NCBI GenBank assembly: GCA_021831565.1
Contig: JAKBMM010000004.1
Span: 17,120-81,119, forward strand
Direction: 5' to 3'
Source: Planctomycetota bacterium
GTDB lineage: Bacteria > Planctomycetota > Phycisphaerae > WQYP01
DNA: 64,000 nucleotides
Positions 1 to 64,000 of this stretch are shown one piece after another (position 1 is the first letter of the stretch; each line of letters starts with the position of its first letter). Both the position numbers and the translations under genes were made by a program. The notes beneath the pieces are model-generated. The model was not told where the DNA came from and did no database searches. It saw only the letters and a list, made by a program, of their open reading frames with translations.

Positions 1-693
1 TACATCGGCGAGCAGACCGTCACGGCGTTCGTGAACGGGATGCCCAGGATGAAGGGTGCCGCCGTTACAGCCGCCCATCTGCCTTCCGGTTTTGATCGCG
101 GTGTGCTGCAAACCTGCGATGCCCTGGCACGCGTCCTGGAACACGGCATTGACGCCGTCACATTTGAGTCCCAGAGCGACCAGGCCGGCACGGCGTTCAC
201 GCTGGACGCGCCGCTACGGACCCGCGTGCGGGAATTGCTTGGTCAGCCCATTGACGTATCGAGCGCCGTGAAGACCGGGCGTCTGGAAGAACTAAACGGG
301 CATGGCGGGTTCACAGGCCGGCTGTGGGAAGCCGACGAAACCAAGTGGCTCTGCCACTTCAAGGAAGAACACCTCGAGCAGTTACCCGAGGCGTGGATGC
401 GCACGGTCCGCATTATTGGCCGGGCCATCGTCGAGGAGGGCAAGGAGCGGATTCTGGAAGTCGAATCCGTGTCCGTGCTCGATACCGAGCTCAGGGCCGG
501 AGGCGCGGCGGAGGCGGCGCCGTTCTGGAAATCTCTGTCCCTTGATGAGCTTGCCGAGAAACAGGGGATTGCCGCCGTTTCCGACTTGGACGAGATCAGC
601 GCCCTCTGGCCCATGGATGACGATCCGGACGAACTCTTGCGGCACATCCTCCGCGAACGCGGGGCGCGGCGCACGCTTGTGGAGGGAGGGTAG
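1..693 (+). CDS. hypothetical protein, 5' end off window; gene partner of the downstream PIN protein
   Basis: Frame is open from base 1 (YIGEQTVTAFVNGMPRM...); ends 6 bp before the PIN gene. Confidence 0.6.
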   Translation, partial: YIGEQTVTAFVNGMPRMKGAAVTAAHLPSGFDRGVLQTCDALARVLEHGIDAVTFESQSDQAGTAFTLDAPLRTRVRELLGQPIDVSSAVKTGRLEELNGHGGFTGRLWEADETKWLCHFKEEHLEQLPEAWMRTVRIIGRAIVEEGKERILEVESVSVLDTELRAGGAAEAAPFWKSLSLDELAEKQGIAAVSDLDEISALWPMDDDPDELLRHILRERGARRTLVEGG

Positions 694-699
694 CAGCAC

Positions 700-1137
700 A
701 TGAGTGTCGTGCTACTGGATACCAGTGTGACCAGTCTTCTGCACCCCAGGAAGAAGGCCGATGCACTGCGTGCCTGGTATGATCCACATATGCGCGGGCG
801 GACCCTGGCGATCAGTTTTCAGACCGTTGCCGAACTGTGGGACTGGGCCGAGAACAACAAATGGGGCGACAAGGCTCGTGAGGGGCTCGATGCTTTTGTC
901 CGGCGCTTCCTCGTCATCCCCTACGACTACGAACTGGCGAAAACCTGGGCGCGGGTCATGTCCTCCGCCAGGACCAACGGCCGTCGGCTTGAAGCCGGCG
1001 ATTGCTGGATCGCCGCAACGGCAGTTCATCGGGGGATTCCCCTGCTCACACATGACCGTCACATGGTCGGACGAACGATCAGCGGCCTTGACGTTGTCAC
1101 TTGCCTGGATTCGGAAGGCCGCGGGGACCGCCACTAA
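700..1137 (+). CDS. PIN-domain protein (VapC-like)
   Basis: N-terminal VVLLDTS, conserved E (TVAELWDW), EAGDCWIAATAVHRGIPLLTHDRH acidic pattern. Confidence 0.8.
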   Translation: MSVVLLDTSVTSLLHPRKKADALRAWYDPHMRGRTLAISFQTVAELWDWAENNKWGDKAREGLDAFVRRFLVIPYDYELAKTWARVMSSARTNGRRLEAGDCWIAATAVHRGIPLLTHDRHMVGRTISGLDVVTCLDSEGRGDRH

Positions 1138-1228
1138 TTTTCACAACCCCGGCACCGTTTGTCCGCCATGGCAGGCCGGCACCGGTACCGAAGCCCTGCC
1201 CAGCGGATCAGAAGAAAACCGCCACACA

Positions 1229-1290
1229 CCCCCCGAACGCCGCTGCGCCGCGAAAAAATAGAGCAGGTGAACAGGTGAGCAGTAGAGCAC
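1229..1290. repeat. ~61 bp intergenic direct repeat, copy 1
   Basis: ccccccgaacgccgctgcgccgcgaaaaaatagagcaggtgaacaggtgagcagtagagcac; near-identical to 1335-1395. Confidence 0.85.
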
Positions 1291-1334
1291 AAGGAAAATG
1301 ATGCAATAATTTGGCGGTTGCGGCCCCGCCAACG

Positions 1335-1395
1335 CCCCCCGAACGCGGCTGCGCCGCGAGAAAATAGAGCAGGTGAACAGGTGAGAGTAGAGCAC
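1335..1395. repeat. ~61 bp intergenic direct repeat, copy 2
   Basis: ccccccgaacgcggctgcgccgcgagaaaatagagcaggtgaacaggtgagagtagagcac; contains hairpin CGCGGC-TGC-GCCGCG. Confidence 0.85.
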
Positions 1396-1570
1396 GCGGT
1401 CGTTCTGCGCCCCCATGCCCACCGGCAGGCAGGCGTTGCGCCGCGCGTACCTCATTGGGTCTGGCCAAGGCGCTGGTGGCGCTTTATCCTGTCGCTGGTC
1501 AAGAGAAGCGCCTCGCGGGCGCGATGCCGGTATCGAGGTAACCGGCGGGTAGAATGGAAAATTGGTAACC

Positions 1571-1912
1571 ATGCCTACGGCAAGAAAGAAGACGCCCGGC
1601 GTTAACGCCCAGATACGCGCCATGGTGCGGCGGATCGTCGATCGCTTCGGCCCGGAGCAGGTGATCCTGTTTGGTTCACACGCGCGGGGCCAGGCCGGAC
1701 CCGACAGCGACGTGGATTTGCTGGTGGTCATGGAGGTGGAAGGGTCCAAACGGCTCCAGCGGCTGCAAATCCGGATGGCGTTGCATGACTTCCGGGTAGC
1801 CAAAGACATTCTTCTGGCAAGCCCGCGGGAATTCGCCTGGCGCAAGGACGCCCTGGGGACAATGGAGCAACCGGCATTTCAGGAAGGAAAAGTGCTCTAT
1901 CCCCGCCGATGA
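1571..1912 (+). CDS. MNT-type nucleotidyltransferase domain protein
   Basis: VILFGSHARGQAGPDSDVDLLVVME = GSxARGxxxxxSDxDLLV motif. Confidence 0.8.
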   Translation: MPTARKKTPGVNAQIRAMVRRIVDRFGPEQVILFGSHARGQAGPDSDVDLLVVMEVEGSKRLQRLQIRMALHDFRVAKDILLASPREFAWRKDALGTMEQPAFQEGKVLYPRR

Positions 1913-1997
1913 AGCTGGCGCTTCCCAGGCGCGGCTCTGGGTGGAGAAGGCCGAGCACGACCTGACCAGAACATGGTTTCGTCCTGTATCCGCGTAA
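1893..1997 (+). pseudogene. HEPN-domain gene fragment
   Basis: Frame overlapping the MNT stop reads ...EAGASQARLWVEKAEHDLTRTWFRPVSA*; WVxKAEHDL is a typical HEPN N-terminus, then it stops. Confidence 0.55.
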
Positions 1998-2129
1998 TCC
2001 TGGCAATCCGTGGTTAAGTGGTTCCCGAAATATTTCTTGGCGCTCTTGGCCGCTGGGCGGTTCAAAACCATGTCTTGGCGGCTCCCAATCGGAAGCCCGA
2101 GGTTGCAATTCACAACGAGCGGATATATT

Positions 2130-2159
2130 TTACATTTGGCAATATACGCCGCAATGTAA
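2130..2159. promoter_or_regulatory. putative MarR operator
   Basis: TTACATTtGGC-aatatac-GCCgcAATGTAA imperfect dyad 18 bp upstream of the MarR gene. Confidence 0.4.
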
Positions 2160-2177
2160 TTTTTTTATGGAGTGATT

Positions 2178-2672
2178 ATGACGGCGTCCCAGGAAGAATC
2201 GTTACAAAAAATGGCCGAGTCCATGTTCGCGCTGGCTAAAATGGCGTGGCGCCAGCGCCTGGCCTCGCGCCAGCGGGACGAAGAGGAACTTTCCGAATCG
2301 CAGTTCCTTACCCTGGACTTGTTGATCACGCGCGACAAGCCCCAGACGGTCGGCGATGTGATGCGGGCGATTCACGTGGCGCCGGCGCAAATGTCGCGCG
2401 TCATCCGGTCGTTGGAAAACGACTTCGCCAGCCCGCTGATTCGTTGCGAACTTAACCAGCGGGATAAAAGAAAAATCGATGTGCATCTGACCGCCGCGGG
2501 CCGCAATGCTTACGAGCAATTCCGCGACGCCCGGTTGCGCAGGTCGCGGGAAATTCTCGCCGGACTCTCGGAGCGGGACCGAATCGACTTTGTGCGCATC
2601 TGCGGTCAGATGCGGAAGCTCTATGCCAAGGCGGAGCAAGGGGGGCAAGATGAATCGCCGCCCTCCACGTAA
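2178..2672 (+). CDS. MarR family transcriptional regulator
   Basis: wHTH pattern ...LSESQFLTLDLLITRDKPQTVGDVMRAIHVAPAQMSRVIRSLE... Confidence 0.8.
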   Translation: MTASQEESLQKMAESMFALAKMAWRQRLASRQRDEEELSESQFLTLDLLITRDKPQTVGDVMRAIHVAPAQMSRVIRSLENDFASPLIRCELNQRDKRKIDVHLTAAGRNAYEQFRDARLRRSREILAGLSERDRIDFVRICGQMRKLYAKAEQGGQDESPPST

Positions 2673-2875
2673 TAGTGAAGGGCGATGGGGGGGGATACTC
2701 CTGAAAAATCAACCACCTCCGCCAGGCGGCGGTTTATGCGCCTGTCCGCCTCCGCCCTGAATTCCGCGGCGGGCCGGCGTCCGGGCGAAACAATCCGCTA
2801 AACGCCCGTTTATTCCCAAAGTTTCCGATAGTGTCGGGATTTCACAAACGTCCGGCATGATTACAATGGCCGACC

Positions 2876-3931
2876 ATGAAACATACACACTTCCCGTCAT
2901 CGAGTCCTTGGACGTTGGGAGCCGTTCTGGTTCTTGTTACCCTGGCGGGATGCGCCGCGCCGACCGCGCCGCCGCTTTGGCCGACGGGGCTTAACGCCGC
3001 CCAACGCCGCCAACTGGCCGCGGCTCCCCTGGTGGTTCGCGCCTGGCCGCATGGGCCGCGGGACGGAGCCATCATTGAGAATGATCATTACCATGTTTAC
3101 ACCACCATCGAAAACCCTCTCCAACGCCGGCTGATCATCCGCGTGCTGGATGCCGCGTATGCCCGCTTTCTGAGACTTGTGCCGGATGCCCGTCCACCGC
3201 GACCGCTGCTTGGTTACGTGTTTCGCAATCGCCGGCAATGGGCGCGATTTACCCGGAAAACCACCGGCGGCATGGCTTGTCTATACCTGCGCATCCGCGC
3301 CGGCGGATATGAGCGAACCGGCGTATTCGCCCTCTGGCGCACCACTGTGCCGGAGATGCTTAGCGTCCTGGCGCACGAGGCGTGGCATCAGTTGAGCTTT
3401 ACGGCTTTGAAAAACCATCTGCCGGCCTGGCTCGACGAAGGCCTGGCCACGCAAAACGAGGCGATGCGATGGCGCGACGGTCGGCCGCAATTTACACCCC
3501 GGCGCAACCAGCCGCGTTGGCTGGCGTTGCGGTTCGCCATGGCGAACCGCCGTCTGCTGCCGTTGCGGGAACTGGTCGTTACCCAGGCCGGCGACGTAAT
3601 TGTTCAATCATCGACTGATATACAGACATACTATGCCGAGGTCTGGTCGCTCCTGCTGTATCTGGAACACAGCCGCTACCGGGGCGATCTGCTGGGCCTG
3701 CTGGAGGCCGCGCGGCGGGGCAAGCTGGCGGCTTTTCTGGATCATACGGGTCTGACGCCGCGGCAAATCGCCGATGAAAGCGTACGCTGGAACAGCCTCG
3801 CCGGCATCATTCTGCTGCGGGCCTTTTTCTGTGAGCATGTCCACCGGCTGCAGCGCCGTTATCTGGCTTTTATCCGCCGCCTGACCCGGGTGTGGCCGCC
3901 GGCGGCGGGGAACTCTGATCCTATCTATTGA
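2876..3931 (+). CDS. lipoprotein with HExxH-like peptidase motif (DUF1570-like)
   Basis: Lipobox LVTLAGC; LAHEAWHQLSF...LPAWLDEGLAT. Confidence 0.65.
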   Translation: MKHTHFPSSSPWTLGAVLVLVTLAGCAAPTAPPLWPTGLNAAQRRQLAAAPLVVRAWPHGPRDGAIIENDHYHVYTTIENPLQRRLIIRVLDAAYARFLRLVPDARPPRPLLGYVFRNRRQWARFTRKTTGGMACLYLRIRAGGYERTGVFALWRTTVPEMLSVLAHEAWHQLSFTALKNHLPAWLDEGLATQNEAMRWRDGRPQFTPRRNQPRWLALRFAMANRRLLPLRELVVTQAGDVIVQSSTDIQTYYAEVWSLLLYLEHSRYRGDLLGLLEAARRGKLAAFLDHTGLTPRQIADESVRWNSLAGIILLRAFFCEHVHRLQRRYLAFIRRLTRVWPPAAGNSDPIY

Positions 3932-3946
3932 TATATGCTATAAGAT

Positions 3947-4954
3947 ATGGCCAAGTATACTATTGTTATGAGCCTTGTCCCCTGGCTGATTCTTGCAGCG
4001 GCCATGGCCGCCGTGCTGCTGGCGGACCGGCTGGCGCGGCGGCGCCTGCCGGCAGCGGCGCTGTCGGCGGTCTGGCTTGGCGCCATCCCGGTGGGCATCG
4101 CCCTGGGTTTCGGCGTGTGGCTGCACTTGGCGTACGCGGGTCATTGGTTCGGCCTGGTCGGCGGAAAAATTTCCGCGCTGGGTCCGCACTCCCGCCGGCC
4201 CATGCTGGAATACACCGCCGGTTACCTGCTGGAACTGAGTCTTAGCGCCGACAACATCATGCTGCTGGTGCTGCTGATACGCAGTTTCAACGTGCCTCTG
4301 GCCAGTCAGGGGTTCGTCCTGTTCTGGGCGATTCTGGGGTCAATGATTCTACGCACGGCGTTGATTCTCACGGGTCTGGCGCTGTTGCTGAAAATTCCCG
4401 CGCTGCTCTACGCCATGGGCTTGTTTGTGCTGGCGGCGGGCATCGCCATGTTCTTTGAAACCGACGGAGAAGAACGCCTCGGCCAATGGCTGATTCGCCT
4501 GCTTTCCCGCCGCCTTCCCGTGCAGGACGCTTACGAAGGGCGGCGACTGATCGTCCGCCGTGCCGGCCGCCGTTATGCCACGCCGCTGTTGATCGTGCTG
4601 GTGTTGCTCGCGGTCATGGATATGGTTTTTGCGCTGGATTCCATTCCGGCGATTTTCGGCATCACGCGCGATCCATTGATCGTGGTCAGCAGCAACCTTT
4701 TCGCCGTGCTGGCCTTGCAGTCGCTTTTTTTTATCCTGGCGCCCCTGGTGGACCGGCTGCGCTACCTGCAAACCGGCCTGGCGGTTATTCTGCTTTTTAT
4801 CGCTTTGAAAATTTTGCTGGCCCCATTGGCCCGCCTGGTCGGATATCGCGGTCATCCCCACATCGGCACCGGCGGGGCGCTGGCTTTCATCAGCGCGGTT
4901 CTGGCGGCGGCCATTCTGGCTTCGCTGCTGAACCCGAAACGCGCCAATTCCTAG
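3947..4954 (+). CDS. TerC/Alx family integral membrane protein
   Basis: LSLSADNIMLLVLLIRSF, VMDMVFALDSIPAIFGITRDPLIVVSSNLFAVLALQSLFF. Confidence 0.9.
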   Translation: MAKYTIVMSLVPWLILAAAMAAVLLADRLARRRLPAAALSAVWLGAIPVGIALGFGVWLHLAYAGHWFGLVGGKISALGPHSRRPMLEYTAGYLLELSLSADNIMLLVLLIRSFNVPLASQGFVLFWAILGSMILRTALILTGLALLLKIPALLYAMGLFVLAAGIAMFFETDGEERLGQWLIRLLSRRLPVQDAYEGRRLIVRRAGRRYATPLLIVLVLLAVMDMVFALDSIPAIFGITRDPLIVVSSNLFAVLALQSLFFILAPLVDRLRYLQTGLAVILLFIALKILLAPLARLVGYRGHPHIGTGGALAFISAVLAAAILASLLNPKRANS

Positions 4955-5799
4955 CGCACGTTCATCGGCACGAATACCAGCACGGTTTCGCGCGGCGGCA
5001 CGTGTTGCGGCCGCGAAAGAAACGCCGAGCCGACGGACAGAGGCCGGCCGCGGGGATCGGACGGCGCGATTACCAGAAACCGCCGGGGAGGGATGGCCAC
5101 GGAAATCCGCAAGCGGGTGAACACGCGCTGCAGGGGCCGGACGCCTCGCACGATTCCCAGCGCCAAAGGTCCCCGCCGAAATGTGACCGTGCCAAGATTG
5201 ACCGCCGGTTCTATCTGCACAATCGTAGCGGGTATTTTACGGTTCTCGTGCGCCGCCAGAAGAATCACATCATCGCAGTTGCGATAGGTGCGAACCACCA
5301 AACCGCCGGGAAGCGTGTGATACACTAGGATTTCCCGCCGCACGTTGGGCCGGACGACCAGCGCGACGGATCGTACACCGTTCACCTGGCAATAAATGCG
5401 CTGGTTGGTCGAACCGGGCTTGTTGATGAGTTTGACGATCTTTTTCCAGACGGAAAATGTCGCCGTCCCGGCGCGAAGTCCGTTGGCGCTCAACCAGGCG
5501 GTGGTTTTGCCGGAAGCGACATTATGCTCCAGCATGCTCCAGACCTTCTGATTGGCGCTGAAAGTTCCCAGCGGCAGGGTCAGCCGCAGCACCTGGATTT
5601 CCGTCGGTGGTTGAAACGGCTGGGGGGCGGGGCGCGCGGCCGCCGGTCCCGTGGCGGTGGGCGGCGGCAAAGGACGGTCCAGCGACACGATCAACCGTTT
5701 ACGCTTTACCGCGCATCCGCCCGGCAGGATAAGGATGGCCGCGAGCAAAGCCGGGAAAAGCCAAGGTACGGCGGCCGTGAACCGCCGGATTGTTTTCAT
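4951..5799 (-). CDS. hypothetical lipoprotein
   Basis: MKTIRRFTAAVPWLFPALLAAILILPGGCAVKRKR signal/lipobox; start chosen at MKT. Confidence 0.55.
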   Translation of the reverse strand: MKTIRRFTAAVPWLFPALLAAILILPGGCAVKRKRLIVSLDRPLPPPTATGPAAARPAPQPFQPPTEIQVLRLTLPLGTFSANQKVWSMLEHNVASGKTTAWLSANGLRAGTATFSVWKKIVKLINKPGSTNQRIYCQVNGVRSVALVVRPNVRREILVYHTLPGGLVVRTYRNCDDVILLAAHENRKIPATIVQIEPAVNLGTVTFRRGPLALGIVRGVRPLQRVFTRLRISVAIPPRRFLVIAPSDPRGRPLSVGSAFLSRPQHVPPRETVLVFVPMNVR

Positions 5800-5855
5800 A
5801 TCCGGCATCATACAATTCGGCGGGCGAACCAGGAAATGGATACGCCGGGCGCCCG

Positions 5856-6302
5856 TCACGGCGAAAAATCGAAGGGGTTCTTGCCGTCCGCACCGGAGGC
5901 GAGGTGGGCGAGGATTTTTTCCGCCGCGCGCAGCAATTGCCGCAGCAGATGGTCGCGTTGTTTTTGCTCCGCCGGCGGGGCGCCCGGCCGGTCCGCCGCG
6001 TCCTCTCCCGCCACCGTCCACGGATCAACGACGGCGGCGTCCGGGAGTTCGCCCGCCCGGCGGCTTTCCGACACCTGCGTTTCCCGGCTCCGCCGCTGCA
6101 ACAGCTCCAGAATCCGCCGCGCCAGTTCCCGGCGATCCCCGGCGGCCAAAGGATCGCCCTGCCGGCGCAGCGCGTCATCAATGCGTCCGGCGAACGCCTC
6201 CGCGTGCGCTGCCGATTCTTCGGATGCATGCGAATGGTCCGGGACCGGAGCATATCTCGGCCGATGCCGGTAGCCCTCGCGCTCAGACGGACGGATGTTC
6301 AA
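5856..6302 (-). CDS. hypothetical protein in phage-like cluster
   Basis: Collinear with the phage-like genes upstream on the minus strand. Confidence 0.4.
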   Translation of the reverse strand: MNIRPSEREGYRHRPRYAPVPDHSHASEESAAHAEAFAGRIDDALRRQGDPLAAGDRRELARRILELLQRRSRETQVSESRRAGELPDAAVVDPWTVAGEDAADRPGAPPAEQKQRDHLLRQLLRAAEKILAHLASGADGKNPFDFSP

Positions 6303-6315
6303 GCTGTTGCTCCGC

Positions 6316-6702
6316 TTACGAATTCAACCATGTTTTTGTGTATGCTCCGACCGACGCCACCTCGGCGGTGAACACGCTGACCCGCCCCACCCGCAAGCGC
6401 ACGCGAAACCGGGTGATGTTGAAGTTGCCGCTGATGAGGCAACCGGCGGCGGCGGTGAAAACGATCGGTACGGCGGCGTGCATGACGGCCAGGCCGGGAT
6501 CGTCGCCGGTGAGCCAGCCGAGGACGGACCCCCGCAAACGCAGCCCGGTGAGCACGCCGGCGCCGTAACCGGCGTCATCAAATGATTCCGAATCCTGCTC
6601 ACGAAAATCCTCCTCCAACTGGGCGTCATAAATATTGGCGGTGACTCCCGGCGGGAGCGTAACCGCCGCCGTGAGACCGGATAATGGTGCGGTATGGGCC
6701 AT
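6316..6702 (-). CDS. hypothetical phage tail-like protein
   Basis: Position after a tail-terminator-like gene; APLSGLTAAVTLPPGVTANIYDAQLEEDF... Confidence 0.4.
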   Translation of the reverse strand: MAHTAPLSGLTAAVTLPPGVTANIYDAQLEEDFREQDSESFDDAGYGAGVLTGLRLRGSVLGWLTGDDPGLAVMHAAVPIVFTAAAGCLISGNFNITRFRVRLRVGRVSVFTAEVASVGAYTKTWLNS

Positions 6703-6862
6703 GGAAATATTCTCCGGAAGGTTTTTTCGCCGGCGCGGTCGCGGCGGCGGGCGGAGCCGCGGGTCCCCTTTCGATTTTCACTCCCTCGTACCGCGTGGGG
6801 CGCGGGCTTCCACGCAAGATTGCCGGCGCCGGCGGGCAATTACCCAGCTGCGGACAGCCGGG

Positions 6863-7291
6863 CTACACTCCCGCGGCGTTGAACACGCTGCATATCAACC
6901 GGACATCGACACGGTAAACCTCGTTGTTGGCGGAGTCGAAACCCGCCCGAACGGGCCGCGACGCCGCTATCTGCCGGCAATCCAGAAGCGTCCCGGCGGA
7001 CAGCGCGAAACTCGCCGCGTCCAGGAGAACCGTCAACCGGTCCGCCAGCGTCAGCGCCGTCGCGAGACTTTCGGCAATGACGGAGATATCGACTGCGGCA
7101 TGGGTGATGCGATCCCCGGCAAAATCATGTTCGCTTTTCTCCGCGCCCGCGGCGAAGCGTAACGTGATAAAAGGCATCCGGGCGTTTTCCGGCGCTTCGC
7201 CCAGATACATTGACGGCGCGGTTCCGGCGATTTGCGCCAAGGCGGTGTCGGAACCGACGCGGGTCAGCAAGGCTTCCAGCAGCGCCTGCAT
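6863..7291 (-). CDS. phage tail terminator/completion-like protein (DUF3168-like)
   Basis: MQALLEALLTRVGSDTALAQIAG...MPFITLRFAAGAEKSEHDFAGDRITHAAVDISVIAES... Confidence 0.55.
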   Translation of the reverse strand: MQALLEALLTRVGSDTALAQIAGTAPSMYLGEAPENARMPFITLRFAAGAEKSEHDFAGDRITHAAVDISVIAESLATALTLADRLTVLLDAASFALSAGTLLDCRQIAASRPVRAGFDSANNEVYRVDVRLICSVFNAAGV

Positions 7292-7304
7292 GTGGCACCC
7301 CCGT

Positions 7305-7652
7305 TCAACTGTTCACCACGGGATCCTGCGGCGCGAGCCTTGCTGCGTAAATCGCCCAGCTCTGGTCGCGGTCGCCCAAATTGCTCACGAACTGCACGTG
7401 GTAATAAGCGTTTCCATCGAACAGACGATCGCCGAACTGTGCCCCGATTTCCTCACTGAGCATCAGCACATGTGTAACCGCCAGGCCGCGGCGATCCAGT
7501 TCGTCCAGGCGCCGGGCGCGGTAAGTCAAAATAGCCGCCGGAACATCCATGGCGATGGTTTGCCATTGGCGGATCACTTCGCCATTCGGACCGGCGCCGG
7601 CAATGGCCCGCTGGAGGCTGATTTGCCGGCGGCATAACAACGGCAGGCTCAT
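7305..7652 (-). CDS. phage head closure-like protein
   Basis: Size and position; QRAIAGAGPNGEVIRQWQTIAMDVPAAILTYRARRLDELDRRGLAVTHVLML. Confidence 0.45.
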   Translation of the reverse strand: MSLPLLCRRQISLQRAIAGAGPNGEVIRQWQTIAMDVPAAILTYRARRLDELDRRGLAVTHVLMLSEEIGAQFGDRLFDGNAYYHVQFVSNLGDRDQSWAIYAARLAPQDPVVNS

Positions 7653-8482
7653 ACGATCACGTCCCGATAGCTATCCAGAATCACCTTGATTTCCGGTGTA
7701 AAGATCAGTTCACCGGCGCGGATTACGTATTCGTAGCCGACTGTTTTGCCCTGCGATTCACGCTGTTTGCTCAAATCCGGCTGATTGAGCAGATTTCCGA
7801 TGGCCAGGGCCACGGCCAGTTGGAGGTCCGGCGGGATCAGGGCGCCGGTGATCTGGCAGCCGGCGGCATGGGCATCGGCGAAGGTGGCCGTGAAACTTGC
7901 TCCATTGGTCGCCGCAACGCTCAGAGTTTCCTGGTGGGCTTGGCCGGGATCGACGATCAAACCGGTTCCCGCCGTGATCGCCCAGGGCTGGCCGTTGAAA
8001 AATCCGCTCATGGCGGCCGGCGTGACGGAACTGACGCCCGCGGCAATAGCCGCGGCGCTGCTGGTCAGAAAGCCGAAACCGGCGTTGTAATCCACCAGGA
8101 CGGCATTCAAACCCGCGTTGGGAAACCAGCCCGTCGGGCCATAGAGGCCGGAAAAGTTGCCGGTAAACCGCGGCTGGAAGCTGATTCGCCCGATGCCTGG
8201 CCGCAGATCGAACTGATCCGGCGTATAAGAGATGGGATTGGCGCCGGTGGGAAAAAGCGTCAGGGCGTTCAGGGCCAGCACCGGAGTGCGACGGAGCATC
8301 AGGAACGGCTGATCGGCGGCGTCATAATATTCCTGGTAGCGGCCGGGAACAAAATCACGCCGGCAATAACGCTCCACCGCGCCGCTGACGGCGGAAATGA
8401 GACTCGCCAGCATGGCGACGCTGACGCCGCCCGCCGCCTTCACGACGTTGTTGACGTAATCCTGTGTGACCAGATCGGCCAT
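7649..8482 (-). CDS. phage head-tail connector-like protein (gp6-like)
   Basis: AVERYCRRDFVPGRYQEYYDAADQPFLMLRRTPVLALNALTLFP; overlaps the next gene by 4 bp. Confidence 0.55.
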   Translation of the reverse strand: MADLVTQDYVNNVVKAAGGVSVAMLASLISAVSGAVERYCRRDFVPGRYQEYYDAADQPFLMLRRTPVLALNALTLFPTGANPISYTPDQFDLRPGIGRISFQPRFTGNFSGLYGPTGWFPNAGLNAVLVDYNAGFGFLTSSAAAIAAGVSSVTPAAMSGFFNGQPWAITAGTGLIVDPGQAHQETLSVAATNGASFTATFADAHAAGCQITGALIPPDLQLAVALAIGNLLNQPDLSKQRESQGKTVGYEYVIRAGELIFTPEIKVILDSYRDVIV

Positions 8483-8736
8483 GAAACAAGCTGTAGAGGC
8501 CGGATCCGGGTGATAATCGTTATACCGTATGCCACCCGCCGTGGGCGGGACGTATTTGCGAAAGACCGGGGTTTCTCCTAAAATGTTTGGGGTTGGCGTA
8601 GTTTGACGCCGCTATGGCTCTTCTGGCGTTTCATCGTTGTTTGCGTGGATATTTCCATGGCCAATTCCGTTCATTTTGAGCGACCTCCGCTGGCGCGTAT
8701 CTGGTACGTGAGCCAAGATGGACAAAATGTGATTCC

Positions 8737-9144
8737 ATGAGCATCATCGGCCACGGCATTGATCTGGTGGAAGTGGCCCGCATATCGGACATGATCCGGC
8801 GGCATGGCAATCGCTTCCTCCACCGCTGCTTCACTCCGGCGGAGCGGAAATATTGCCGGCGCTTCCGCGACGCCGCGCCGCATTTCGCCGGGCGTTTCGC
8901 CGCCAAGGAGGCGATTGTCAAAGCGTTGGGAACGGGTTTGAGCGGAAAAATTTCCTGGACCGAAATGGAAATTCTACCGGATGCACAGGGCAAACCGGTG
9001 CCGGCGTTCACCGGCCACACGCGGCGGCTCGCCGCGGCGCTGGGTATAACAAAATGGCATATTTCAATTTCTCACACGCTGGAACACGCCATGGCCAGCG
9101 CCCTCGCCGAAGCATCATGGGAAGTTACCCATGCACCAGCTTGA
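8737..9144 (+). CDS. acpS: holo-[acyl-carrier-protein] synthase
   Basis: GHGIDLVEVARISDMIRRHG, FAAKEAIVKALGTG, HISISHTLEHAMASA. Confidence 0.93.
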   Translation: MSIIGHGIDLVEVARISDMIRRHGNRFLHRCFTPAERKYCRRFRDAAPHFAGRFAAKEAIVKALGTGLSGKISWTEMEILPDAQGKPVPAFTGHTRRLAAALGITKWHISISHTLEHAMASALAEASWEVTHAPA

Positions 9145-10042
9145 GAATCCAGTAGGCGACGGGGGCGGCCAGCAGGGGTGAATCGAGCATGTCCAGCACG
9201 CCGCCGAAACCGGGCAACTGGCCCGAATCTTTCACGCCGGCGTCGCGCTTGAGCAGACTTTCCAATAGATCGCCGACCTGGCCGGCGGCGCCCAGGAGAA
9301 TTCCGACCAGCGAGCCTTCCCACCAGGCGAACTCGGGAGAAAAGTGGGTAAGAATCGCGCCGATAACCGCCGCGACGAGCAAGCCGGCAATAAACCCCTC
9401 CCATGTTTTTCCCGGCGAGAGCCAGGCGATCAGTTTATGCCGGCCGATCCACCGCCCGAAAAAGTAAGCGCTGATATCGGCGCCCTTGACCATGAGCAGA
9501 ATCGACACCACCATGCCGGCGGAATGGCTCAGCCGGATGGGCAGGTAAAAACCGGGCAGCACGCCCAAATACACGATCGCCAGCAGCGAACCGCCGGCGG
9601 AGGCCATGGCGCCCTCGATCTTCTGCCGGCGGCTGTGCATGGCGAACGCCCCCGCCAGGGCGATGGCCAGCACGGTGGGAACCAGATAGCCCGGTTTGAT
9701 GGTGTGAAACCACCGGGCCACCTGCACCGCGATGGGACTGGAGCCAGCGGGCTTGTCCAGGAGCATTTCGGAAAGCTGCTCCAGCCAGGGCCAGAGCATG
9801 CACAAAATGGCCGAAGCTACACATACGCGCAGAGAAATAATTACTCCTTGGCGCGCCAGCAGTCGCTGCATTTCATAAACCGCCGGTGGAATGATCACGA
9901 GAAAGGTGATGGCCATGAGAGTACCCGGCGGAAAAGAAAGCTGCCGCGCCGGCCAGCCGCTGGAAAGCGTCTGATCGAAATAAAACATGATCAACAGTGC
10001 GATGCCGAAGAGCAGGCCTAAAGTTATCCGTTGTTTGAGCAT
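9125..10042 (-). CDS. cdsA: phosphatidate cytidylyltransferase
   Basis: VKGADISAYFFGRWIGRHKLIAWLSPGKTWEGFIAGL...QVGDLLESLLKRDAGVKDSGQLPGFGGVLDMLDS. Confidence 0.93.
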   Translation of the reverse strand: MLKQRITLGLLFGIALLIMFYFDQTLSSGWPARQLSFPPGTLMAITFLVIIPPAVYEMQRLLARQGVIISLRVCVASAILCMLWPWLEQLSEMLLDKPAGSSPIAVQVARWFHTIKPGYLVPTVLAIALAGAFAMHSRRQKIEGAMASAGGSLLAIVYLGVLPGFYLPIRLSHSAGMVVSILLMVKGADISAYFFGRWIGRHKLIAWLSPGKTWEGFIAGLLVAAVIGAILTHFSPEFAWWEGSLVGILLGAAGQVGDLLESLLKRDAGVKDSGQLPGFGGVLDMLDSPLLAAPVAYWILKLVHG

Positions 10043-10309
10043 TCTCGCCGCCGATAGTTCAGGATTTATGTCCGCACAAGCGCCGTGGTACGGGGATTCT
10101 CCAACAGAGCCTGTATTGTATTGCGTTTATGTTAAGGGCCAATGGGCCATGCGTCCACGATCCCTTTGGTATGACATCCCTTTGGCAGGGCTTCTGGACG
10201 TTCGGCGCGAAAATCCTTACACTCGTCCCGCCCGGTGTCTGAAAATGGTCCCCGGCCGTGGACCGGCGGGGCGGACCGGGCCGACGTTATTTTGACGGGA
10301 ACGAAAACC

Positions 10310-11188
10310 ATGACCCCAATCAGCGCCAAAGACATCATGACACTACGCGTTCGTACCAGTGCGGGCATGATGGATGTAAAACGGGCGCTGCAGGAGGCGT
10401 CCGGCGATATGGAAAAGGCCGCCGAACTGCTTCGCCAATGGGGGGCGGGGCGCGCGGACGCCAAAATGTCCAATGAAATGAAGGAGGGGTTGATCGGTGG
10501 GAAAATCGGCCATGATGGCAAAGTGGGAGTGCTGGTACGACTGAGTTCGCAAACCGATTTTGTCGCGCGCAATGAAGCATTTATAAAAATTCTGCATGAT
10601 CTGGTGGAGCTTGCCTTCGCCAATAAAGTCAACACGCCCGCCGAGCTCAACGCGTTGGCCTGGCCCGACGGTTCCGGCCGCTCGGTGGAAAATGTGGTGA
10701 AGGAACTGGCCGGCGGAACCATCAAGGAGAATATGGCCATTACCGGCGTGGCGCGGTTCGAAGCGACCGGTGGTCCGGGGGAGGTGGGCCGGTATGTGCA
10801 CCACAACGACAAAGTCGGCGCCCTGGTGCAGGTGGATGGCGGCGGCGGCGAAGCCGTGCGCATGCTTGCCAGGGAATTGGCGATGCACATTACCGCCGGC
10901 ATGCCTTTTGTTCCCATCGCCATCAGCCGGGACAAAGTGGATCCGGTGATTCTGGAGCGGGAAAAACGGATTGCCGCCGAAGGAATTGCCGGTAAACCCC
11001 CGCCCCTTGCGGACAAGATCATCGCCGGCAGACTGGAAAAATTTTTCGCGGATAACGTTCTGCTGGAACAGCCGTTCGTGAAAGATGAGAAGAAACGGAT
11101 CCGGGACATTCTGGCGGATGCGTCCCGGGCCGTCTCGGCCAAACTGGAAATCATCCGCTTCGCCCGCTTCAAAGTTGGCGAAGTCTAG
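10310..11188 (+). CDS. tsf: translation elongation factor Ts
   Basis: MTPISAKDIMTLRVRTSAGMMDVKRALQEASGDMEKAAELLRQWG; LSSQTDFVARNEAF. Confidence 0.93.
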   Translation: MTPISAKDIMTLRVRTSAGMMDVKRALQEASGDMEKAAELLRQWGAGRADAKMSNEMKEGLIGGKIGHDGKVGVLVRLSSQTDFVARNEAFIKILHDLVELAFANKVNTPAELNALAWPDGSGRSVENVVKELAGGTIKENMAITGVARFEATGGPGEVGRYVHHNDKVGALVQVDGGGGEAVRMLARELAMHITAGMPFVPIAISRDKVDPVILEREKRIAAEGIAGKPPPLADKIIAGRLEKFFADNVLLEQPFVKDEKKRIRDILADASRAVSAKLEIIRFARFKVGEV

Positions 11189-11245
11189 GGGAATACGCAC
11201 CGAAGACCGGCCCGCCGGGAATGACGTTGGGCTTGGGAGCCGCGC

Positions 11246-11977
11246 ATGGCGCAACCTCGTTATCATCGAATTCTTCTGAAGATCTCGGGCGAGGGTTTGT
11301 GCCGGGAGGCTGGTTTCGGCTTGGACATGCCGCAATTGGAGAGCATCGCCGAGCAGATCGCGCAAGTCGCCCGCTCCGGCGTGCAGGTGGCGGTGGTAAT
11401 TGGAGGGGGGAATTTTGTGCGGGGACAAACGCTGGCGGCCGCCGGCCATGTGCAGAGAGCCACGGCGGACTATATGGGGATGCTGGCGACGGTGATCAAC
11501 GCCATGGCGCTGCAGGACACCCTGGAGCACCTGGGTCAGCCGACCCGCGTGGCCAGCGCCTTGACCGTGCTCCAGGTCTGCGAGCCGTTCATCCGCCGCA
11601 AGGTGATACGTCACCTGGAAAAGGGTAGGGTGGCGGTGCTGGCCGCGGGCGTGGGCAATCCGTTTTTCACCACGGATACGTGCGCGGCATTACGCGCCAC
11701 GGAGCTGCAGGCCCAGGTGCTTTTGAAAGCCACCAAGGTGGATGGCGTATACAGCGGTGATCCCCGGAAAGATCCGGAGGCGCGCTGTTTTGACAAGCTT
11801 AGTTACCGGCAAGTCATCCGGGACAACCTGCGCGTGATGGATATGACGGCCATCAGTCTGGCGATGGAAAGCAATATTCCGATTGTCGTGTTCAATCTCA
11901 AAACGAAAGGAAACATCGCCCGGGTCGCGGCCGGCGAGCCGATCGGCACACTTATCACCGGCGAGGCGGGCGGGTAA
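11246..11977 (+). CDS. pyrH: UMP kinase
   Basis: YHRILLKISGEGLC, VVIGGGNFVRG, ATKVDGVYSGDPRKDPEA. Confidence 0.95.
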   Translation: MAQPRYHRILLKISGEGLCREAGFGLDMPQLESIAEQIAQVARSGVQVAVVIGGGNFVRGQTLAAAGHVQRATADYMGMLATVINAMALQDTLEHLGQPTRVASALTVLQVCEPFIRRKVIRHLEKGRVAVLAAGVGNPFFTTDTCAALRATELQAQVLLKATKVDGVYSGDPRKDPEARCFDKLSYRQVIRDNLRVMDMTAISLAMESNIPIVVFNLKTKGNIARVAAGEPIGTLITGEAGG

Positions 11978-12033
11978 AGTTATAGCGGTGCGGAACGGAG
12001 CCACCGTCTCGGACATTGACTCATAGGCAAGCC

Positions 12034-12594
12034 ATGGATGTGGATGAAATTATATTTCAAGCCGAAGAGCACCTGGAAAAGGCGCTCGATCACCTGCGCC
12101 ACGAGTTGCGGGGGCTGCGAACGGGCCGGGCCAGCACGTCCCTGGTGGAATTCATCAAGGTTGATTATTACGGCGCTCCGACCGATCTGCGGGCGCTGGC
12201 TTCGCTGACCACGCCGGACGCGACCTCCATTGTGATCAAACCGTTCGATCCCACCAGTCTCAAGGAAATCGTCAAGGCCATTGAAGTGGCGAATCTCGGC
12301 ATCAATCCGCAAAACGACGGTCGGCAGATTCGCCTGGTGCTGCCGCCGCTCTCCGGCGAGCGGCGCCAACAGTTGCTGGGGAAAGTAAAGGAGTCGGCGG
12401 AGCATTGCCGCGTCGCCATGCGCAACATCCGGCGCGACGCCAACAAACACATCGACCAGGAAGAAAAACAATCCACTCTTCCCGAAGATCAGGCCAAGGC
12501 GGCGCAAGAGCAGGTTCAGGAACTGCTCAAGAAGTTCGAGGCCCGAATCGACGAACTGGTCCGCCTCAAGCACAAAGAGATCACCGAGGTGTGA
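12034..12594 (+). CDS. frr: ribosome recycling factor
   Basis: LRHELRGLRTGRASTSLVEFIKVDYYGAPTDLRALASL; start chosen at MDVDE. Confidence 0.92.
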   Translation: MDVDEIIFQAEEHLEKALDHLRHELRGLRTGRASTSLVEFIKVDYYGAPTDLRALASLTTPDATSIVIKPFDPTSLKEIVKAIEVANLGINPQNDGRQIRLVLPPLSGERRQQLLGKVKESAEHCRVAMRNIRRDANKHIDQEEKQSTLPEDQAKAAQEQVQELLKKFEARIDELVRLKHKEITEV

Positions 12595-12851
12595 TAAGAG
12601 CCTATCCGAGCAACTAATGCTCTTGATCGCGAATTTTTCTTAAGACATATCCGAAGCATCGCCGATATTCGTAACAGCGGATAATGATACGGTCCGCACG
12701 ATAACAGGAGGGTCGTCGGCATTCTCATGGGCATTCTATTTCGGTGGCCGCCGGGCGTCGGCTCGTACCGGTGTCGAAATCAGGAGAGAATGTTGGAAAA
12801 TGCCGCCGCCGCTTTCGTAAATTGTGGACAAAATTTTTTGGAGAAAGTCAC

Positions 12852-12879
12852 TTGCCTTGGCGACCGGAGAGCGTATACT
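12852..12879 (+). promoter_or_regulatory. putative sigma70-type promoter
   Basis: TTGCCT - 16 bp - TATACT. Confidence 0.4.
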
Positions 12880-12940
12880 TATCCAGTGGAGGCAGAGTGT
12901 TAGAAAGCCGACCTATCCTTGGGAGCAAAAGGAGTCCGCC

Positions 12941-13192
12941 ATGGTAAGCAGTGATCCCAGTCGTGGTGGCGGAAAAGAGCGCGGGTTTCCACCGTACGGT
13001 TCTATCAATCCATCGGAAATTCTAGAATCGCCTCCAGCTCTAAGCGCGACCAATGCCGATGGCAGCGCCGTGACATCCGTTTCTTTCAGGAGTACGGATG
13101 GACCGTTGCGGCATGGAATGGAACGAGTCGTGCGACTGAACGAACAGGCCGCCGGCGGCGTGTGCTGCCCGTCTGAGATTTATCTCGGTTAA
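12941..13192 (+). CDS. small hypothetical protein
   Basis: 83-aa ORF downstream of a promoter-like motif; no recognised family. Confidence 0.3.
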   Translation: MVSSDPSRGGGKERGFPPYGSINPSEILESPPALSATNADGSAVTSVSFRSTDGPLRHGMERVVRLNEQAAGGVCCPSEIYLG

Positions 13193-13254
13193 AATCCGCC
13201 TGACTTCGCCCGCATCATCCGCCGAAGCCCCATCAGCCCATGTATTTGGTTATT

Positions 13255-13911
13255 TTACGTGGGTGCGGCGAGAGAATTCTGTATCGTCCCCAAGCTCATC
13301 CGGAAAGATAACTGTTCGAGCTGCAGCGCCAGATCCACGCTCTGAACGAAAACATCTTCGGGAGCAGCCAGGGAAACCGCCGCGAAATTCAAAATACCCC
13401 GTATACCCGCTTTCACAAGCTGATTGACGGCATCCTGGGCCGATTCCGGCGGCACGGCGACAATTGCCATTCGAATCCGCAGCGCCCCGACCGCCTGGGC
13501 GATTTCGGACATCGGGTGGATTTCCAGTTCGCCGAAGCGGCGTCCGATTTTTCCCGGATCAGAGTCGAACGCCGCCACCAGGTGAAAACCTTTCCGGGGA
13601 AAACCCTTATAGGTCAGCAGCGCCCGTCCCAGGTTCCCCACTCCCACCAGCAGCGCATTGCAAGCCTTGTCGGTCCCGAGAATTTTCTTGAGCCGCGTGA
13701 TCAATTCCTCCACACGGTATCCGATGCCGGGATGTCCGAACTGGCCGAAATAGGCCAGATCCTTCCGCACCTGGGCGTCGGTATAACCGAGGGCTTCGCC
13801 GAGCTGTTTGCTGCTGATGGTGTTTCTGTTTAGATGTCGAAAAGCTTCCAACTGGCGCAGGTAGAAGCTCAGTCGATAGACCGCCGGATCTGGTATTTCT
13901 TCAACTTTCAT
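13255..13911 (-). CDS. rex: redox-sensing transcriptional repressor Rex
   Basis: ISSKQLGEALGYTDAQVRKDLAYFGQFGHPGIGYRVEEL; LLVGVGNLGRALLTY; GILNFAAV. Confidence 0.92.
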   Translation of the reverse strand: MKVEEIPDPAVYRLSFYLRQLEAFRHLNRNTISSKQLGEALGYTDAQVRKDLAYFGQFGHPGIGYRVEELITRLKKILGTDKACNALLVGVGNLGRALLTYKGFPRKGFHLVAAFDSDPGKIGRRFGELEIHPMSEIAQAVGALRIRMAIVAVPPESAQDAVNQLVKAGIRGILNFAAVSLAAPEDVFVQSVDLALQLEQLSFRMSLGTIQNSLAAPT

Positions 13912-14078
13912 GCGGTCCACCCCGGGGGGGAACTTCCAGGAACCTATCCCAACCGATGGCACTCTAAAACCATACACGTGTATGGTCAAGGGATTCATCG
14001 CACCGTACCCGGACGGACAAACAGCCGGGGGGCGTAAAGAGAAGCCGGTGGCCGGCGCCCCCTTGCGATTGCCGACGT

Positions 14079-14993
14079 TTAGACTTCCCCGCCGGGCCGT
14101 ACGGCGAAAACTTTTACGCTGGCGGCATATTCGTTCAAATCGTAGCGTTGGATCAATGCGGCCAGCTCGGCATGAAAATCCCTGGAAATGGTCAGTTTGG
14201 TACTACAACATCCCGCGGGCGACACGTTGCGCGAATCCGAAGACCGGGCGTCCATGGCGGGCGAACAGCAGGCGGCTTGCTTTCCCACGGCCCCGTAGGC
14301 GTTGAGGTCCGCGCCGCTGTCGATCACTTGTACGTGCTGGAAACCAGCCGCCGGCAGTTCCCGCTGATATTCTTCGATCAGTATGGCGCCGGCAAGGCAG
14401 CCGACCCAGGCGGAAACATTTTTCGCCAGTTCTTCCGGCAGCGGCTTTTTCAATGCAATATCGCTCACCGCCACCCGGCCGCCGGGCTTGAGTATTCGGA
14501 AGATTTCACGAAACACCGCTTTCTTATCCGGCGCCAGGTTGAGTACGCAATTGGAAATGACGCAATCCACAGAAGCCGCCGGCAGCGGCAACTTGTCGAT
14601 GGCGGCCAGATGAAATTCCACGTTATTAAATGGTTGACCGTTCGGACCACGGCGGGCATTTTCGCGGGCGCGTTGGATCATTTCCGGCGTCATATCGATG
14701 CCGATGGCTTGACCGGTTGGTCCAACTTTTTGCGCTGCCAGGAATACGTCCAATCCGCCGCCGCAACCCAGATCCACCACCGTTTCCCCGGGTTTCAAAC
14801 CGGCCATCGCCGTCGGATTGCCGCAGGAAAGTCCCATGTTCGCCTCGGCGGGTATGGAGGCGAGTTCCTCCACCGTGTAGCCAAAGGCCCGGGCGACGGC
14901 GGTTACCCCCTGATTCTTTGACGAAAGCCCGCTATTGGCCACAGTTCCATAGCCTCTTTGAACGTTTTGAATAATTTCATTGGACCGACTCAT
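14079..14993 (-). CDS. arsM: arsenite methyltransferase
   Basis: [54 protein letters not shown]-terminal CC motifs. Confidence 0.92.
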
Positions 14994-15014
14994 GGAATCA
15001 CTCCTTGTTCAAAA

Positions 15015-16148
15015 TCAGCGGCTGCCGCCGAGAGTCGCTTCGGCCCCACAACATTGTTCGTAGGGCACGACGCCCTTGCGCATCTCGTACCAGTGGCGGG
15101 TGCGGTTAACCATCGCCACGGCGGAAAGCATCACGGGCACTTCCACCAGCACACCGACCACGGTGGCCAGTGCGGCGCCCGACTCAAAGCCGAACAACAC
15201 GATGGCTGTGGCCACGGCCAGTTCAAAAAAGTTGCTCGCGCCAATAAGTGCCGAGGGACCGGCCACGCAATGGGGCGAGCGCACCACACGGTTGAGCAGA
15301 TAAGCCAGGCCCGCGTTGAAGTATACCTGGATCAGAATGGGTACCGCGAGCAACAGGATCACCAATGGCTGGGCGATGATCTCTTCTCCCTGGAAACCGA
15401 ACAGCAGAACCAACATGGCCAGGAGCGCCGCCAGAGCGAGAGGGTGCATGGCCTGGAGCGTCCGCCGCAATTTGCGTTCGCCGTGTTCCTGCCGGAGTAG
15501 CCAGGTACGCCATACATTGGCGATGAGCAATGGCACGACAATATACAGCACCACGGATGCCAACAGCGTCACCCACGGCACCGTAATCGAAGATAGTCCC
15601 AGCAGCAGACCGACCACGGGCGCGAAGGCGAAGATCATCAGCACGTCGTTGAGCGCGATTTGGGAGAGCGTGAAATTCGGCTCGCCGCGTGCCAGATCAC
15701 TCCAGACAAAAACCATGGCCGTGCAGGGCGCCGCGGCCAGAATAATCAATCCGGCAATATAGCTGTTGATCTGGTCCGCGGGCAGCCACGACCGGAACAA
15801 CCCGCCGATGAAGAGCCAGGCCAGCAGGGCCATGGAAAACGGCTTGACTGCCCAGTTCTCAAACAGGGTCACCGCCATTCCGCGCCAGTGCCGGCGCACC
15901 CCCGCCAGCGCCTTCAGGTCGATCTTGAGCAGCATTGGGATGATCATCAGCCAGATCAGAACCGCCACGGGCAGGTTCACATGCGCGACTTGCATACCGC
16001 CGACGGCCTGGAAAAACGGGGGCATGATAAGCCCCAGGGCGATGCCGGCGATAATGCAAAGGAAGACCCATACGCTCAGATATCTCTCGAACACGCCCAG
16101 CGGCGCGCCGGCGGCTTGTTGGGCAATCGCTTCACATTGTACAGACAT
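15015..16148 (-). CDS. acr3: ACR3 family arsenite efflux transporter
   Basis: FERYLSVWVFLCIIAGIALGLIMP; AAPCTAMVFVWSDLARGEPNFTLSQIALNDVLM; LIGASNFFELAVATAI. Confidence 0.95.
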   Translation of the reverse strand: MSVQCEAIAQQAAGAPLGVFERYLSVWVFLCIIAGIALGLIMPPFFQAVGGMQVAHVNLPVAVLIWLMIIPMLLKIDLKALAGVRRHWRGMAVTLFENWAVKPFSMALLAWLFIGGLFRSWLPADQINSYIAGLIILAAAPCTAMVFVWSDLARGEPNFTLSQIALNDVLMIFAFAPVVGLLLGLSSITVPWVTLLASVVLYIVVPLLIANVWRTWLLRQEHGERKLRRTLQAMHPLALAALLAMLVLLFGFQGEEIIAQPLVILLLAVPILIQVYFNAGLAYLLNRVVRSPHCVAGPSALIGASNFFELAVATAIVLFGFESGAALATVVGVLVEVPVMLSAVAMVNRTRHWYEMRKGVVPYEQCCGAEATLGGSR

Positions 16149-16191
16149 ATCAAACTCCTCGTATTTTTATAAGGACGGATATCCAAAGCAT

Positions 16192-16698
16192 CTATCCATC
16201 GCCGCGGCCGGCGGTCGCACCAGCATGTTTCATTTCCGCCCCGGGCAACGTTTGGACAAACGCCCGTATCTCATCACGTACGCGGCGGTAATGGGTCAGC
16301 GCCTCTTCTTCGGTTCCGGCGCCGGCGGCGAGTCGCGGCGGATCGTCGAAGCCGGCATGAAGCACCGTGGTTTTGCGGCCCAGCCAGGCCGGGCAGGTTT
16401 CCTGCGCATGGCCGCACACGGTGATCACGGCGTCAAAGGGCACGTCGCGCAATTCACCGACGGATTTGGAGCGCTGCGCACGGATGTCCACGCCGGCCTC
16501 GGCCATCACCCGGACCGCCAGCGGATCCAGGCCGTGGGGTTCGATCCCGGCGGAATAGGGTTCCAGCACGTCGGCCTTGAGTTTTCTGGCCCAGCCTTCG
16601 GCCATCTGGCTGCGGCAGGAATTGCCGGTGCACAGAAAGAGGATTTTCAAGCGGCGGGTCACCGGCGGCCTTCTCTCTTTTTGCATACGCATAAGCAT
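16192..16698 (-). CDS. arsC: arsenate reductase (low-MW phosphatase type)
   Basis: ILFLCTGNSCRSQMAEGWARKL; VITVCGHAQETCPAW; in ars operon. Confidence 0.9.
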   Translation of the reverse strand: MLMRMQKERRPPVTRRLKILFLCTGNSCRSQMAEGWARKLKADVLEPYSAGIEPHGLDPLAVRVMAEAGVDIRAQRSKSVGELRDVPFDAVITVCGHAQETCPAWLGRKTTVLHAGFDDPPRLAAGAGTEEEALTHYRRVRDEIRAFVQTLPGAEMKHAGATAGRGDG

Positions 16699-16716
16699 AT
16701 ATAATTTCCGAAAATA

Positions 16717-17076
16717 CTACAATTTTCGGCCGCGTCCCCGCGGCGGGCAACGGCGCGCGCCGCGGTCAAGCTCCAGCTCCGGAGCGGCGCCAAAACAATT
16801 TCTCAGGCATTGGAGCAGGCTTTCATGAAACCGCCCCCGGGCGGTTCTCAGCCGGTAATGCATCCACAACCCCTCCCGGCGGGCTTGCACCAGCCCGGCC
16901 CGCCGCAGGTAGGCCAGGTGACGGGAAATTTTCGGCTGCGACATGTCCAACACGCGCATGATGTCGCAGACGCATAATTCGCCGCCCAGAAGAAGATGCA
17001 ATATGCGCAGCCGCGTGCGGTCGGAAAACGCCCGGAACACGCGGTCGGCGGAGGGTAGGGGAGTCGCCATCTTCAT
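16717..17076 (-). CDS. arsR: ArsR family regulator
   Basis: FSDRTRLRILHLLLGGELCVCDIMRVLDMSQPKISRHLAYLRRAGLVQARREG. Confidence 0.92.
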   Translation of the reverse strand: MKMATPLPSADRVFRAFSDRTRLRILHLLLGGELCVCDIMRVLDMSQPKISRHLAYLRRAGLVQARREGLWMHYRLRTARGRFHESLLQCLRNCFGAAPELELDRGARRCPPRGRGRKL

Positions 17077-17086
17077 ACACCTGTAG

Positions 17087-17108
17087 TATATATGCTCGAG
17101 CGGATATA
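17087..17108. promoter_or_regulatory. putative ArsR operator
   Basis: tatatatgCTCGAGcggatata dyad 11 bp upstream of the arsR start. Confidence 0.45.
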
Positions 17109-17263
17109 GTCAAGTCGGTGACCCGGCGAGCCACCGTGCCCGTATGGATACCGGGGGGTGTTTTCTCCCGCCCGTTTCTTTGTGATATTCAGCAACGGTT
17201 TGAAGATACCTGGCCGCCCGCAGTATGGAAATGAGAACCGGTGACGCCAGCGAGTGTCACCCC

Positions 17264-18535
17264 TCATGGCGGAGTCAACGTCTTTGACGGGCCGGCGGGA
17301 CCGGTGGCCGGAGCGGGCAGAAAGGCCGCCAGCGGCGTAATATCCGGATTGGGTTTGGCCCCCTGTTCGAGCAATTGCCCGACCGCGATACGGGCCAGAG
17401 TGCGCCGGATACGATCATGGCGCGTCACGGGACTGACCAGAAAGGCGCGGTAATGACGCAGGGCGGCGAAGAGAATGCGGTCCCGCAGAATCCCCCAGGG
17501 CAGCGGCCGCGCCGCCCGGGCCAGCAGCCGGCCGGCTTGGTAATCGGCGTCGACAGCGGTTCGGCTCGTTTTGAGGGTACGATCCAGGGCGGCGATCGGG
17601 CCGGCGGGCCAACGGCGCAAAATCCGCGTGCGCAGTTCCGGCCGCGGCTCAATAAAGCGGGCATAAAGATATATATCCATTGCCGCCGCGGGGTCGGTCC
17701 ATCTCCGCCGCCACCGGGCGGCGAGAAAATCAATCATCTCCCGCGTCTGGCGAACGAGAATCCGCGCCGTGCCCATGGCGGACAGGAGAGACGGATCCGC
17801 CCGCACCCCAAGAGTTTCGTGGATTACCAGCAAACGAACCACACGCTGCGCCGCGGCAAGTTGGCCGGCGGACAGAAGTTCCATGACGAGCTGCGTATTG
17901 GCGGCCTCGGCTAGTTTGTCATAGCGATCGCGGTCCGCCGGCGGCATGGTCCGCAGATAGGCCGCATCGTTGCACATCGTCCAGATTGGCGCCACTTGCG
18001 CCGGATCTTTCAGGTTGGAGTTTTGCAGATACAACGTCAAGGCCCGCTGGGCCAGGGGAGCGCCGCTCCACCAGCGGAAAGCCAGGGCGAACGCGCGGAT
18101 GCACAAGAGACGTCGATAGCCGCGATCATGGGTGGCCTGGGCGCGGTTAAGCATTTTCCGGGCCAAGGCGATGCGCCCCGCCGGGCCTTGGAGAATGACA
18201 GCGGCGGAGGCGGCGGCGAATTCGCGCCGGAACCGATCCCATGCCCGCAGGTGATAAACGGGTTGGCAGCCCGGTGGGGCGACAGCCGGCTTCCCGGGCG
18301 AGAGCGAAAGATCGGGCCAGAGTCCGGCGAGTCGCAGTGGCGGTGGCAGCAGTTGCTTATAAGAGTCGGGCAGGGCCGCAGCGGCTTGCAAGACGCCGGA
18401 GCCGCCCGGAAACAACCGCAAGCCGACAACGAGCCAGAGCACAGCGCGGCCATGCCGGAAAAAGACCGTTCTTGTTCGGAACCAGCCACCTGCGGAAACC
18501 CATATATGAGCATTGTTCACGTTCCAGGCCTCCAT
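17264..18535 (-). CDS. hypothetical protein
   Basis: Long ORF with N-terminal hydrophobic stretch; no recognised family. Confidence 0.5.
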   Translation of the reverse strand: MEAWNVNNAHIWVSAGGWFRTRTVFFRHGRAVLWLVVGLRLFPGGSGVLQAAAALPDSYKQLLPPPLRLAGLWPDLSLSPGKPAVAPPGCQPVYHLRAWDRFRREFAAASAAVILQGPAGRIALARKMLNRAQATHDRGYRRLLCIRAFALAFRWWSGAPLAQRALTLYLQNSNLKDPAQVAPIWTMCNDAAYLRTMPPADRDRYDKLAEAANTQLVMELLSAGQLAAAQRVVRLLVIHETLGVRADPSLLSAMGTARILVRQTREMIDFLAARWRRRWTDPAAAMDIYLYARFIEPRPELRTRILRRWPAGPIAALDRTLKTSRTAVDADYQAGRLLARAARPLPWGILRDRILFAALRHYRAFLVSPVTRHDRIRRTLARIAVGQLLEQGAKPNPDITPLAAFLPAPATGPAGPSKTLTPP

Positions 18536-18858
18536 GCCTCCGTGGGAAAAGCAATACCTATTATCGAAATCCGCCGCGCGCCGGCAAGTGGAAGGGGGCA
18601 GGGCATTTTTTTCGGGAGCGTCCCGAATATGGCTCTAAACACCGCCATACTCTTCGCCGCAACATTCATGTGGCGCGGGGCTTGCGAAACAATTTCCGCA
18701 CCCGCGGCCGGATTCTGTTTATGATCAGCGCGGTTTGCGATAAACCGGCGCGTGATATAATCGCCGACTATCTGGAACGGCGAAAAAATATGGGGTGTAC
18801 GAAGAATGAGGAGTATGGGGCTGTTGAACCGCCGTGCCGGCTTTACCTGGAGATACCG

Positions 18859-20094
18859 ATGACACAAACCTCGAACCAGACCAACCCGCAAACCCGAACC
18901 CACTGGCTCAATCGCGAAGTGCTGTTGCTTTCATTCTCCGCCTGTTTTGCCGACTTGGGCTACCAGGCCGTGCTGGCGATTTTCCCGCTTTTTCTGGTCT
19001 GGAGTCTGCACGCCCACGTGTGGCTTTTCGCTCTGGCCACCGCCATCAGTTATGGACCGGGGGCCATATTCGGACTGGTCGGCGGAAAACTGGGGGACCG
19101 CTTCGGACACAAACGCATGGCCATCGGAGGCAATCTGCTGATTCCCCTGCTGTCGCTTTCCGGCCTGGCGAGTATTCCCGCGGCGGCGATCGCGCTATTC
19201 TCCGGCGGCTGGTGGGCGCGGAATTTCCGTTCCCCGCCGCGGCGCACCATGATGACCCAGGCCGCCAGCCCGGAAAATCGCGCCCGGGCGTTCGGATTTC
19301 TCCACGCCCTGGACATCGGCGGCGGCTTTCTGGCCGCCACGGGAACCATGCTTTTGCTGTGGTCCGGCATGCCGCTGCGGCATATTTTTCTTATTACCAT
19401 TATTCCCCTGCTGATTTCCAGCCTGGTTCTGAGTTTTGCGCGCACGGGCGCGGCGCCGCATGCCGGAACAAACGGCAATTCCTCCGGCACACCCGCGCCG
19501 CCGGCGCCGGCGGTCATGGATCCGAAACATCGCTCACTGTATCGCCGGCTTTTGCTCGCGACGGCTCTCTACGGTTTCAGCTCATTTAGTTTCGGTTTCC
19601 CGATCCTTACGGTGTATCAGAGCCTGCAAAACCGGCCGATGGCGGTGCTCGCCTATGTCGTTTTTTTTGGAATTTCCGCTCTGACGGGTCTGCTGATCGG
19701 CCGGACGGCCAAACGCAGCGTGCCCGCGCTGGCGCTGGGGGGTTACCTGCTCGGTGGTGTGGCCGCGGCGGGAATGGCGGTGGTATGGGCCACCCATCTG
19801 AATCCCGTGTTGTTTTACCCGGTGGTGGCGCTGATGGGCCTGGCGCTGGGTGTCATTGAAACTCTCGAGCCGACGATCATCTCGCTGATTATGCCCGTGA
19901 GCCGCACCGGCGGAGGCATGGGAGCGCTCACCGCCACGCGCAGCGTGGGGCTTTTTGCAGCCAACCTGATCATGGGCCTTTTATATATCGGCAAGACGTG
20001 GGCATGGTCTTACGGTTACGCAGCTTTGCTGGCGGTGCTCGCGGCGATCATTCTGCTTTCCGTGCGGCACGTGGAACCGAACACGGCGGCGTAA
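18859..20094 (+). CDS. MFS transporter
   Basis: GPGAIFGLVGGKLGDRFGHKRMAIGGNLLIPLLSLSG; ~12 TM segments; start chosen at MTQTSN. Confidence 0.85.
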   Translation: MTQTSNQTNPQTRTHWLNREVLLLSFSACFADLGYQAVLAIFPLFLVWSLHAHVWLFALATAISYGPGAIFGLVGGKLGDRFGHKRMAIGGNLLIPLLSLSGLASIPAAAIALFSGGWWARNFRSPPRRTMMTQAASPENRARAFGFLHALDIGGGFLAATGTMLLLWSGMPLRHIFLITIIPLLISSLVLSFARTGAAPHAGTNGNSSGTPAPPAPAVMDPKHRSLYRRLLLATALYGFSSFSFGFPILTVYQSLQNRPMAVLAYVVFFGISALTGLLIGRTAKRSVPALALGGYLLGGVAAAGMAVVWATHLNPVLFYPVVALMGLALGVIETLEPTIISLIMPVSRTGGGMGALTATRSVGLFAANLIMGLLYIGKTWAWSYGYAALLAVLAAIILLSVRHVEPNTAA

Positions 20095-20097
20095 CGA

Positions 20098-21354
20098 ATG
20101 GATCAACTATCCGACCAAGGCGCCGCCACCGGCGAGCGGGAAATCATCAGCGCCCAGGCCCGCATGGCGCCGCTCCAGCCCAGCGGTCCTCTGCCCTGGG
20201 TCCAGTTGCGCAACGCCGCCTTCAGCGCCGCGCTGTTCCGCAAAATGGTCGGGCGCATCGATCCCCGCGCCCGCGATGGTGATCTGGTCCAGGTGTACGA
20301 CCGCGATGGCGCCGTATTCGGTACGGCGTTTTTGAATCGAAAATCACAAATCGCCCTGCGCATGCTTGGCTTTGGCGATGTGCCGCTTGATGAAACTTTC
20401 CTGGAACAGCGCGTGGCCGAAGCCGCGGCCCTGCGGCGCGATGTGCTCCAGTTGGAAAAAGTAACCGACGCCTACCGCCTGATTCATGCCGAGGGCGACG
20501 GATTGCCCGGGCTGATCGTCGATGTTTTTCATCACGTGGCGGTGGTCGAACTTTTCTCGCTGGCCATGTTCCAGCGCGCGCCGCAAATTGAAAAAGCCTT
20601 GCGGTCGCTGCCGTCAATTGAACGGGTGATTTTTCGCGCCGATGATTCCATCCAGCGGGCGGAAGGGTTCCATATCGGCCCGGGCCGCGCCAACGCGCGC
20701 GATTCGGCCGTGATCACCGAACACAACCTGCGGTTTCAGATCGATCTGGCCGGCGGCCATAAGACCGGCTTTTTCTGCGACCAGCGCGAAAACCGCTTCG
20801 CCCTGACCGCTTTCACACGCGCGGCGCACGTGCTGGATTTATGCTGTTACACGGGCGGATTCGGAATCTACGCCCTGGGCTTGGGAGGCGCCGCCGCGGT
20901 CACCGCCGTCGATCTGGACGAAAAAGCCGTCGCACTGGCCCGCCGCAATGCGAATCTGAACCGCTTCCCCGCCAATCGCTATGAAACGGTCTATGCCGAC
21001 GGTTTTCCCTACCTGCGGCAGATGGGGCGGAACAATCGCCGGTTTGACGTGGTGATACTGGATCCGCCCAAGCTCATCGCCCGCCGGGAAGATTTCAGCG
21101 AAGGCCGGCAGGCCTATTTCGATTTGAACAAACTGGCGATGGGCGTGGTGCGCCCCGGCGGCCTGCTGTTGACGTGCTCGTGCAGCGGGCTGTTGGACCA
21201 GGCCGAGTTTCTAAACGTCATCCGCGGAGCGGGGCGCAGCGCCCAGCGCCGGGTGCAGATCATACGCATTTCCGGCGCCGGGCCGGACCATCCCGTCATG
21301 AACGATTTCCTGGAAGGCCTCTATCTGAAATGCCTCTGGTGCCGGCTGGAATAA
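20098..21354 (+). CDS. class I SAM-dependent rRNA methyltransferase (RlmI-like)
   Basis: PUA-like N-terminus; GHKTGFFCDQRENR, VLDLCCYTGGFGIYAL, VILDPPKL. Confidence 0.88.
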   Translation: MDQLSDQGAATGEREIISAQARMAPLQPSGPLPWVQLRNAAFSAALFRKMVGRIDPRARDGDLVQVYDRDGAVFGTAFLNRKSQIALRMLGFGDVPLDETFLEQRVAEAAALRRDVLQLEKVTDAYRLIHAEGDGLPGLIVDVFHHVAVVELFSLAMFQRAPQIEKALRSLPSIERVIFRADDSIQRAEGFHIGPGRANARDSAVITEHNLRFQIDLAGGHKTGFFCDQRENRFALTAFTRAAHVLDLCCYTGGFGIYALGLGGAAAVTAVDLDEKAVALARRNANLNRFPANRYETVYADGFPYLRQMGRNNRRFDVVILDPPKLIARREDFSEGRQAYFDLNKLAMGVVRPGGLLLTCSCSGLLDQAEFLNVIRGAGRSAQRRVQIIRISGAGPDHPVMNDFLEGLYLKCLWCRLE

Positions 21355-21450
21355 CGCCGCGGCAGTGCGAGTACGGCAATCATTTCGAGGAACCCAGGGA
21401 AAACCGGCAACATAAATTGTTGTCGCCAAGACGTCCAGCCAGCTCATGAA

Positions 21451-23079
21451 TTACCGGTGGGGGCCGGCAGGAAAGGGCCGGCCGCCATGGATTATGAAGC
21501 CACCAGCACCTGGCCAACGCTTGCGGGCGGCGCTCTCGAGCAGGAACGACTGACCATGGTCCCGCGGATGATATGTCAGGGGCTTATCCACAAAACCATC
21601 CAATGGAATAGCCTTGACATACTGTGGCGCCAACGCGGCAAGGCGCCGGGGGTACCGGCCATGGTCCCTTTTATAAATAGCCAGGGCGATGGCGAGGATC
21701 GTGAGGTTGCGCCGCATGATGTACATTTCGTGCATATCGTTCAGGTTCTCCGCGTAGTATGGAGCAAATGGAGCAAAGAGGTAAATTAGAATTCCCGGCG
21801 GGTGGAATATTTTTGAAACTATGTTACCATTATTATATGATTCTATGCGTTGCTTCCATGAAATCATCGGAGCAATCGCCGAGAGAGCCGCCGCGCGCTG
21901 CCGATACGTTGGTTTATGACACGCCGCCTTTAGCTGATCATCTATCGTATTGACGCGGCGCATGAGAGCCGGAAAATCAATTGGAACCAGGGCGTCCAAC
22001 AACATGTTCCGCCAGAAAGGGACATGTCTCGGGCCGTTCCAAAATGGGCTGCCCCAATGATTGGTTTCATAAAAGCACGTGCGCAAACCTGTCCGTGCGG
22101 CGGCCATGAGAAATGCCAGCCTCGAATATCGTAAATATCGCACATTTAGCCCATACGTGTCCATTGGCCGTCGTAGCCTGGGCCGGGAACCAAATTCGGC
22201 CAGCAACGATTCGAGTTGACCACGTGATATTTCTTTTGAGTTCGCCAACGCCGCTTCATCTTGCTGGCAAATTTGTTCAATCCAGTGTGTCCACCACAGA
22301 ATCTGCCCCCCCTGGTCAAGCAGGTGGATCAAATGGCGCACGGCGGCTAGATCCGCCAAGGCGCCACGGATATTGCCCGCGCCGAGCCGCATCATTGCCC
22401 GGGTCGTCGCAGCTTCAGCCAAGGCGAAAGAGAGCGGGGATCTCACTGATGGCGAATTAAAATAAATTGGGATAATATGGATGTGGGGAATGAAGTAACG
22501 GGGAAAAGCTCTCGCTTTTTGCAATAGGGCCAGCGGCGCGGCATTCGCACGAATCCAGGCCGCAACCAGGGGACGATGTCCGGCGGTCCATGGCCGATGC
22601 GACAATAAAGAGACGGCCACGGACGATTGGAGTTTCCATTGTTCCGCTGTCACTACATGTTTGCGAAGCCATTGGTAATAGTGTGTATGGTTGTGAAGCC
22701 ATCGGTAATAGGATGTTACGAATTGAGCATGGGCGGGCGGCGGGGCCATCTGCAGCATCTTGTAAATCGCACGGTGATCGCGGGCCGAGCCGATTAATGC
22801 TTTAGGCCCCATCGCGTCAATCAGCAGGGGAGCCGCATTGTTTTTTGGTGTAACCCCGGCGCTATTAATACGATTTAATTCCGCAGTGTAATTTACCGTG
22901 CCGTTCGGGCGCAAAGGCCCGGTCAGCCGCGTGGTGTCGTAACCAATGGGAATGATCCGCCAGAGGCGCACCCATATCATGTCCGCCGCGAGCAAAATCA
23001 AGATAATGGATAGTGCGATCGTAGCGCGCCGCCCCCATATTTGTTTGGGCGCCAGCCGTCTCCATAATTTCATCAACAT
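21451..23079 (-). CDS. hypothetical membrane-anchored protein
   Basis: N-terminal TM (TIALSIILILLAADMIW), no recognised domain; third gene of ECF operon. Confidence 0.55.
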   Translation of the reverse strand: MLMKLWRRLAPKQIWGRRATIALSIILILLAADMIWVRLWRIIPIGYDTTRLTGPLRPNGTVNYTAELNRINSAGVTPKNNAAPLLIDAMGPKALIGSARDHRAIYKMLQMAPPPAHAQFVTSYYRWLHNHTHYYQWLRKHVVTAEQWKLQSSVAVSLLSHRPWTAGHRPLVAAWIRANAAPLALLQKARAFPRYFIPHIHIIPIYFNSPSVRSPLSFALAEAATTRAMMRLGAGNIRGALADLAAVRHLIHLLDQGGQILWWTHWIEQICQQDEAALANSKEISRGQLESLLAEFGSRPRLRRPMDTYGLNVRYLRYSRLAFLMAAARTGLRTCFYETNHWGSPFWNGPRHVPFWRNMLLDALVPIDFPALMRRVNTIDDQLKAACHKPTYRQRAAALSAIAPMISWKQRIESYNNGNIVSKIFHPPGILIYLFAPFAPYYAENLNDMHEMYIMRRNLTILAIALAIYKRDHGRYPRRLAALAPQYVKAIPLDGFVDKPLTYHPRDHGQSFLLESAARKRWPGAGGFIIHGGRPFPAGPHR

Positions 23080-23123
23080 TCCTCCTCTTGGGCCGTGGAT
23101 TTACCGGCCGCGATGGTCGGCCC

Positions 23124-23471
23124 TCACCGCTGATTCGGATAGGGAAACATCAGCGATCGGCCGTAGTTTTCTCTCTCCAACATGGCGAGATATTGATCCA
23201 GAGTCACCGGCTGACGGGAGATGATTTCGCCACGAAGCGCCGTATGGCCCGCCGGGCGGCGCGGCAACCCCTGGGATGCCAACAGTACAATAATCACCAC
23301 GGCGGCCGCCGCGCCCGCGGCCGTGGTGGCGGCGTAAAGCCAATCCGACCATTTCCATGGCGGATTGCGCCGGGCAAGGGCTTGATCTATTCGTGTGAGC
23401 AGACGCGGATCGATTGGCCGCGGCTTGATCGACCGCAACTCCGCTTCCAGCTTCGCGAATTCATTATTCAT
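23124..23471 (-). CDS. single-TM protein overlapping the ECF sigma gene (possible anti-sigma)
   Basis: 8-bp overlap with the sigma gene; one TM; no ZAS motif seen. Confidence 0.5.
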   Translation of the reverse strand: MNNEFAKLEAELRSIKPRPIDPRLLTRIDQALARRNPPWKWSDWLYAATTAAGAAAAVVIIVLLASQGLPRRPAGHTALRGEIISRQPVTLDQYLAMLERENYGRSLMFPYPNQR

Positions 23472-23958
23472 ACATTATTTCCTGATGAAGTTTGTTTCGC
23501 AGGTGGCTCAGCGCATAGCGATAGCGCGCCGCCGCCGTATGGGGATTGATTCCGAGAGTTCGGCCTATTTGCTCGAAAGTCAGCCCGCCCCATATCTTGA
23601 GTGTCAACACTTCCCGCTGCGGCAACTCCAATGTCGCCACCGCCGACTCTATTTCCCGGATGCGTTCCACACGATCCGGCTCCGGTTCGAAAATTAACTC
23701 CGGCGACCGGGCATGTTCCTTATTTCGCCGGCCGCGGCGATGTTCCGCCCGCCGCCTATCCATCGCCCGCCCCCTTACAAACGCATAGAGCATCGCTGGG
23801 CTCCCGTCCGCACCGTATTTTTTCCAGAAACTCACGAACCCATCCTGGAGAGCATCCTCCGCATCCGCGGCGCTCGCTAAGAACTGGCGGGCGTAAACCA
23901 GCAATTCCGGGCCGTGCCGCCGCACCCATTCTTGCCAGTCTTCCGTGGCGTTGGGCAT
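23464..23958 (-). CDS. ECF-type RNA polymerase sigma factor
   Basis: ASAADAEDALQDGFVSFWKKYG; LPQREVLTLKIWGGLTFEQIGRTLGINPHTAAARYRYALSHLR. Confidence 0.88.
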   Translation of the reverse strand: MPNATEDWQEWVRRHGPELLVYARQFLASAADAEDALQDGFVSFWKKYGADGSPAMLYAFVRGRAMDRRRAEHRRGRRNKEHARSPELIFEPEPDRVERIREIESAVATLELPQREVLTLKIWGGLTFEQIGRTLGINPHTAAARYRYALSHLRNKLHQEIMYE

Positions 23959-24004
23959 TCATTCTCCTCACACATCAATCGCCGCCGAAGGGATGATTTA
24001 TTTA

Positions 24005-24045
24005 ACTACAGCGCGACATCGGCCCGGTGGATGTCGCGCTGTAGT
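24005..24045. repeat. perfect 16-bp inverted repeat / hairpin
   Basis: ACTACAGCGCGACATC-ggcccggtg-GATGTCGCGCTGTAGT. Confidence 0.9.
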
Positions 24046-24238
24046 GTAAAGGCGCCGGTCCTTATCGGCTTTCCGGCGCATTATGGGCATTATGAAGAAA
24101 GTATACCCACTTGCCTTGACGGATTCGGCGGAGGATGGTCCGGGCCTGTAACAGGTTCTCTCGTGTGGCTCTGATCGAAAGAAATTCCGCGAGCGCGGCT
24201 GTCCTCAGCCGCTAAAATGTCACGGCTCGGTCTCGGGC

Positions 24239-24278
24239 TTGACATTTCAAATAACCATTTTAAAATTATATTTGAAAT
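24239..24278 (+). promoter_or_regulatory. putative tetR promoter overlapped by a 10-bp inverted repeat operator
   Basis: TTGACA-16bp-TAAAAT; ATTTCAAATA...TATTTGAAAT dyad spans the promoter. Confidence 0.6.
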
Positions 24279-24302
24279 TTGCGCTACGCGCGAGCAACGC
24301 CC

Positions 24303-24947
24303 ATGGCCCGTAAAATTTCGCCCTCCGCCGAGCATGACTCCACCCGCGGCCGCCTGCTGCAGGCGGCCGGCGAGGTGTTCGCCGAGTGCGGCCTGCGCGG
24401 CACAACCATTGAGATGATTTGCCGGAAGGCCGGCGCCAACATCGCCGCCGTTAACTATCACTTCGGCGGCAAAGAGAATCTGTACTATGAGACCATCAAA
24501 TGGGGGCGCAAATGTTGCGCCGGCATGGAGGAACTCCAGGCGGAGGAACTCACAAAGCTGACGCCCCGGCAAGCCCTTCACCGCTTCGTGGCCGATTATC
24601 TTCGCACGCTCTTATCACCCCGGAATCCCGCATGGTACTTCCGTCTCATTTCCCGCGAGATGGCCGAACCGACCCCGGCGCTGGATCGCTTCATCCGTGA
24701 AGTGATTCATACCCGCCGCCTTTGCCTGGCCGGAATTATTGAACGGATCGCCGGCGGAAAACTATCCGCGCGCCGTCTGGAGTTGATTGGTTCGAGTATC
24801 GTGGGCCAATGCCTGTTTTATAACCACTGCCAAACCATTGTTCTGCGGTTGTGGAGCAAGCCGGCCTATGAGCAGACCGATATCGACGAACTGGTCGAAC
24901 ATATTACCGCTTTTTCGCTTGCGGCCATCAAAGGATTCACAACATGA
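24303..24947 (+). CDS. TetR family regulator (CecR/YbiH-like C-terminus)
   Basis: STRGRLLQAAGEVFAECGLRGTTIEMICRKAGANIAAVNYHFGGKENLYYE. Confidence 0.88.
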   Translation: MARKISPSAEHDSTRGRLLQAAGEVFAECGLRGTTIEMICRKAGANIAAVNYHFGGKENLYYETIKWGRKCCAGMEELQAEELTKLTPRQALHRFVADYLRTLLSPRNPAWYFRLISREMAEPTPALDRFIREVIHTRRLCLAGIIERIAGGKLSARRLELIGSSIVGQCLFYNHCQTIVLRLWSKPAYEQTDIDELVEHITAFSLAAIKGFTT

Positions 24948-26353
24948 ATAAACCAGACACGCCAGGGGACGCCGGCCGCGGAACGCCCGCCGGCGCCACC
25001 GCCGGAACCCCGGAGGAACCGGACGCCCCGGATTCCACCGCACTCCCGGAAAACGCCGTCGGCCGGCGCCGGAAGATTTTTCTGATCGGCGGTTCCATTC
25101 TTCTCGTGCTGGGGGTGGCGATCGGGATTCCGTGGTACTTACACGCCCGCCGATATGTATCCACCGATGACGCCTTTGTGCGGGCCCACGTTACGTATAT
25201 CAGCCCGCAAGTGGCGGCCCAGGTTAAAAAAGTGCTGGTGCTCGACAACCAATTCGTAAAAAAGGGAACCCTGCTGATCACATTGGATCGCCGCGGTTAC
25301 CAGGCCACCGTGGACAAGATCAAGGCCCAGCTCGCCGCGGCCCGGGCCGCCCACCAGGCCAGCAGATACGCGCTGGCCATGACCCGGCGGACCTCCACCG
25401 CCGCGCTGGAAGAAGCCCGGGCGCGGGTGGCGATCAGCCAAACCGCCATTGCCTCGGCCCAGGCGGATCTGGCGCAGATGAAAAGCGATCGGGCGGTGAC
25501 GCAAGCCCAAGTGGCGGCCGCCGCCGCTAATCTGGCCGGGGCCAGAGCGAACGTGCTTGCCGCCCGGGCCGAGGCGGTGAAGGCCGTGGCCGATTACCAT
25601 CGCTACGCCTCGCTGCTGAAAACAGGAGACGTGACGCCCAGCCAGGTGGACACATACCGGGCGGCCGCCATCAGCGCCCAGGCGCGCCTGGCGGCGGCTC
25701 ATAAAATCGTTTTGGCGAAAGAAGCGGAGGTGGCCGCGGCACAGGCGGCGCAAAATGCGGCCTGGCAAGCGGTTTTCGCCGCCCAGGCCCGACTCCAACA
25801 GACTCGGGCCGAACTGGGCGCAGCGCGGGCGAAGCTGGCGGCGGTGAACGTGGTGCCGGAACAGGTGGGTCGGAAAAAGAGCGGCGTCAGCGGGCGCACG
25901 GCAAAAATAGCTGAACTCAAGGCGGAACTGGCGCAAGCGGCGTTGAATCTTTCCTATTGTAAAATTTATGCGCCGGTTTCGGGCTACGTCACACGGAAAA
26001 GCGTGGAGACGGGGAATTTTGTCACCGTCGGCCAGATTCTTATGAGCATCGTGCGGCCGAATATGTGGGTCATCGCCAATTTCAAGGAAACCGATCTGAC
26101 CTACATGAAACCTGGTGACCCGGCGTGGATCACTGTGGATGCTTATCCGGCTCTGACATACAAGGGGTACGTGCAGAGCATTCAGGCCGGTACCGGCGCC
26201 GAATTCAGCCTCCTGCCGCCGGAAAACGCCACCGGCAATTATGTGCAAGTCGTGCAGCGGGTTCCGGTTAAGATTCTCTTTAAAGATTTGCCGAAAAAAA
26301 TGCCGTATCTGGCCGCCGGCATGTCAGCGGTTCCTGTGGTGAAGGTACGATGA
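24944..26353 (+). CDS. HlyD/EmrA family periplasmic adaptor
   Basis: YVSTDDAFVRAHVTYISPQVAAQVKKVLVLDNQFVKKGTLLITLD; APVSGYVTRKSVETGNFVTVGQ. Confidence 0.9.
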   Translation: MNKPDTPGDAGRGTPAGATAGTPEEPDAPDSTALPENAVGRRRKIFLIGGSILLVLGVAIGIPWYLHARRYVSTDDAFVRAHVTYISPQVAAQVKKVLVLDNQFVKKGTLLITLDRRGYQATVDKIKAQLAAARAAHQASRYALAMTRRTSTAALEEARARVAISQTAIASAQADLAQMKSDRAVTQAQVAAAAANLAGARANVLAARAEAVKAVADYHRYASLLKTGDVTPSQVDTYRAAAISAQARLAAAHKIVLAKEAEVAAAQAAQNAAWQAVFAAQARLQQTRAELGAARAKLAAVNVVPEQVGRKKSGVSGRTAKIAELKAELAQAALNLSYCKIYAPVSGYVTRKSVETGNFVTVGQILMSIVRPNMWVIANFKETDLTYMKPGDPAWITVDAYPALTYKGYVQSIQAGTGAEFSLLPPENATGNYVQVVQRVPVKILFKDLPKKMPYLAAGMSAVPVVKVR

Positions 26354-27948
26354 GCGCGACACTTGCCATACCGGACCGAACGCCGGATCGCCCGGCGCGA
26401 CGAGTCTTCAATCCCTGGATTGTTGCGCCGGTGGTGGCCATGGCGGCGTTCATGGAGGTGCTCGACACCACCATCGCCAACGTGGCGCTGCCGCACATCG
26501 CCGGCAACCTCTCGGTTACCATCAACGAAAGCACCTGGGTTCTCACCAGCTACCTGGTGGCCAACGCCATCGTGCTGCCGTTGAATGGTTTCATGAGCGC
26601 CGTTTTCGGGCGCAAACCATATTTCATGGGCTGCATGGCGCTGTTCACCATCAGTTCTCTGCTGGTGGGGCTGGCGCCCAATTTCACGGCGCTGCTGATC
26701 TTTCGCGTCCTGCAGGGATTGGGCGGCGGCGGTTTGCAGCCGGGGGCGCAGGCGATCATGCGCGATGTTTTCCCCATGGAGAAAATCGGAACCGCCATGG
26801 CGCTCTATGGCGTGGTGGTGGTGGTCGGGCCGGTGGTCGGGCCGTTGCTGGGCGGCTGGATCACCGACAATTACACTTGGCGCTGGTGTTTTCTGATCAA
26901 CGTGCCGATCGGCATCATCACCCTGTTTGTGCTATCCGTGGTGCTGGCGGAACCGGCGCATCAGCGCCGCATCAAGCTACGGGAAACCGGGATCGATTAC
27001 ATCGGATTGGGATTGCTGGCCCTGGGTCTGGCGGCGTTGCAGATCATGCTGGACCGCGGGGAAGATGCGGATTGGTTTTCCTCGCCTTTTATCCGCATCT
27101 GCGCGGTGGTGGCGGCGCTCGGATTGCTCAGTGCGTTAATCTGGGAATGGTATCAGAAACACCCCATGGTCGATTTTCGGATGCTCAAAGACCGCAATCT
27201 GGGTTTGGCGACGTTGGGCATGCTCATTTTCGGCGCTGTGTTGTATTCCACCACCGCACTCTTGCCGCTGATGGTCCAGACCCTGATGGGTTACGACGCC
27301 CACGAGGCCGGCATGGTGCTGGCGCCGGGCGGTATGGTGATCTTTTTCCTGATGCCCCTGGTGGGATTCCTTGTTCCACGGGTTCCCACCCGCTGGCTTG
27401 TTACCTTCGGCGTGGTGGTCAATATCGTGGCGCTGCTGATGATGGGGGCGCTCTCGCTCCAGGCGGACTTCGCCGCCGTCGTCTGGTGCCGGATCGTGCA
27501 GGGATTGGGGCTGGCCTTTCTATTCGTGCCGTTTAACACCGCCGCGTTCGGCTATATACGCAAGGAACGGATCTCCGACGCTTCCGGCATTTTGAACCTG
27601 TTCCGGAATATCGGCGGAAGCATCGGCATCGCGGCGGCGGTCGCTTATGTAAAAAATGAATCACAGATCCAGCAGAATTTTCTGGTCGCGCACGTCAATC
27701 CGATGAATCCCGCTTATCGTCGCGCCATCGGGATCCTCGTCGGCGTTCTGCGCCGCGGCGGCTCATCGGCGGCGGGCGCCCTGCATACCGCCCAGGCGGT
27801 GCTTTATGGCCTGGTGAAGAACCAGGCGGACATGTTGGGTTATATCCATGCTTATCACCTTCTGGCCGCGGCTTTCCTGTTGGTGATTCCCATCGCCATG
27901 CTGTTGCGGACGCCGCGGTTCCAGACGGCGCCGGCGGGGATAGAATGA
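26350..27948 (+). CDS. DHA2 family MFS multidrug transporter (EmrB-like)
   Basis: FMEVLDTTIANVALPHIAGNLSVTINESTWVLTSYLVANAIVLPLNGF. Confidence 0.92.
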   Translation: MSATLAIPDRTPDRPARRVFNPWIVAPVVAMAAFMEVLDTTIANVALPHIAGNLSVTINESTWVLTSYLVANAIVLPLNGFMSAVFGRKPYFMGCMALFTISSLLVGLAPNFTALLIFRVLQGLGGGGLQPGAQAIMRDVFPMEKIGTAMALYGVVVVVGPVVGPLLGGWITDNYTWRWCFLINVPIGIITLFVLSVVLAEPAHQRRIKLRETGIDYIGLGLLALGLAALQIMLDRGEDADWFSSPFIRICAVVAALGLLSALIWEWYQKHPMVDFRMLKDRNLGLATLGMLIFGAVLYSTTALLPLMVQTLMGYDAHEAGMVLAPGGMVIFFLMPLVGFLVPRVPTRWLVTFGVVVNIVALLMMGALSLQADFAAVVWCRIVQGLGLAFLFVPFNTAAFGYIRKERISDASGILNLFRNIGGSIGIAAAVAYVKNESQIQQNFLVAHVNPMNPAYRRAIGILVGVLRRGGSSAAGALHTAQAVLYGLVKNQADMLGYIHAYHLLAAAFLLVIPIAMLLRTPRFQTAPAGIE

Positions 27949-28000
27949 AAAAAAACCCTGGACGGGGCGGTTCGTCCCGTATTCTTTTAGGAGCTCAACC

Positions 28001-29518
28001 ATGTGGATCAGAGAAAGTTTGCCGGGGCGCCGCCGCATGCGTTGGATGCCGCAAGTCCGCGCCTCCATGCTCCCTGGCCGGCCGGGATTCCCACGCCGCA
28101 TTTATGGAGGAATCCGCGGTTTATGGTTGGCCGCCGCCCTGGTACTGCCGGGCCTGGTCGCCGGCTGCGTGAACCAGCAAAAGGAAGTGGCGCACTACGA
28201 GAAGATTTTGCATGCGCATCCGGCGACAACCGCCGCGGCGCTGCGCGTTCCGCGCGAATGTACGCTCGCTGAGGCGATGCGCCTGGCCAACGACAACAAT
28301 GAACAACTCGCCATTTCCGGCGAGGACTACCTCCAGGCCCTGATCGCCAGGAATCGCGCGTTTGCCTCGTTCCTGCCCACCATCGGCCTTGACGTGCAGG
28401 ATTTTCAGCAACAGGAATTCAATACGGCGGGGTTTCCGCCGGATTTCACCCAATTCTTTCAAACACACTATTTCAATCTGCCGCTGCAAACCCAGCTCAA
28501 TGTCAACGCGTGGCGCGACGCCGCGGCGATTCAGGCGGCCGGTACAACCGTGCGGCAGCGCCGCGCGCTGCTGCGGGACATGCAGTCCAATCTGCTGCTG
28601 GAAGTGGCCCAGACCTATTACGGGGTGCTCAGCGAGGCGCGTTCGGTGAAAGTTCTTCGCGCCACGCTGGGCGTGCAAAAAGCCAATGTGGCCAGCATGA
28701 AGCGCAAGCAAAAAGCGGGCATCGTCGTTCGCTTGAGCGTGCTGCAATCCGAAGCGGACGAATCCGCAACGCGGGTCCTGCTCACCCAAGCCCGCAACAG
28801 CGTTCAAAAGGGCCGCGCGGTGCTGGCGTTTCTGATCGGTGCGCCGAATCTCAACGGCGCCCGCCTGGTGAATCGGTTTGATCCGCCGGCTCATGTTCCC
28901 GCACTCCGGCAACTGGACCAAATCTCCCTGCGCCAGCGCCAGGATTTGCGCGCCGCCGATGACGCCGTGGCGACCAGCCGGCACGAAGTGTCCGCGGCGG
29001 TGGCGGAATATTTTCCCTCGGTCTCCATCGATCTAAATACTTTTCTTTCCAAGCAAAGCTTTCCCGGCGATAGCTGGTGGAACAGCTTGTTCAGCGTGAA
29101 TCTGCCTATTTTTGAAGGAGGGGTGATTTACGACGATATTCGCACGGCTTACTCCCGGCTGCGCCAGGCCATGCTGGCGCGCCAACGCCTGGCACAGCGG
29201 ATTCTGGAGCAGGTCCGCATCGCCCGGGACAACTGGATCAGCAGCGTGAAACTGGTGCGTAATCTGCTTACAGAGATGCGCGCCGCCCGGGCCTCCTTCC
29301 ACCAGGCTCGTCATTCGTTTCAAGCGGGTCTGGCCACCAACCTCGATGTAATTACCGCCCAGGATCGCGCCTTGGCGGCACAATTGGCCTATGAAAAGGC
29401 TCACTACAACGAACGCGTCGATATGCTGGCGCTGCTGCGCATGACCGGTCGGCTGACTTATCCGGCGATCGCCCAACTGGCGGCGGCCGGCGGGACGCAC
29501 GTGGTCGCCGACAAATAG
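28001..29518 (+). CDS. TolC-family outer membrane efflux protein
   Basis: Lipobox LVAGC; repeated helical efflux pattern; AGGAG SD ~10 bp upstream. Confidence 0.85.
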   Translation: MWIRESLPGRRRMRWMPQVRASMLPGRPGFPRRIYGGIRGLWLAAALVLPGLVAGCVNQQKEVAHYEKILHAHPATTAAALRVPRECTLAEAMRLANDNNEQLAISGEDYLQALIARNRAFASFLPTIGLDVQDFQQQEFNTAGFPPDFTQFFQTHYFNLPLQTQLNVNAWRDAAAIQAAGTTVRQRRALLRDMQSNLLLEVAQTYYGVLSEARSVKVLRATLGVQKANVASMKRKQKAGIVVRLSVLQSEADESATRVLLTQARNSVQKGRAVLAFLIGAPNLNGARLVNRFDPPAHVPALRQLDQISLRQRQDLRAADDAVATSRHEVSAAVAEYFPSVSIDLNTFLSKQSFPGDSWWNSLFSVNLPIFEGGVIYDDIRTAYSRLRQAMLARQRLAQRILEQVRIARDNWISSVKLVRNLLTEMRAARASFHQARHSFQAGLATNLDVITAQDRALAAQLAYEKAHYNERVDMLALLRMTGRLTYPAIAQLAAAGGTHVVADK

Positions 29519-29731
29519 ACCTGTTCTCGTAAAGTTTTATCCACATTACCGCCGATAACCTATGAAGACTCACGGTATAAGCACAGTGCTTCGACTCTGT
29601 TGCCGGCTCCGGACGCTCGGGGAATATACGTGTTTGTCCACGGCGCCTGTTCGGGCGCCGCGGAGTCCCGACGGCTATCGGGATTCCATTTTGCTACGGC
29701 GAATTCCGCCGTTGGTCAGCGGGATAAAGTC

Positions 29732-30595
29732 ATGTCGCACCCTTTGCGATCACCTGCGGGCAAGCCGTGCGCCGATTCAGAAGGCGGCGCGCGGCCCGCT
29801 CCCATTGCCATCGGACGAATCCCTTTGCCCGCGGCGCCACGTGGCCGCACAGACGCTCGCCCGCCAATCCCGACCGGCGTCGAAATTCGATTGGCCTCCG
29901 CCGAATGGCCGGCGGCCTATGCCGTGGCGCCGGGCCAGGTGGTGGTGGAGATCGGCTGCGGTTCCGGCCGGCGCACCATCGCGACCGCGCGGCGAGTCGG
30001 TCCCCTCGGCAAAGTGCTCGGAATTGACAGTTCGCCCGCGGCCGTCGCCGCGGCCCGGAAAAACGCGCGCACCGCCGGATTGAGAAATATTGAACTATAT
30101 CTATGCCGCCTGGACAGCATTCCGCTGCCTTCGGCCAGCGCCCACTGGGTGATCGGCGGGGGAATATCCTCTCTGGCCGGCAATCGCCTCGTCGTGTTTC
30201 GCGAAATCTTTCGCGCTCTGGCGCCCGGCGGTCGCGCCGTGATTCATGATATAGCCGTCCGCCGGCTGCTTCCTCCGGAAATCGCCAACAGCGTGTTGGA
30301 CCATACGTACGGTTTAGATGGCGTAGTAGAGGTATCAAGCTATATGAAGCTGTTGGCGAATCTCGGCCTGGACGAACTGACGCTCTGCGAATATGCCCCC
30401 GCCGCGAACCTGCGGGACTTGTGCGACGGGCAACTGTCCTTCCAAAATGAAAACGACTTTCCGGCCGCCGGTGCGCCCGCCCGGCCAATCCGATCCGCAA
30501 TCCGCGGCGTTTCCCCATCCCGGCACGACGATCCGTGGCGCTGGCTGGGCGAATATCTTACCGGCGTACGGATTGAGGCCCGCAAACCAGCCTGA
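29732..30595 (+). CDS. ArsM-like SAM methyltransferase paralogue lacking arsenic-binding cysteines
   Basis: VAPGQVVVEIGCGSGRRTIATARRVGPLGKVLGIDSSPAAV...VFREIFRALAPGGRAVIHDIAVRRLLP aligns with ArsM at 14079-14993. Confidence 0.65.
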   Translation: MSHPLRSPAGKPCADSEGGARPAPIAIGRIPLPAAPRGRTDARPPIPTGVEIRLASAEWPAAYAVAPGQVVVEIGCGSGRRTIATARRVGPLGKVLGIDSSPAAVAAARKNARTAGLRNIELYLCRLDSIPLPSASAHWVIGGGISSLAGNRLVVFREIFRALAPGGRAVIHDIAVRRLLPPEIANSVLDHTYGLDGVVEVSSYMKLLANLGLDELTLCEYAPAANLRDLCDGQLSFQNENDFPAAGAPARPIRSAIRGVSPSRHDDPWRWLGEYLTGVRIEARKPA

Positions 30596-31106
30596 CTTGG
30601 GCCGGATGGGAGCGTCCCGCCGGTCACGGCTTGCGAGCCTCTCCTCGCCGGGCGTGGCGGCGACAATTCAAGATTACCGGAAGACTGTTTTATGTCATAC
30701 CAAAGTTGTAATATCACTGGTTTATGGTTCACTCGCCTTAAGTCCGAAAATTGCCGATAATACTGCGCTGGGCCAACCGGAGGCTGCCGCGTGGACGTCC
30801 CAACTTCCAGTTCTTCGCCCGGACCGGCCGCGTTGGCCGCCGGCGCGGCTGCGATCCCGCGCCGGCCGCGTGGATTGTTGCTTCAAAATAGGCCGGATCT
30901 CTACTATATCCAGATGCGTGACGAACTCCATGGAGCCTTATTGACGCGCTATCGCTCCGGAGAGTACCACTCCCATGGTGCATGTGTGTTTGTCGCGGCG
31001 GGTGAATTCCGCCGTTGAATGAATCCATGACCGCCATCGCCCGGAAGTCCCGGTACAACCAATAGAAAGTGGATACCGGTATCGCTATTTCAGGAAAATT
31101 CATCCG

Positions 31107-32618
31107 ATGACGCAGGCGGAACCGGTTAGCACATCCGAAGAAATTTCGCTGGCGCAGCGTACGTCGCGCGGTTTTGCCTGGCTGCTGATGCAAACGCTCG
31201 GGTCCAAGGCCTTCAGCGTTGTGGGCCAGATATTCCTGGCCCATCTGCTCGCTCCCCATGATTACGGCCTGGTGGCGCTGGCTTATACCGCCTGCACGAT
31301 TCCCGGCATGTTGCGTCTGACGGGCGTGCCGCAGGTGCTGGTGCAAAAGCAGTCCCGTTTTCCGCGCTGGGCCAATGCGGGATTTTGGATGGAATTGTAC
31401 CTGGGCTTGGGAGCCGCCGTTCTGATGGTTCTCGCCGCGCCGATCGCCGCGGTTATGTTCCATACGCGGGACGTTGTCGGACCCATATTGGTGGTCGCGT
31501 CGGGCGCCCTCATCAGCCCGCTGGCCGCAGTCCCGGGGGCGGACTTAACCCGTCGTCTTGAATTCCGCTCCCTGGCGCTGGTGGGACTGGCTTACAACAT
31601 ACTGGCCATGACCATTAGCGTGCTACTGGCGGCCCTGCATTTCGGCGTGTACAGCTTTGTCATACCACTGCCGGTATGCTCCGCCCTGCGCGCCGTGGCG
31701 CTTTGGCGGCTGGCCAAGCCGCGAATCCGGTGGAACCCGCAATTCCGGCGCTGGTGGGGGTTGGCGGTCGGCAGCGGACCGCTGCTGGGAGCGTCGTTCT
31801 GCGCCGTCGCTATTTCCACTGCGCAGAATCTTTCACTGGGGCTGTTCCATTCCAAGGAGATGATGGGCGATTACTTTTTTGCCTGGAATCTTGCCAGTCA
31901 GGTGGTGCAGTTGCTGGCAATGAATCTCTCGGGTGTTCTATTTCCGGCGCTAAGCACGCTCCAGAACGATCCGCGGCGTCAACTCGGGGCCTTTCTACGG
32001 GCCGCGCGGGCCATGGCCCTGCTGTCCGTGCCGATTTGTATCCTGGAGATTATCTTCGCCCGCCCCGGTGTGGAGCTGATTTATGGCGCCAAGTGGCTGC
32101 CAGCCGTTCCCATGGTCCAATATTTCGCCGCGGCCAGTGTCTTCACACTGCTGGCCGGACTGGCACAGAATCTGCTTTCGGCGCAGGGGCGTTTTCTGCT
32201 CCAATTGCGATGGGCTGCTATAGCGGCCGTTTTGTACATTCCGGTGGGATTCGTGGTGGGAATGAAATACGGGGCGGTGGCGCTGGTGGCGACGACGCTC
32301 GTTTACGGCTTCATCAACACGCCGATCGGAATGTTTTTGGCGGTGCGCCGGGGCGGCGGCCGCGCTCGCGACGTCGCTGGCGTGTTGGTGCCGCCCTGTC
32401 TGCTGGGATTGGCGGCGGTGATCCCGACCGTGCTGCTGTTATGGCTGTTGCCGATGAAATTTCGCACGGATCTGGTGGAATTGCTGGTTGCCGTGTTGCT
32501 CACACCACCCCTCTACGCACTGTTAGTCCGGCGCTTCCGCCGCGCCGATTTTGACGAGTTGGCCGGCCACATGCGGCACCTTCTAAGGCGGATATTCGGG
32601 CGGGAACCGGCGGCGTAG
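31107..32618 (+). CDS. oligosaccharide flippase / polysaccharide export family
   Basis: QRTSRGFAWLLMQTLGSKAFSVVGQIFLAHLLAPHDYGLVALAYT; multi-TM. Confidence 0.85.
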   Translation: MTQAEPVSTSEEISLAQRTSRGFAWLLMQTLGSKAFSVVGQIFLAHLLAPHDYGLVALAYTACTIPGMLRLTGVPQVLVQKQSRFPRWANAGFWMELYLGLGAAVLMVLAAPIAAVMFHTRDVVGPILVVASGALISPLAAVPGADLTRRLEFRSLALVGLAYNILAMTISVLLAALHFGVYSFVIPLPVCSALRAVALWRLAKPRIRWNPQFRRWWGLAVGSGPLLGASFCAVAISTAQNLSLGLFHSKEMMGDYFFAWNLASQVVQLLAMNLSGVLFPALSTLQNDPRRQLGAFLRAARAMALLSVPICILEIIFARPGVELIYGAKWLPAVPMVQYFAAASVFTLLAGLAQNLLSAQGRFLLQLRWAAIAAVLYIPVGFVVGMKYGAVALVATTLVYGFINTPIGMFLAVRRGGGRARDVAGVLVPPCLLGLAAVIPTVLLLWLLPMKFRTDLVELLVAVLLTPPLYALLVRRFRRADFDELAGHMRHLLRRIFGREPAA

Positions 32619-32663
32619 CCGCCAATACCGAATTGGGGAAAATATTCAGCGACAAAGGCAGGT

Positions 32664-33125
32664 TCAAGTCGGAACCGGCGGAAGCGGTTGGGCGCAAAGA
32701 TGCCACAGATCGGGATGATCGGAATCCCGCAGAAGACTTATGCGTACATGCAGGCGTGCGCCGCGCAGTTCCACTTGCGTTTTTTGATCACCGGTTTGGA
32801 TCAGCAGCGCTGCGCCGGAATCAACCCGTTTCACCGTGCCGCGATCTCTGGAAACAGGTCCTTCGAATGTCAGGTAAACACGGCGATGATCGGGTAAAGC
32901 GCAGACGACGGCGGTGAATTCTTTTTTTTCCCCGGCGAACCATTGCAGGGGATCTGTGTCGATCCGCCATGTGGCCAGCCGGGCGCGGCCGGGCAGGTCC
33001 AGCAGAAAATCCCAATGCGTTTCTTCGGACCGGCTGTGCCGAAGGATGGCGAAGCGGCGCCCGGCCGGCCCAGGCGCCGGCGGACCTGCGCCGGAGGAAT
33101 CCACAGGGGAGTCTTGCCAAACCAT
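32664..33125 (-). CDS. stand-alone LigD-type 3'-phosphoesterase (PE) domain protein
   Basis: GRRFAILRHSRSEETHWDFLLDLPGRARLATWRID. Confidence 0.6.
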   Translation of the reverse strand: MVWQDSPVDSSGAGPPAPGPAGRRFAILRHSRSEETHWDFLLDLPGRARLATWRIDTDPLQWFAGEKKEFTAVVCALPDHRRVYLTFEGPVSRDRGTVKRVDSGAALLIQTGDQKTQVELRGARLHVRISLLRDSDHPDLWHLCAQPLPPVPT

Positions 33126-33173
33126 GATGGAATGATACCATCAACGTTGTCTTGGTGGCTTTGGAGTGCATTT

Positions 33174-33866
33174 ATGAGTTTGAAACATAGGCGTCGCGGG
33201 CGCGTAGCCAGGCCGGTCTTGCTTCTGGCCGCCATTGGCATGCTGTTTTTGGCGGGCTGCGAATCGCCGGCCCTGCGGTTGCGTAACGAAGGGTTGCGCC
33301 TTTACCACCAGGGCCACTATCAGGCGGCCGTGCGGAAATTCGACGATGCGTTGAATTACAATCAGTCCGAGCCGCACGGCAACTATTACGCCGGCGCCGC
33401 CGATTACATGCTCGGCCGTTATGAGCAGGCGATTTACCATTACAAACTGGCGTTGCAGACGAATCCGAACTATGGCCAGGCCAAGAGCGCGCTGGCGCAA
33501 GCCTACATCAAGGAAGGTAAACCCAATGAAGCAATGAACACGCTCGAGCGCATTGCCGCCTTGACCGGACGGGTGGGCGACCGGCTGCGCGTGGCGCGGT
33601 TTTACGCGCGACTCGGCGATCTGGATGATGCGCGTGTGAATTATATGAAGGCCGCCGCGATGGCGCCCAATGATCCGGCCGCGCTGATCGCGGTCGGAAA
33701 GTTTTTCGACCGCATCGGGCACCGGAAGCGGGCGGTGGGGTATTACGAGCAGGCTTATCGTCTGGCGCCGACCACGCCGGGTCTGGTAAAACTTTTGAGC
33801 GCGGACGGGGCGACAATTTCCGATGCGCTGACCGCGCCGCCGGCCGCGCCGGCAACCGCACCATGA
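33174..33866 (+). CDS. TPR-repeat lipoprotein
   Basis: AAIGMLFLAGC lipobox; tandem TPR pattern. Confidence 0.8.
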   Translation: MSLKHRRRGRVARPVLLLAAIGMLFLAGCESPALRLRNEGLRLYHQGHYQAAVRKFDDALNYNQSEPHGNYYAGAADYMLGRYEQAIYHYKLALQTNPNYGQAKSALAQAYIKEGKPNEAMNTLERIAALTGRVGDRLRVARFYARLGDLDDARVNYMKAAAMAPNDPAALIAVGKFFDRIGHRKRAVGYYEQAYRLAPTTPGLVKLLSADGATISDALTAPPAAPATAP

Positions 33867-33935
33867 ATGGCCGGAAGCGACGCGGCATTCCAATCGAAAT
33901 CGGGATGGCTATCGGGATTATCCGGACCGTTCAAG

Positions 33936-34496
33936 ATGATTGAATCCGCAAGCTGTCGATTTATCGAAATGCTCGATCCGCGGCGCGATGTGATTTACGC
34001 GCAGGCCAGCGCCGCCGGCGTCCCGTCCCAGGTTGAAACTATTCTGCAACATGCGGTTCGGCGGGCTTACCGCACCTACGTACAAGAGGCCACGCCGGAA
34101 AATGATCTGGCCGATCTGGTGGGGCGATACATCCGGGAACAGACAGGCCAGCCGGTATTGCCGGCGCCCGAACCGATGGCGATGCCGGCCGATATCTGGG
34201 CTCGCCTGGTCGCGGCTGTACAGATTGAGGCGGCCCGTCTGGGCGGCGTGGTGGAACAATCCATGCTTGCTTATGATCCATTGCTGGCGCCGCGAAAAAA
34301 AAATATCGCGGATGAGGAATCGATCGAAGGGTTGAACCTTTCTCCCTGGACGCGGTTTGTCGTGGCGGCGGCGATTGTGCTCATCATCGGCATCGTGGCC
34401 ACTATTATGCTCACCACCCGGCGAATGCCGGCGGCGACCACCCGCCCCGCGGCAGCCGGCGGGCCCAGCGCCCCGGGCGCCAGGCATTCCCGATAG
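33936..34496 (+). CDS. hypothetical single-TM protein
   Basis: C-terminal TM FVVAAAIVLIIGIVATIML. Confidence 0.5.
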   Translation: MIESASCRFIEMLDPRRDVIYAQASAAGVPSQVETILQHAVRRAYRTYVQEATPENDLADLVGRYIREQTGQPVLPAPEPMAMPADIWARLVAAVQIEAARLGGVVEQSMLAYDPLLAPRKKNIADEESIEGLNLSPWTRFVVAAAIVLIIGIVATIMLTTRRMPAATTRPAAAGGPSAPGARHSR

Positions 34497-34524
34497 CCAT
34501 CGGGATCAATTGAAGCGACGTAAC

Positions 34525-35316
34525 ATGCATCCGCTACGGTTCTACGTACCCGAGCTTTCTCCCGGTCAGTGCGATTTACCGGAAGATCAGGCGCATCACG
34601 CCTTGCATGTCCTGCGAGTAAAGCGGGGGCGGAGCATAATCGTTTTTGATGGGCGTGGCGCCTCGGCTCCGGGAACGTTCTTGTCTATCCAGGGGAAGGC
34701 TCTCTGCCAGATCAGCGGGCCGATCCGTCACGATCGGCCGCCGCTGGTGGATATCACGATCGCTTGCGCGGTTCCGAAGGTGGATCGCGCCGCGACGTTG
34801 ATCGAGCAGGCCAGTCAGTTGGGCGTGTCGCGGCTGATCTGGTTGAACTGCCAGCATAGTATTGTACGACCGCAGGCGGCGGGGGAAAAAATGAAGCGCT
34901 GGCGGTCGTTGGCGATTGAATCGGCCAAGCAATGCGGGCGGAATTACGTGCTGCGGATCGATCCCCTCACGGAGTTTTCCGCGGCTCTGGAAGAGTTTCA
35001 AACGGCAAAAAAGACTATCCTTTGGGCGAATCCTCGCGCTCCTCGGTCGCTTTCGGACTGGGTCATCAAGCAACTATATCCTTTACTGGCCGAACGCGCC
35101 GGCGGGCCATTTGCACTCATGGCGTTGATTGGCCCGGAGGGAGGATTCAGCCGCCGGGAACAGGATCTGCTGGGTGCTATACCGGAAGCGATGCCGGTAC
35201 GTTTGGCCGATAATATTTTGCGGGTGGAAACGGCGGCGCTGGCGTGCGCGGCGATCATTGCCGGGGTGATTGCGGAAGAAACCGGTCATGGACACGATAA
35301 AACGGCAGTATTGTGA
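34525..35316 (+). CDS. rsmE: 16S rRNA (uracil1498-N3)-methyltransferase
   Basis: ALIGPEGGFSRREQDLL; LADNILRVETAALACAAI. Confidence 0.92.
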   Translation: MHPLRFYVPELSPGQCDLPEDQAHHALHVLRVKRGRSIIVFDGRGASAPGTFLSIQGKALCQISGPIRHDRPPLVDITIACAVPKVDRAATLIEQASQLGVSRLIWLNCQHSIVRPQAAGEKMKRWRSLAIESAKQCGRNYVLRIDPLTEFSAALEEFQTAKKTILWANPRAPRSLSDWVIKQLYPLLAERAGGPFALMALIGPEGGFSRREQDLLGAIPEAMPVRLADNILRVETAALACAAIIAGVIAEETGHGHDKTAVL

Positions 35317-35327
35317 TAATATAATTA

Positions 35328-35834
35328 TCAGCCAAAGGCCACATTGCGGGAGACAAATCGGCGGGGGGATTCGTTGAATTTAGTCAGTGTAACGGAGTTG
35401 CCGGAGGGGTTGTAAACTACGTTATTCATGAAAGCCCGCATCAAAAGAATGCCGCGCCCGCCGGGGCAATCCAGTCGGCCATCATCGGTGGGATCGGGTA
35501 GATTGGCCGGGTTGAAACCCGGACCCTCATCCCCCACGACCACATCCACCCGCCGGGAGGTTACGCGGTACTTGATATGAACGCTCTTATGGCGGTCCAT
35601 CTTATTGCCATGTTTGACGGCATTGGCGATGGCCTCGTCCAGGGCCAGTTTAAGGGCGAATAGATCGCGATCTGTATAAGAAAATTTTTCGCATTGACGG
35701 AGAATGGCCTCTTCCACCTCCGGAATACGGCTTAAGGTGCTCGGAATTTCCAAGCCGCACCAATGCCCACTGGTGGGTGGGAGGCCTGCTTGGCCATTCT
35801 GCTTGCACTTACCTTGGATTTGCATATGTTTCAT
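35328..35834 (-). CDS. RsbW-like anti-sigma serine kinase (HATPase)
   Basis: ALKLALDEAIANAVKHGN; VVVGDEGPGFNP; GGRGILLMRAFMNNV. Confidence 0.88.
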   Translation of the reverse strand: MKHMQIQGKCKQNGQAGLPPTSGHWCGLEIPSTLSRIPEVEEAILRQCEKFSYTDRDLFALKLALDEAIANAVKHGNKMDRHKSVHIKYRVTSRRVDVVVGDEGPGFNPANLPDPTDDGRLDCPGGRGILLMRAFMNNVVYNPSGNSVTLTKFNESPRRFVSRNVAFG

Positions 35835-35969
35835 AGATCGCCCGTATTTCGAACTAAAATATAAAAGAACACGCCAACTCCCTTGGCGCGACGGACGTCC
35901 ATGCCCATTTATAGGACCCAAACGGCACCCCGATCCATGGCGCCGTAATAACCACGGATGGCCCGACCG

Positions 35970-36383
35970 TTAAACAAACGGCGGGCGCCCCTGGTTTTGC
36001 AAGCTCTCTCTGGCCGCCTTAATTGTCGGATAAATGTGGAATAGTTTATTAAGTTTTGTTATCAGAAAAACTTCGTAGATTTGGGGAGCAATGTCGCAAA
36101 GCCGCAACTGGCCTTCGCGACCCTGAATTTTATTATTCGCCATGATCAGGGTTCCCAGGGCGGCCGAAGAAAGATGATCCACTCCGGCAAAAGAAATGAT
36201 AAGCCTCGGACGACGCTCGCCTTCGATCAGCGCGCCGAGCGCATCGCCGATCTCCGCGATGTTGCCTTCATCGAGAATTTTCCGGCTGGTGAACTCCACC
36301 TGCAGGATTTCGCCATCGCGGGTGACTTTCAGGTGTGCGGCATCCTGTTGCATGAATAAATCTCCGAATTCAACCACGGCCAA
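35970..36383 (-). CDS. STAS-domain anti-sigma factor antagonist
   Basis: RLIISFAGVDHLSSAALGTLIMANNKIQ; start may be internal (MQQDAA). Confidence 0.85.
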   Translation of the reverse strand: MAVVEFGDLFMQQDAAHLKVTRDGEILQVEFTSRKILDEGNIAEIGDALGALIEGERRPRLIISFAGVDHLSSAALGTLIMANNKIQGREGQLRLCDIAPQIYEVFLITKLNKLFHIYPTIKAARESLQNQGRPPFV

Positions 36384-36697
36384 CTCTGGCGAAACCGTGG
36401 AGTTGCATCGTACGAGCCATGCAATTTAATCATATACGTTGACTTTGAACTGTCAATGTTCCCGGGATTTTTCTGAAGCTTTTTCGCAATCCGGATATGC
36501 CGGAGGGAGCCGGGGACCGTTACGCCCCACCAGCGGATGTTCTACTCGTGTACTGGCCGGCGCCAAGCCGGGAATTTGCGCCGGTGAACGTCACCGCTGT
36601 GTTCGCCGGCACATGGAATGTGCCTCGTTCCGTCCCGCGCGATGCCGGGCCGCTGCGGCGGCCCGCGTCTTGAAGCGGCGCCCCTGGCGCGCCGGGA

Positions 36698-37138
36698 TCA
36701 CGCAGCGGCCTTCTCGGTGTGCCGGAATCGCAGCGTCCATTTACCGGGTCCCAGCAACGCCATGGCAATAATTACCACCAGCAGGCTCAATGGGTATTCG
36801 CAACCGTTATTCATGGCGCTAAAGCCGTGCCGGCCGGTTACGATGGTGGCCACCAGCATGTTGACGGCCAGGGGGATGGCCATGATCCGCAAGCCGGTCC
36901 CTGCAAGGAATATCAGCCCGCCGAAAAACTCGGCGCAGCCGCTGAGTATCGCGCTGATCAGCGGGTGGGGAATGCCCATCCGGCTAAAAGTCTGGGCTGT
37001 GCCGTGAATGCCGCCGCCGCCGAAAGCTCCGAAAAGCTTCTGCGAACCATGGTAGAGAAAAATGGTCGCAATAATCAGGCGTATCAACAGCAGCGCGATA
37101 TTCCGCGGGCGCGTCGAGTTTTCGGCGAGCGTAGGCAT
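36698..37138 (-). CDS. DoxX family membrane protein
   Basis: LLLIRLIIATIFLYHGSQKLFGAFGG. Confidence 0.85.
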   Translation of the reverse strand: MPTLAENSTRPRNIALLLIRLIIATIFLYHGSQKLFGAFGGGGIHGTAQTFSRMGIPHPLISAILSGCAEFFGGLIFLAGTGLRIMAIPLAVNMLVATIVTGRHGFSAMNNGCEYPLSLLVVIIAMALLGPGKWTLRFRHTEKAAA

Positions 37139-37228
37139 GATGCTTTTTCCTTATGAAAATGTTGCGGCGGTTCCCGTTGTTATTCTCTGCCGGAGGCGCC
37201 AATGCTCTTGCAACTTTCCCAACAGGCG

Positions 37229-38128
37229 CTAAGACGAAATGGGACTCAGCCCGGCCTGTACCAGCGCGCCGCGGATGATCCGGCGGCTCTCGGATGACGC
37301 TTCGCACAGCGGCAGCCGAAGTGCACCGCTGTCGCGACCGAGCATCGCCATGGCGGTTTTGATCGGAATGGGATTGGTTTCGACAAACAGGGCCTTGCAC
37401 AGGGCGAAAAGCCGCAGGTGCAGCCCCCGCGCCGTGGCAATATCGCCGGCCAGCGCCGCGTCCACCAGCCCGCGTACCTGATCGGGTACGATGTTCGACG
37501 CCACACTGATGACGCCTTTGGCGCCTACGGCGATCATAGGCAAGGTGAGAGAATCGTCGCCGGAAAGAATATGCAAGCCGGCGGCCACAGCCTCGCTGGT
37601 CAAGTCGAGATTCCCCGCCGCATCCTTGATTGCCACGATGTTCGGGCAATCTTTCGTCAGTCGGCACATCGTCGCGACCGTCATCGTTACATTGGTGCGC
37701 CCCGGAATATTGTATAAGACAATGGGAATGTCCACAGCCTGCGCCACCGTCTTGAAATGCCGGTACAGGCCTTCCTGCGTTGGTTTGTTGTAATAAGGAT
37801 TGACCATCAGCGCGCCGTCCGCTCCCGCCTTGCGAGCGTGGCGCGTCAGAGCCAGCGCCTCGTCGGTGCTGTTGGAGCCGGTGCCGGCGATTACCTTCAG
37901 GCCGGTGCCGCGCGCCGCGCCAACCGCAACTTCCACCACTTCGTGGTGTTCCTCGTGTGAAACCGTCGGGCATTCGCCGGTGGTGCCGACCGGCACGATT
38001 CCCCGCACGCCGTGGCCGGCTTGAAAAGCGATCTGTTTTTCCAAGGCGCGCCGGTCGAATCCCGATGGGGATCGGTCCTGGAAGGGGGTGACCAGCGCGG
38101 TAAAGGTTCCCTGAAACATAAACCACAA
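37229..38128 (-). CDS. dapA: 4-hydroxy-tetrahydrodipicolinate synthase
   Basis: GTFTALVTPFQD; GIVPVGTTGECPT; PYYNKPTQEGLYRHF; VLYNIPGRTNV. Confidence 0.93.
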   Translation of the reverse strand: MWFMFQGTFTALVTPFQDRSPSGFDRRALEKQIAFQAGHGVRGIVPVGTTGECPTVSHEEHHEVVEVAVGAARGTGLKVIAGTGSNSTDEALALTRHARKAGADGALMVNPYYNKPTQEGLYRHFKTVAQAVDIPIVLYNIPGRTNVTMTVATMCRLTKDCPNIVAIKDAAGNLDLTSEAVAAGLHILSGDDSLTLPMIAVGAKGVISVASNIVPDQVRGLVDAALAGDIATARGLHLRLFALCKALFVETNPIPIKTAMAMLGRDSGALRLPLCEASSESRRIIRGALVQAGLSPISS

Positions 38129-38206
38129 ATTATGACTTGTACAACCTGGAAGTCTATAGCCAGGTGTGCTTGTGCCGGATTTTCGCCATCCCGCCTTACG
38201 TACCGC

Positions 38207-38821
38207 TCAGGGTACGGGGCTCAGGGAATGGCTGTGTTGCGCCAGGTATTCCGCCACGCCCGCGGGAGTGGGCTTCATGGCCGGTTTACCCTTTTCCCAG
38301 TCCGCCGGACAAACTTCTCCGTGCTGCTCAAAGAATTGCAGAGCATCGACCATCCGGATCGTCTCGGCGACATTGCGCCCCAGCGGCAGATCGTTGACGA
38401 GTTGATGCCGTACGATCCCCTGTTTATCAATCAGAAATGTGCCGCGGAGCGCCACCTCTTCGTGATGCAGCACGCCGTAGTCGCGGGCGATGGATTTACT
38501 CATGTCCGCCACCATGGGAAACTGCAGATCGCCGACGCCGCCGGAGTGGATCGGTGTTTTTTTCCAAGCCAGATGGGTGAACTGGGAATCCACGCTCACG
38601 GCGACCACTTTGGTTTGCCGCTGTTCGAATTCCTTGTATCGCCGGTCAAAAGCGATGATTTCCGAAGGACATACAAAGGTGAAATCCAGCGGATAAAAAA
38701 ACAATACGCCGTAGGAATCTTCCAGAAAGGAACGAAAATGAAACGTTTCATTGATGGAATTATCCGCCATGACGGCCGGGGCGGTGAAATCCGGGGCGAG
38801 TTTACCAACAAGGACCTGCAT
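38207..38821 (-). CDS. 2-Cys peroxiredoxin (AhpC/TSA)
   Basis: FFYPLDFTFVCPSEIIAFDRRYKEF; GEVCPADW; start chosen at MQVLVG. Confidence 0.92.
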   Translation of the reverse strand: MQVLVGKLAPDFTAPAVMADNSINETFHFRSFLEDSYGVLFFYPLDFTFVCPSEIIAFDRRYKEFEQRQTKVVAVSVDSQFTHLAWKKTPIHSGGVGDLQFPMVADMSKSIARDYGVLHHEEVALRGTFLIDKQGIVRHQLVNDLPLGRNVAETIRMVDALQFFEQHGEVCPADWEKGKPAMKPTPAGVAEYLAQHSHSLSPVP

Positions 38822-39134
38822 ACCAAATATCTCCAAAACATCCAACACGTTTGCGGTGCGGCCTGTCAAAAAATTCCGCACAACATATTCTAGGCATGGG
38901 TTTGGGGTAAGCAAGCCGGCGGGCCGTTTTATCCGTAACATGGATGTTGCCGGTTCCACACCAACCAACCCGCTGCCGCTGGCCCGCGCGTGTTCGCACA
39001 CCCAGAGGCAACGCGCACGCCACGGACGGGCCTTCCCGAAAAAATTGCCGCGCCGTCGGCGGTTATCGGGAGCAACGCGATATTGCCGATAATATAAAAT
39101 AAGATGATGGGGGATAGGAGCGGGTTTAAACAAG

Positions 39135-40499
39135 GTGCTTGCATCCATGGTGGACAGCCAGGCGGGCGTGAAGTATTTCGTCCTCGACACCAGCGTGCTT
39201 CTGCACAATCCAGGCGCGCTGTTCAACTTCGCCGACAACGAAGTCGTGCTCCCCTTTGAGGTACTCGAAGAACTCGATCAATTCAAAAAAGATACCAACG
39301 ATGTCGGCCGCAACGCCCGCATGGTGATCCGCCATCTGGATCAGTTGCGGGAACACGGTCATCTCGCCGCCGGCGTGCGGTGGAACGGCCACGGCGGTTG
39401 CATTCGCGTGGCGATGGAAAAGGTCCACGTTCCCGGCTTAAGCGATGCCATACCCGACAATCGCATCATTTCCGTGGCTTGGAAACTCAAACGGGCCGGC
39501 AAGCAGGTCATTTTTATCAGCAAGGACATCAATGCCCGTATCAAGTCCGACGCTCTGGGAATTACCACGCGCGATTTTGAATCGCAGAAGGTTGATTACG
39601 AAACTCTATACTCCGGTTTCCGCAATATAGACGTGGAAGGCTCCGTCATCGATCGCTTATATGCCGACAAGCGTCTGATGCTTTCGGACCCGGCTCTGGC
39701 CGGGATCCATCCGCCGCTTTTTCCGAACGAGTTCGTCCTGTTCCACGGTGGTTCTGATTCCAATCAGGCGGGACTGGGGCGCCATATCGCCTCGCTCCAG
39801 GCTCTGCTGCCGTTGGCGCGGGCCCGGAAAGCCTGTTTCGGAATCCTGCCGCGAAATGTTCAGCAGACCATGGCCCTGGATTTGCTTCTTGACGACGACG
39901 TGCAGATGGTCACTCTGCTGGGAACCGCCGGAACCGGAAAAACTCTTCTGGCCCTGGCCGCCGGTATGTCCAAGTGTTTCAATGAACAGCGCTACGAACG
40001 ACTCCTGGTGGCCCGGCCCATCATGCCGCTGGGCAAAGACATCGGCTATCTGCCCGGCGGCAAGGACGAAAAAATGGCCGCCTGGATGCAACCGATTTTC
40101 GACAACCTGGAATTTCTCCTGGTCGACCGCCGCGTTCACAGCGGCGAAACCGCCAACGTGCAGGCCAAGCTCAAGGCCTTGATCGGCGGCGGAAAAGTGG
40201 TGCTCGAAGCGCTTACCTACATCCGCGGTCGCAGCATCCCGCATCAGTTCATGATCGTCGATGAAGCGCAGAACCTCACTCCTCATGAAATCAAGACCAT
40301 CGCCAGCCGCGTCGGCGAGGGAACCAAAATCGTTCTTACCGGCGACGCCGAACAGATCGATAATCCCTACTTGGACGCCAACTCCAACGGACTGTCTTTC
40401 ACCATCGAAAAACTTAAATCCTCCGAATTGGTCGGTCACGTGACTTTGGAACGGCCCGAACGCAGCAGCTTGGCAAGCTTGATTGTCAAGGAACTCTAA
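39135..40499 (+). CDS. PIN-PhoH family ATPase (PhoH2-like)
   Basis: KYFVLDTSVLLHNPGALFNFADNEVVLPFEVLEELDQFK; LLGTAGTGKTLLALAAG; MIVDEAQNLTPHEIKTIASRVGEGTKIVLTGD. Confidence 0.93.
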   Translation: MLASMVDSQAGVKYFVLDTSVLLHNPGALFNFADNEVVLPFEVLEELDQFKKDTNDVGRNARMVIRHLDQLREHGHLAAGVRWNGHGGCIRVAMEKVHVPGLSDAIPDNRIISVAWKLKRAGKQVIFISKDINARIKSDALGITTRDFESQKVDYETLYSGFRNIDVEGSVIDRLYADKRLMLSDPALAGIHPPLFPNEFVLFHGGSDSNQAGLGRHIASLQALLPLARARKACFGILPRNVQQTMALDLLLDDDVQMVTLLGTAGTGKTLLALAAGMSKCFNEQRYERLLVARPIMPLGKDIGYLPGGKDEKMAAWMQPIFDNLEFLLVDRRVHSGETANVQAKLKALIGGGKVVLEALTYIRGRSIPHQFMIVDEAQNLTPHEIKTIASRVGEGTKIVLTGDAEQIDNPYLDANSNGLSFTIEKLKSSELVGHVTLERPERSSLASLIVKEL

Positions 40500-40548
40500 A
40501 GAGCTTGTTGGGAAAGTTAGCAAAGCCGCGCGACACCGGTCACTTACC

Positions 40549-41064
40549 TTAGTCGCATTGCCGCGGCGAATGATGGATGGTGATCCGGACGCGAAATACC
40601 GCCCCATTGGTTGCAATTTGTAGCTGACTGAGCAACCCTTGACGCAAAAGTGAATGGAGTTCCATCCTGGCCGCGGCGCTGGTGACATGTACGTTTAACA
40701 CGCCACGGTGGAAGCCGGCCAGGCTGGTGGCTCCCAGGAGTTTGTCCGGAACGCGTTGACGCCAGACTTCGCTGACGCGCGAAAGAACGGCGCCGCCCCG
40801 GGCTATATTCTCTTTGAACCAGGCGGGAAGAAAATCGCCCAGGCTCGCCGGGGGGTGGGGATCGATGGGCGACTTATAACGAATTTGTTGCATAAGAACG
40901 GCCATGGCCGTGTTTTGACGCGATTGCGCCAGCGCCTGCCGCGTTGCAACCGCCGGTAAAGCGACTGGGGATTTTTTCTTCCGTAAATATTTCCCGGACA
41001 TGGCGCTTGATCTCCGCGAGACGGGCGGAACGCCGGCTGGCTTTGGCGCCGGTATTTTCTTCAC
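40549..41064 (-). CDS. DUF721/DciA-like protein
   Basis: C-terminal VWRQRVPDKLLGATSLAGFHRGVLNVHVTSAAARMELHSLLRQGLLSQL. Confidence 0.7.
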   Translation of the reverse strand: MKKIPAPKPAGVPPVSRRSSAMSGKYLRKKKSPVALPAVATRQALAQSRQNTAMAVLMQQIRYKSPIDPHPPASLGDFLPAWFKENIARGGAVLSRVSEVWRQRVPDKLLGATSLAGFHRGVLNVHVTSAAARMELHSLLRQGLLSQLQIATNGAVFRVRITIHHSPRQCD

Positions 41065-42275
41065 ACTGCGGCGCCGCCGGAACCAAGGTTTACCGGCATC
41101 ACGACGTAAAGGAAATTGTTCCCGGAGCGAATGATGCCGGGTTTGGTCGGCGAACGCAATTCAAAGACTACGTCTTCCATCGGCGCGGCCTTCAGGGCAT
41201 CAAGCAGATACTGGGAGTTGAAACCGATCTCGAGCGGTTCATAGCCGTAATCAATGGGTATCTCCACTTTCGTTTCGCCCATTTCCGGCGCCCGGCCGAT
41301 CACGGTAAGCAGTTTTGGCGCAAAGCCAAGGCATACCGCCTTGGATTCCTCGCTGGTTAGCACCGCCGCACGACTCACCGCGCTCTGAAAGCGGGTACGA
41401 TTCACGGACACTTTGTGATCGCAATCCTTGGGAATTACATCCTGATACGGTGGAAAGGAACCTTCCACCAGGGCGGTGCTGAGCAAGGCGGCGACGAACC
41501 CTTCGTTTTTGGATGTTCCGCCCTGCCCCGGCACGCCCGGGGCTCGCTCGGAATTGGTTTTTTCGCCACCGGTGAGCACCTGCACATAAAGCTTGTTCTC
41601 GCGAAATTGCAATTTGATCGTCTGTTCCGGATCCTCCAACAGGCGCTCCAACATGCCGATCGCCTTGATTGGCACGATCGCCGAGATGTCTTTGCTTTCA
41701 CCGGTTTCCACTTCGTCGCGCGCCAACGCCAGACGGTGCCCATCGGTAGCCACCAGGGAAAGCTTCTTGCCTTTGCGCTCGAAAAGAACGCCATTCATGG
41801 CGTAGCGCGTCATTTCCTTGGCGGCAGCGAAACGCGTGCGGTCCAGCATGACCTTGAGCAGTGCGGCCGGCATGGTCAAATCGGCGGCGCCATCAAAGCC
41901 GTTGATGGGCGGAAATTCCTCCACGGCAAAGCCCAGAAGAGTGGACGTGCTGTCACTGCCCTTGATCGTGGCCTTGTCGCCATGAACATCGATTGTGAGC
42001 GTTTCGTCCGGCGAAGCGTTGACAATTTCCGCTATCTTATTGGCCGGCAATAGCGCCACGCCTTCCCGCTGTACATCCACCTGCGCCAGCGATGTTTCCA
42101 AAGTCATTTCCAGGTCGGTGGAAACGCATTGCAGTGTCCCGGCGCCGCGGGGTTGCGCCGCCGCGGCGCTTAACCGCACACAGGCCAAAACAGGTTTGGG
42201 AGTGCGGGTGGGAACCACACTGCATGTCAAGGCAAGCGCTTTGGCCAAAGCTTGACGATTTACGATTACTTTCAT
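41061..42275 (-). CDS. dnaN: DNA polymerase III subunit beta
   Basis: MKVIVNRQALAKALALTCSVVPTRTPKPVLACVRL; C-terminal YVVMPVNL; start chosen internally. Confidence 0.93.
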   Translation of the reverse strand: MKVIVNRQALAKALALTCSVVPTRTPKPVLACVRLSAAAAQPRGAGTLQCVSTDLEMTLETSLAQVDVQREGVALLPANKIAEIVNASPDETLTIDVHGDKATIKGSDSTSTLLGFAVEEFPPINGFDGAADLTMPAALLKVMLDRTRFAAAKEMTRYAMNGVLFERKGKKLSLVATDGHRLALARDEVETGESKDISAIVPIKAIGMLERLLEDPEQTIKLQFRENKLYVQVLTGGEKTNSERAPGVPGQGGTSKNEGFVAALLSTALVEGSFPPYQDVIPKDCDHKVSVNRTRFQSAVSRAAVLTSEESKAVCLGFAPKLLTVIGRAPEMGETKVEIPIDYGYEPLEIGFNSQYLLDALKAAPMEDVVFELRSPTKPGIIRSGNNFLYVVMPVNLGSGGAAV

Positions 42276-42525
42276 TTTTTTCGCCCATCCACAACAGGAA
42301 TCCGCCGTATCCCGGCGCGCCGAGGCTGTTTCCCGCTCCCCATAGCCGGCGGAGGTCGGGACTCCGGAATCCAATTCGGCCGAAAGGTATCGTAATACGT
42401 CGGCCATCAAACAACAACCCTCGCGCGCCACCCGCGCGCGCCACTGGAAAAGCCGCTGAACATGCGGCGTAAAAACATCAAAGCCGCCGGCTTGCCGGCG
42501 GTGAACTTGCCGGCGCCGCAATGCG

Positions 42526-44259
42526 TCAGTCCCGCTGCCTATTCCGATGTGCGGATCGGGGTAGGCGGTAGAGCAGCACCCCGCCGACGTGGTCGGGCCG
42601 GATTTTCAATGGTGCGACCAACCGCCGCAGGCGATGATCCCGCGGATGGGTTATGACAATCGCCCGGATGCGGGTGTAACCGACGAACCGTTTCAATAGA
42701 GCGGGATAGTTCGCCGGCAACCGATGCCCCATGAAAGCTTGAATTACCCTCGATTGGTCGAATGGCGGCGGCTTATACGGTCCCACCCAACCATCCACCA
42801 TGCGAAAATAGAAGCCCGTCTGCTGCTGCCAAAGCATACTCCACCCGTGGTAGCCGAAAGGCAGAATCAGAATGTTCTGATCGGGCTGGATATAGCGCCG
42901 ATACAAGGCGGTGGCAAAGAACCGCGGGGTGGGAAACTTCGCGGACCAGAGACGCGCGGGGGTATTCGGGAGAAAAAACAATACCGCCAGCGCCGCGAGC
43001 GAAAATTTCCAACGGGCGGGTGCCGGCGATTCCGCCAGCCAGATGGCTCCCATCAACGCGATCGCCAGCGTCACGTAAAGCATCAGGCGGCAGGGCAGGG
43101 CTTTATCCAGCAGCGGCAGGCGTCCGATGAAAAACCACGGCAACGGAACGGGAAGTTTCTGCCCGAAAATCCTCAATTGTGGTCCCAGGGCGGCCAACAG
43201 CAACGCGGCGCCGGCAAGAATCAGCAGCCGGCCGCGCGCGCTTAGACCATAGCGCCTGATGAAAAGCACGATCATCAGAATCAGGGGAATGCCCAGATAC
43301 GCGCCTTCTTCGGTCATATTGCCGGCGAATGTTCGCCAGAGAGGTTTCAGCGCCGCGCCGCCCAGCCAGGTGATGCGCGTGGGTATGAACAGGTTGGCCG
43401 CATCGACCGAATACGCGCCCTGGCTCCAGAATCCGCCGTGCGGGTAACGATGACTGAACATCACCAGGAGCAGCGGCGCCACCGCCACGAGGCTCAGAAA
43501 CAGCGCCAGCAAGACCAGGCCGAACGCCCGCTTGTGATCGGCCTGGTGCGGCGCCGCGGCCGGCTTGGTGGAATCGTCCCGTTTCGTGACGACAACAAGC
43601 AGCCCTTCGAGCAGCAGCAGAGCCAGACCAAAAGCGACGGTCGTGGCGAATACCTCGATGGATATGCCGAAAAGAAAAGCCAGGAGAAGGCTCGTCCAGA
43701 TCACAAAATGCTGCGCGCGCAGCCGGCCTCGCCGCAGGGACAGGTACGCCAGAATCAGCAGCGGCGGTATGAATGTCACGTAAAGGTGCATGTGCAGCAG
43801 CAACTGGCGAAATTCAAAGGAGGAAAACCCATACACCCAACCGCCGAAGATGGATGGGAAAACCCGCCGCGTCACGGCATGACAAAGCAGATAACACGCC
43901 CACGCGCTTAGCGCCGGCGAAAGGATCGCCACGATATTGTAAGAAACAAAAGGACCCCAACGCGCGGTAATCGGCGCCAGCAGCAACGCCATGCTCGGAA
44001 TGCAGGTGGTCCACGCCAGGTTTACGCCGACCGGCGCCCAGATATACCGGCATACCAGCGGATGCAGACCATGCGCAAGGGCGAATGGCCACCAGGCCAG
44101 GAACCAGAGAAATGTGATGGGGTCGGGATTGCGGAGCGAAATAAGGCGATGGGTCATATTCCAGCCGTCCGGCGGCAAAAGCAGCGCCACCGCCGCGCCC
44201 AGGAACGCCGGCAGCACCATCGCATGAATCCACCACTTTCGCATATTTATACGGTCCAT
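42526..44259 (-). CDS. multi-TM membrane protein (glycosyltransferase-like)
   Basis: ~10 TM segments; LAWTTCIPSMALLLAPITARWGPFVSYN. Confidence 0.65.
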   Translation of the reverse strand: MDRINMRKWWIHAMVLPAFLGAAVALLLPPDGWNMTHRLISLRNPDPITFLWFLAWWPFALAHGLHPLVCRYIWAPVGVNLAWTTCIPSMALLLAPITARWGPFVSYNIVAILSPALSAWACYLLCHAVTRRVFPSIFGGWVYGFSSFEFRQLLLHMHLYVTFIPPLLILAYLSLRRGRLRAQHFVIWTSLLLAFLFGISIEVFATTVAFGLALLLLEGLLVVVTKRDDSTKPAAAPHQADHKRAFGLVLLALFLSLVAVAPLLLVMFSHRYPHGGFWSQGAYSVDAANLFIPTRITWLGGAALKPLWRTFAGNMTEEGAYLGIPLILMIVLFIRRYGLSARGRLLILAGAALLLAALGPQLRIFGQKLPVPLPWFFIGRLPLLDKALPCRLMLYVTLAIALMGAIWLAESPAPARWKFSLAALAVLFFLPNTPARLWSAKFPTPRFFATALYRRYIQPDQNILILPFGYHGWSMLWQQQTGFYFRMVDGWVGPYKPPPFDQSRVIQAFMGHRLPANYPALLKRFVGYTRIRAIVITHPRDHRLRRLVAPLKIRPDHVGGVLLYRLPRSAHRNRQRD

Positions 44260-44750
44260 TTCCGCAATAGATCCAGCCGGCGGGGATACGCCGCTTCCCG
44301 CCCGCAGGCCGCACGATAAGCCGAAAAAAGAATCAAAACGATCCAGATTGCGTAAAGGATTCCGAAGCCGGTGATTCCGAGAAGAAAAACAAGCGTATCC
44401 GCCGGATGATGAATGAAGTTGTGGCGAAGAATCCGCAGCAGTTGCCCGGCGCTCGATACCTTCCCGGGCGCCATGCCGCTGAGCTTAAACACCGGAACCA
44501 CTAACATGCAGCCGGCGAGAAAGGCCAACTGAAAACCGGCGGCCCGGCGCCCCTGTCGCGCCAGCCAACTGTGGCGATGGTGCGCGCAGAGCCACAGCAT
44601 AAGACCGGGAAAGAAACTGCCGACAAAGCCCGCCAGATGAACGGCCGCCGCAAACCAGTTTCGATATTTGCCTTTCCCCCGCCTGCCGGTAGGCAAGGGG
44701 TAAGCGGGGCCGGCGGGATCAACCTTCCGGAGCGATGATGATTCCATCAT
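44247..44750 (-). CDS. hypothetical multi-TM protein (DUF4870-like)
   Basis: HLAGFVGSFFPGLMLWLC...GFGILYAIWIVLILFSAYRAACGREAAYP. Confidence 0.5.
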   Translation of the reverse strand: MMESSSLRKVDPAGPAYPLPTGRRGKGKYRNWFAAAVHLAGFVGSFFPGLMLWLCAHHRHSWLARQGRRAAGFQLAFLAGCMLVVPVFKLSGMAPGKVSSAGQLLRILRHNFIHHPADTLVFLLGITGFGILYAIWIVLILFSAYRAACGREAAYPRRLDLLRKWTV

Positions 44751-44940
44751 CTTGAGCCTACCGTTGCGAGTGCAAAATAGCCACAGCCTTTCATAACCGG
44801 CTGTGCGGATACTCACGTCATACGTCTGTGTCGCCGCTGGAGCAATGAGGACTACGAAACATTGCCCCAGGCCAACGGATGAGTCAATAAACAGACCGCC
44901 TGAAATGCCTGTCCACAAAATTTGACGGTAGCTTTGAGGT

Positions 44941-45012
44941 CCCAGTCGGAGCCCCAGTGGAGGCCCAGTCGCCGACTCAGTCAGCGCCCCAGTCGACCGA
45001 CCCAGTCAATGC
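44941..45012. repeat. degenerate ~12-bp tandem repeat (CCCAGTC core x6)
   Basis: CCCAGTC-like cores begin at 44941, 44953, 44964, 44976, 44988, 45001. Confidence 0.75.
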
Positions 45013-45078
45013 CTGGGTTGGCCGAGCGATATCACCAGGGAGTTGTACTGGTCTCCTTGATCGTGTTCCTACCTATGG

Positions 45079-47100
45079 TCACACTGCTTTCGGGGCACGG
45101 TCATGGCATTTGGTGCAATACTGCTGTTTGAACGCATTAATCAATGCGGGACCGTCAGAGGTAATAATGGAGGTTTCGTACCGGTGTTTGTCGCAGACAC
45201 ATTTACGGTTTGGAAGAGCCGTATAGGCGACTGCGGGGTTCCCAGTCTGGCGTTTATCTTCCAGAAGCGTGAGATACTGACAGTGGCGGTATTTTTCCTG
45301 ATACATGTATCGCTGCTGGCGGAGGTAGTTCTCGAATGTTTCGATGCGGTTTGGTGGCAGATCCCGCAGTTCCAATGCCTGCGCCGCGAAGTCGTGAAGC
45401 TGGGAATCGGTCATCTGTGCCAACGCTTTTTCTGGATCGGCGGCTGCCAGCGCCTGCCAGTGTCGTTTGGTTACAGCGAATAGGGACTTACCATTGAGTA
45501 AATCGTTGGCGCGACTGAGGATGTCGACATATTGCAGGGCTTCAGCTTCGGTGCGGATCGCTATCGCAAGTTGCTTTGCCTGCTCGGCCTGGTCCACGAT
45601 TTCCAGAGCCTCGGCCTCAAGCATCAGGACTTGCGCGCGGCTATAGGCGGCGCCAATCTTTTTGTACATTGACGCGATCTGCTCGAAGTATTGTAACAAG
45701 TCCGTTCCATTGGTGTCGAGATCCGCGACGGCGCCAGACGCGGCAGCTTGGATTGCGCTCTGGAATTTCAGAAAAGTGTACACTTGGAGCCTAACGCGCC
45801 CGGCGTCGGCGACAAGCATTGGATGATTTAGTTTTACCGCCTCCTCGTAGGTCTGGTGCACTTGGGTTTCCCACTCCGCGAATTTCGCCCGCATCGCAGC
45901 GGCGCTGGCATTCCTCATCGCTTGCAGCCGTGGATCCCTCAATTGGGCTGCTGCTTGCAGCTTGTTAGCCTTGCGCACAAGGTCCGTGACAAACTCTGTA
46001 CCTTGCAGATAAAGAATGGCAAGGTATGAACCGAGTTTTGCCGCCGGCGCGGCGTCCGAGCAGGCGCGAAGCGCTGCGGTTGTTTTCTGAATATCGCCAA
46101 GCAACTCTGGACGTTGGTTGCCGTGACCTTCCATGAGTTCGCGATTCAGGCTGACAAATCTTGCCTCCAGCGCCAGTGCCCCCGTGAGGTTGTCTTGCCG
46201 TGATTGGAGTCGCCGGTCGTATGTGGCCCTATCAATCAGGCCGCAGGCCAGTTCGCATGTATCCTTCACCGAATCCAGAAAAGCACGGTCGTGGATCGAC
46301 AAGTCTTGGGCCTTGGCGAGGGCTTGGCGCAGGTGGCCGATGGCGTTGAAATAATGGCCACATACATATTCAGCGTAGCCAGCTACCATCTGAAACCGTG
46401 GCTGACCTTTCGTGTCGTCGGAAAGCATTCCGAATAACTGAAGGGCCTCTTTCGGGTAGCCTGCCGTGATCAGAGTCAAACCACTACGAACCAGGAGGTT
46501 AGCCGCCTGACGGCCGTCTGTAATGTTTAGTGACGACGGATCAACCATTAATTTGGCTGGTTCGTCTGTTGGGGTTCGTGCCACTACTTCCCGCAGTCCG
46601 CGAAGCATGCGACCCTCGCGCAGAATCCGCTCGCAAATTTCGGGCAGCGCATCGGGCGTAAGCCGCGCGGTGAATTTCAGCGTGATACTATTCTGTCGCT
46701 GCCAATCGGGATTATCTTTCTTCAGCCTGTGCAGTTCGTCTTGCGCCCATGCGTACCAGAATTCCTTCTTCGTGTCGTCGTAAAGAATGTAGATAGGACT
46801 CGGCCCGTTGAGCAAATAATTCAGATTCGCGCACGAGACGCCATGGGAAAAGCTTCCATCTTGGTTGGCCTTAATGGCCAATTGAGCCTTGAGCTGAACC
46901 TTGGCGCGGAGATTTGTCGCGACACCGTTCTGGACGATCTCAAGCTCGCCGTCAATGCCATAATCACGTTGCGCCTCCCGGCGGAAAATCATCTTCCCCT
47001 GAATCAGTGTTTCAAACGCAGTAACGCTACGGCTTTCCATTTCATGATTTGGGTGGACAGATGGTAACGGCCCGAGGTCGGGTGATGAATTGTCGTCCAT
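45079..47100 (-). CDS. DUF4365 (PD-(D/E)XK-like) domain protein with helical repeats and C-terminal Cys pairs
   Basis: DYGIDGELEIVQNGVATNLRAKVQLKAQ; C-terminal CVC...CTKC. Confidence 0.7.
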   Translation of the reverse strand: MDDNSSPDLGPLPSVHPNHEMESRSVTAFETLIQGKMIFRREAQRDYGIDGELEIVQNGVATNLRAKVQLKAQLAIKANQDGSFSHGVSCANLNYLLNGPSPIYILYDDTKKEFWYAWAQDELHRLKKDNPDWQRQNSITLKFTARLTPDALPEICERILREGRMLRGLREVVARTPTDEPAKLMVDPSSLNITDGRQAANLLVRSGLTLITAGYPKEALQLFGMLSDDTKGQPRFQMVAGYAEYVCGHYFNAIGHLRQALAKAQDLSIHDRAFLDSVKDTCELACGLIDRATYDRRLQSRQDNLTGALALEARFVSLNRELMEGHGNQRPELLGDIQKTTAALRACSDAAPAAKLGSYLAILYLQGTEFVTDLVRKANKLQAAAQLRDPRLQAMRNASAAAMRAKFAEWETQVHQTYEEAVKLNHPMLVADAGRVRLQVYTFLKFQSAIQAAASGAVADLDTNGTDLLQYFEQIASMYKKIGAAYSRAQVLMLEAEALEIVDQAEQAKQLAIAIRTEAEALQYVDILSRANDLLNGKSLFAVTKRHWQALAAADPEKALAQMTDSQLHDFAAQALELRDLPPNRIETFENYLRQQRYMYQEKYRHCQYLTLLEDKRQTGNPAVAYTALPNRKCVCDKHRYETSIITSDGPALINAFKQQYCTKCHDRAPKAV

Positions 47101-47184
47101 GGGAAGCTCCGCTGGTCATGTCGCGTCCATCGCGCACAGCGTTATGTTATCTTCATCGCGTGCTGCAAGCAAACCCTGGTATGG

Positions 47185-47229
47185 CACATGCAATATGTGG
47201 TTGACGTCGCGATAGAATTGGTGTATCGT
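47185..47229 (+). promoter_or_regulatory. candidate promoter and dyad for the defence operon
   Basis: CACAT-gcaat-ATGTG (47185-47199), then TTGACG-17bp-TATCGT (47201-47229). Confidence 0.45.
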
Positions 47230-47238
47230 TCCGCCATC

Positions 47239-50200
47239 ATGATGCGTACCGCATCTACAGTCTCCGACATCCCCGCCGATTATTCGGAGCGTATTAAACG
47301 TCTCCGGCAGCGGTTTGGATTAACCCAGGTTGAATTAGCGCAGCGCCTCGGCGTGTCGTTTACGACGGTGAACCGCTGGGAAAACGGCCAAACCCGCCCT
47401 TCGCCATTGGCTTGGTCGCGGTTGCAAAGGATGGATGGAGGGAAATCGGATGCGACAATATCCGGTGCTTATGCTTCGGGCTCGGATTTAAGCTCGGAAC
47501 GAAGCGTGGCGCCGCCATTGGATTTCACCGCACCGCCGGAGGCTGTTCGCGTGCTGGCCGAAGGTGAACGGCTGAGCTTCGGCCACATGTTCAATCCGGC
47601 GTTCGCAACCGAAATCTCGCAAATCGATCCCCTGCCACACCAGAGAATTGCCGTCTACGAGCACATGCTCAAACAGTCGCCGTTGCGTTTCCTGCTGGCG
47701 GATGACGCGGGCGCCGGCAAGACCATCATGTCCGGCCTTTATATCCGCGAAATGAAATCCCGCCGGTTGCTTCGGCGAATTCTGATTGTCGTGCCCGCCG
47801 GGCTTATTGGTAATTGGCGAAGCGAACTGGCGACACTCTTCAGCCTGCAATTCACGATCATTACCGGCGCGGACGCGAAAAACGGCAATCCATTCGTCGG
47901 TGAGCGGAGCGATAGCCTGATCATAAGTGTGGACACGCTGGCCGGTTCGCGCATGTTCGCATGTCTGCGGGCGCCGGACGTAGAGCCGTATGACCTGATA
48001 ATTTTTGATGAAGCCCACAAGCTCTCCGTGGATCGCGGCAGCGATTTGCGCGTGAGTAAAACCGACCGTTACAGGTTGGCTGAAGGATTATGTAGCGTAC
48101 CGGATGCCGAACCGGCCTGGCGGCTGCCGTGGGTGGCGCATCACGTGCTACTGCTGACCGCCACGCCGCATCAAGGAAAAGACTATCCTTATTACGCTCT
48201 ATGGCGTCTGCTGGACCCTCAAGTTCTCTCAACGCCGAAGGCGTTTGAGGAATACCCGCCCGCACACCGGCAGGCCCATTTCATCCGCCGCACCAAGGAG
48301 GAAATGGTGCAGATTAACGGCCAGCCACTTTATCCTCGGCGTATTTCGGATACCTTGGGCTACGACCTGACCCAAGGACCTAACAGCGAGCAGGCTCTTT
48401 ACGACCAGACCACCGATTACATGCGGCATGTCTACAACCGCGCCAAAATACTAAACCGTTCCGCCGCCCAGATGGCCATGAGTGTGTTGCAGCGCCGGCT
48501 GGCCAGTTCCACCTACGCTCTGCTGCGTTCCCTGGAGCATCGGATTGAAAAACTCGACGGCCTGATCCGCCAAATGCAGACCGGCGAACTGACCCAAGAA
48601 CAGTTTGTTATCTTGCAGCGCAATTTGGAGCGCGAACACGATGTTCTGGACACCAAGACAGCGGATGAAGAAGACAGCACCGCGGGCCGCGAAGAAGGCG
48701 AAATTTCGGAAGATGGCCTGCTTGCGGGAGTGCTGGCGTCCTCGCTGGCGGAACTGATTGCGGAACGGGAAGAAGTGGCGAGTCTCCGCGATCTGGCCCG
48801 TAACGTTTACGAGCATGGCGGTGAATCCAAATTCGACAAACTGCGTGAAGTGCTGACCGACGATCGCTTCGCTGGTGAAAAATTCATCATTTTCACCGAG
48901 CACCGCGACACCCTGAATTACCTGATCAAGCGACTGGGCGGCATGGGCTACACGGAACAAATCGCCCGCATCCACGGCGGTATGGATTACATCCGGCGCC
49001 AGGAACAAGTGGAGCGATTCCGCCGGCCCAATGAACAAGGCGGCGCCCAGTTTATGATCTGCACCGACGCCGCGGCCGAAGGCATCAACCTGCAATTCTG
49101 CTGGATAATGATTAACTTCGATGTGCCGTGGAACCCAGCCCGACTGGAGCAGCGGATGGGCCGAATTCACCGCTACGGCCAAAAGCACGATCCAGTGCAA
49201 ATCGTCAATCTGGTAGCGCCCAAAACACGTGAGGGGCTGGTGCTTCAGACGCTGCTGGCCAAGTTGGAGACTATCCGCAAAGCCCTGGGCACGGACAAGG
49301 TATACGACTCGATCGGCCGGCTGTTCGAGGGGGTGTCGCTTAGAACGTACATGGAACGGGCCGCCACCGGCGATGCTGCCACGATTGCCAATGAACTTGA
49401 CGGCAAGCTTACCGCGGAACAGGTTGTGGCCTTGGCGGTACAGGAAAAGAGGCTCTATGGCGACGGCGGCGACGTGAAGCGCCGTCTGCCGGAACTCCGC
49501 CAGGACTTGCAGCATGAGGCTTACCGGCGGTTGCTGCCGGGTTATGTCCGCAACTACATAGAAAATGCCGCGCCGTTGGTAGGTGTCGAAATCGACGGCG
49601 ACATGAATGGCTGTTTCACGTTCAAGCCGGCCCGCGAGGGAGCGGTCGATCCATTGCTGCATGAAGTGGAGTTTTACCCTGCCGGCCAGCGGGCATGCCT
49701 TTCAGTGATTCGCCCATCCGAGCCGCGCCCATCCGAGCCGCGCCCGTCCGAGTCGCACCCATCCGAGTCGCGCCCATCCGAGTCGCGACCGTCCGAGCCG
49801 CGACCGTCCGAGCCGCGACCGTCCGAGCCGCGACCGTCAGGGAGCGGTATCTCAAGCCCTGTGGACAAAGACCGCGTGATCTGGCTGCATCCCGGCGAAC
49901 CAGTGTTTGAGCGATTCCGCGCGATGGTCAGTGAACATTTGCAAGACCAGGCCCGGCGCGGCGCGGTATTTGTCGATCCAATTACTGAAAAGCCGTACCT
50001 GTTTCACTTGGCGCTGGTAAGTGTGCTTCGCCGCGCAGATCACGAATTGCCGGACCTTGCGCGGGAAGAAACGCTGGATTGCCGGCTTGTAGGAATAAAA
50101 CAATTTGAGGGAGCCGAAATTACCCAATGCCCCGTGGAGCATCTGTTGCTGCTTAAAGGTGGACATGGTTTGCCGCCGGAAGCCCAGCGGCTGGCGATGG

Positions 50201-51096
50201 TCGCTGAGAAACTCAAGGAACAGGCTATTGCCTATGCGGGGGAAAGTGTTGCGCGTGCGCTGGCGAGCCAACGGCGGCAGGCACTTTTAGCCACATTGCC
50301 CCAGCGGCAAGAATTCATTCGCCGTGGCTTTGCGTACCAGGAGGCGGAATTGGCCGCGGCCAGGGTAAAGCAGGCGGAAAAAGCCCGAACCAGCCTATCC
50401 GCGAGCGGAACCCCAAAGGCAATCAACTCCGAGCCGCGACAATCCGAGCCGCGACAATCCGAGCCGCGACCGTCAGGGAGCGGCGCCACCACCCTCGCCG
50501 CCAAGGCCCTCAACGACATCAAAGATCAGCAAAAATCACTGGCCCAGCGCCGGGCGATGGCCTTGGCCAGTTTGCACCGCGAGCCAGACTTGATCGCGCC
50601 CGGCAACATCACATTCTTGGCGCACGCGTTGGTTGTGCCGTCAACGGATGCCGAGGATGTAAAGCGGCATGATGCCGAGGTTGAAAAGATCGCGATGGAT
50701 CTGGCCCGCTTATTCGAAGAGGCCGCCGGTGCGGTAGTCAAGGATGTTCACACGCCGGAATTATCGCGAGCGGCTGGGTTGTCCGACGATCCGGGTTTTG
50801 ATTTATTGTCAATCAGAGGGATGGCGGGGGGATCGCTCCCTAACGGTCGCGGCTCTGAAAAAGCCATTGAAGTCAAAGGCCGCGCGGGAACCGGAGATGT
50901 GGAAGTCTCGGCCAACGAATGGGCACGGGCGGCTAATCTACGCGATGGTTATTGGTTGTACGTGGTTTATGATTGCGCAACGCCAGCGCCGCGATTAATG
51001 CGGGTGCGCGATCCATTTGGAAGGCTGCTGGCCAAGGCGAAAGGGAGCGTGCTGATTAGTGCAAGAAAGGTTCTTGACGCACAGGGGGACGCATAA
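47239..51096 (+). CDS. XRE HTH - SNF2 helicase - DUF3883 protein (DrmD-like)
   Basis: HTH RLRQRFGLTQVELAQRLGVSFTTVNRWENGQTRPSP; ADDAGAGKTIMSGLY, FDEAHK, ATPHQGKD, EQRMGRIHRYGQKHD; C-terminal KAIEVKGRAGTGDVEVSANEWARAANLRDGYWLYVVYD. Confidence 0.9.
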   Translation: MMRTASTVSDIPADYSERIKRLRQRFGLTQVELAQRLGVSFTTVNRWENGQTRPSPLAWSRLQRMDGGKSDATISGAYASGSDLSSERSVAPPLDFTAPPEAVRVLAEGERLSFGHMFNPAFATEISQIDPLPHQRIAVYEHMLKQSPLRFLLADDAGAGKTIMSGLYIREMKSRRLLRRILIVVPAGLIGNWRSELATLFSLQFTIITGADAKNGNPFVGERSDSLIISVDTLAGSRMFACLRAPDVEPYDLIIFDEAHKLSVDRGSDLRVSKTDRYRLAEGLCSVPDAEPAWRLPWVAHHVLLLTATPHQGKDYPYYALWRLLDPQVLSTPKAFEEYPPAHRQAHFIRRTKEEMVQINGQPLYPRRISDTLGYDLTQGPNSEQALYDQTTDYMRHVYNRAKILNRSAAQMAMSVLQRRLASSTYALLRSLEHRIEKLDGLIRQMQTGELTQEQFVILQRNLEREHDVLDTKTADEEDSTAGREEGEISEDGLLAGVLASSLAELIAEREEVASLRDLARNVYEHGGESKFDKLREVLTDDRFAGEKFIIFTEHRDTLNYLIKRLGGMGYTEQIARIHGGMDYIRRQEQVERFRRPNEQGGAQFMICTDAAAEGINLQFCWIMINFDVPWNPARLEQRMGRIHRYGQKHDPVQIVNLVAPKTREGLVLQTLLAKLETIRKALGTDKVYDSIGRLFEGVSLRTYMERAATGDAATIANELDGKLTAEQVVALAVQEKRLYGDGGDVKRRLPELRQDLQHEAYRRLLPGYVRNYIENAAPLVGVEIDGDMNGCFTFKPAREGAVDPLLHEVEFYPAGQRACLSVIRPSEPRPSEPRPSESHPSESRPSESRPSEPRPSEPRPSEPRPSGSGISSPVDKDRVIWLHPGEPVFERFRAMVSEHLQDQARRGAVFVDPITEKPYLFHLALVSVLRRADHELPDLAREETLDCRLVGIKQFEGAEITQCPVEHLLLLKGGHGLPPEAQRLAMVAEKLKEQAIAYAGESVARALASQRRQALLATLPQRQEFIRRGFAYQEAELAAARVKQAEKARTSLSASGTPKAINSEPRQSEPRQSEPRPSGSGATTLAAKALNDIKDQQKSLAQRRAMALASLHREPDLIAPGNITFLAHALVVPSTDAEDVKRHDAEVEKIAMDLARLFEEAAGAVVKDVHTPELSRAAGLSDDPGFDLLSIRGMAGGSLPNGRGSEKAIEVKGRAGTGDVEVSANEWARAANLRDGYWLYVVYDCATPAPRLMRVRDPFGRLLAKAKGSVLISARKVLDAQGDA
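49711..49847. repeat. in-frame 15-bp tandem array (8 units) ending in a full repeat half
   Basis: CGCCCATCCGAGCCG / CGACCGTCCGAGCCG x8, then CGACCGTCAGGGAGCGG; encodes (RPSEP)n. Confidence 0.95.
50428..50483. repeat. in-frame REP-like repeat, 3 partial units
   Basis: TCCGAGCCGCGACAATCCGAGCCGCGACAATCCGAGCCGCGACCGTCAGGGAGCGG. Confidence 0.92.
50834..50855. repeat. in-frame REP-like repeat, single unit, inverted orientation
   Basis: CGCTCCCTAACGGTCGCGGCTC encoding SLPNGRGS. Confidence 0.85.
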
Positions 51097-53039
51097 TGCC
51101 CTGGAACGACGGACTTCAAGGTCAAGCACTTCAGATCGCGGCGACGCCCAACTCGCCGCTGTGCGTCGTCGCTGGACCAGGCACTGGAAAGACTTTCGCA
51201 CTGATGCGCCGCCTGACTCGCCTGCTTGAGGTAGACCAGGCCGATCCGAAGCGTATCCTCACCTGCACCTTTACGCGAACGGCGGCGGAAGACATCACGC
51301 GTGCCATCTCACGGCTTGGGGTCAGTGGAGCGGAGGACATTCGCACCCAGACCGTCCATGGGTTCTGCTTTTCGATGCTGTCGGCTCAAGACGTGTTGAA
51401 GGCAACAGGTCGCGTGCCTCGACCATTGCTGCGATTCGAGGAGCGGTTTCTTCTTCAGGACCTCTGTAAAGCTGGCCTTGGGGGCGTTCGTGCGTGCGGC
51501 AAGAAGCTCTTGGCCTTCTCGGCGGCGTGGGCACGCTTGCAGCACGACCAGCCGGGCTGGCCACATGATGCTGCTGATCAAGAGTATCAGGCGGCGCTGG
51601 TGGCGTGGCTGCGGTTTCACGAGGCAATTCTGATTGGCGAACTGATCCCTGAAGGCATCAAGTACCTGCGCAGCAACTCGCTGTCACCATACCGCAGCAT
51701 GTTCGACCACCTGGTGGTGGACGAGTATCAGGACCTGAATCGCGCAGAGCAGCGCCTCGTCGATCTTCTGGCCAACGGCAACCTCGTGGTCGTGGGTGAC
51801 GAGGACCAGTCCATCTATTCGTTCAAGCACGCTCACCCCGAAGGCATCGTCGAGTTTCCCAGTACGCACCCGAACACCGAGGAAGCGGGCCTTGACCAGT
51901 GCCGTCGATGCCCGCACCGCATAGTGGCGATGGCCAATGCGCTGATTTCGCACAACGCGTCCCGCAGCAACCGACAGCTTCAACCGATGTCCGGTAATCC
52001 CGTCGGCGAGATTCATTCCGTGCAGTGGTCGAGCATGCAGGACGAAGCGGCGGGAATCGCCGCCTTCATCAAGGCCCGCGTTGATGCAGGGGCGGTCGCG
52101 CCTGGCAACGTGCTGGTGCTCGCGCCTCGTCGTGACTTCGGCTACCTGGTGCGTGACCAACTCAACGACCTCAACGTACCGGCACACAGCTTCTTCAGTG
52201 AGGAACTGCTGGACGGAGACCCAAAGAACATCAATGTGTCACAGGCACAGCAGGCAATAGCGTTGCTGATTCTCCTGGCCAACCTGGAGGATCGCGTAGC
52301 GCTGCGGTGCTGGTGCGGCTTTGGCAATAACTCTCTGGCCGATGCTGGGTGGGCACGCCTGCGGACCTATTGCAAAGGCACCGGCGACAGTCCATGGCAG
52401 GTTTTGGAGAAACTGGCCGGCGGAGCCTTGGCGATTGCAAATACGGGCCACATCATCACCCGTTTCCAGGCACTCCAAGCCCAGATCTCCAACCTCAAGG
52501 GCGTGACTGGGCAGCCGCTCGTGGATGCCCTATTTCCGGCTGGTGAACAGTGGGCCACTCCGTTTATCGAGATCGCGTCGACACTTGAAGAAGACGATTT
52601 TGGCCCAAGGAAACTCGTCGACACGATTCGCCGGCATGTGTCGCAACCTGAAATGCCGACCGACGTGGACTACATCCGCGTCATGAGCCTTCATAAGTCG
52701 AAGGGCCTGACCGCCGACTTGGTCGTCGTGAGTGGCTGCCTTCAGGGCTTGATCCCCAGCATCGACACCGACGCCACTCTGCAGGAGCAGCAGCAAGCGA
52801 TGGAGGAACAGCGACGGCTGTTCTATGTGGCTGTCACTCGGACCCGACAGACGCTCATTCTTTCATCGGTGACGGGCTTGCCCGTCGCAGCGGCGTTCAA
52901 GATGCGTGCCCGCACGACGCGCACCATCTGCACAACGGCAAGGACGATGGCATCTCAATTCATTCACGAACTCGGCCCGCAGTGTCCAGCTGCAGTGACC
53001 GGCCCGCAGTTCTTGGCTGCAACGGGGGTAAAACTATGA
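51096..53039 (+). CDS. UvrD/Rep-like superfamily I DNA helicase
   Basis: VVAGPGTGKTFALMRRL; FTRTAAEDI; VDEYQDLNRAEQRLVDLL; VGDEDQSIYSFKHAHPEG; VMSLHKSKGLTADLVVV; AVTRTRQTLILSS. Confidence 0.92.
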   Translation: MPWNDGLQGQALQIAATPNSPLCVVAGPGTGKTFALMRRLTRLLEVDQADPKRILTCTFTRTAAEDITRAISRLGVSGAEDIRTQTVHGFCFSMLSAQDVLKATGRVPRPLLRFEERFLLQDLCKAGLGGVRACGKKLLAFSAAWARLQHDQPGWPHDAADQEYQAALVAWLRFHEAILIGELIPEGIKYLRSNSLSPYRSMFDHLVVDEYQDLNRAEQRLVDLLANGNLVVVGDEDQSIYSFKHAHPEGIVEFPSTHPNTEEAGLDQCRRCPHRIVAMANALISHNASRSNRQLQPMSGNPVGEIHSVQWSSMQDEAAGIAAFIKARVDAGAVAPGNVLVLAPRRDFGYLVRDQLNDLNVPAHSFFSEELLDGDPKNINVSQAQQAIALLILLANLEDRVALRCWCGFGNNSLADAGWARLRTYCKGTGDSPWQVLEKLAGGALAIANTGHIITRFQALQAQISNLKGVTGQPLVDALFPAGEQWATPFIEIASTLEEDDFGPRKLVDTIRRHVSQPEMPTDVDYIRVMSLHKSKGLTADLVVVSGCLQGLIPSIDTDATLQEQQQAMEEQRRLFYVAVTRTRQTLILSSVTGLPVAAAFKMRARTTRTICTTARTMASQFIHELGPQCPAAVTGPQFLAATGVKL

Positions 53040-53872
53040 CAAACCGCCCGCCCCTCAATGATGCAATAGCATTCGCCGTCGCACGCCTTGTTGATGATGC
53101 CCAAACAGATCGCCGCGATCCGAGTCACTCAGACATTGATTTTTGCGTTACCCAGTGCCAGTTGACGGGAGGCGACCCGAAATCGCAGGGACAGACGGTC
53201 GGGAAGGCTAAGCGTGTTCGCGCAGTGCTAATGTGGGCGATGGAGAACTCGCCTGAGAACGGCCGTTGTTTTGTTGGCCAATTGATTACCGTGATCCGAT
53301 CATGTGGCGGGTTTCGCCCTGACTCGCCGAACTTCGTCGGTGTGGACGCCATCAAGAACCTCCGCGAAGCGATGGCATCTGAAGGTTTTCTGCTCACGTC
53401 CGATGGAGAAATTCAACCTGCGGCCTTGGATTCGCTCTCGGGGACAGAACTCACCGAAGCCCTCGCCACGTATGTCCGTCGCGCCCAAAAAGGGTCGGAG
53501 GATGCAGCATTGGTCGTTGGCACTGGGAAGGACCTGTTGGAGGCTGTGGCAGCGCACATACTTTGTGAATGCCGCGGCAATAAAAATCCCCCACATAACT
53601 TCCCGACACTACTCGGCCAGGCATTCGTTGAACTTGAATTAAAAACCTCAGCCGACAAGCCGGTCAGCGACGAACCCCCGCAGCACCGGCTTCAGCGTGC
53701 CCTGTACGACGCCGCCTGCGCCATTAACACACTACGGAACAAGCAGGGAACGGGACACGGCCGTCCCTGGCTGCCGACAATTACCGCCGAAGAAGCCCGC
53801 CATGCCACCCAGGTCATGGGGATCGTTGGCGATCTGCTGCTTCGAAGCTTGAAACGGAAGAAGAGATTATGA
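53036..53872 (+). CDS. abortive-infection C-terminus (Abi_C, HEPN-like) protein
   Basis: AALVVGTGKDLLEAVAAHIL ... DAACAINTLRNKQGTGHGRPW ... EEARHATQVMGIVGDLLLRSL; ATGA overlaps both sides. Confidence 0.75.
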   Translation: MTNRPPLNDAIAFAVARLVDDAQTDRRDPSHSDIDFCVTQCQLTGGDPKSQGQTVGKAKRVRAVLMWAMENSPENGRCFVGQLITVIRSCGGFRPDSPNFVGVDAIKNLREAMASEGFLLTSDGEIQPAALDSLSGTELTEALATYVRRAQKGSEDAALVVGTGKDLLEAVAAHILCECRGNKNPPHNFPTLLGQAFVELELKTSADKPVSDEPPQHRLQRALYDAACAINTLRNKQGTGHGRPWLPTITAEEARHATQVMGIVGDLLLRSLKRKKRL

Positions 53873-56800
53873 CCGATTTTCCCCGCCTCATTGAACACGC
53901 CTTTCCGCTCAAGCAGACATCATTGGATTCTGTGCACGAGAAAAACGTCCGGCATGGGCATATTTCCACGCTGCACATCTGGCCGGCGCGGCGGCCGCTG
54001 GCGGCTTGCCGGGCGGCGCTGATCGCCACGTTGCTGCCTGATCCCGGCACGCCGGAAAAGCGGCGGCAGTTATGTGAAAAGATCGGCGGCCGGATTGTCA
54101 AAAAAATCGAACGAAAAAAGATGCCCAACGGGCAAACCGTTGAACGGGTAAAAGAGGAAACCGAAGGCGGTATTTTGCATTGGGGCCGGGAAACGGAAAA
54201 TGCGGCCGATCTGGAATGGTTCCGGCAGGAGATAAAGAAAGCCTACGGAGGTCGGGCACCGAAAGTGTTGGACCCCTTTGCCGGCGGCGGAGCGATTCCA
54301 CTGGAAGCCATGCGGCTGGGTTGCGAAGCGACAGCGGTGGATATCAATCCCGTCGCGTGGTTTATCCTTAAATGCACGTTGGAGTATCCGCAAAAGTTCG
54401 CAGGTAAATCGTGGCCGTTGCCGGCATTCATCCTGGATAATGAAGAATTCATGGAGGCCTTTTATAAGGCCAATCCCAGAGCCTCATCTGTGGGACAGGC
54501 GTCCCTGCCTGCCAACAAAGAAAAGACTCCGCTTTTCGCCCAAGGCTCATCGTCCACCACTTCTACCGATTCCCAGCACGGGAGTATCCCCGCCGATCTG
54601 GCCTGGCATGTGCGGGCGTGGGGGCAATGGGTGTTGGACAAGGCTCGGCGAGAGTTGGCGCGATTTTATCCGACGTATGCGGAGTTTGAACTAGAGGTGA
54701 AACGGGGAGGGATGCCGCTCCCTTACGATCGCGGCTCGGATATCGGTCGCGGCTCGGATATCGGTCGCGGCTCGGATATCGGTCGCGGAAATGGTCCGAT
54801 CCACGACGGTCCGAGCCGCGACCGTAAGGGAGTGGCATCCTCTATCCGCGCCGGTAACGAAGCGGCAACCAACGTCCCGGATACCGGTTTTAAGTTGGTG
54901 CCGCTGAAGGATGATGGCACACCTGATATTACCGCACTGAACGCGGAATTTTCCAAGGATTATCTGGCAGACCGACGGAATCCGCGCTGGGTGGCCAAGC
55001 CAACTGTCGCATATCTTTGGGCACGCACGGTGAAGTGCAAAAATTGCCGGGCGGAATTGCCGTTGCTGAAAACGCGCTGGCTCTGCAAGAAAGACCGCAA
55101 GCGCGTGCTGCTGACAATGCGCATACCGCTCCCTTATGGTCGCGGCTCGGATAGTAGCATACCGCTCCCTTATGGTCGCGGCTCGGATAGTAGCATACCG
55201 CTCCCTGACGGTCGCGGCTCGGATTGTAGTGCCGGAAACGGTCCGAGCCGCGAGGAAAATCCGAGCCGCGACCGTCAGGAAGGGGCCAATTACCCCCCCG
55301 CATATTTGATCACGTTTACCGCCTATGGTACGTGGCTTCATGGAAGAGATGCCGGTTCAGTCGACCGTGACCACAACGTTCCTGGAACCGTATTTATCGA
55401 AGATGACGAAACCCGAGAGCGGGCGGAATTCCAGCGCCTCAAGCATTCTCCCGTAAGTTTTGATGCTCCACGGCGTGATGTCATCGAACGGACGATCCGC
55501 GAAGTATGTGGGCATCGCGGTTGGATGCTGCATGCAGTACATGTTCGCACCAACCATGTCCATGCGGTGGTGACGGCGCCAACGACGCCGGAGCGCGTGA
55601 TGAACGATTTTAAATCATACGCGACGCGACGGATGGTTGAAGCGGGCGTGTTTCCCGCCGATACGCGAGCGTGGACGCGGCACGGCAGTACGCGTTATTT
55701 GTGGAACATGGACGCGGTTCGGGACGCGTGCATGTACGTGCGGGAAAGGCAGGGCGAGGCGCTTCCGCGGGGGGATGAAGAGGATATGCCGCTCTCGGGT
55801 ATACCGCTCCCTCACGGTCGCGGCTCGGATAGTAGTCATGGCGCGGATATTGGTTGCGGCGCGGATAGTAGTCGCGGCTCGGATATTGGTCGCGGCGCGG
55901 ATAGTAGTCATGGCGCGGATATTAGTCGCGGCGCGGATAATAGTCGCGAAGTGGACGCCGGTTGCGGAAGTGGTCCGAGCCGCGACCGTGAGGGAGCGGC
56001 CAATTACTCGGATAGTAGTGCCGGGAGTGGTCCGAGCCGCAACGAAAATCCGAGCCGCAAGGAAAATCCGAGCCGCGACCGTGAGGGAGCGGTATCCTCT
56101 ATCTTCGGCATTCAAACCGATGTACCCGTGCAAGGCGGTAACGCGGCGCAAAAACGCGAACATGACAAGCGCATCGGCGCCGGCACCATGAGCCGGTCCG
56201 GCGCAACATGCCCGTGCTGCGGCACGATCAACACGATGGAGGACATTCGCCTGGAGGGCAAAGCCGGCCGGATCGGCAGCGTGATGACCGCGGTGGTTGT
56301 CGATGGGCAGAACGGCAAAGAATATCGGTTGCCGACGGAGCATGAACTCGCCATGGCCGCGATCAGTGAGGAGCAAATCCAAACGGCCTTCAAGGATGTG
56401 CCGTTTGGCGTTCCGGAGGAGCCGACGCCGAAAGGTGGAGGTTCCGGCGCTGGGCGGGCGTTCAGTGTCCAAGGTTATGGACTGATGCGGTGGCGCGATC
56501 TTTTCACTCCCCGCCAACTGGTGGCGCTGGGAACCTTTGTTGCGGCAACCCGCGCGGCCCGGCAGGCGATGGCTGATAGCGGCTATTCGCCGGGATGGGT
56601 TGAGGCTGTAGGGGCATACTTGGCGTGCGGTTTTGATCGAATGTTGGACTTCAACGGCTCCACACTTTCCTGGATCACCAGTGTTGAGGCCATTGGCCAT
56701 ACGTTTGTTCGTTATGCGCTGCCCATGACCTGGGATTTCTGCGAAGCCGTCCCGGTTAATCTCGTTCGCGGTGGATGGGAAATGTGCCTTGGGGCCGTGA

Positions 56801-58266
56801 TGGAGAGCAATCCGACGTTGGGCCGCGCAGGGGTGGCGACGAGTCAGGGACCAGAAGTGAAGCGCCAAAGCGCGACCGTCCACTTACAGCTAAATTCCTT
56901 TGATGCAATTGTGACAGACCCGCCATATTACGATGCAATCCCTTACTCTGACCTGATGGATTATTTCTTTATTTGGCTCCGACGTATCGTGTTCGGCATT
57001 ATGCCCGCGGTCGATTCCGCTTTCTCACGGCCGCTCTCACCAAAGTGGGACCAGGACCAGAACGATGGCGAACTAATTGACGACTGTAGCCGTCATAACA
57101 ATGACGCCGCAAAAAGTAAGCAGGTCTACGAAGATGGTATGGCCGCAGTCTTCGTGCAGTGCTTAAATGCTCTAAAGCCCAACGGACGCTTGGTGATAGT
57201 CTTTGCAAACAAGCAACCCGATGCATGGGAAACATTGGTTTCAGCGATCATTCGCTCCGGTTTTGTCGCCGATGGTAGTTGGCCAATCCAGACTGAACAG
57301 GCAGCCCGCATGCGGGCACAGTCGTCGGCTGCGCTGGCGTCTTCCGTCTGGCTGGTAGCGCGAAAACGCCCAGAAAATGCCCGCCCCGGCTGGGATAACA
57401 AAGTTTTGGAAGAAATGCGGGCCAACATCGCCACGAAACTGCGCGATTTCTGGGATGCCGGCATTCGTGGGCCGGACTTTGTCTGGGCGGCCACCGGCCC
57501 GGCGCTCGAAGCGTACAGCAAGCACCCAGTGGTGCGCAAGGCCGATGAACCAAACGCCACCATGAGCGTCGGCGAGTTTCTCACCCATGTTCGCCGCATG
57601 GTCGTGGATTACATTATCGGCCAGGTGCTCGGCGGTAGCCATCCGAGCCGCGACCGTGAGGGAGTGGAAATTCCCGCAGATCGTTTGGATGAGGTCACCG
57701 CTTACTATCTGTTGCACCGCAACGATTTTGGCATGGACGAAGCGCCCGTGGGGGCGTGCATACTTTATGCCACCGCCTGCGGGCTTTCCGATACGGAACT
57801 TGAAAAAACATGGGACGTGCTGAATAGGAGCGGCGCCGAAGATGACGATCCGAGCCGCGACGGTAACGGAGCGGCAGACCTTGATCCCGCCCAGGACGAA
57901 GACATGCCATCCGGCTCCACGGGCCAGCAAATCAAACTCAAAGCCTGGACCCAGCGGCATGGAAAGAGCATGGGTTACGAAGCGCCGGCCGGCCGAGCCA
58001 TTCCGCTGATCGACCGCATCCACCGGCTGATGCACTTGTGGAAGCAGGGGGACGTGCATAAGGTAGATGAATATCTTGATGCGTCCGCCTTGCGCAAGAA
58101 CGAGCTTTTCAGGCGGGTGGTACAATCGCTGATCGAGCTGTCGGAAAACAGCGAGCGATCGATTCTGGAAAGCATCAGCAACCATGTCGGGGCCAAGGGA
58201 GCGCGGCGCGAAACCGGACCGGAGTTATTTGCGAACGCGAGTGATGAAGAAGGGGCCGGTGAGTGA
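53869..58266 (+). CDS. DUF1156 DNA methylase carrying in-frame REP-like repeats and a transposase domain
   Basis: RLIEHAFPLKQTSLDSVHEKNVRHGHISTLHIWPARRPLAACRA; DPFAGGGAIPLEAMRLG; DAIVTDPPYYDAIPYSDLMDYF. Confidence 0.92.
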   Translation: MTDFPRLIEHAFPLKQTSLDSVHEKNVRHGHISTLHIWPARRPLAACRAALIATLLPDPGTPEKRRQLCEKIGGRIVKKIERKKMPNGQTVERVKEETEGGILHWGRETENAADLEWFRQEIKKAYGGRAPKVLDPFAGGGAIPLEAMRLGCEATAVDINPVAWFILKCTLEYPQKFAGKSWPLPAFILDNEEFMEAFYKANPRASSVGQASLPANKEKTPLFAQGSSSTTSTDSQHGSIPADLAWHVRAWGQWVLDKARRELARFYPTYAEFELEVKRGGMPLPYDRGSDIGRGSDIGRGSDIGRGNGPIHDGPSRDRKGVASSIRAGNEAATNVPDTGFKLVPLKDDGTPDITALNAEFSKDYLADRRNPRWVAKPTVAYLWARTVKCKNCRAELPLLKTRWLCKKDRKRVLLTMRIPLPYGRGSDSSIPLPYGRGSDSSIPLPDGRGSDCSAGNGPSREENPSRDRQEGANYPPAYLITFTAYGTWLHGRDAGSVDRDHNVPGTVFIEDDETRERAEFQRLKHSPVSFDAPRRDVIERTIREVCGHRGWMLHAVHVRTNHVHAVVTAPTTPERVMNDFKSYATRRMVEAGVFPADTRAWTRHGSTRYLWNMDAVRDACMYVRERQGEALPRGDEEDMPLSGIPLPHGRGSDSSHGADIGCGADSSRGSDIGRGADSSHGADISRGADNSREVDAGCGSGPSRDREGAANYSDSSAGSGPSRNENPSRKENPSRDREGAVSSIFGIQTDVPVQGGNAAQKREHDKRIGAGTMSRSGATCPCCGTINTMEDIRLEGKAGRIGSVMTAVVVDGQNGKEYRLPTEHELAMAAISEEQIQTAFKDVPFGVPEEPTPKGGGSGAGRAFSVQGYGLMRWRDLFTPRQLVALGTFVAATRAARQAMADSGYSPGWVEAVGAYLACGFDRMLDFNGSTLSWITSVEAIGHTFVRYALPMTWDFCEAVPVNLVRGGWEMCLGAVMESNPTLGRAGVATSQGPEVKRQSATVHLQLNSFDAIVTDPPYYDAIPYSDLMDYFFIWLRRIVFGIMPAVDSAFSRPLSPKWDQDQNDGELIDDCSRHNNDAAKSKQVYEDGMAAVFVQCLNALKPNGRLVIVFANKQPDAWETLVSAIIRSGFVADGSWPIQTEQAARMRAQSSAALASSVWLVARKRPENARPGWDNKVLEEMRANIATKLRDFWDAGIRGPDFVWAATGPALEAYSKHPVVRKADEPNATMSVGEFLTHVRRMVVDYIIGQVLGGSHPSRDREGVEIPADRLDEVTAYYLLHRNDFGMDEAPVGACILYATACGLSDTELEKTWDVLNRSGAEDDDPSRDGNGAADLDPAQDEDMPSGSTGQQIKLKAWTQRHGKSMGYEAPAGRAIPLIDRIHRLMHLWKQGDVHKVDEYLDASALRKNELFRRVVQSLIELSENSERSILESISNHVGAKGARRETGPELFANASDEEGAGE
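54715..54835. repeat. 26-bp inverted repeat pair flanking three 18-bp direct units
   Basis: Left 54715-54740 and right 54810-54835 complementary except 2 positions; GGCTCGGATATCGGTCGC x3 at 54733-54786. Confidence 0.95.
55123..55287. repeat. REP-like cluster upstream of the embedded transposase: three 36-bp direct units plus inverse units
   Basis: ATACCGCTCCCTTATGGTCGCGGCTCGGATAGTAGC at 55123, 55159, variant at 55195; GGTCCGAGCCGCGAGGAAAATCCGAGCCGCGACCGTCAGGAAGGGG. Confidence 0.95.
55288..55800 (+). mobile_element. in-frame Y1/REP-associated (IS200-like) transposase domain inside the DUF1156 ORF
   Basis: YLITFTAYGTWLHGRDAGSVDRDHN...HAVHVRTNHVHAVVTAPTTPERVMNDFKSYATRRM...AWTRHGSTRYLWNMDAVRDACMYVRERQG; HxH at 55555-55563, Tyr codon 55618-55620. 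Confidence 0.88.
55801..56093. repeat. REP-like cluster downstream of the embedded transposase
   Basis: ATACCGCTCCCTCACGGTCGCGGCTCGGATAGTAGT..., many (G)CGCGGATA(G/T)TAGT/GGT units, then inverse CCGAGCCGCGACCGTGAGGGAGCGG twice. Confidence 0.95.
57641..57667. repeat. single in-frame REP-like unit
   Basis: ATCCGAGCCGCGACCGTGAGGGAGTGG encoding PSRDREGV. Confidence 0.92.
57848..57874. repeat. single in-frame REP-like unit
   Basis: ATCCGAGCCGCGACGGTAACGGAGCGG encoding PSRDGNGA. Confidence 0.9.
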
Positions 58267-59489
58267 TGAGCTATCGTACTATCGAGAAGAATCGCACTTC
58301 CCCCAAGAGCATCGTCGTGGCCGCTAGTGACTATGGCCGGCTGATATCCGACATATCCGGCCTTTTGGAGCAGGCCCGACGTGGAGCGGCGCGGTCGGTC
58401 AACGCGATTCTGACGGCGACCTACTGGGAAATAGGCCGGCGCATCGTGGAGCATGAACAGTGCGGCGCGGCCAGAGCGGATTATGGGGAGAGGATGCTGC
58501 CACGTTTGGCCGCTGATCTGACGGCCAGACATGGCCGGGGGTTCTCCCAGCGGAACATTGAGCAGATGCGAGCCTTCTACCTTGGTTGGGAGATTGCGCA
58601 GACACCGTCTGCGCAATTCGAGGCAAGAGTGAAATTACCGATAGAATCGGGAGAATTGGTGCTGGCAAAGGGCCAGCCACCGGTTGGACAAACTCTGATT
58701 ACGCAGACACCGTCTGCGAAATTGAGCCAACCGCCGATTCCGGCCGCTTTCCCACTTTCTTGGTCCCACTACACACGACTGCTGTCCGTGGATAAGCCCC
58801 AGGCCCGCCTCTTCTACGAAAGCGAGGCGATTCGCGGTGGATGGTCGGTCCGCCAACTGGACCGACAGATCGGCACGCAGTTCTTTGAACGCACGGTGCA
58901 TTCCAAACGCCAGGCGGTGATGCTGGCCCGCGGCCAACAGGCCCGGCCGGAAGATGTGGTGACGGTGGAAGACGAGGTACGCAGCCCGTATCTACTGGAG
59001 TTCCTGAACCTCAAGGACGAGTACAGCGAGAGCGAACTAGAGGAAGCGCTGGTGCGTCACCTGGAGACGTTCCTGCTGGAGCTTGGGGCGGGGTTCACCT
59101 TCGTCGCTCGGCAGAGGAGGATTCGCGTCGGCAACGAATGGTATCGCATCGACCTGCTGCTGTTCCATCGACGGCTGCGATGCCTGATAGTGATCGACCT
59201 GAAGATCGGCAAGTTCACCCATGCCGACGCTGGCCAGATGAACCTGTACCTGAACTACCTCCACGAGCACATGATGGAGCCCGGCGAGAATGAGCCGGCG
59301 GGTCTGATTCTTTGCAGTGCGAAGGATGACGCAGTGGTTCACTACGCGATGGGTGGGATTAAGGCGAAGGTCTTCGCTTCCCAGTACCTAACCGTGTTGC
59401 CGGACACGGAAACCCTACGGCAAGAGATTCTCAAGACGCAACATGCCCTCGAAATGCGGGCGGCGATGAAAGGACAAAGTCATGGCTAA
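58263..59489 (+). CDS. DUF1016 (YhcG-like) PDDEXK nuclease domain protein
   Basis: SVNAILTATYWEIGRRIVEHEQ; FSQRNIEQMRAFY; YRIDLLLFHRRLRCLIVIDLKIGKFTHADAGQMNLYLNYL. Confidence 0.9.
   Translation: MMSYRTIEKNRTSPKSIVVAASDYGRLISDISGLLEQARRGAARSVNAILTATYWEIGRRIVEHEQCGAARADYGERMLPRLAADLTARHGRGFSQRNIEQMRAFYLGWEIAQTPSAQFEARVKLPIESGELVLAKGQPPVGQTLITQTPSAKLSQPPIPAAFPLSWSHYTRLLSVDKPQARLFYESEAIRGGWSVRQLDRQIGTQFFERTVHSKRQAVMLARGQQARPEDVVTVEDEVRSPYLLEFLNLKDEYSESELEEALVRHLETFLLELGAGFTFVARQRRIRVGNEWYRIDLLLFHRRLRCLIVIDLKIGKFTHADAGQMNLYLNYLHEHMMEPGENEPAGLILCSAKDDAVVHYAMGGIKAKVFASQYLTVLPDTETLRQEILKTQHALEMRAAMKGQSHG
58593..58617. repeat. perfect palindrome, copy 1 (11-bp arms, 3-nt loop)
   Basis: ATTGCGCAGAC-ACC-GTCTGCGCAAT. 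Confidence 0.95.
58698..58722. repeat. near-perfect palindrome, copy 2 (one arm mismatch)
   Basis: ATTACGCAGAC-ACC-GTCTGCGAAAT. Confidence 0.92.
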
Positions 59490-62400
59490 GCTTTCTTGGA
59501 AACCCTGGCATGACGTGGTGAAACTGCGGGCGGATTTGCAGTCCGGCGAGTTGCCGCTGCACCTTTTCGCGGCCGATTTGTATGAAGTCATGATGCAGGG
59601 TGGCAAACTGCCGATCTACGAAGACCCGATCAGCTTCTTCGCCCTGACCTATCCGACGCATAACCTGAGAAACCTGGCCCGCGACGTGGTGCTGCGGCTG
59701 GCCGGACAAAATGACAAAGCTGTGCGCCAACTTGAACTGACCTATGGCGGCGGCAAAACGCATACGCTCATCATGCTGCGCCACCTGGTCAACGACCCGA
59801 CAAAACTCCCAGACGTGCCGGCGGTCCAGGAATTTGAACAAACCATTGGCATGACGCCCCCGAAGGCGCGCGTGGCCGCCCTGTGTTTTGACAAAGTGGA
59901 TGTGGAAATCGGCTGCGATGTGCGCTCACCTGATGGAAAAATCAGGCGACTCAAATACCCCTGGAGCATCCTGGCGTTTCAGATCGCCGGCGATGCGGGA
60001 CTGAAGCTGCTGCACCCGGAGGGGCGGGCCGAGGAGCGGCGCACGCCGCCGGCCGAGCCGACGCTGGCCGGCCTGCTGGCTTTGCCGGCCATGGACAAAT
60101 TGTCCACGCTGGTGCTGGTGGATGAGGTGTTGCTGTATGCCAAGGTCAAGGTGCGTTCCGATCCAGGCTGGCTGGATTTGCTAAGTTCGTTTTTCCAGTA
60201 CCTCACACAAGCGGCGGCCAAGGTGCCGCGCTGCTGTATTGTGGCTTCGCTGCTCTCCAGCGAGCCAAAGGACCAGGCGGATGAATTGGGCAAACGAATT
60301 GTCTCGGAACTTTATGACATATTTCAGCGCCAACGGGAAGAGGCGGTACAACCGGTTGAAAAAGGTGACGTGGCCGAGGTGCTCCGCCGGCGGCTGCTGG
60401 ATACATCATCGATTCAGAACCGGCAGATCTGGCGAGGGCATGTGATTGCGGCGATCAAGGGGATTGCCAACCTTGATGAGCAGACCGCCAAGGCCGGTGC
60501 CGCCGAGGAAGACCGCTTTCTGGCCAGTTTCCCGTTTCATCCGGAACTGACGGACGTATTTTATTCCAAATGGTCCGCCGGCATTGAACGGTTTCAAAAG
60601 ACGCGCGGGGTTCTGCGAACATTTGCGTTGGCGCTACGCGAAGCGGAAAAATGGGATGAAAGCCCTTTGATCGGGCCGGCGGTTTTTCTCAATGCGCCGG
60701 AAATGCAAGGACTTTCCGAAGCGGCACGTGAATTGGTCGCCATCGCAGACACGATCGCGGTTGACGGTCAGGCGAACCGTTGGACGGGCATTCTGGAGGC
60801 CGAACTGAATTGCGCCGGCCAAGTTGAAGCGGAATCAATGGGGCTGAAGCTGCGGGAAATCCAGCAGGCTGTAATGACGACCTTCTTGCATTCTCAGCCA
60901 ACGGGCCGCAGCGCCAAAACACGCGATCTACTGCTTTTGGTTGGGCCATGCCGGCCGGACAGAATTGAGTTGGAAAAGGCTTTGATTCGCTGGGCACACA
61001 GCAGCTACTGGCTGGATGACGCCAATCTGCCGGAAAATGACGATCGCTTGCCGGATCAATGGCGGCTGGGAAATCGGCCCAACTTAACGCAAATGCAGGC
61101 GGCGGCGGCCGGACAGTTCTCCGCCGAGTTGATACGGGCCCGGCTGTTGGAAGAAATTCCCCGCGTCCGGGGTCTTTTCAGCGGGGCGTCCGCGGCGGGC
61201 GTGCGCGTGCATACGCTGCCCGCCAGACCGCGGGATGTCGAAGACGATGGGCTGTTTCATTACGCCATCATGCCGCCGACCGCCGCATCAGATTCAGGCA
61301 AGCCGAGCGCCGAAGCCAGGCGATTTCTGGATGAGAAGACTGGACCTGACAACCCGCGTGTGTTCCGCAACGCGGTTCTATTACTTGTTCCTTCGCGCGA
61401 TGGGTTGGGTTTGGCCGAAGCAGCCGTGCGTGATTTTTTGGCCTGGGAGAAAGTGCGCCAAGACTTGGCGCCGGGTGGCAGCGGAGAAACAGCAGCAACA
61501 GGGACAGTTGACATCGCGCGGATGGAAACACTGCGCATCAACCTGGAGAAAGCCAAGCGCCGCGTGCCGGAAGCGATTTGCCAGGCTTGGTGCATTGTGG
61601 TGACGGTATCGGAAAAGAATGAAGCCCAGGCATTCAAGATTACGGTGACGCAAGACGGTCATTTTGAAACGATCAAGCGGGATAACCGCTCGCGTGTGAA
61701 AGATACGCCGGTAACAGCGGATGCATTATTGCCCGGTGGGCCGTACAGCTTGTGGAAACAGGGCGAAACCAGCCGGCGGGTGAAGGACTTGGCCGGCGCC
61801 TTTGCGCAGCTTCCGCACCTGCCCAAGATGCTCAAATCGCAGGCGATTGTGGACACGCTGGTGGATGGTTGCGTGCAGGGGGCCTTCGTACTGCGCCTTA
61901 CGCGGCCGGATCGCACGTTCCGCACATGGTGGCGCTGCCGCCCTGATGATACCGCGCTGGCGGATCCGGCGATGGAATTGGTGCTTCCAGAGGCGGCAGA
62001 GTTGGCGGAGATTCCCGGCGAACTGCTGGCGCCGGGTATTTTGCCGGGACTCTGGTCGGGCGGCGAATTGAGTGTCCAGACGGTTCTGGATTATTTCCGC
62101 GGCGGCAAATCGGTGCAGGTGGATAAAGGGGGCTTCACCGACGCGGTTCCGGTTCCAAAGGCGGCGGCTCAAGTCGTGAATTCGGCAATCGAAGCGGCCG
62201 TAGCCAGTGGCAAAGTCTGGTTGCTTTCCGGTCCGGCGAGCCTGCTGGGCGAACCGATTCCCGCAGGCGTGTTAAGCTCGGCGGCCTTATTGCGCATACC
62301 TCCGGAGCCGATTTCGGCGGCGGCGATCCTGCCGGAAAATCTGCCCGTGGCATGGCAAGGCGGCGTCACGACGGCTCTGGCAATTCTGACGGCACTTTCG

Positions 62401-62826
62401 CAGAAAGCGGGGCGGAATCTCCCCTGGAAGGCGGCGCGTGACGTGATTGGCGGAGCGCTGCAGGCAAGGTTCATCGAATTAGCCGACGGTTCTGCGGCCT
62501 GGCCTTGTGAATTGCCCGCGGCGCAAGGAGTGAAGCTGAAAGTTTGCTCCAGTCGGAGCGCTGCCTCGACCTCGTCCGGCGGCGCGAATACCGTACCCCC
62601 GGCTGCGCAGGTACGAATGGTGTCCGCAGATTTTGAGCCTTCACAAGTGCAGGATTTGGCCGAATTGATTCCCGATCTCTTGGCTGTCAGCGCCAATGCC
62701 GGAGTTGCGTTAAAGTTCCACGTGCGGCTTGAGATTGGCGATGGCGGAAAATCTCCAGGTGATGATGTCCTCAAAGCACTCAACAAAGTGCTTGAACAAT
62801 TGGGAGAGGATTTTCGTCTGGATTAA
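59482..62826 (+). CDS. DUF499 ATPase (defence-associated family)
   Basis: VKLRADLQSGELPLHLFAADLYEVM; QLELTYGGGKTHTLIMLRHLV; STLVLVDEVLLYA. Confidence 0.88.
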   Translation: MAKLSWKPWHDVVKLRADLQSGELPLHLFAADLYEVMMQGGKLPIYEDPISFFALTYPTHNLRNLARDVVLRLAGQNDKAVRQLELTYGGGKTHTLIMLRHLVNDPTKLPDVPAVQEFEQTIGMTPPKARVAALCFDKVDVEIGCDVRSPDGKIRRLKYPWSILAFQIAGDAGLKLLHPEGRAEERRTPPAEPTLAGLLALPAMDKLSTLVLVDEVLLYAKVKVRSDPGWLDLLSSFFQYLTQAAAKVPRCCIVASLLSSEPKDQADELGKRIVSELYDIFQRQREEAVQPVEKGDVAEVLRRRLLDTSSIQNRQIWRGHVIAAIKGIANLDEQTAKAGAAEEDRFLASFPFHPELTDVFYSKWSAGIERFQKTRGVLRTFALALREAEKWDESPLIGPAVFLNAPEMQGLSEAARELVAIADTIAVDGQANRWTGILEAELNCAGQVEAESMGLKLREIQQAVMTTFLHSQPTGRSAKTRDLLLLVGPCRPDRIELEKALIRWAHSSYWLDDANLPENDDRLPDQWRLGNRPNLTQMQAAAAGQFSAELIRARLLEEIPRVRGLFSGASAAGVRVHTLPARPRDVEDDGLFHYAIMPPTAASDSGKPSAEARRFLDEKTGPDNPRVFRNAVLLLVPSRDGLGLAEAAVRDFLAWEKVRQDLAPGGSGETAATGTVDIARMETLRINLEKAKRRVPEAICQAWCIVVTVSEKNEAQAFKITVTQDGHFETIKRDNRSRVKDTPVTADALLPGGPYSLWKQGETSRRVKDLAGAFAQLPHLPKMLKSQAIVDTLVDGCVQGAFVLRLTRPDRTFRTWWRCRPDDTALADPAMELVLPEAAELAEIPGELLAPGILPGLWSGGELSVQTVLDYFRGGKSVQVDKGGFTDAVPVPKAAAQVVNSAIEAAVASGKVWLLSGPASLLGEPIPAGVLSSAALLRIPPEPISAAAILPENLPVAWQGGVTTALAILTALSQKAGRNLPWKAARDVIGGALQARFIELADGSAAWPCELPAAQGVKLKVCSSRSAASTSSGGANTVPPAAQVRMVSADFEPSQVQDLAELIPDLLAVSANAGVALKFHVRLEIGDGGKSPGDDVLKALNKVLEQLGEDFRLD

Positions 62827-62863
62827 AGCCCAGGCATTTTTGTCGGCGACGGCGGAGGCGCGC

Positions 62864-63598
62864 TTACACGCTGCTCTTGGAAAGAGTGGAGCGACTCGAA
62901 CCAATGAGACAAGACAAAACAGGCTCCAACTCGGCGGCGATGATGGTGTGGGCCTGCGAATTGGGGTGCACGCCATCCGGGCTCGAAACGGTCAGGGGTG
63001 GTTGGCGGCTCAAGGCCGTGCCATAGGAGACAAACGGGCAATCGACGGCGCGGGCGATCTGTTCAGCCGCCAGACGATATTCAACAAGTCCGGCGTCGGA
63101 CACGGGCTGGCCGCCATGCGCGGCAATCAGGGCGGTCACATTTTTGCCGCTTAGCATCGAAAGATAAGGACCGCGCAAAGCCAGGCAATGGTTGGGCATA
63201 TCGGTGAGAATCGGGGTGGCGCCGAAATCTAAAACCTTCTGGACCAGCACCTGAAGATTGTTTGTGTAATGCTCCAGCGATACCCGGCTGCGGACAATGC
63301 GCCCCTGGCTGATGACAAACCGTTTCCATTGCACGTCCACGTCGTTGCCACCGAGCATCAGCAGAGCCATCGTCGGTTGGTGTTGTCGCAGCAGGCCGTC
63401 GATCAAACGCAACGCCTCCGTGGTGGTGCGGTGAATTTCCGCATCCATGCGAATGTCCAGATGGGGCAGCTTTTCGCGCAGGATGTCCACGTAGCAGCGA
63501 TCCACAAACGCGTCGATCTGCTCGCCACGTAGTTGGGCGACCCCCAGCGTGATGCTGTCTCCGACAATCAGCAGCCGCGCCGCAGTTCGTCTGAACAT
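62864..63598 (-). CDS. SGNH/GDSL-type hydrolase
   Basis: LLIVGDSITLG; ALLMLGGNDVD; SPDGVHPNSQAH. Confidence 0.85.
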   Translation of the reverse strand: MFRRTAARLLIVGDSITLGVAQLRGEQIDAFVDRCYVDILREKLPHLDIRMDAEIHRTTTEALRLIDGLLRQHQPTMALLMLGGNDVDVQWKRFVISQGRIVRSRVSLEHYTNNLQVLVQKVLDFGATPILTDMPNHCLALRGPYLSMLSGKNVTALIAAHGGQPVSDAGLVEYRLAAEQIARAVDCPFVSYGTALSRQPPLTVSSPDGVHPNSQAHTIIAAELEPVLSCLIGSSRSTLSKSSV

Positions 63599-63608
63599 GT
63601 GTCAGCTC

Positions 63609-64000
63609 CTACTTGACCACAAGTGCGGCCGCCGGGCCGTCCCGGGTGGCGGACCCATGACCGTCATTATCATAGCGTAGATCAACCAGACGTTTGAGTT
63701 TGCGGCTCGTGCGCAGCTCCGCGGGCGCATCGATCAACACACGCAACTGGAATATTCCCAGGGCAAGATTCTTCATCAAATCAGGGTATTGGGTGGCGGC
63801 GCGGGCGAGAATTTCCCGGCGCAGTTCTTCGTGGTCCAACCGCAGAGATTCCACGTGGATTTCCATCACCTCTCGCAGGTTCTGGAGGCGGAGAACCACC
63901 TGCCAATCGCGCGTCAAGCCGGCAACGCCGGCCAGGATATTCTCGAACATCAGCGGATACAGATTGCCGCCGCCGGCCACAACGATTTCATCCCGGCGTC
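63609..64000 (-). CDS. phenylacetate-CoA ligase/AMP-ligase-like protein, C-terminal part (5' end off window)
   Basis: Frame open to window end: RRDEIVVAGGGNLYPLMFENILAGVAGLTRDWQVVL; last domain pattern of PaaK-like ligases. Confidence 0.5.
   Translation of the reverse strand, partial: RRDEIVVAGGGNLYPLMFENILAGVAGLTRDWQVVLRLQNLREVMEIHVESLRLDHEELRREILARAATQYPDLMKNLALGIFQLRVLIDAPAELRTSRKLKRLVDLRYDNDGHGSATRDGPAAALVVK

Follow-up and report, generated by a model that had tools for sequence, protein, structure and literature searches.

TnpAY1 transposases of class 3 carry the motifs NHVH, W[TA], and Y----Q (Quentin et al. 2018, PMC6006769). They are described from Planctomycetes and Acidobacteria as stand-alone genes with REP-like flanking hairpins that have a CnGA foot, and the survey left out unusually long proteins as fusions or annotation errors. 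In REPIN/RAYT systems (PMC8049555), a RAYT is accompanied by inverted REP pairs and REPs are dispersed in the genome; the models regard RAYTs as single-copy, vertically inherited genes without self-copying, and a gene that receives a REPIN copy is assumed to be destroyed. Short palindromic repeats without a transposase lie in frame in host proteins, including tRNA synthetases, as intragenic REPs (Di Nocera et al. 2013, PMC3733652) or as Rickettsia palindromic elements (PMC10969869). An IS200/IS605-type Y1 transposase is found within coding genes in IStrons, which group I intron splicing renders harmless (PMC4227781), and inteins are in-frame residents of conserved, essential genes.

The locus described here differs from each of them. 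Its class 3 transposase lies inside another gene without a start of its own, and the entire transposase is carried in frame, not just a short repeat. Unlike in IStrons, no intron was found and the frame is kept; unlike in inteins, the insert has neither a splicing domain nor junction residues and is apparently retained in the protein. In contrast to the REPIN/RAYT models, whole RAYTs were found inside the only alaS or valS of the cell; they belong to unrelated classes, and the same loops are occupied across many lineages. Judged from the sequences, many planctomycetes thus appear to harbour a mobile element that is translated as a passenger domain of their own enzymes. In the open-access literature searched, no paper was found on RAYTs inside synthetase genes.

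The window, that is, the whole stretch of 64,000 nucleotides of planctomycete DNA that was analysed, comes from a draft genome in 86 contigs. Its ORF at 53869-58266 on the + strand runs through 1465 codons with no internal stop. Pfam matched DUF1156 at the start of the protein (E 1.3e-17) and Y1_Tnp at residues 533-591 (26 bits vs a cut-off of 23), and PADLOC identified the ORF as HmaB (E 1.4e-111). The NCBIfam equivalog cut-off for DUF1156_antiphage was not reached (143.7 bits vs 1000), and the protein is a distant relative of this subfamily. With the Hma system profile, the HmaB match was flanked by HmaA upstream and HmaC downstream, as in the Hma defence system (PADLOC), in which the HmaB-type methylase sits between the HmaA helicase and the HmaC ATPase. 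The window operon differs from that system in the transposase within HmaB and in its extra genes; those between hmaA and hmaC (window 47188-62826) encode a UvrD/GajB-like helicase, an Abi_C protein, and a DUF1016 (PDC-S02) nuclease. The features are as follows.

47188-51096, + strand: hmaA, SNF2-type helicase (PADLOC HmaA, E 7e-151)
49717-49847, - strand: in-frame REP array in hmaA, 15-bp units
50428-50483, - strand: second in-frame REP array in hmaA
53869-58266, + strand: hmaB-type DUF1156 adenine methylase ORF carrying the insert, with DPFAGGG 5' and DPPY 3' of it
54709-54835, + strand: another REP pair, in frame in hmaB and REPIN-like, with no transposase
55120-56103, + strand: in-frame insert of 328 codons in place of a 10-aa loop, delimited by empty-site comparison with L269 and L272
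about 55123-55287, + strand: left REP cluster, three 36-bp units (PLPYGRGSD), then reverse-complement REPs
55288-55770, + strand: TnpAY1 domain of class 3 (RAYT), lacking a start codon; 55555-55557 and 55561-55563 encode the HUH histidines and 55735-55737 the Y----Q tyrosine
about 55801-56093, + strand: right REP cluster, in which forward REPs in units of 18/36 bp precede reverse-complement ones (PSRDREGA)
57642-57667, - strand: single in-frame REP in hmaB
57849-57875, - strand: single in-frame REP in hmaB, more diverged
59482-62826, + strand: hmaC, ATPase, DUF499-related (PADLOC HmaC, E 7e-64)

The original prediction of a complete Y1/REP-type transposase with its repeats, in frame within a loop of a DUF1156 methylase, was borne out by the open frame, by the two Pfam matches, and by the empty loop in two uninterrupted relatives (L269 and L272). 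These read ...KTRWLCKKDKKRVLLTM-EPNADKSGVV-FGINPNVPIKGG...GAGTMSRSGAKCPCC, with EPNADKSGVV as a ten-residue loop, whereas the window reads ...KTRWLCKKDRKRVLLTM-(328 codons, 55120-56103)-FGIQTDVPVQGG...GAGTMSRSGATCPCC. Both flanks could be aligned (KTRWLCKKDKKRVLLTM-EPNADKSGVV-FGINPNVPIKGGNTAQRREHDKRIGAGTMSRSGAKCPCC vs KTRWLCKKDRKRVLLTM-block-FGIQTDVPVQGGNAAQKREHDKRIGAGTMSRSGATCPCC), so that the proposed comparison with DUF1156 proteins lacking the insert set its exact ends. The block is slightly longer than first given and replaces a short loop. It consists of a REP array, the HUH transposase, and a second REP array, all in frame with the methylase, and separates DPFAGGG from the DPPY motif within a loop of the Cys-rich region. 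An ancestral DUF1156 subdomain at this position was ruled out, since the loop is empty in both relatives and both sequence and fold mark the segment as a Y1 transposase.

The REP unit of the window is TCCGA-GCCGCGACCGTGAGGGAGCGG, with a CCGA foot ahead of a GCCGC...GCGGC hairpin, and the stability of this short hairpin was not significantly above that of shuffled sequences. In both clusters, the forward copies come first and the reverse copies last, so the RAYT is bracketed by inverted REP pairs. The REP units tested were stop-free in four of the six frames, the loop bases deciding in the other two. With a repeat period of 15, 18, 36, or 45 bp, all in-frame arrays of hmaA and hmaB were free of indels (0%). 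Of the 16 exact REP cores in the genome of the window, 15 fall within the Hma operon, which fits an arrival of the operon along with its REPs. Considering this near-confinement of the cognate REPs, the RAYT copy of the window may be inactive or newly arrived.

The window RAYT shows TNHVH (HUH), WTRHGST (W[TA]), and YVRERQ (Y----Q), all of which fit TnpAY1 class 3, and the hairpins flanking it have the CnGA-type foot of that class; its scores were under the cut-offs of NF033573 and NF047646, and the class 3 assignment is by motifs and hairpins. The tyrosine of YVRERQ is near-invariant, whereas that of FKSYATRRM, originally proposed as catalytic, is W or H in some relatives and must be given up as the candidate. 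REPs lie on both sides of the RAYT, as in a REPtron, but it has no start of its own: neither ATG nor GTG occurs near its beginning, and the host ORF is continuous, so there is no separate RAYT gene.

In the AlphaFold2 model of the window protein, the RAYT had pLDDT values of 70-96, the linkers were near 25, and the methylase part was of low confidence (mean pLDDT 53). The PDB folds closest to this model were the Y1 transposases ISDra2, IS608, and the RAYT 4er8. For an alanyl-tRNA synthetase with the same kind of insert (L042), the RAYT had values of 80-96, the linkers were below 50, and the synthetase was mostly at 75-95; the closest PDB folds were alanyl-tRNA synthetases. The RAYT is thus predicted to be a separate domain on disordered REP-encoded linkers.

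Considering that the source genome is a draft, the join could be an assembly chimera, or the gene could be a dying pseudogene. We regard this as hardly credible: the frame is open and its dN/dS is low (see below), and the fusion, looked for elsewhere as originally proposed, recurred with the identical join in three further HmaB assemblies (L039-L041), while other in-frame fusions stand in single-contig genomes. These same two observations rule out an assembly artefact.

Altogether, about 47 genes with an in-frame RAYT were found (DUF1156 methylases, 6; alaS, 11; valS, 23; purH, 3; other methylases, 4), and the fusion in the window is neither a one-off nor a chimera. Searching on RAYT similarity alone gave 80 loci, about 21 of which were in frame inside larger genes, namely alaS at at least three sites, valS, DUF1156 methylases, and other methylases. 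A class-wide search added further valS cases, purH, and methylases, and a phylum search added a methylase. Most loci come from metagenome assemblies; G454 (valS), G310 and G338 (purH), and G291 (the methylase of the phylum search) are single contigs. Among 120 genomes of the class, at least 90% complete and sampled without bias, valS carried an in-frame RAYT in at least 11 and alaS in at least 2. Long valS frames in this sample held class 2 RAYTs (MPDHVH / MPNHVH, WQxEYFD) with a different REP, in the same loop and in others. No relatives of the window RAYT were found in plasmid, phage, and viral collections, and a plasmid- or phage-borne element was rejected on that ground. Long frames at L153, L160, and L168 were rejected as fusions, being read-through of noise frames, and so were two long valS frames without a RAYT (L229 and L233).

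Several of these loci have features of their own. Eight valS genes (L230, L231, L232, L235, L236, L239, L240, and L241) have in-frame class 2 RAYTs at three sites with GTGVPPV/GRDARPT REPs. The window genome itself has a second DUF1156 methylase (G000:C62:35615-39121; L279:1068-4700, - strand) with an in-frame class 2 RAYT at a different site and GRDARPPEG-type REPs; this RAYT is unrelated to that of the window. Two class 3 RAYTs occupy a single alanyl-tRNA synthetase frame of 1686 aa in G383 (L048). In purH (L154, L155, and L156, and also G417 and G543), the in-frame RAYT belongs to a more distant lineage with another REP type (EARGS / AAGFSPRG).

For the frame test, RAYTs between the two halves of alaS, valS, purH, or hmaB were scored with strand and frame left free. 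All 55 matches (39 distinct after de-duplication) were in the sense orientation and in frame, with the host halves in one frame; the test covers these four host families, and some loci had been picked for long frames, whereas about 20 came from the RAYT-similarity search and had not. Only the RAYT's own frame offers a reliably open path through the block, so the host gene alone would enforce the in-frame sense state. The result is therefore a sign that the host message is translated through the block, not that the transposase has a function.

The interrupted gene is nearly always the only copy of alaS, valS, or purH. It was the sole alaS in 11 of 11 genomes, where split pieces were contig breaks, the sole valS above the cut-off in 18 of 18, and the single purH in 5 of 5; among five valS genomes examined earlier, G305 had a second partial valS, perhaps from mixed strains. 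The fused proteins scored above the curated cut-offs (alaS, 839 bits vs 457; valS, 936 vs 704; purH, PRK00881, 563 vs 402).

Residence in essential genes is also what introns and inteins show, and IStrons are a known partnership of an IS605-type element with an intron (PMC4227781). The element might accordingly be removed by intron splicing or ribosome bypass, before or during translation, or by protein splicing. However, an Rfam search of six fused loci found no intron or ribozyme, and every tested insertion kept both frame and orientation, neither of which RNA removal or bypass would require. The indel-free arrays of hmaA and hmaB also speak against removal. No intein family was among the domain matches, and the block ends, which are variable REP codons, show no splice-junction or other intein-type end residues. 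We consider removal by any of these routes very improbable.

A single ancient insertion with vertical inheritance was insufficient to explain the distribution, since the RAYT and valS trees require the element to have been gained or lost repeatedly. In the RAYT tree, the window clustered with L039-L041 (100/99), the independent DUF1156 fusion of Thermogutta (L058) fell elsewhere, and at least four changes between the stand-alone and embedded states were forced. In the valS tree, the class 3 RAYTs in one loop call for seven or more gains or losses, close pairs differ in occupancy (L167/L229 and L150/L233, occupied/empty), and near relatives hold class 2 RAYTs in the same loop. The insertion sites are loops, near residues 364-376 of T. 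thermophilus ValRS for valS and adjoining residues 307-311 of human AlaRS chain 4xem for alaS.

An ATG near the RAYT start was present in 35 of 40 stand-alone copies vs 3 of 35 embedded class 3 copies (p = 1.4e-12). With the start codon lost, expression of the embedded copies, if any, would go through the host gene. The HUH motif was kept in all 40 embedded RAYTs. The dN/dS of the RAYT part was 0.07 for the window and L039 and 0.14 for L154 and L155, with similar values for the host parts, in a set of three pairs measured at high dS; by these ratios, embedded RAYTs show the marks of purifying selection.

Such selection on the RAYT part, together with the several copies in related hosts, could also mean that the domain has been co-opted and is now useful to the host enzyme, e.g., in binding ssDNA or REPs. 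Yet the same RAYTs sit in unrelated enzymes (a methylase, two synthetases, and PurH), closely related valS genes are empty, as the two pairs above show, and one loop is filled by unrelated RAYT classes. Co-option is therefore, to our judgment, quite improbable.

The reading that we prefer, with a probability of roughly 0.8, is that a REPtron block was inserted sense and in frame, is translated through, and is carried as a tolerated passenger domain, recurrently so in single-copy essential genes and defence methylases. What can be read from the sequences carries it: the anatomy, frame, and orientation of the block, its repeated origin in single-copy hosts, the lost start codon, the kept HUH motif, and the pattern of purifying selection. 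A class 3 RAYT bracketed by REP hairpins (the REPtron) would have entered the loop in the Cys-rich region of the HmaB-type methylase, in the sense orientation and in frame. Ribosomes would read straight through the block, and the transposase, lacking its own start, would become a separately folded passenger on flexible REP-encoded linkers of the methylase, in a fused protein that is probably made and stable and whose host enzyme probably works. RAYTs of at least two classes appear to have settled in this way, each time in one of a few loops that tolerate them, both in genes that are indispensable and single-copy (alaS, valS, and purH) and in defence methylases. Because the host depends on the gene, the frame of the element would be preserved and its expression supplied, and the passenger would persist, as the host could not easily lose the block without risk to its own gene.

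Of the three outcomes originally envisaged (a tolerated extra domain, separation after translation, or a functional methylase-transposase fusion), the first is the best supported, and later cleavage is less so. If the block were translated and then released, proteases would cut the disordered REP linkers, leaving a host enzyme of two reassembled halves and a free RAYT. The linkers are indeed long and predicted to be disordered, the RAYT is an independent fold, and some split enzymes are able to reassemble. But no conserved cleavage motif was found, linker sequences, lengths, and REP frames vary among the loci, and a cut at that loop would have to be tolerated by every host. Release thus seems unlikely, although less so than removal or co-option.

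Passenger carriage of this kind would offer mobile elements a route for adding whole domains to conserved proteins and an alternative to introns and inteins for harmless life in essential genes, and it might explain the long-term persistence of RAYTs. It is also a warning for annotation that such fused proteins are easily thrown out as artefacts. In G454, G577, and G654, the valS-borne RAYT is the only class 3 RAYT, and these genomes have 174, 68, and 101 REP-like sites vs 31, 2, and 8 for a control pattern; we infer that a fused RAYT may still move REPs. Tentatively, as a proposal that could well fall either way and that we hold slightly short of even, ORF-resident elements might form a general class that normally lives as a translated domain inside indispensable enzymes, with essentiality in place of splicing as the safeguard against loss and with the fused transposase as the active source of the genome's REPs.

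Four further loci were noted. In the valS of G491:C82 (L164), exact cognate REPs were found only beside the valS RAYT, which suggests a recent arrival or transfer of a valS allele. The valS of G220 (L229) has an in-frame insert without a RAYT and with a different repeat type (LPQLGERSGEGD... / GEG). The alaS of G370 (L248) has its frame broken by several stops and may be a pseudogene, a frameshift, or an assembly error. At L063:5113-6507, a pseudaminic acid cytidylyltransferase-like protein carries a fused RAYT at its C-terminus.
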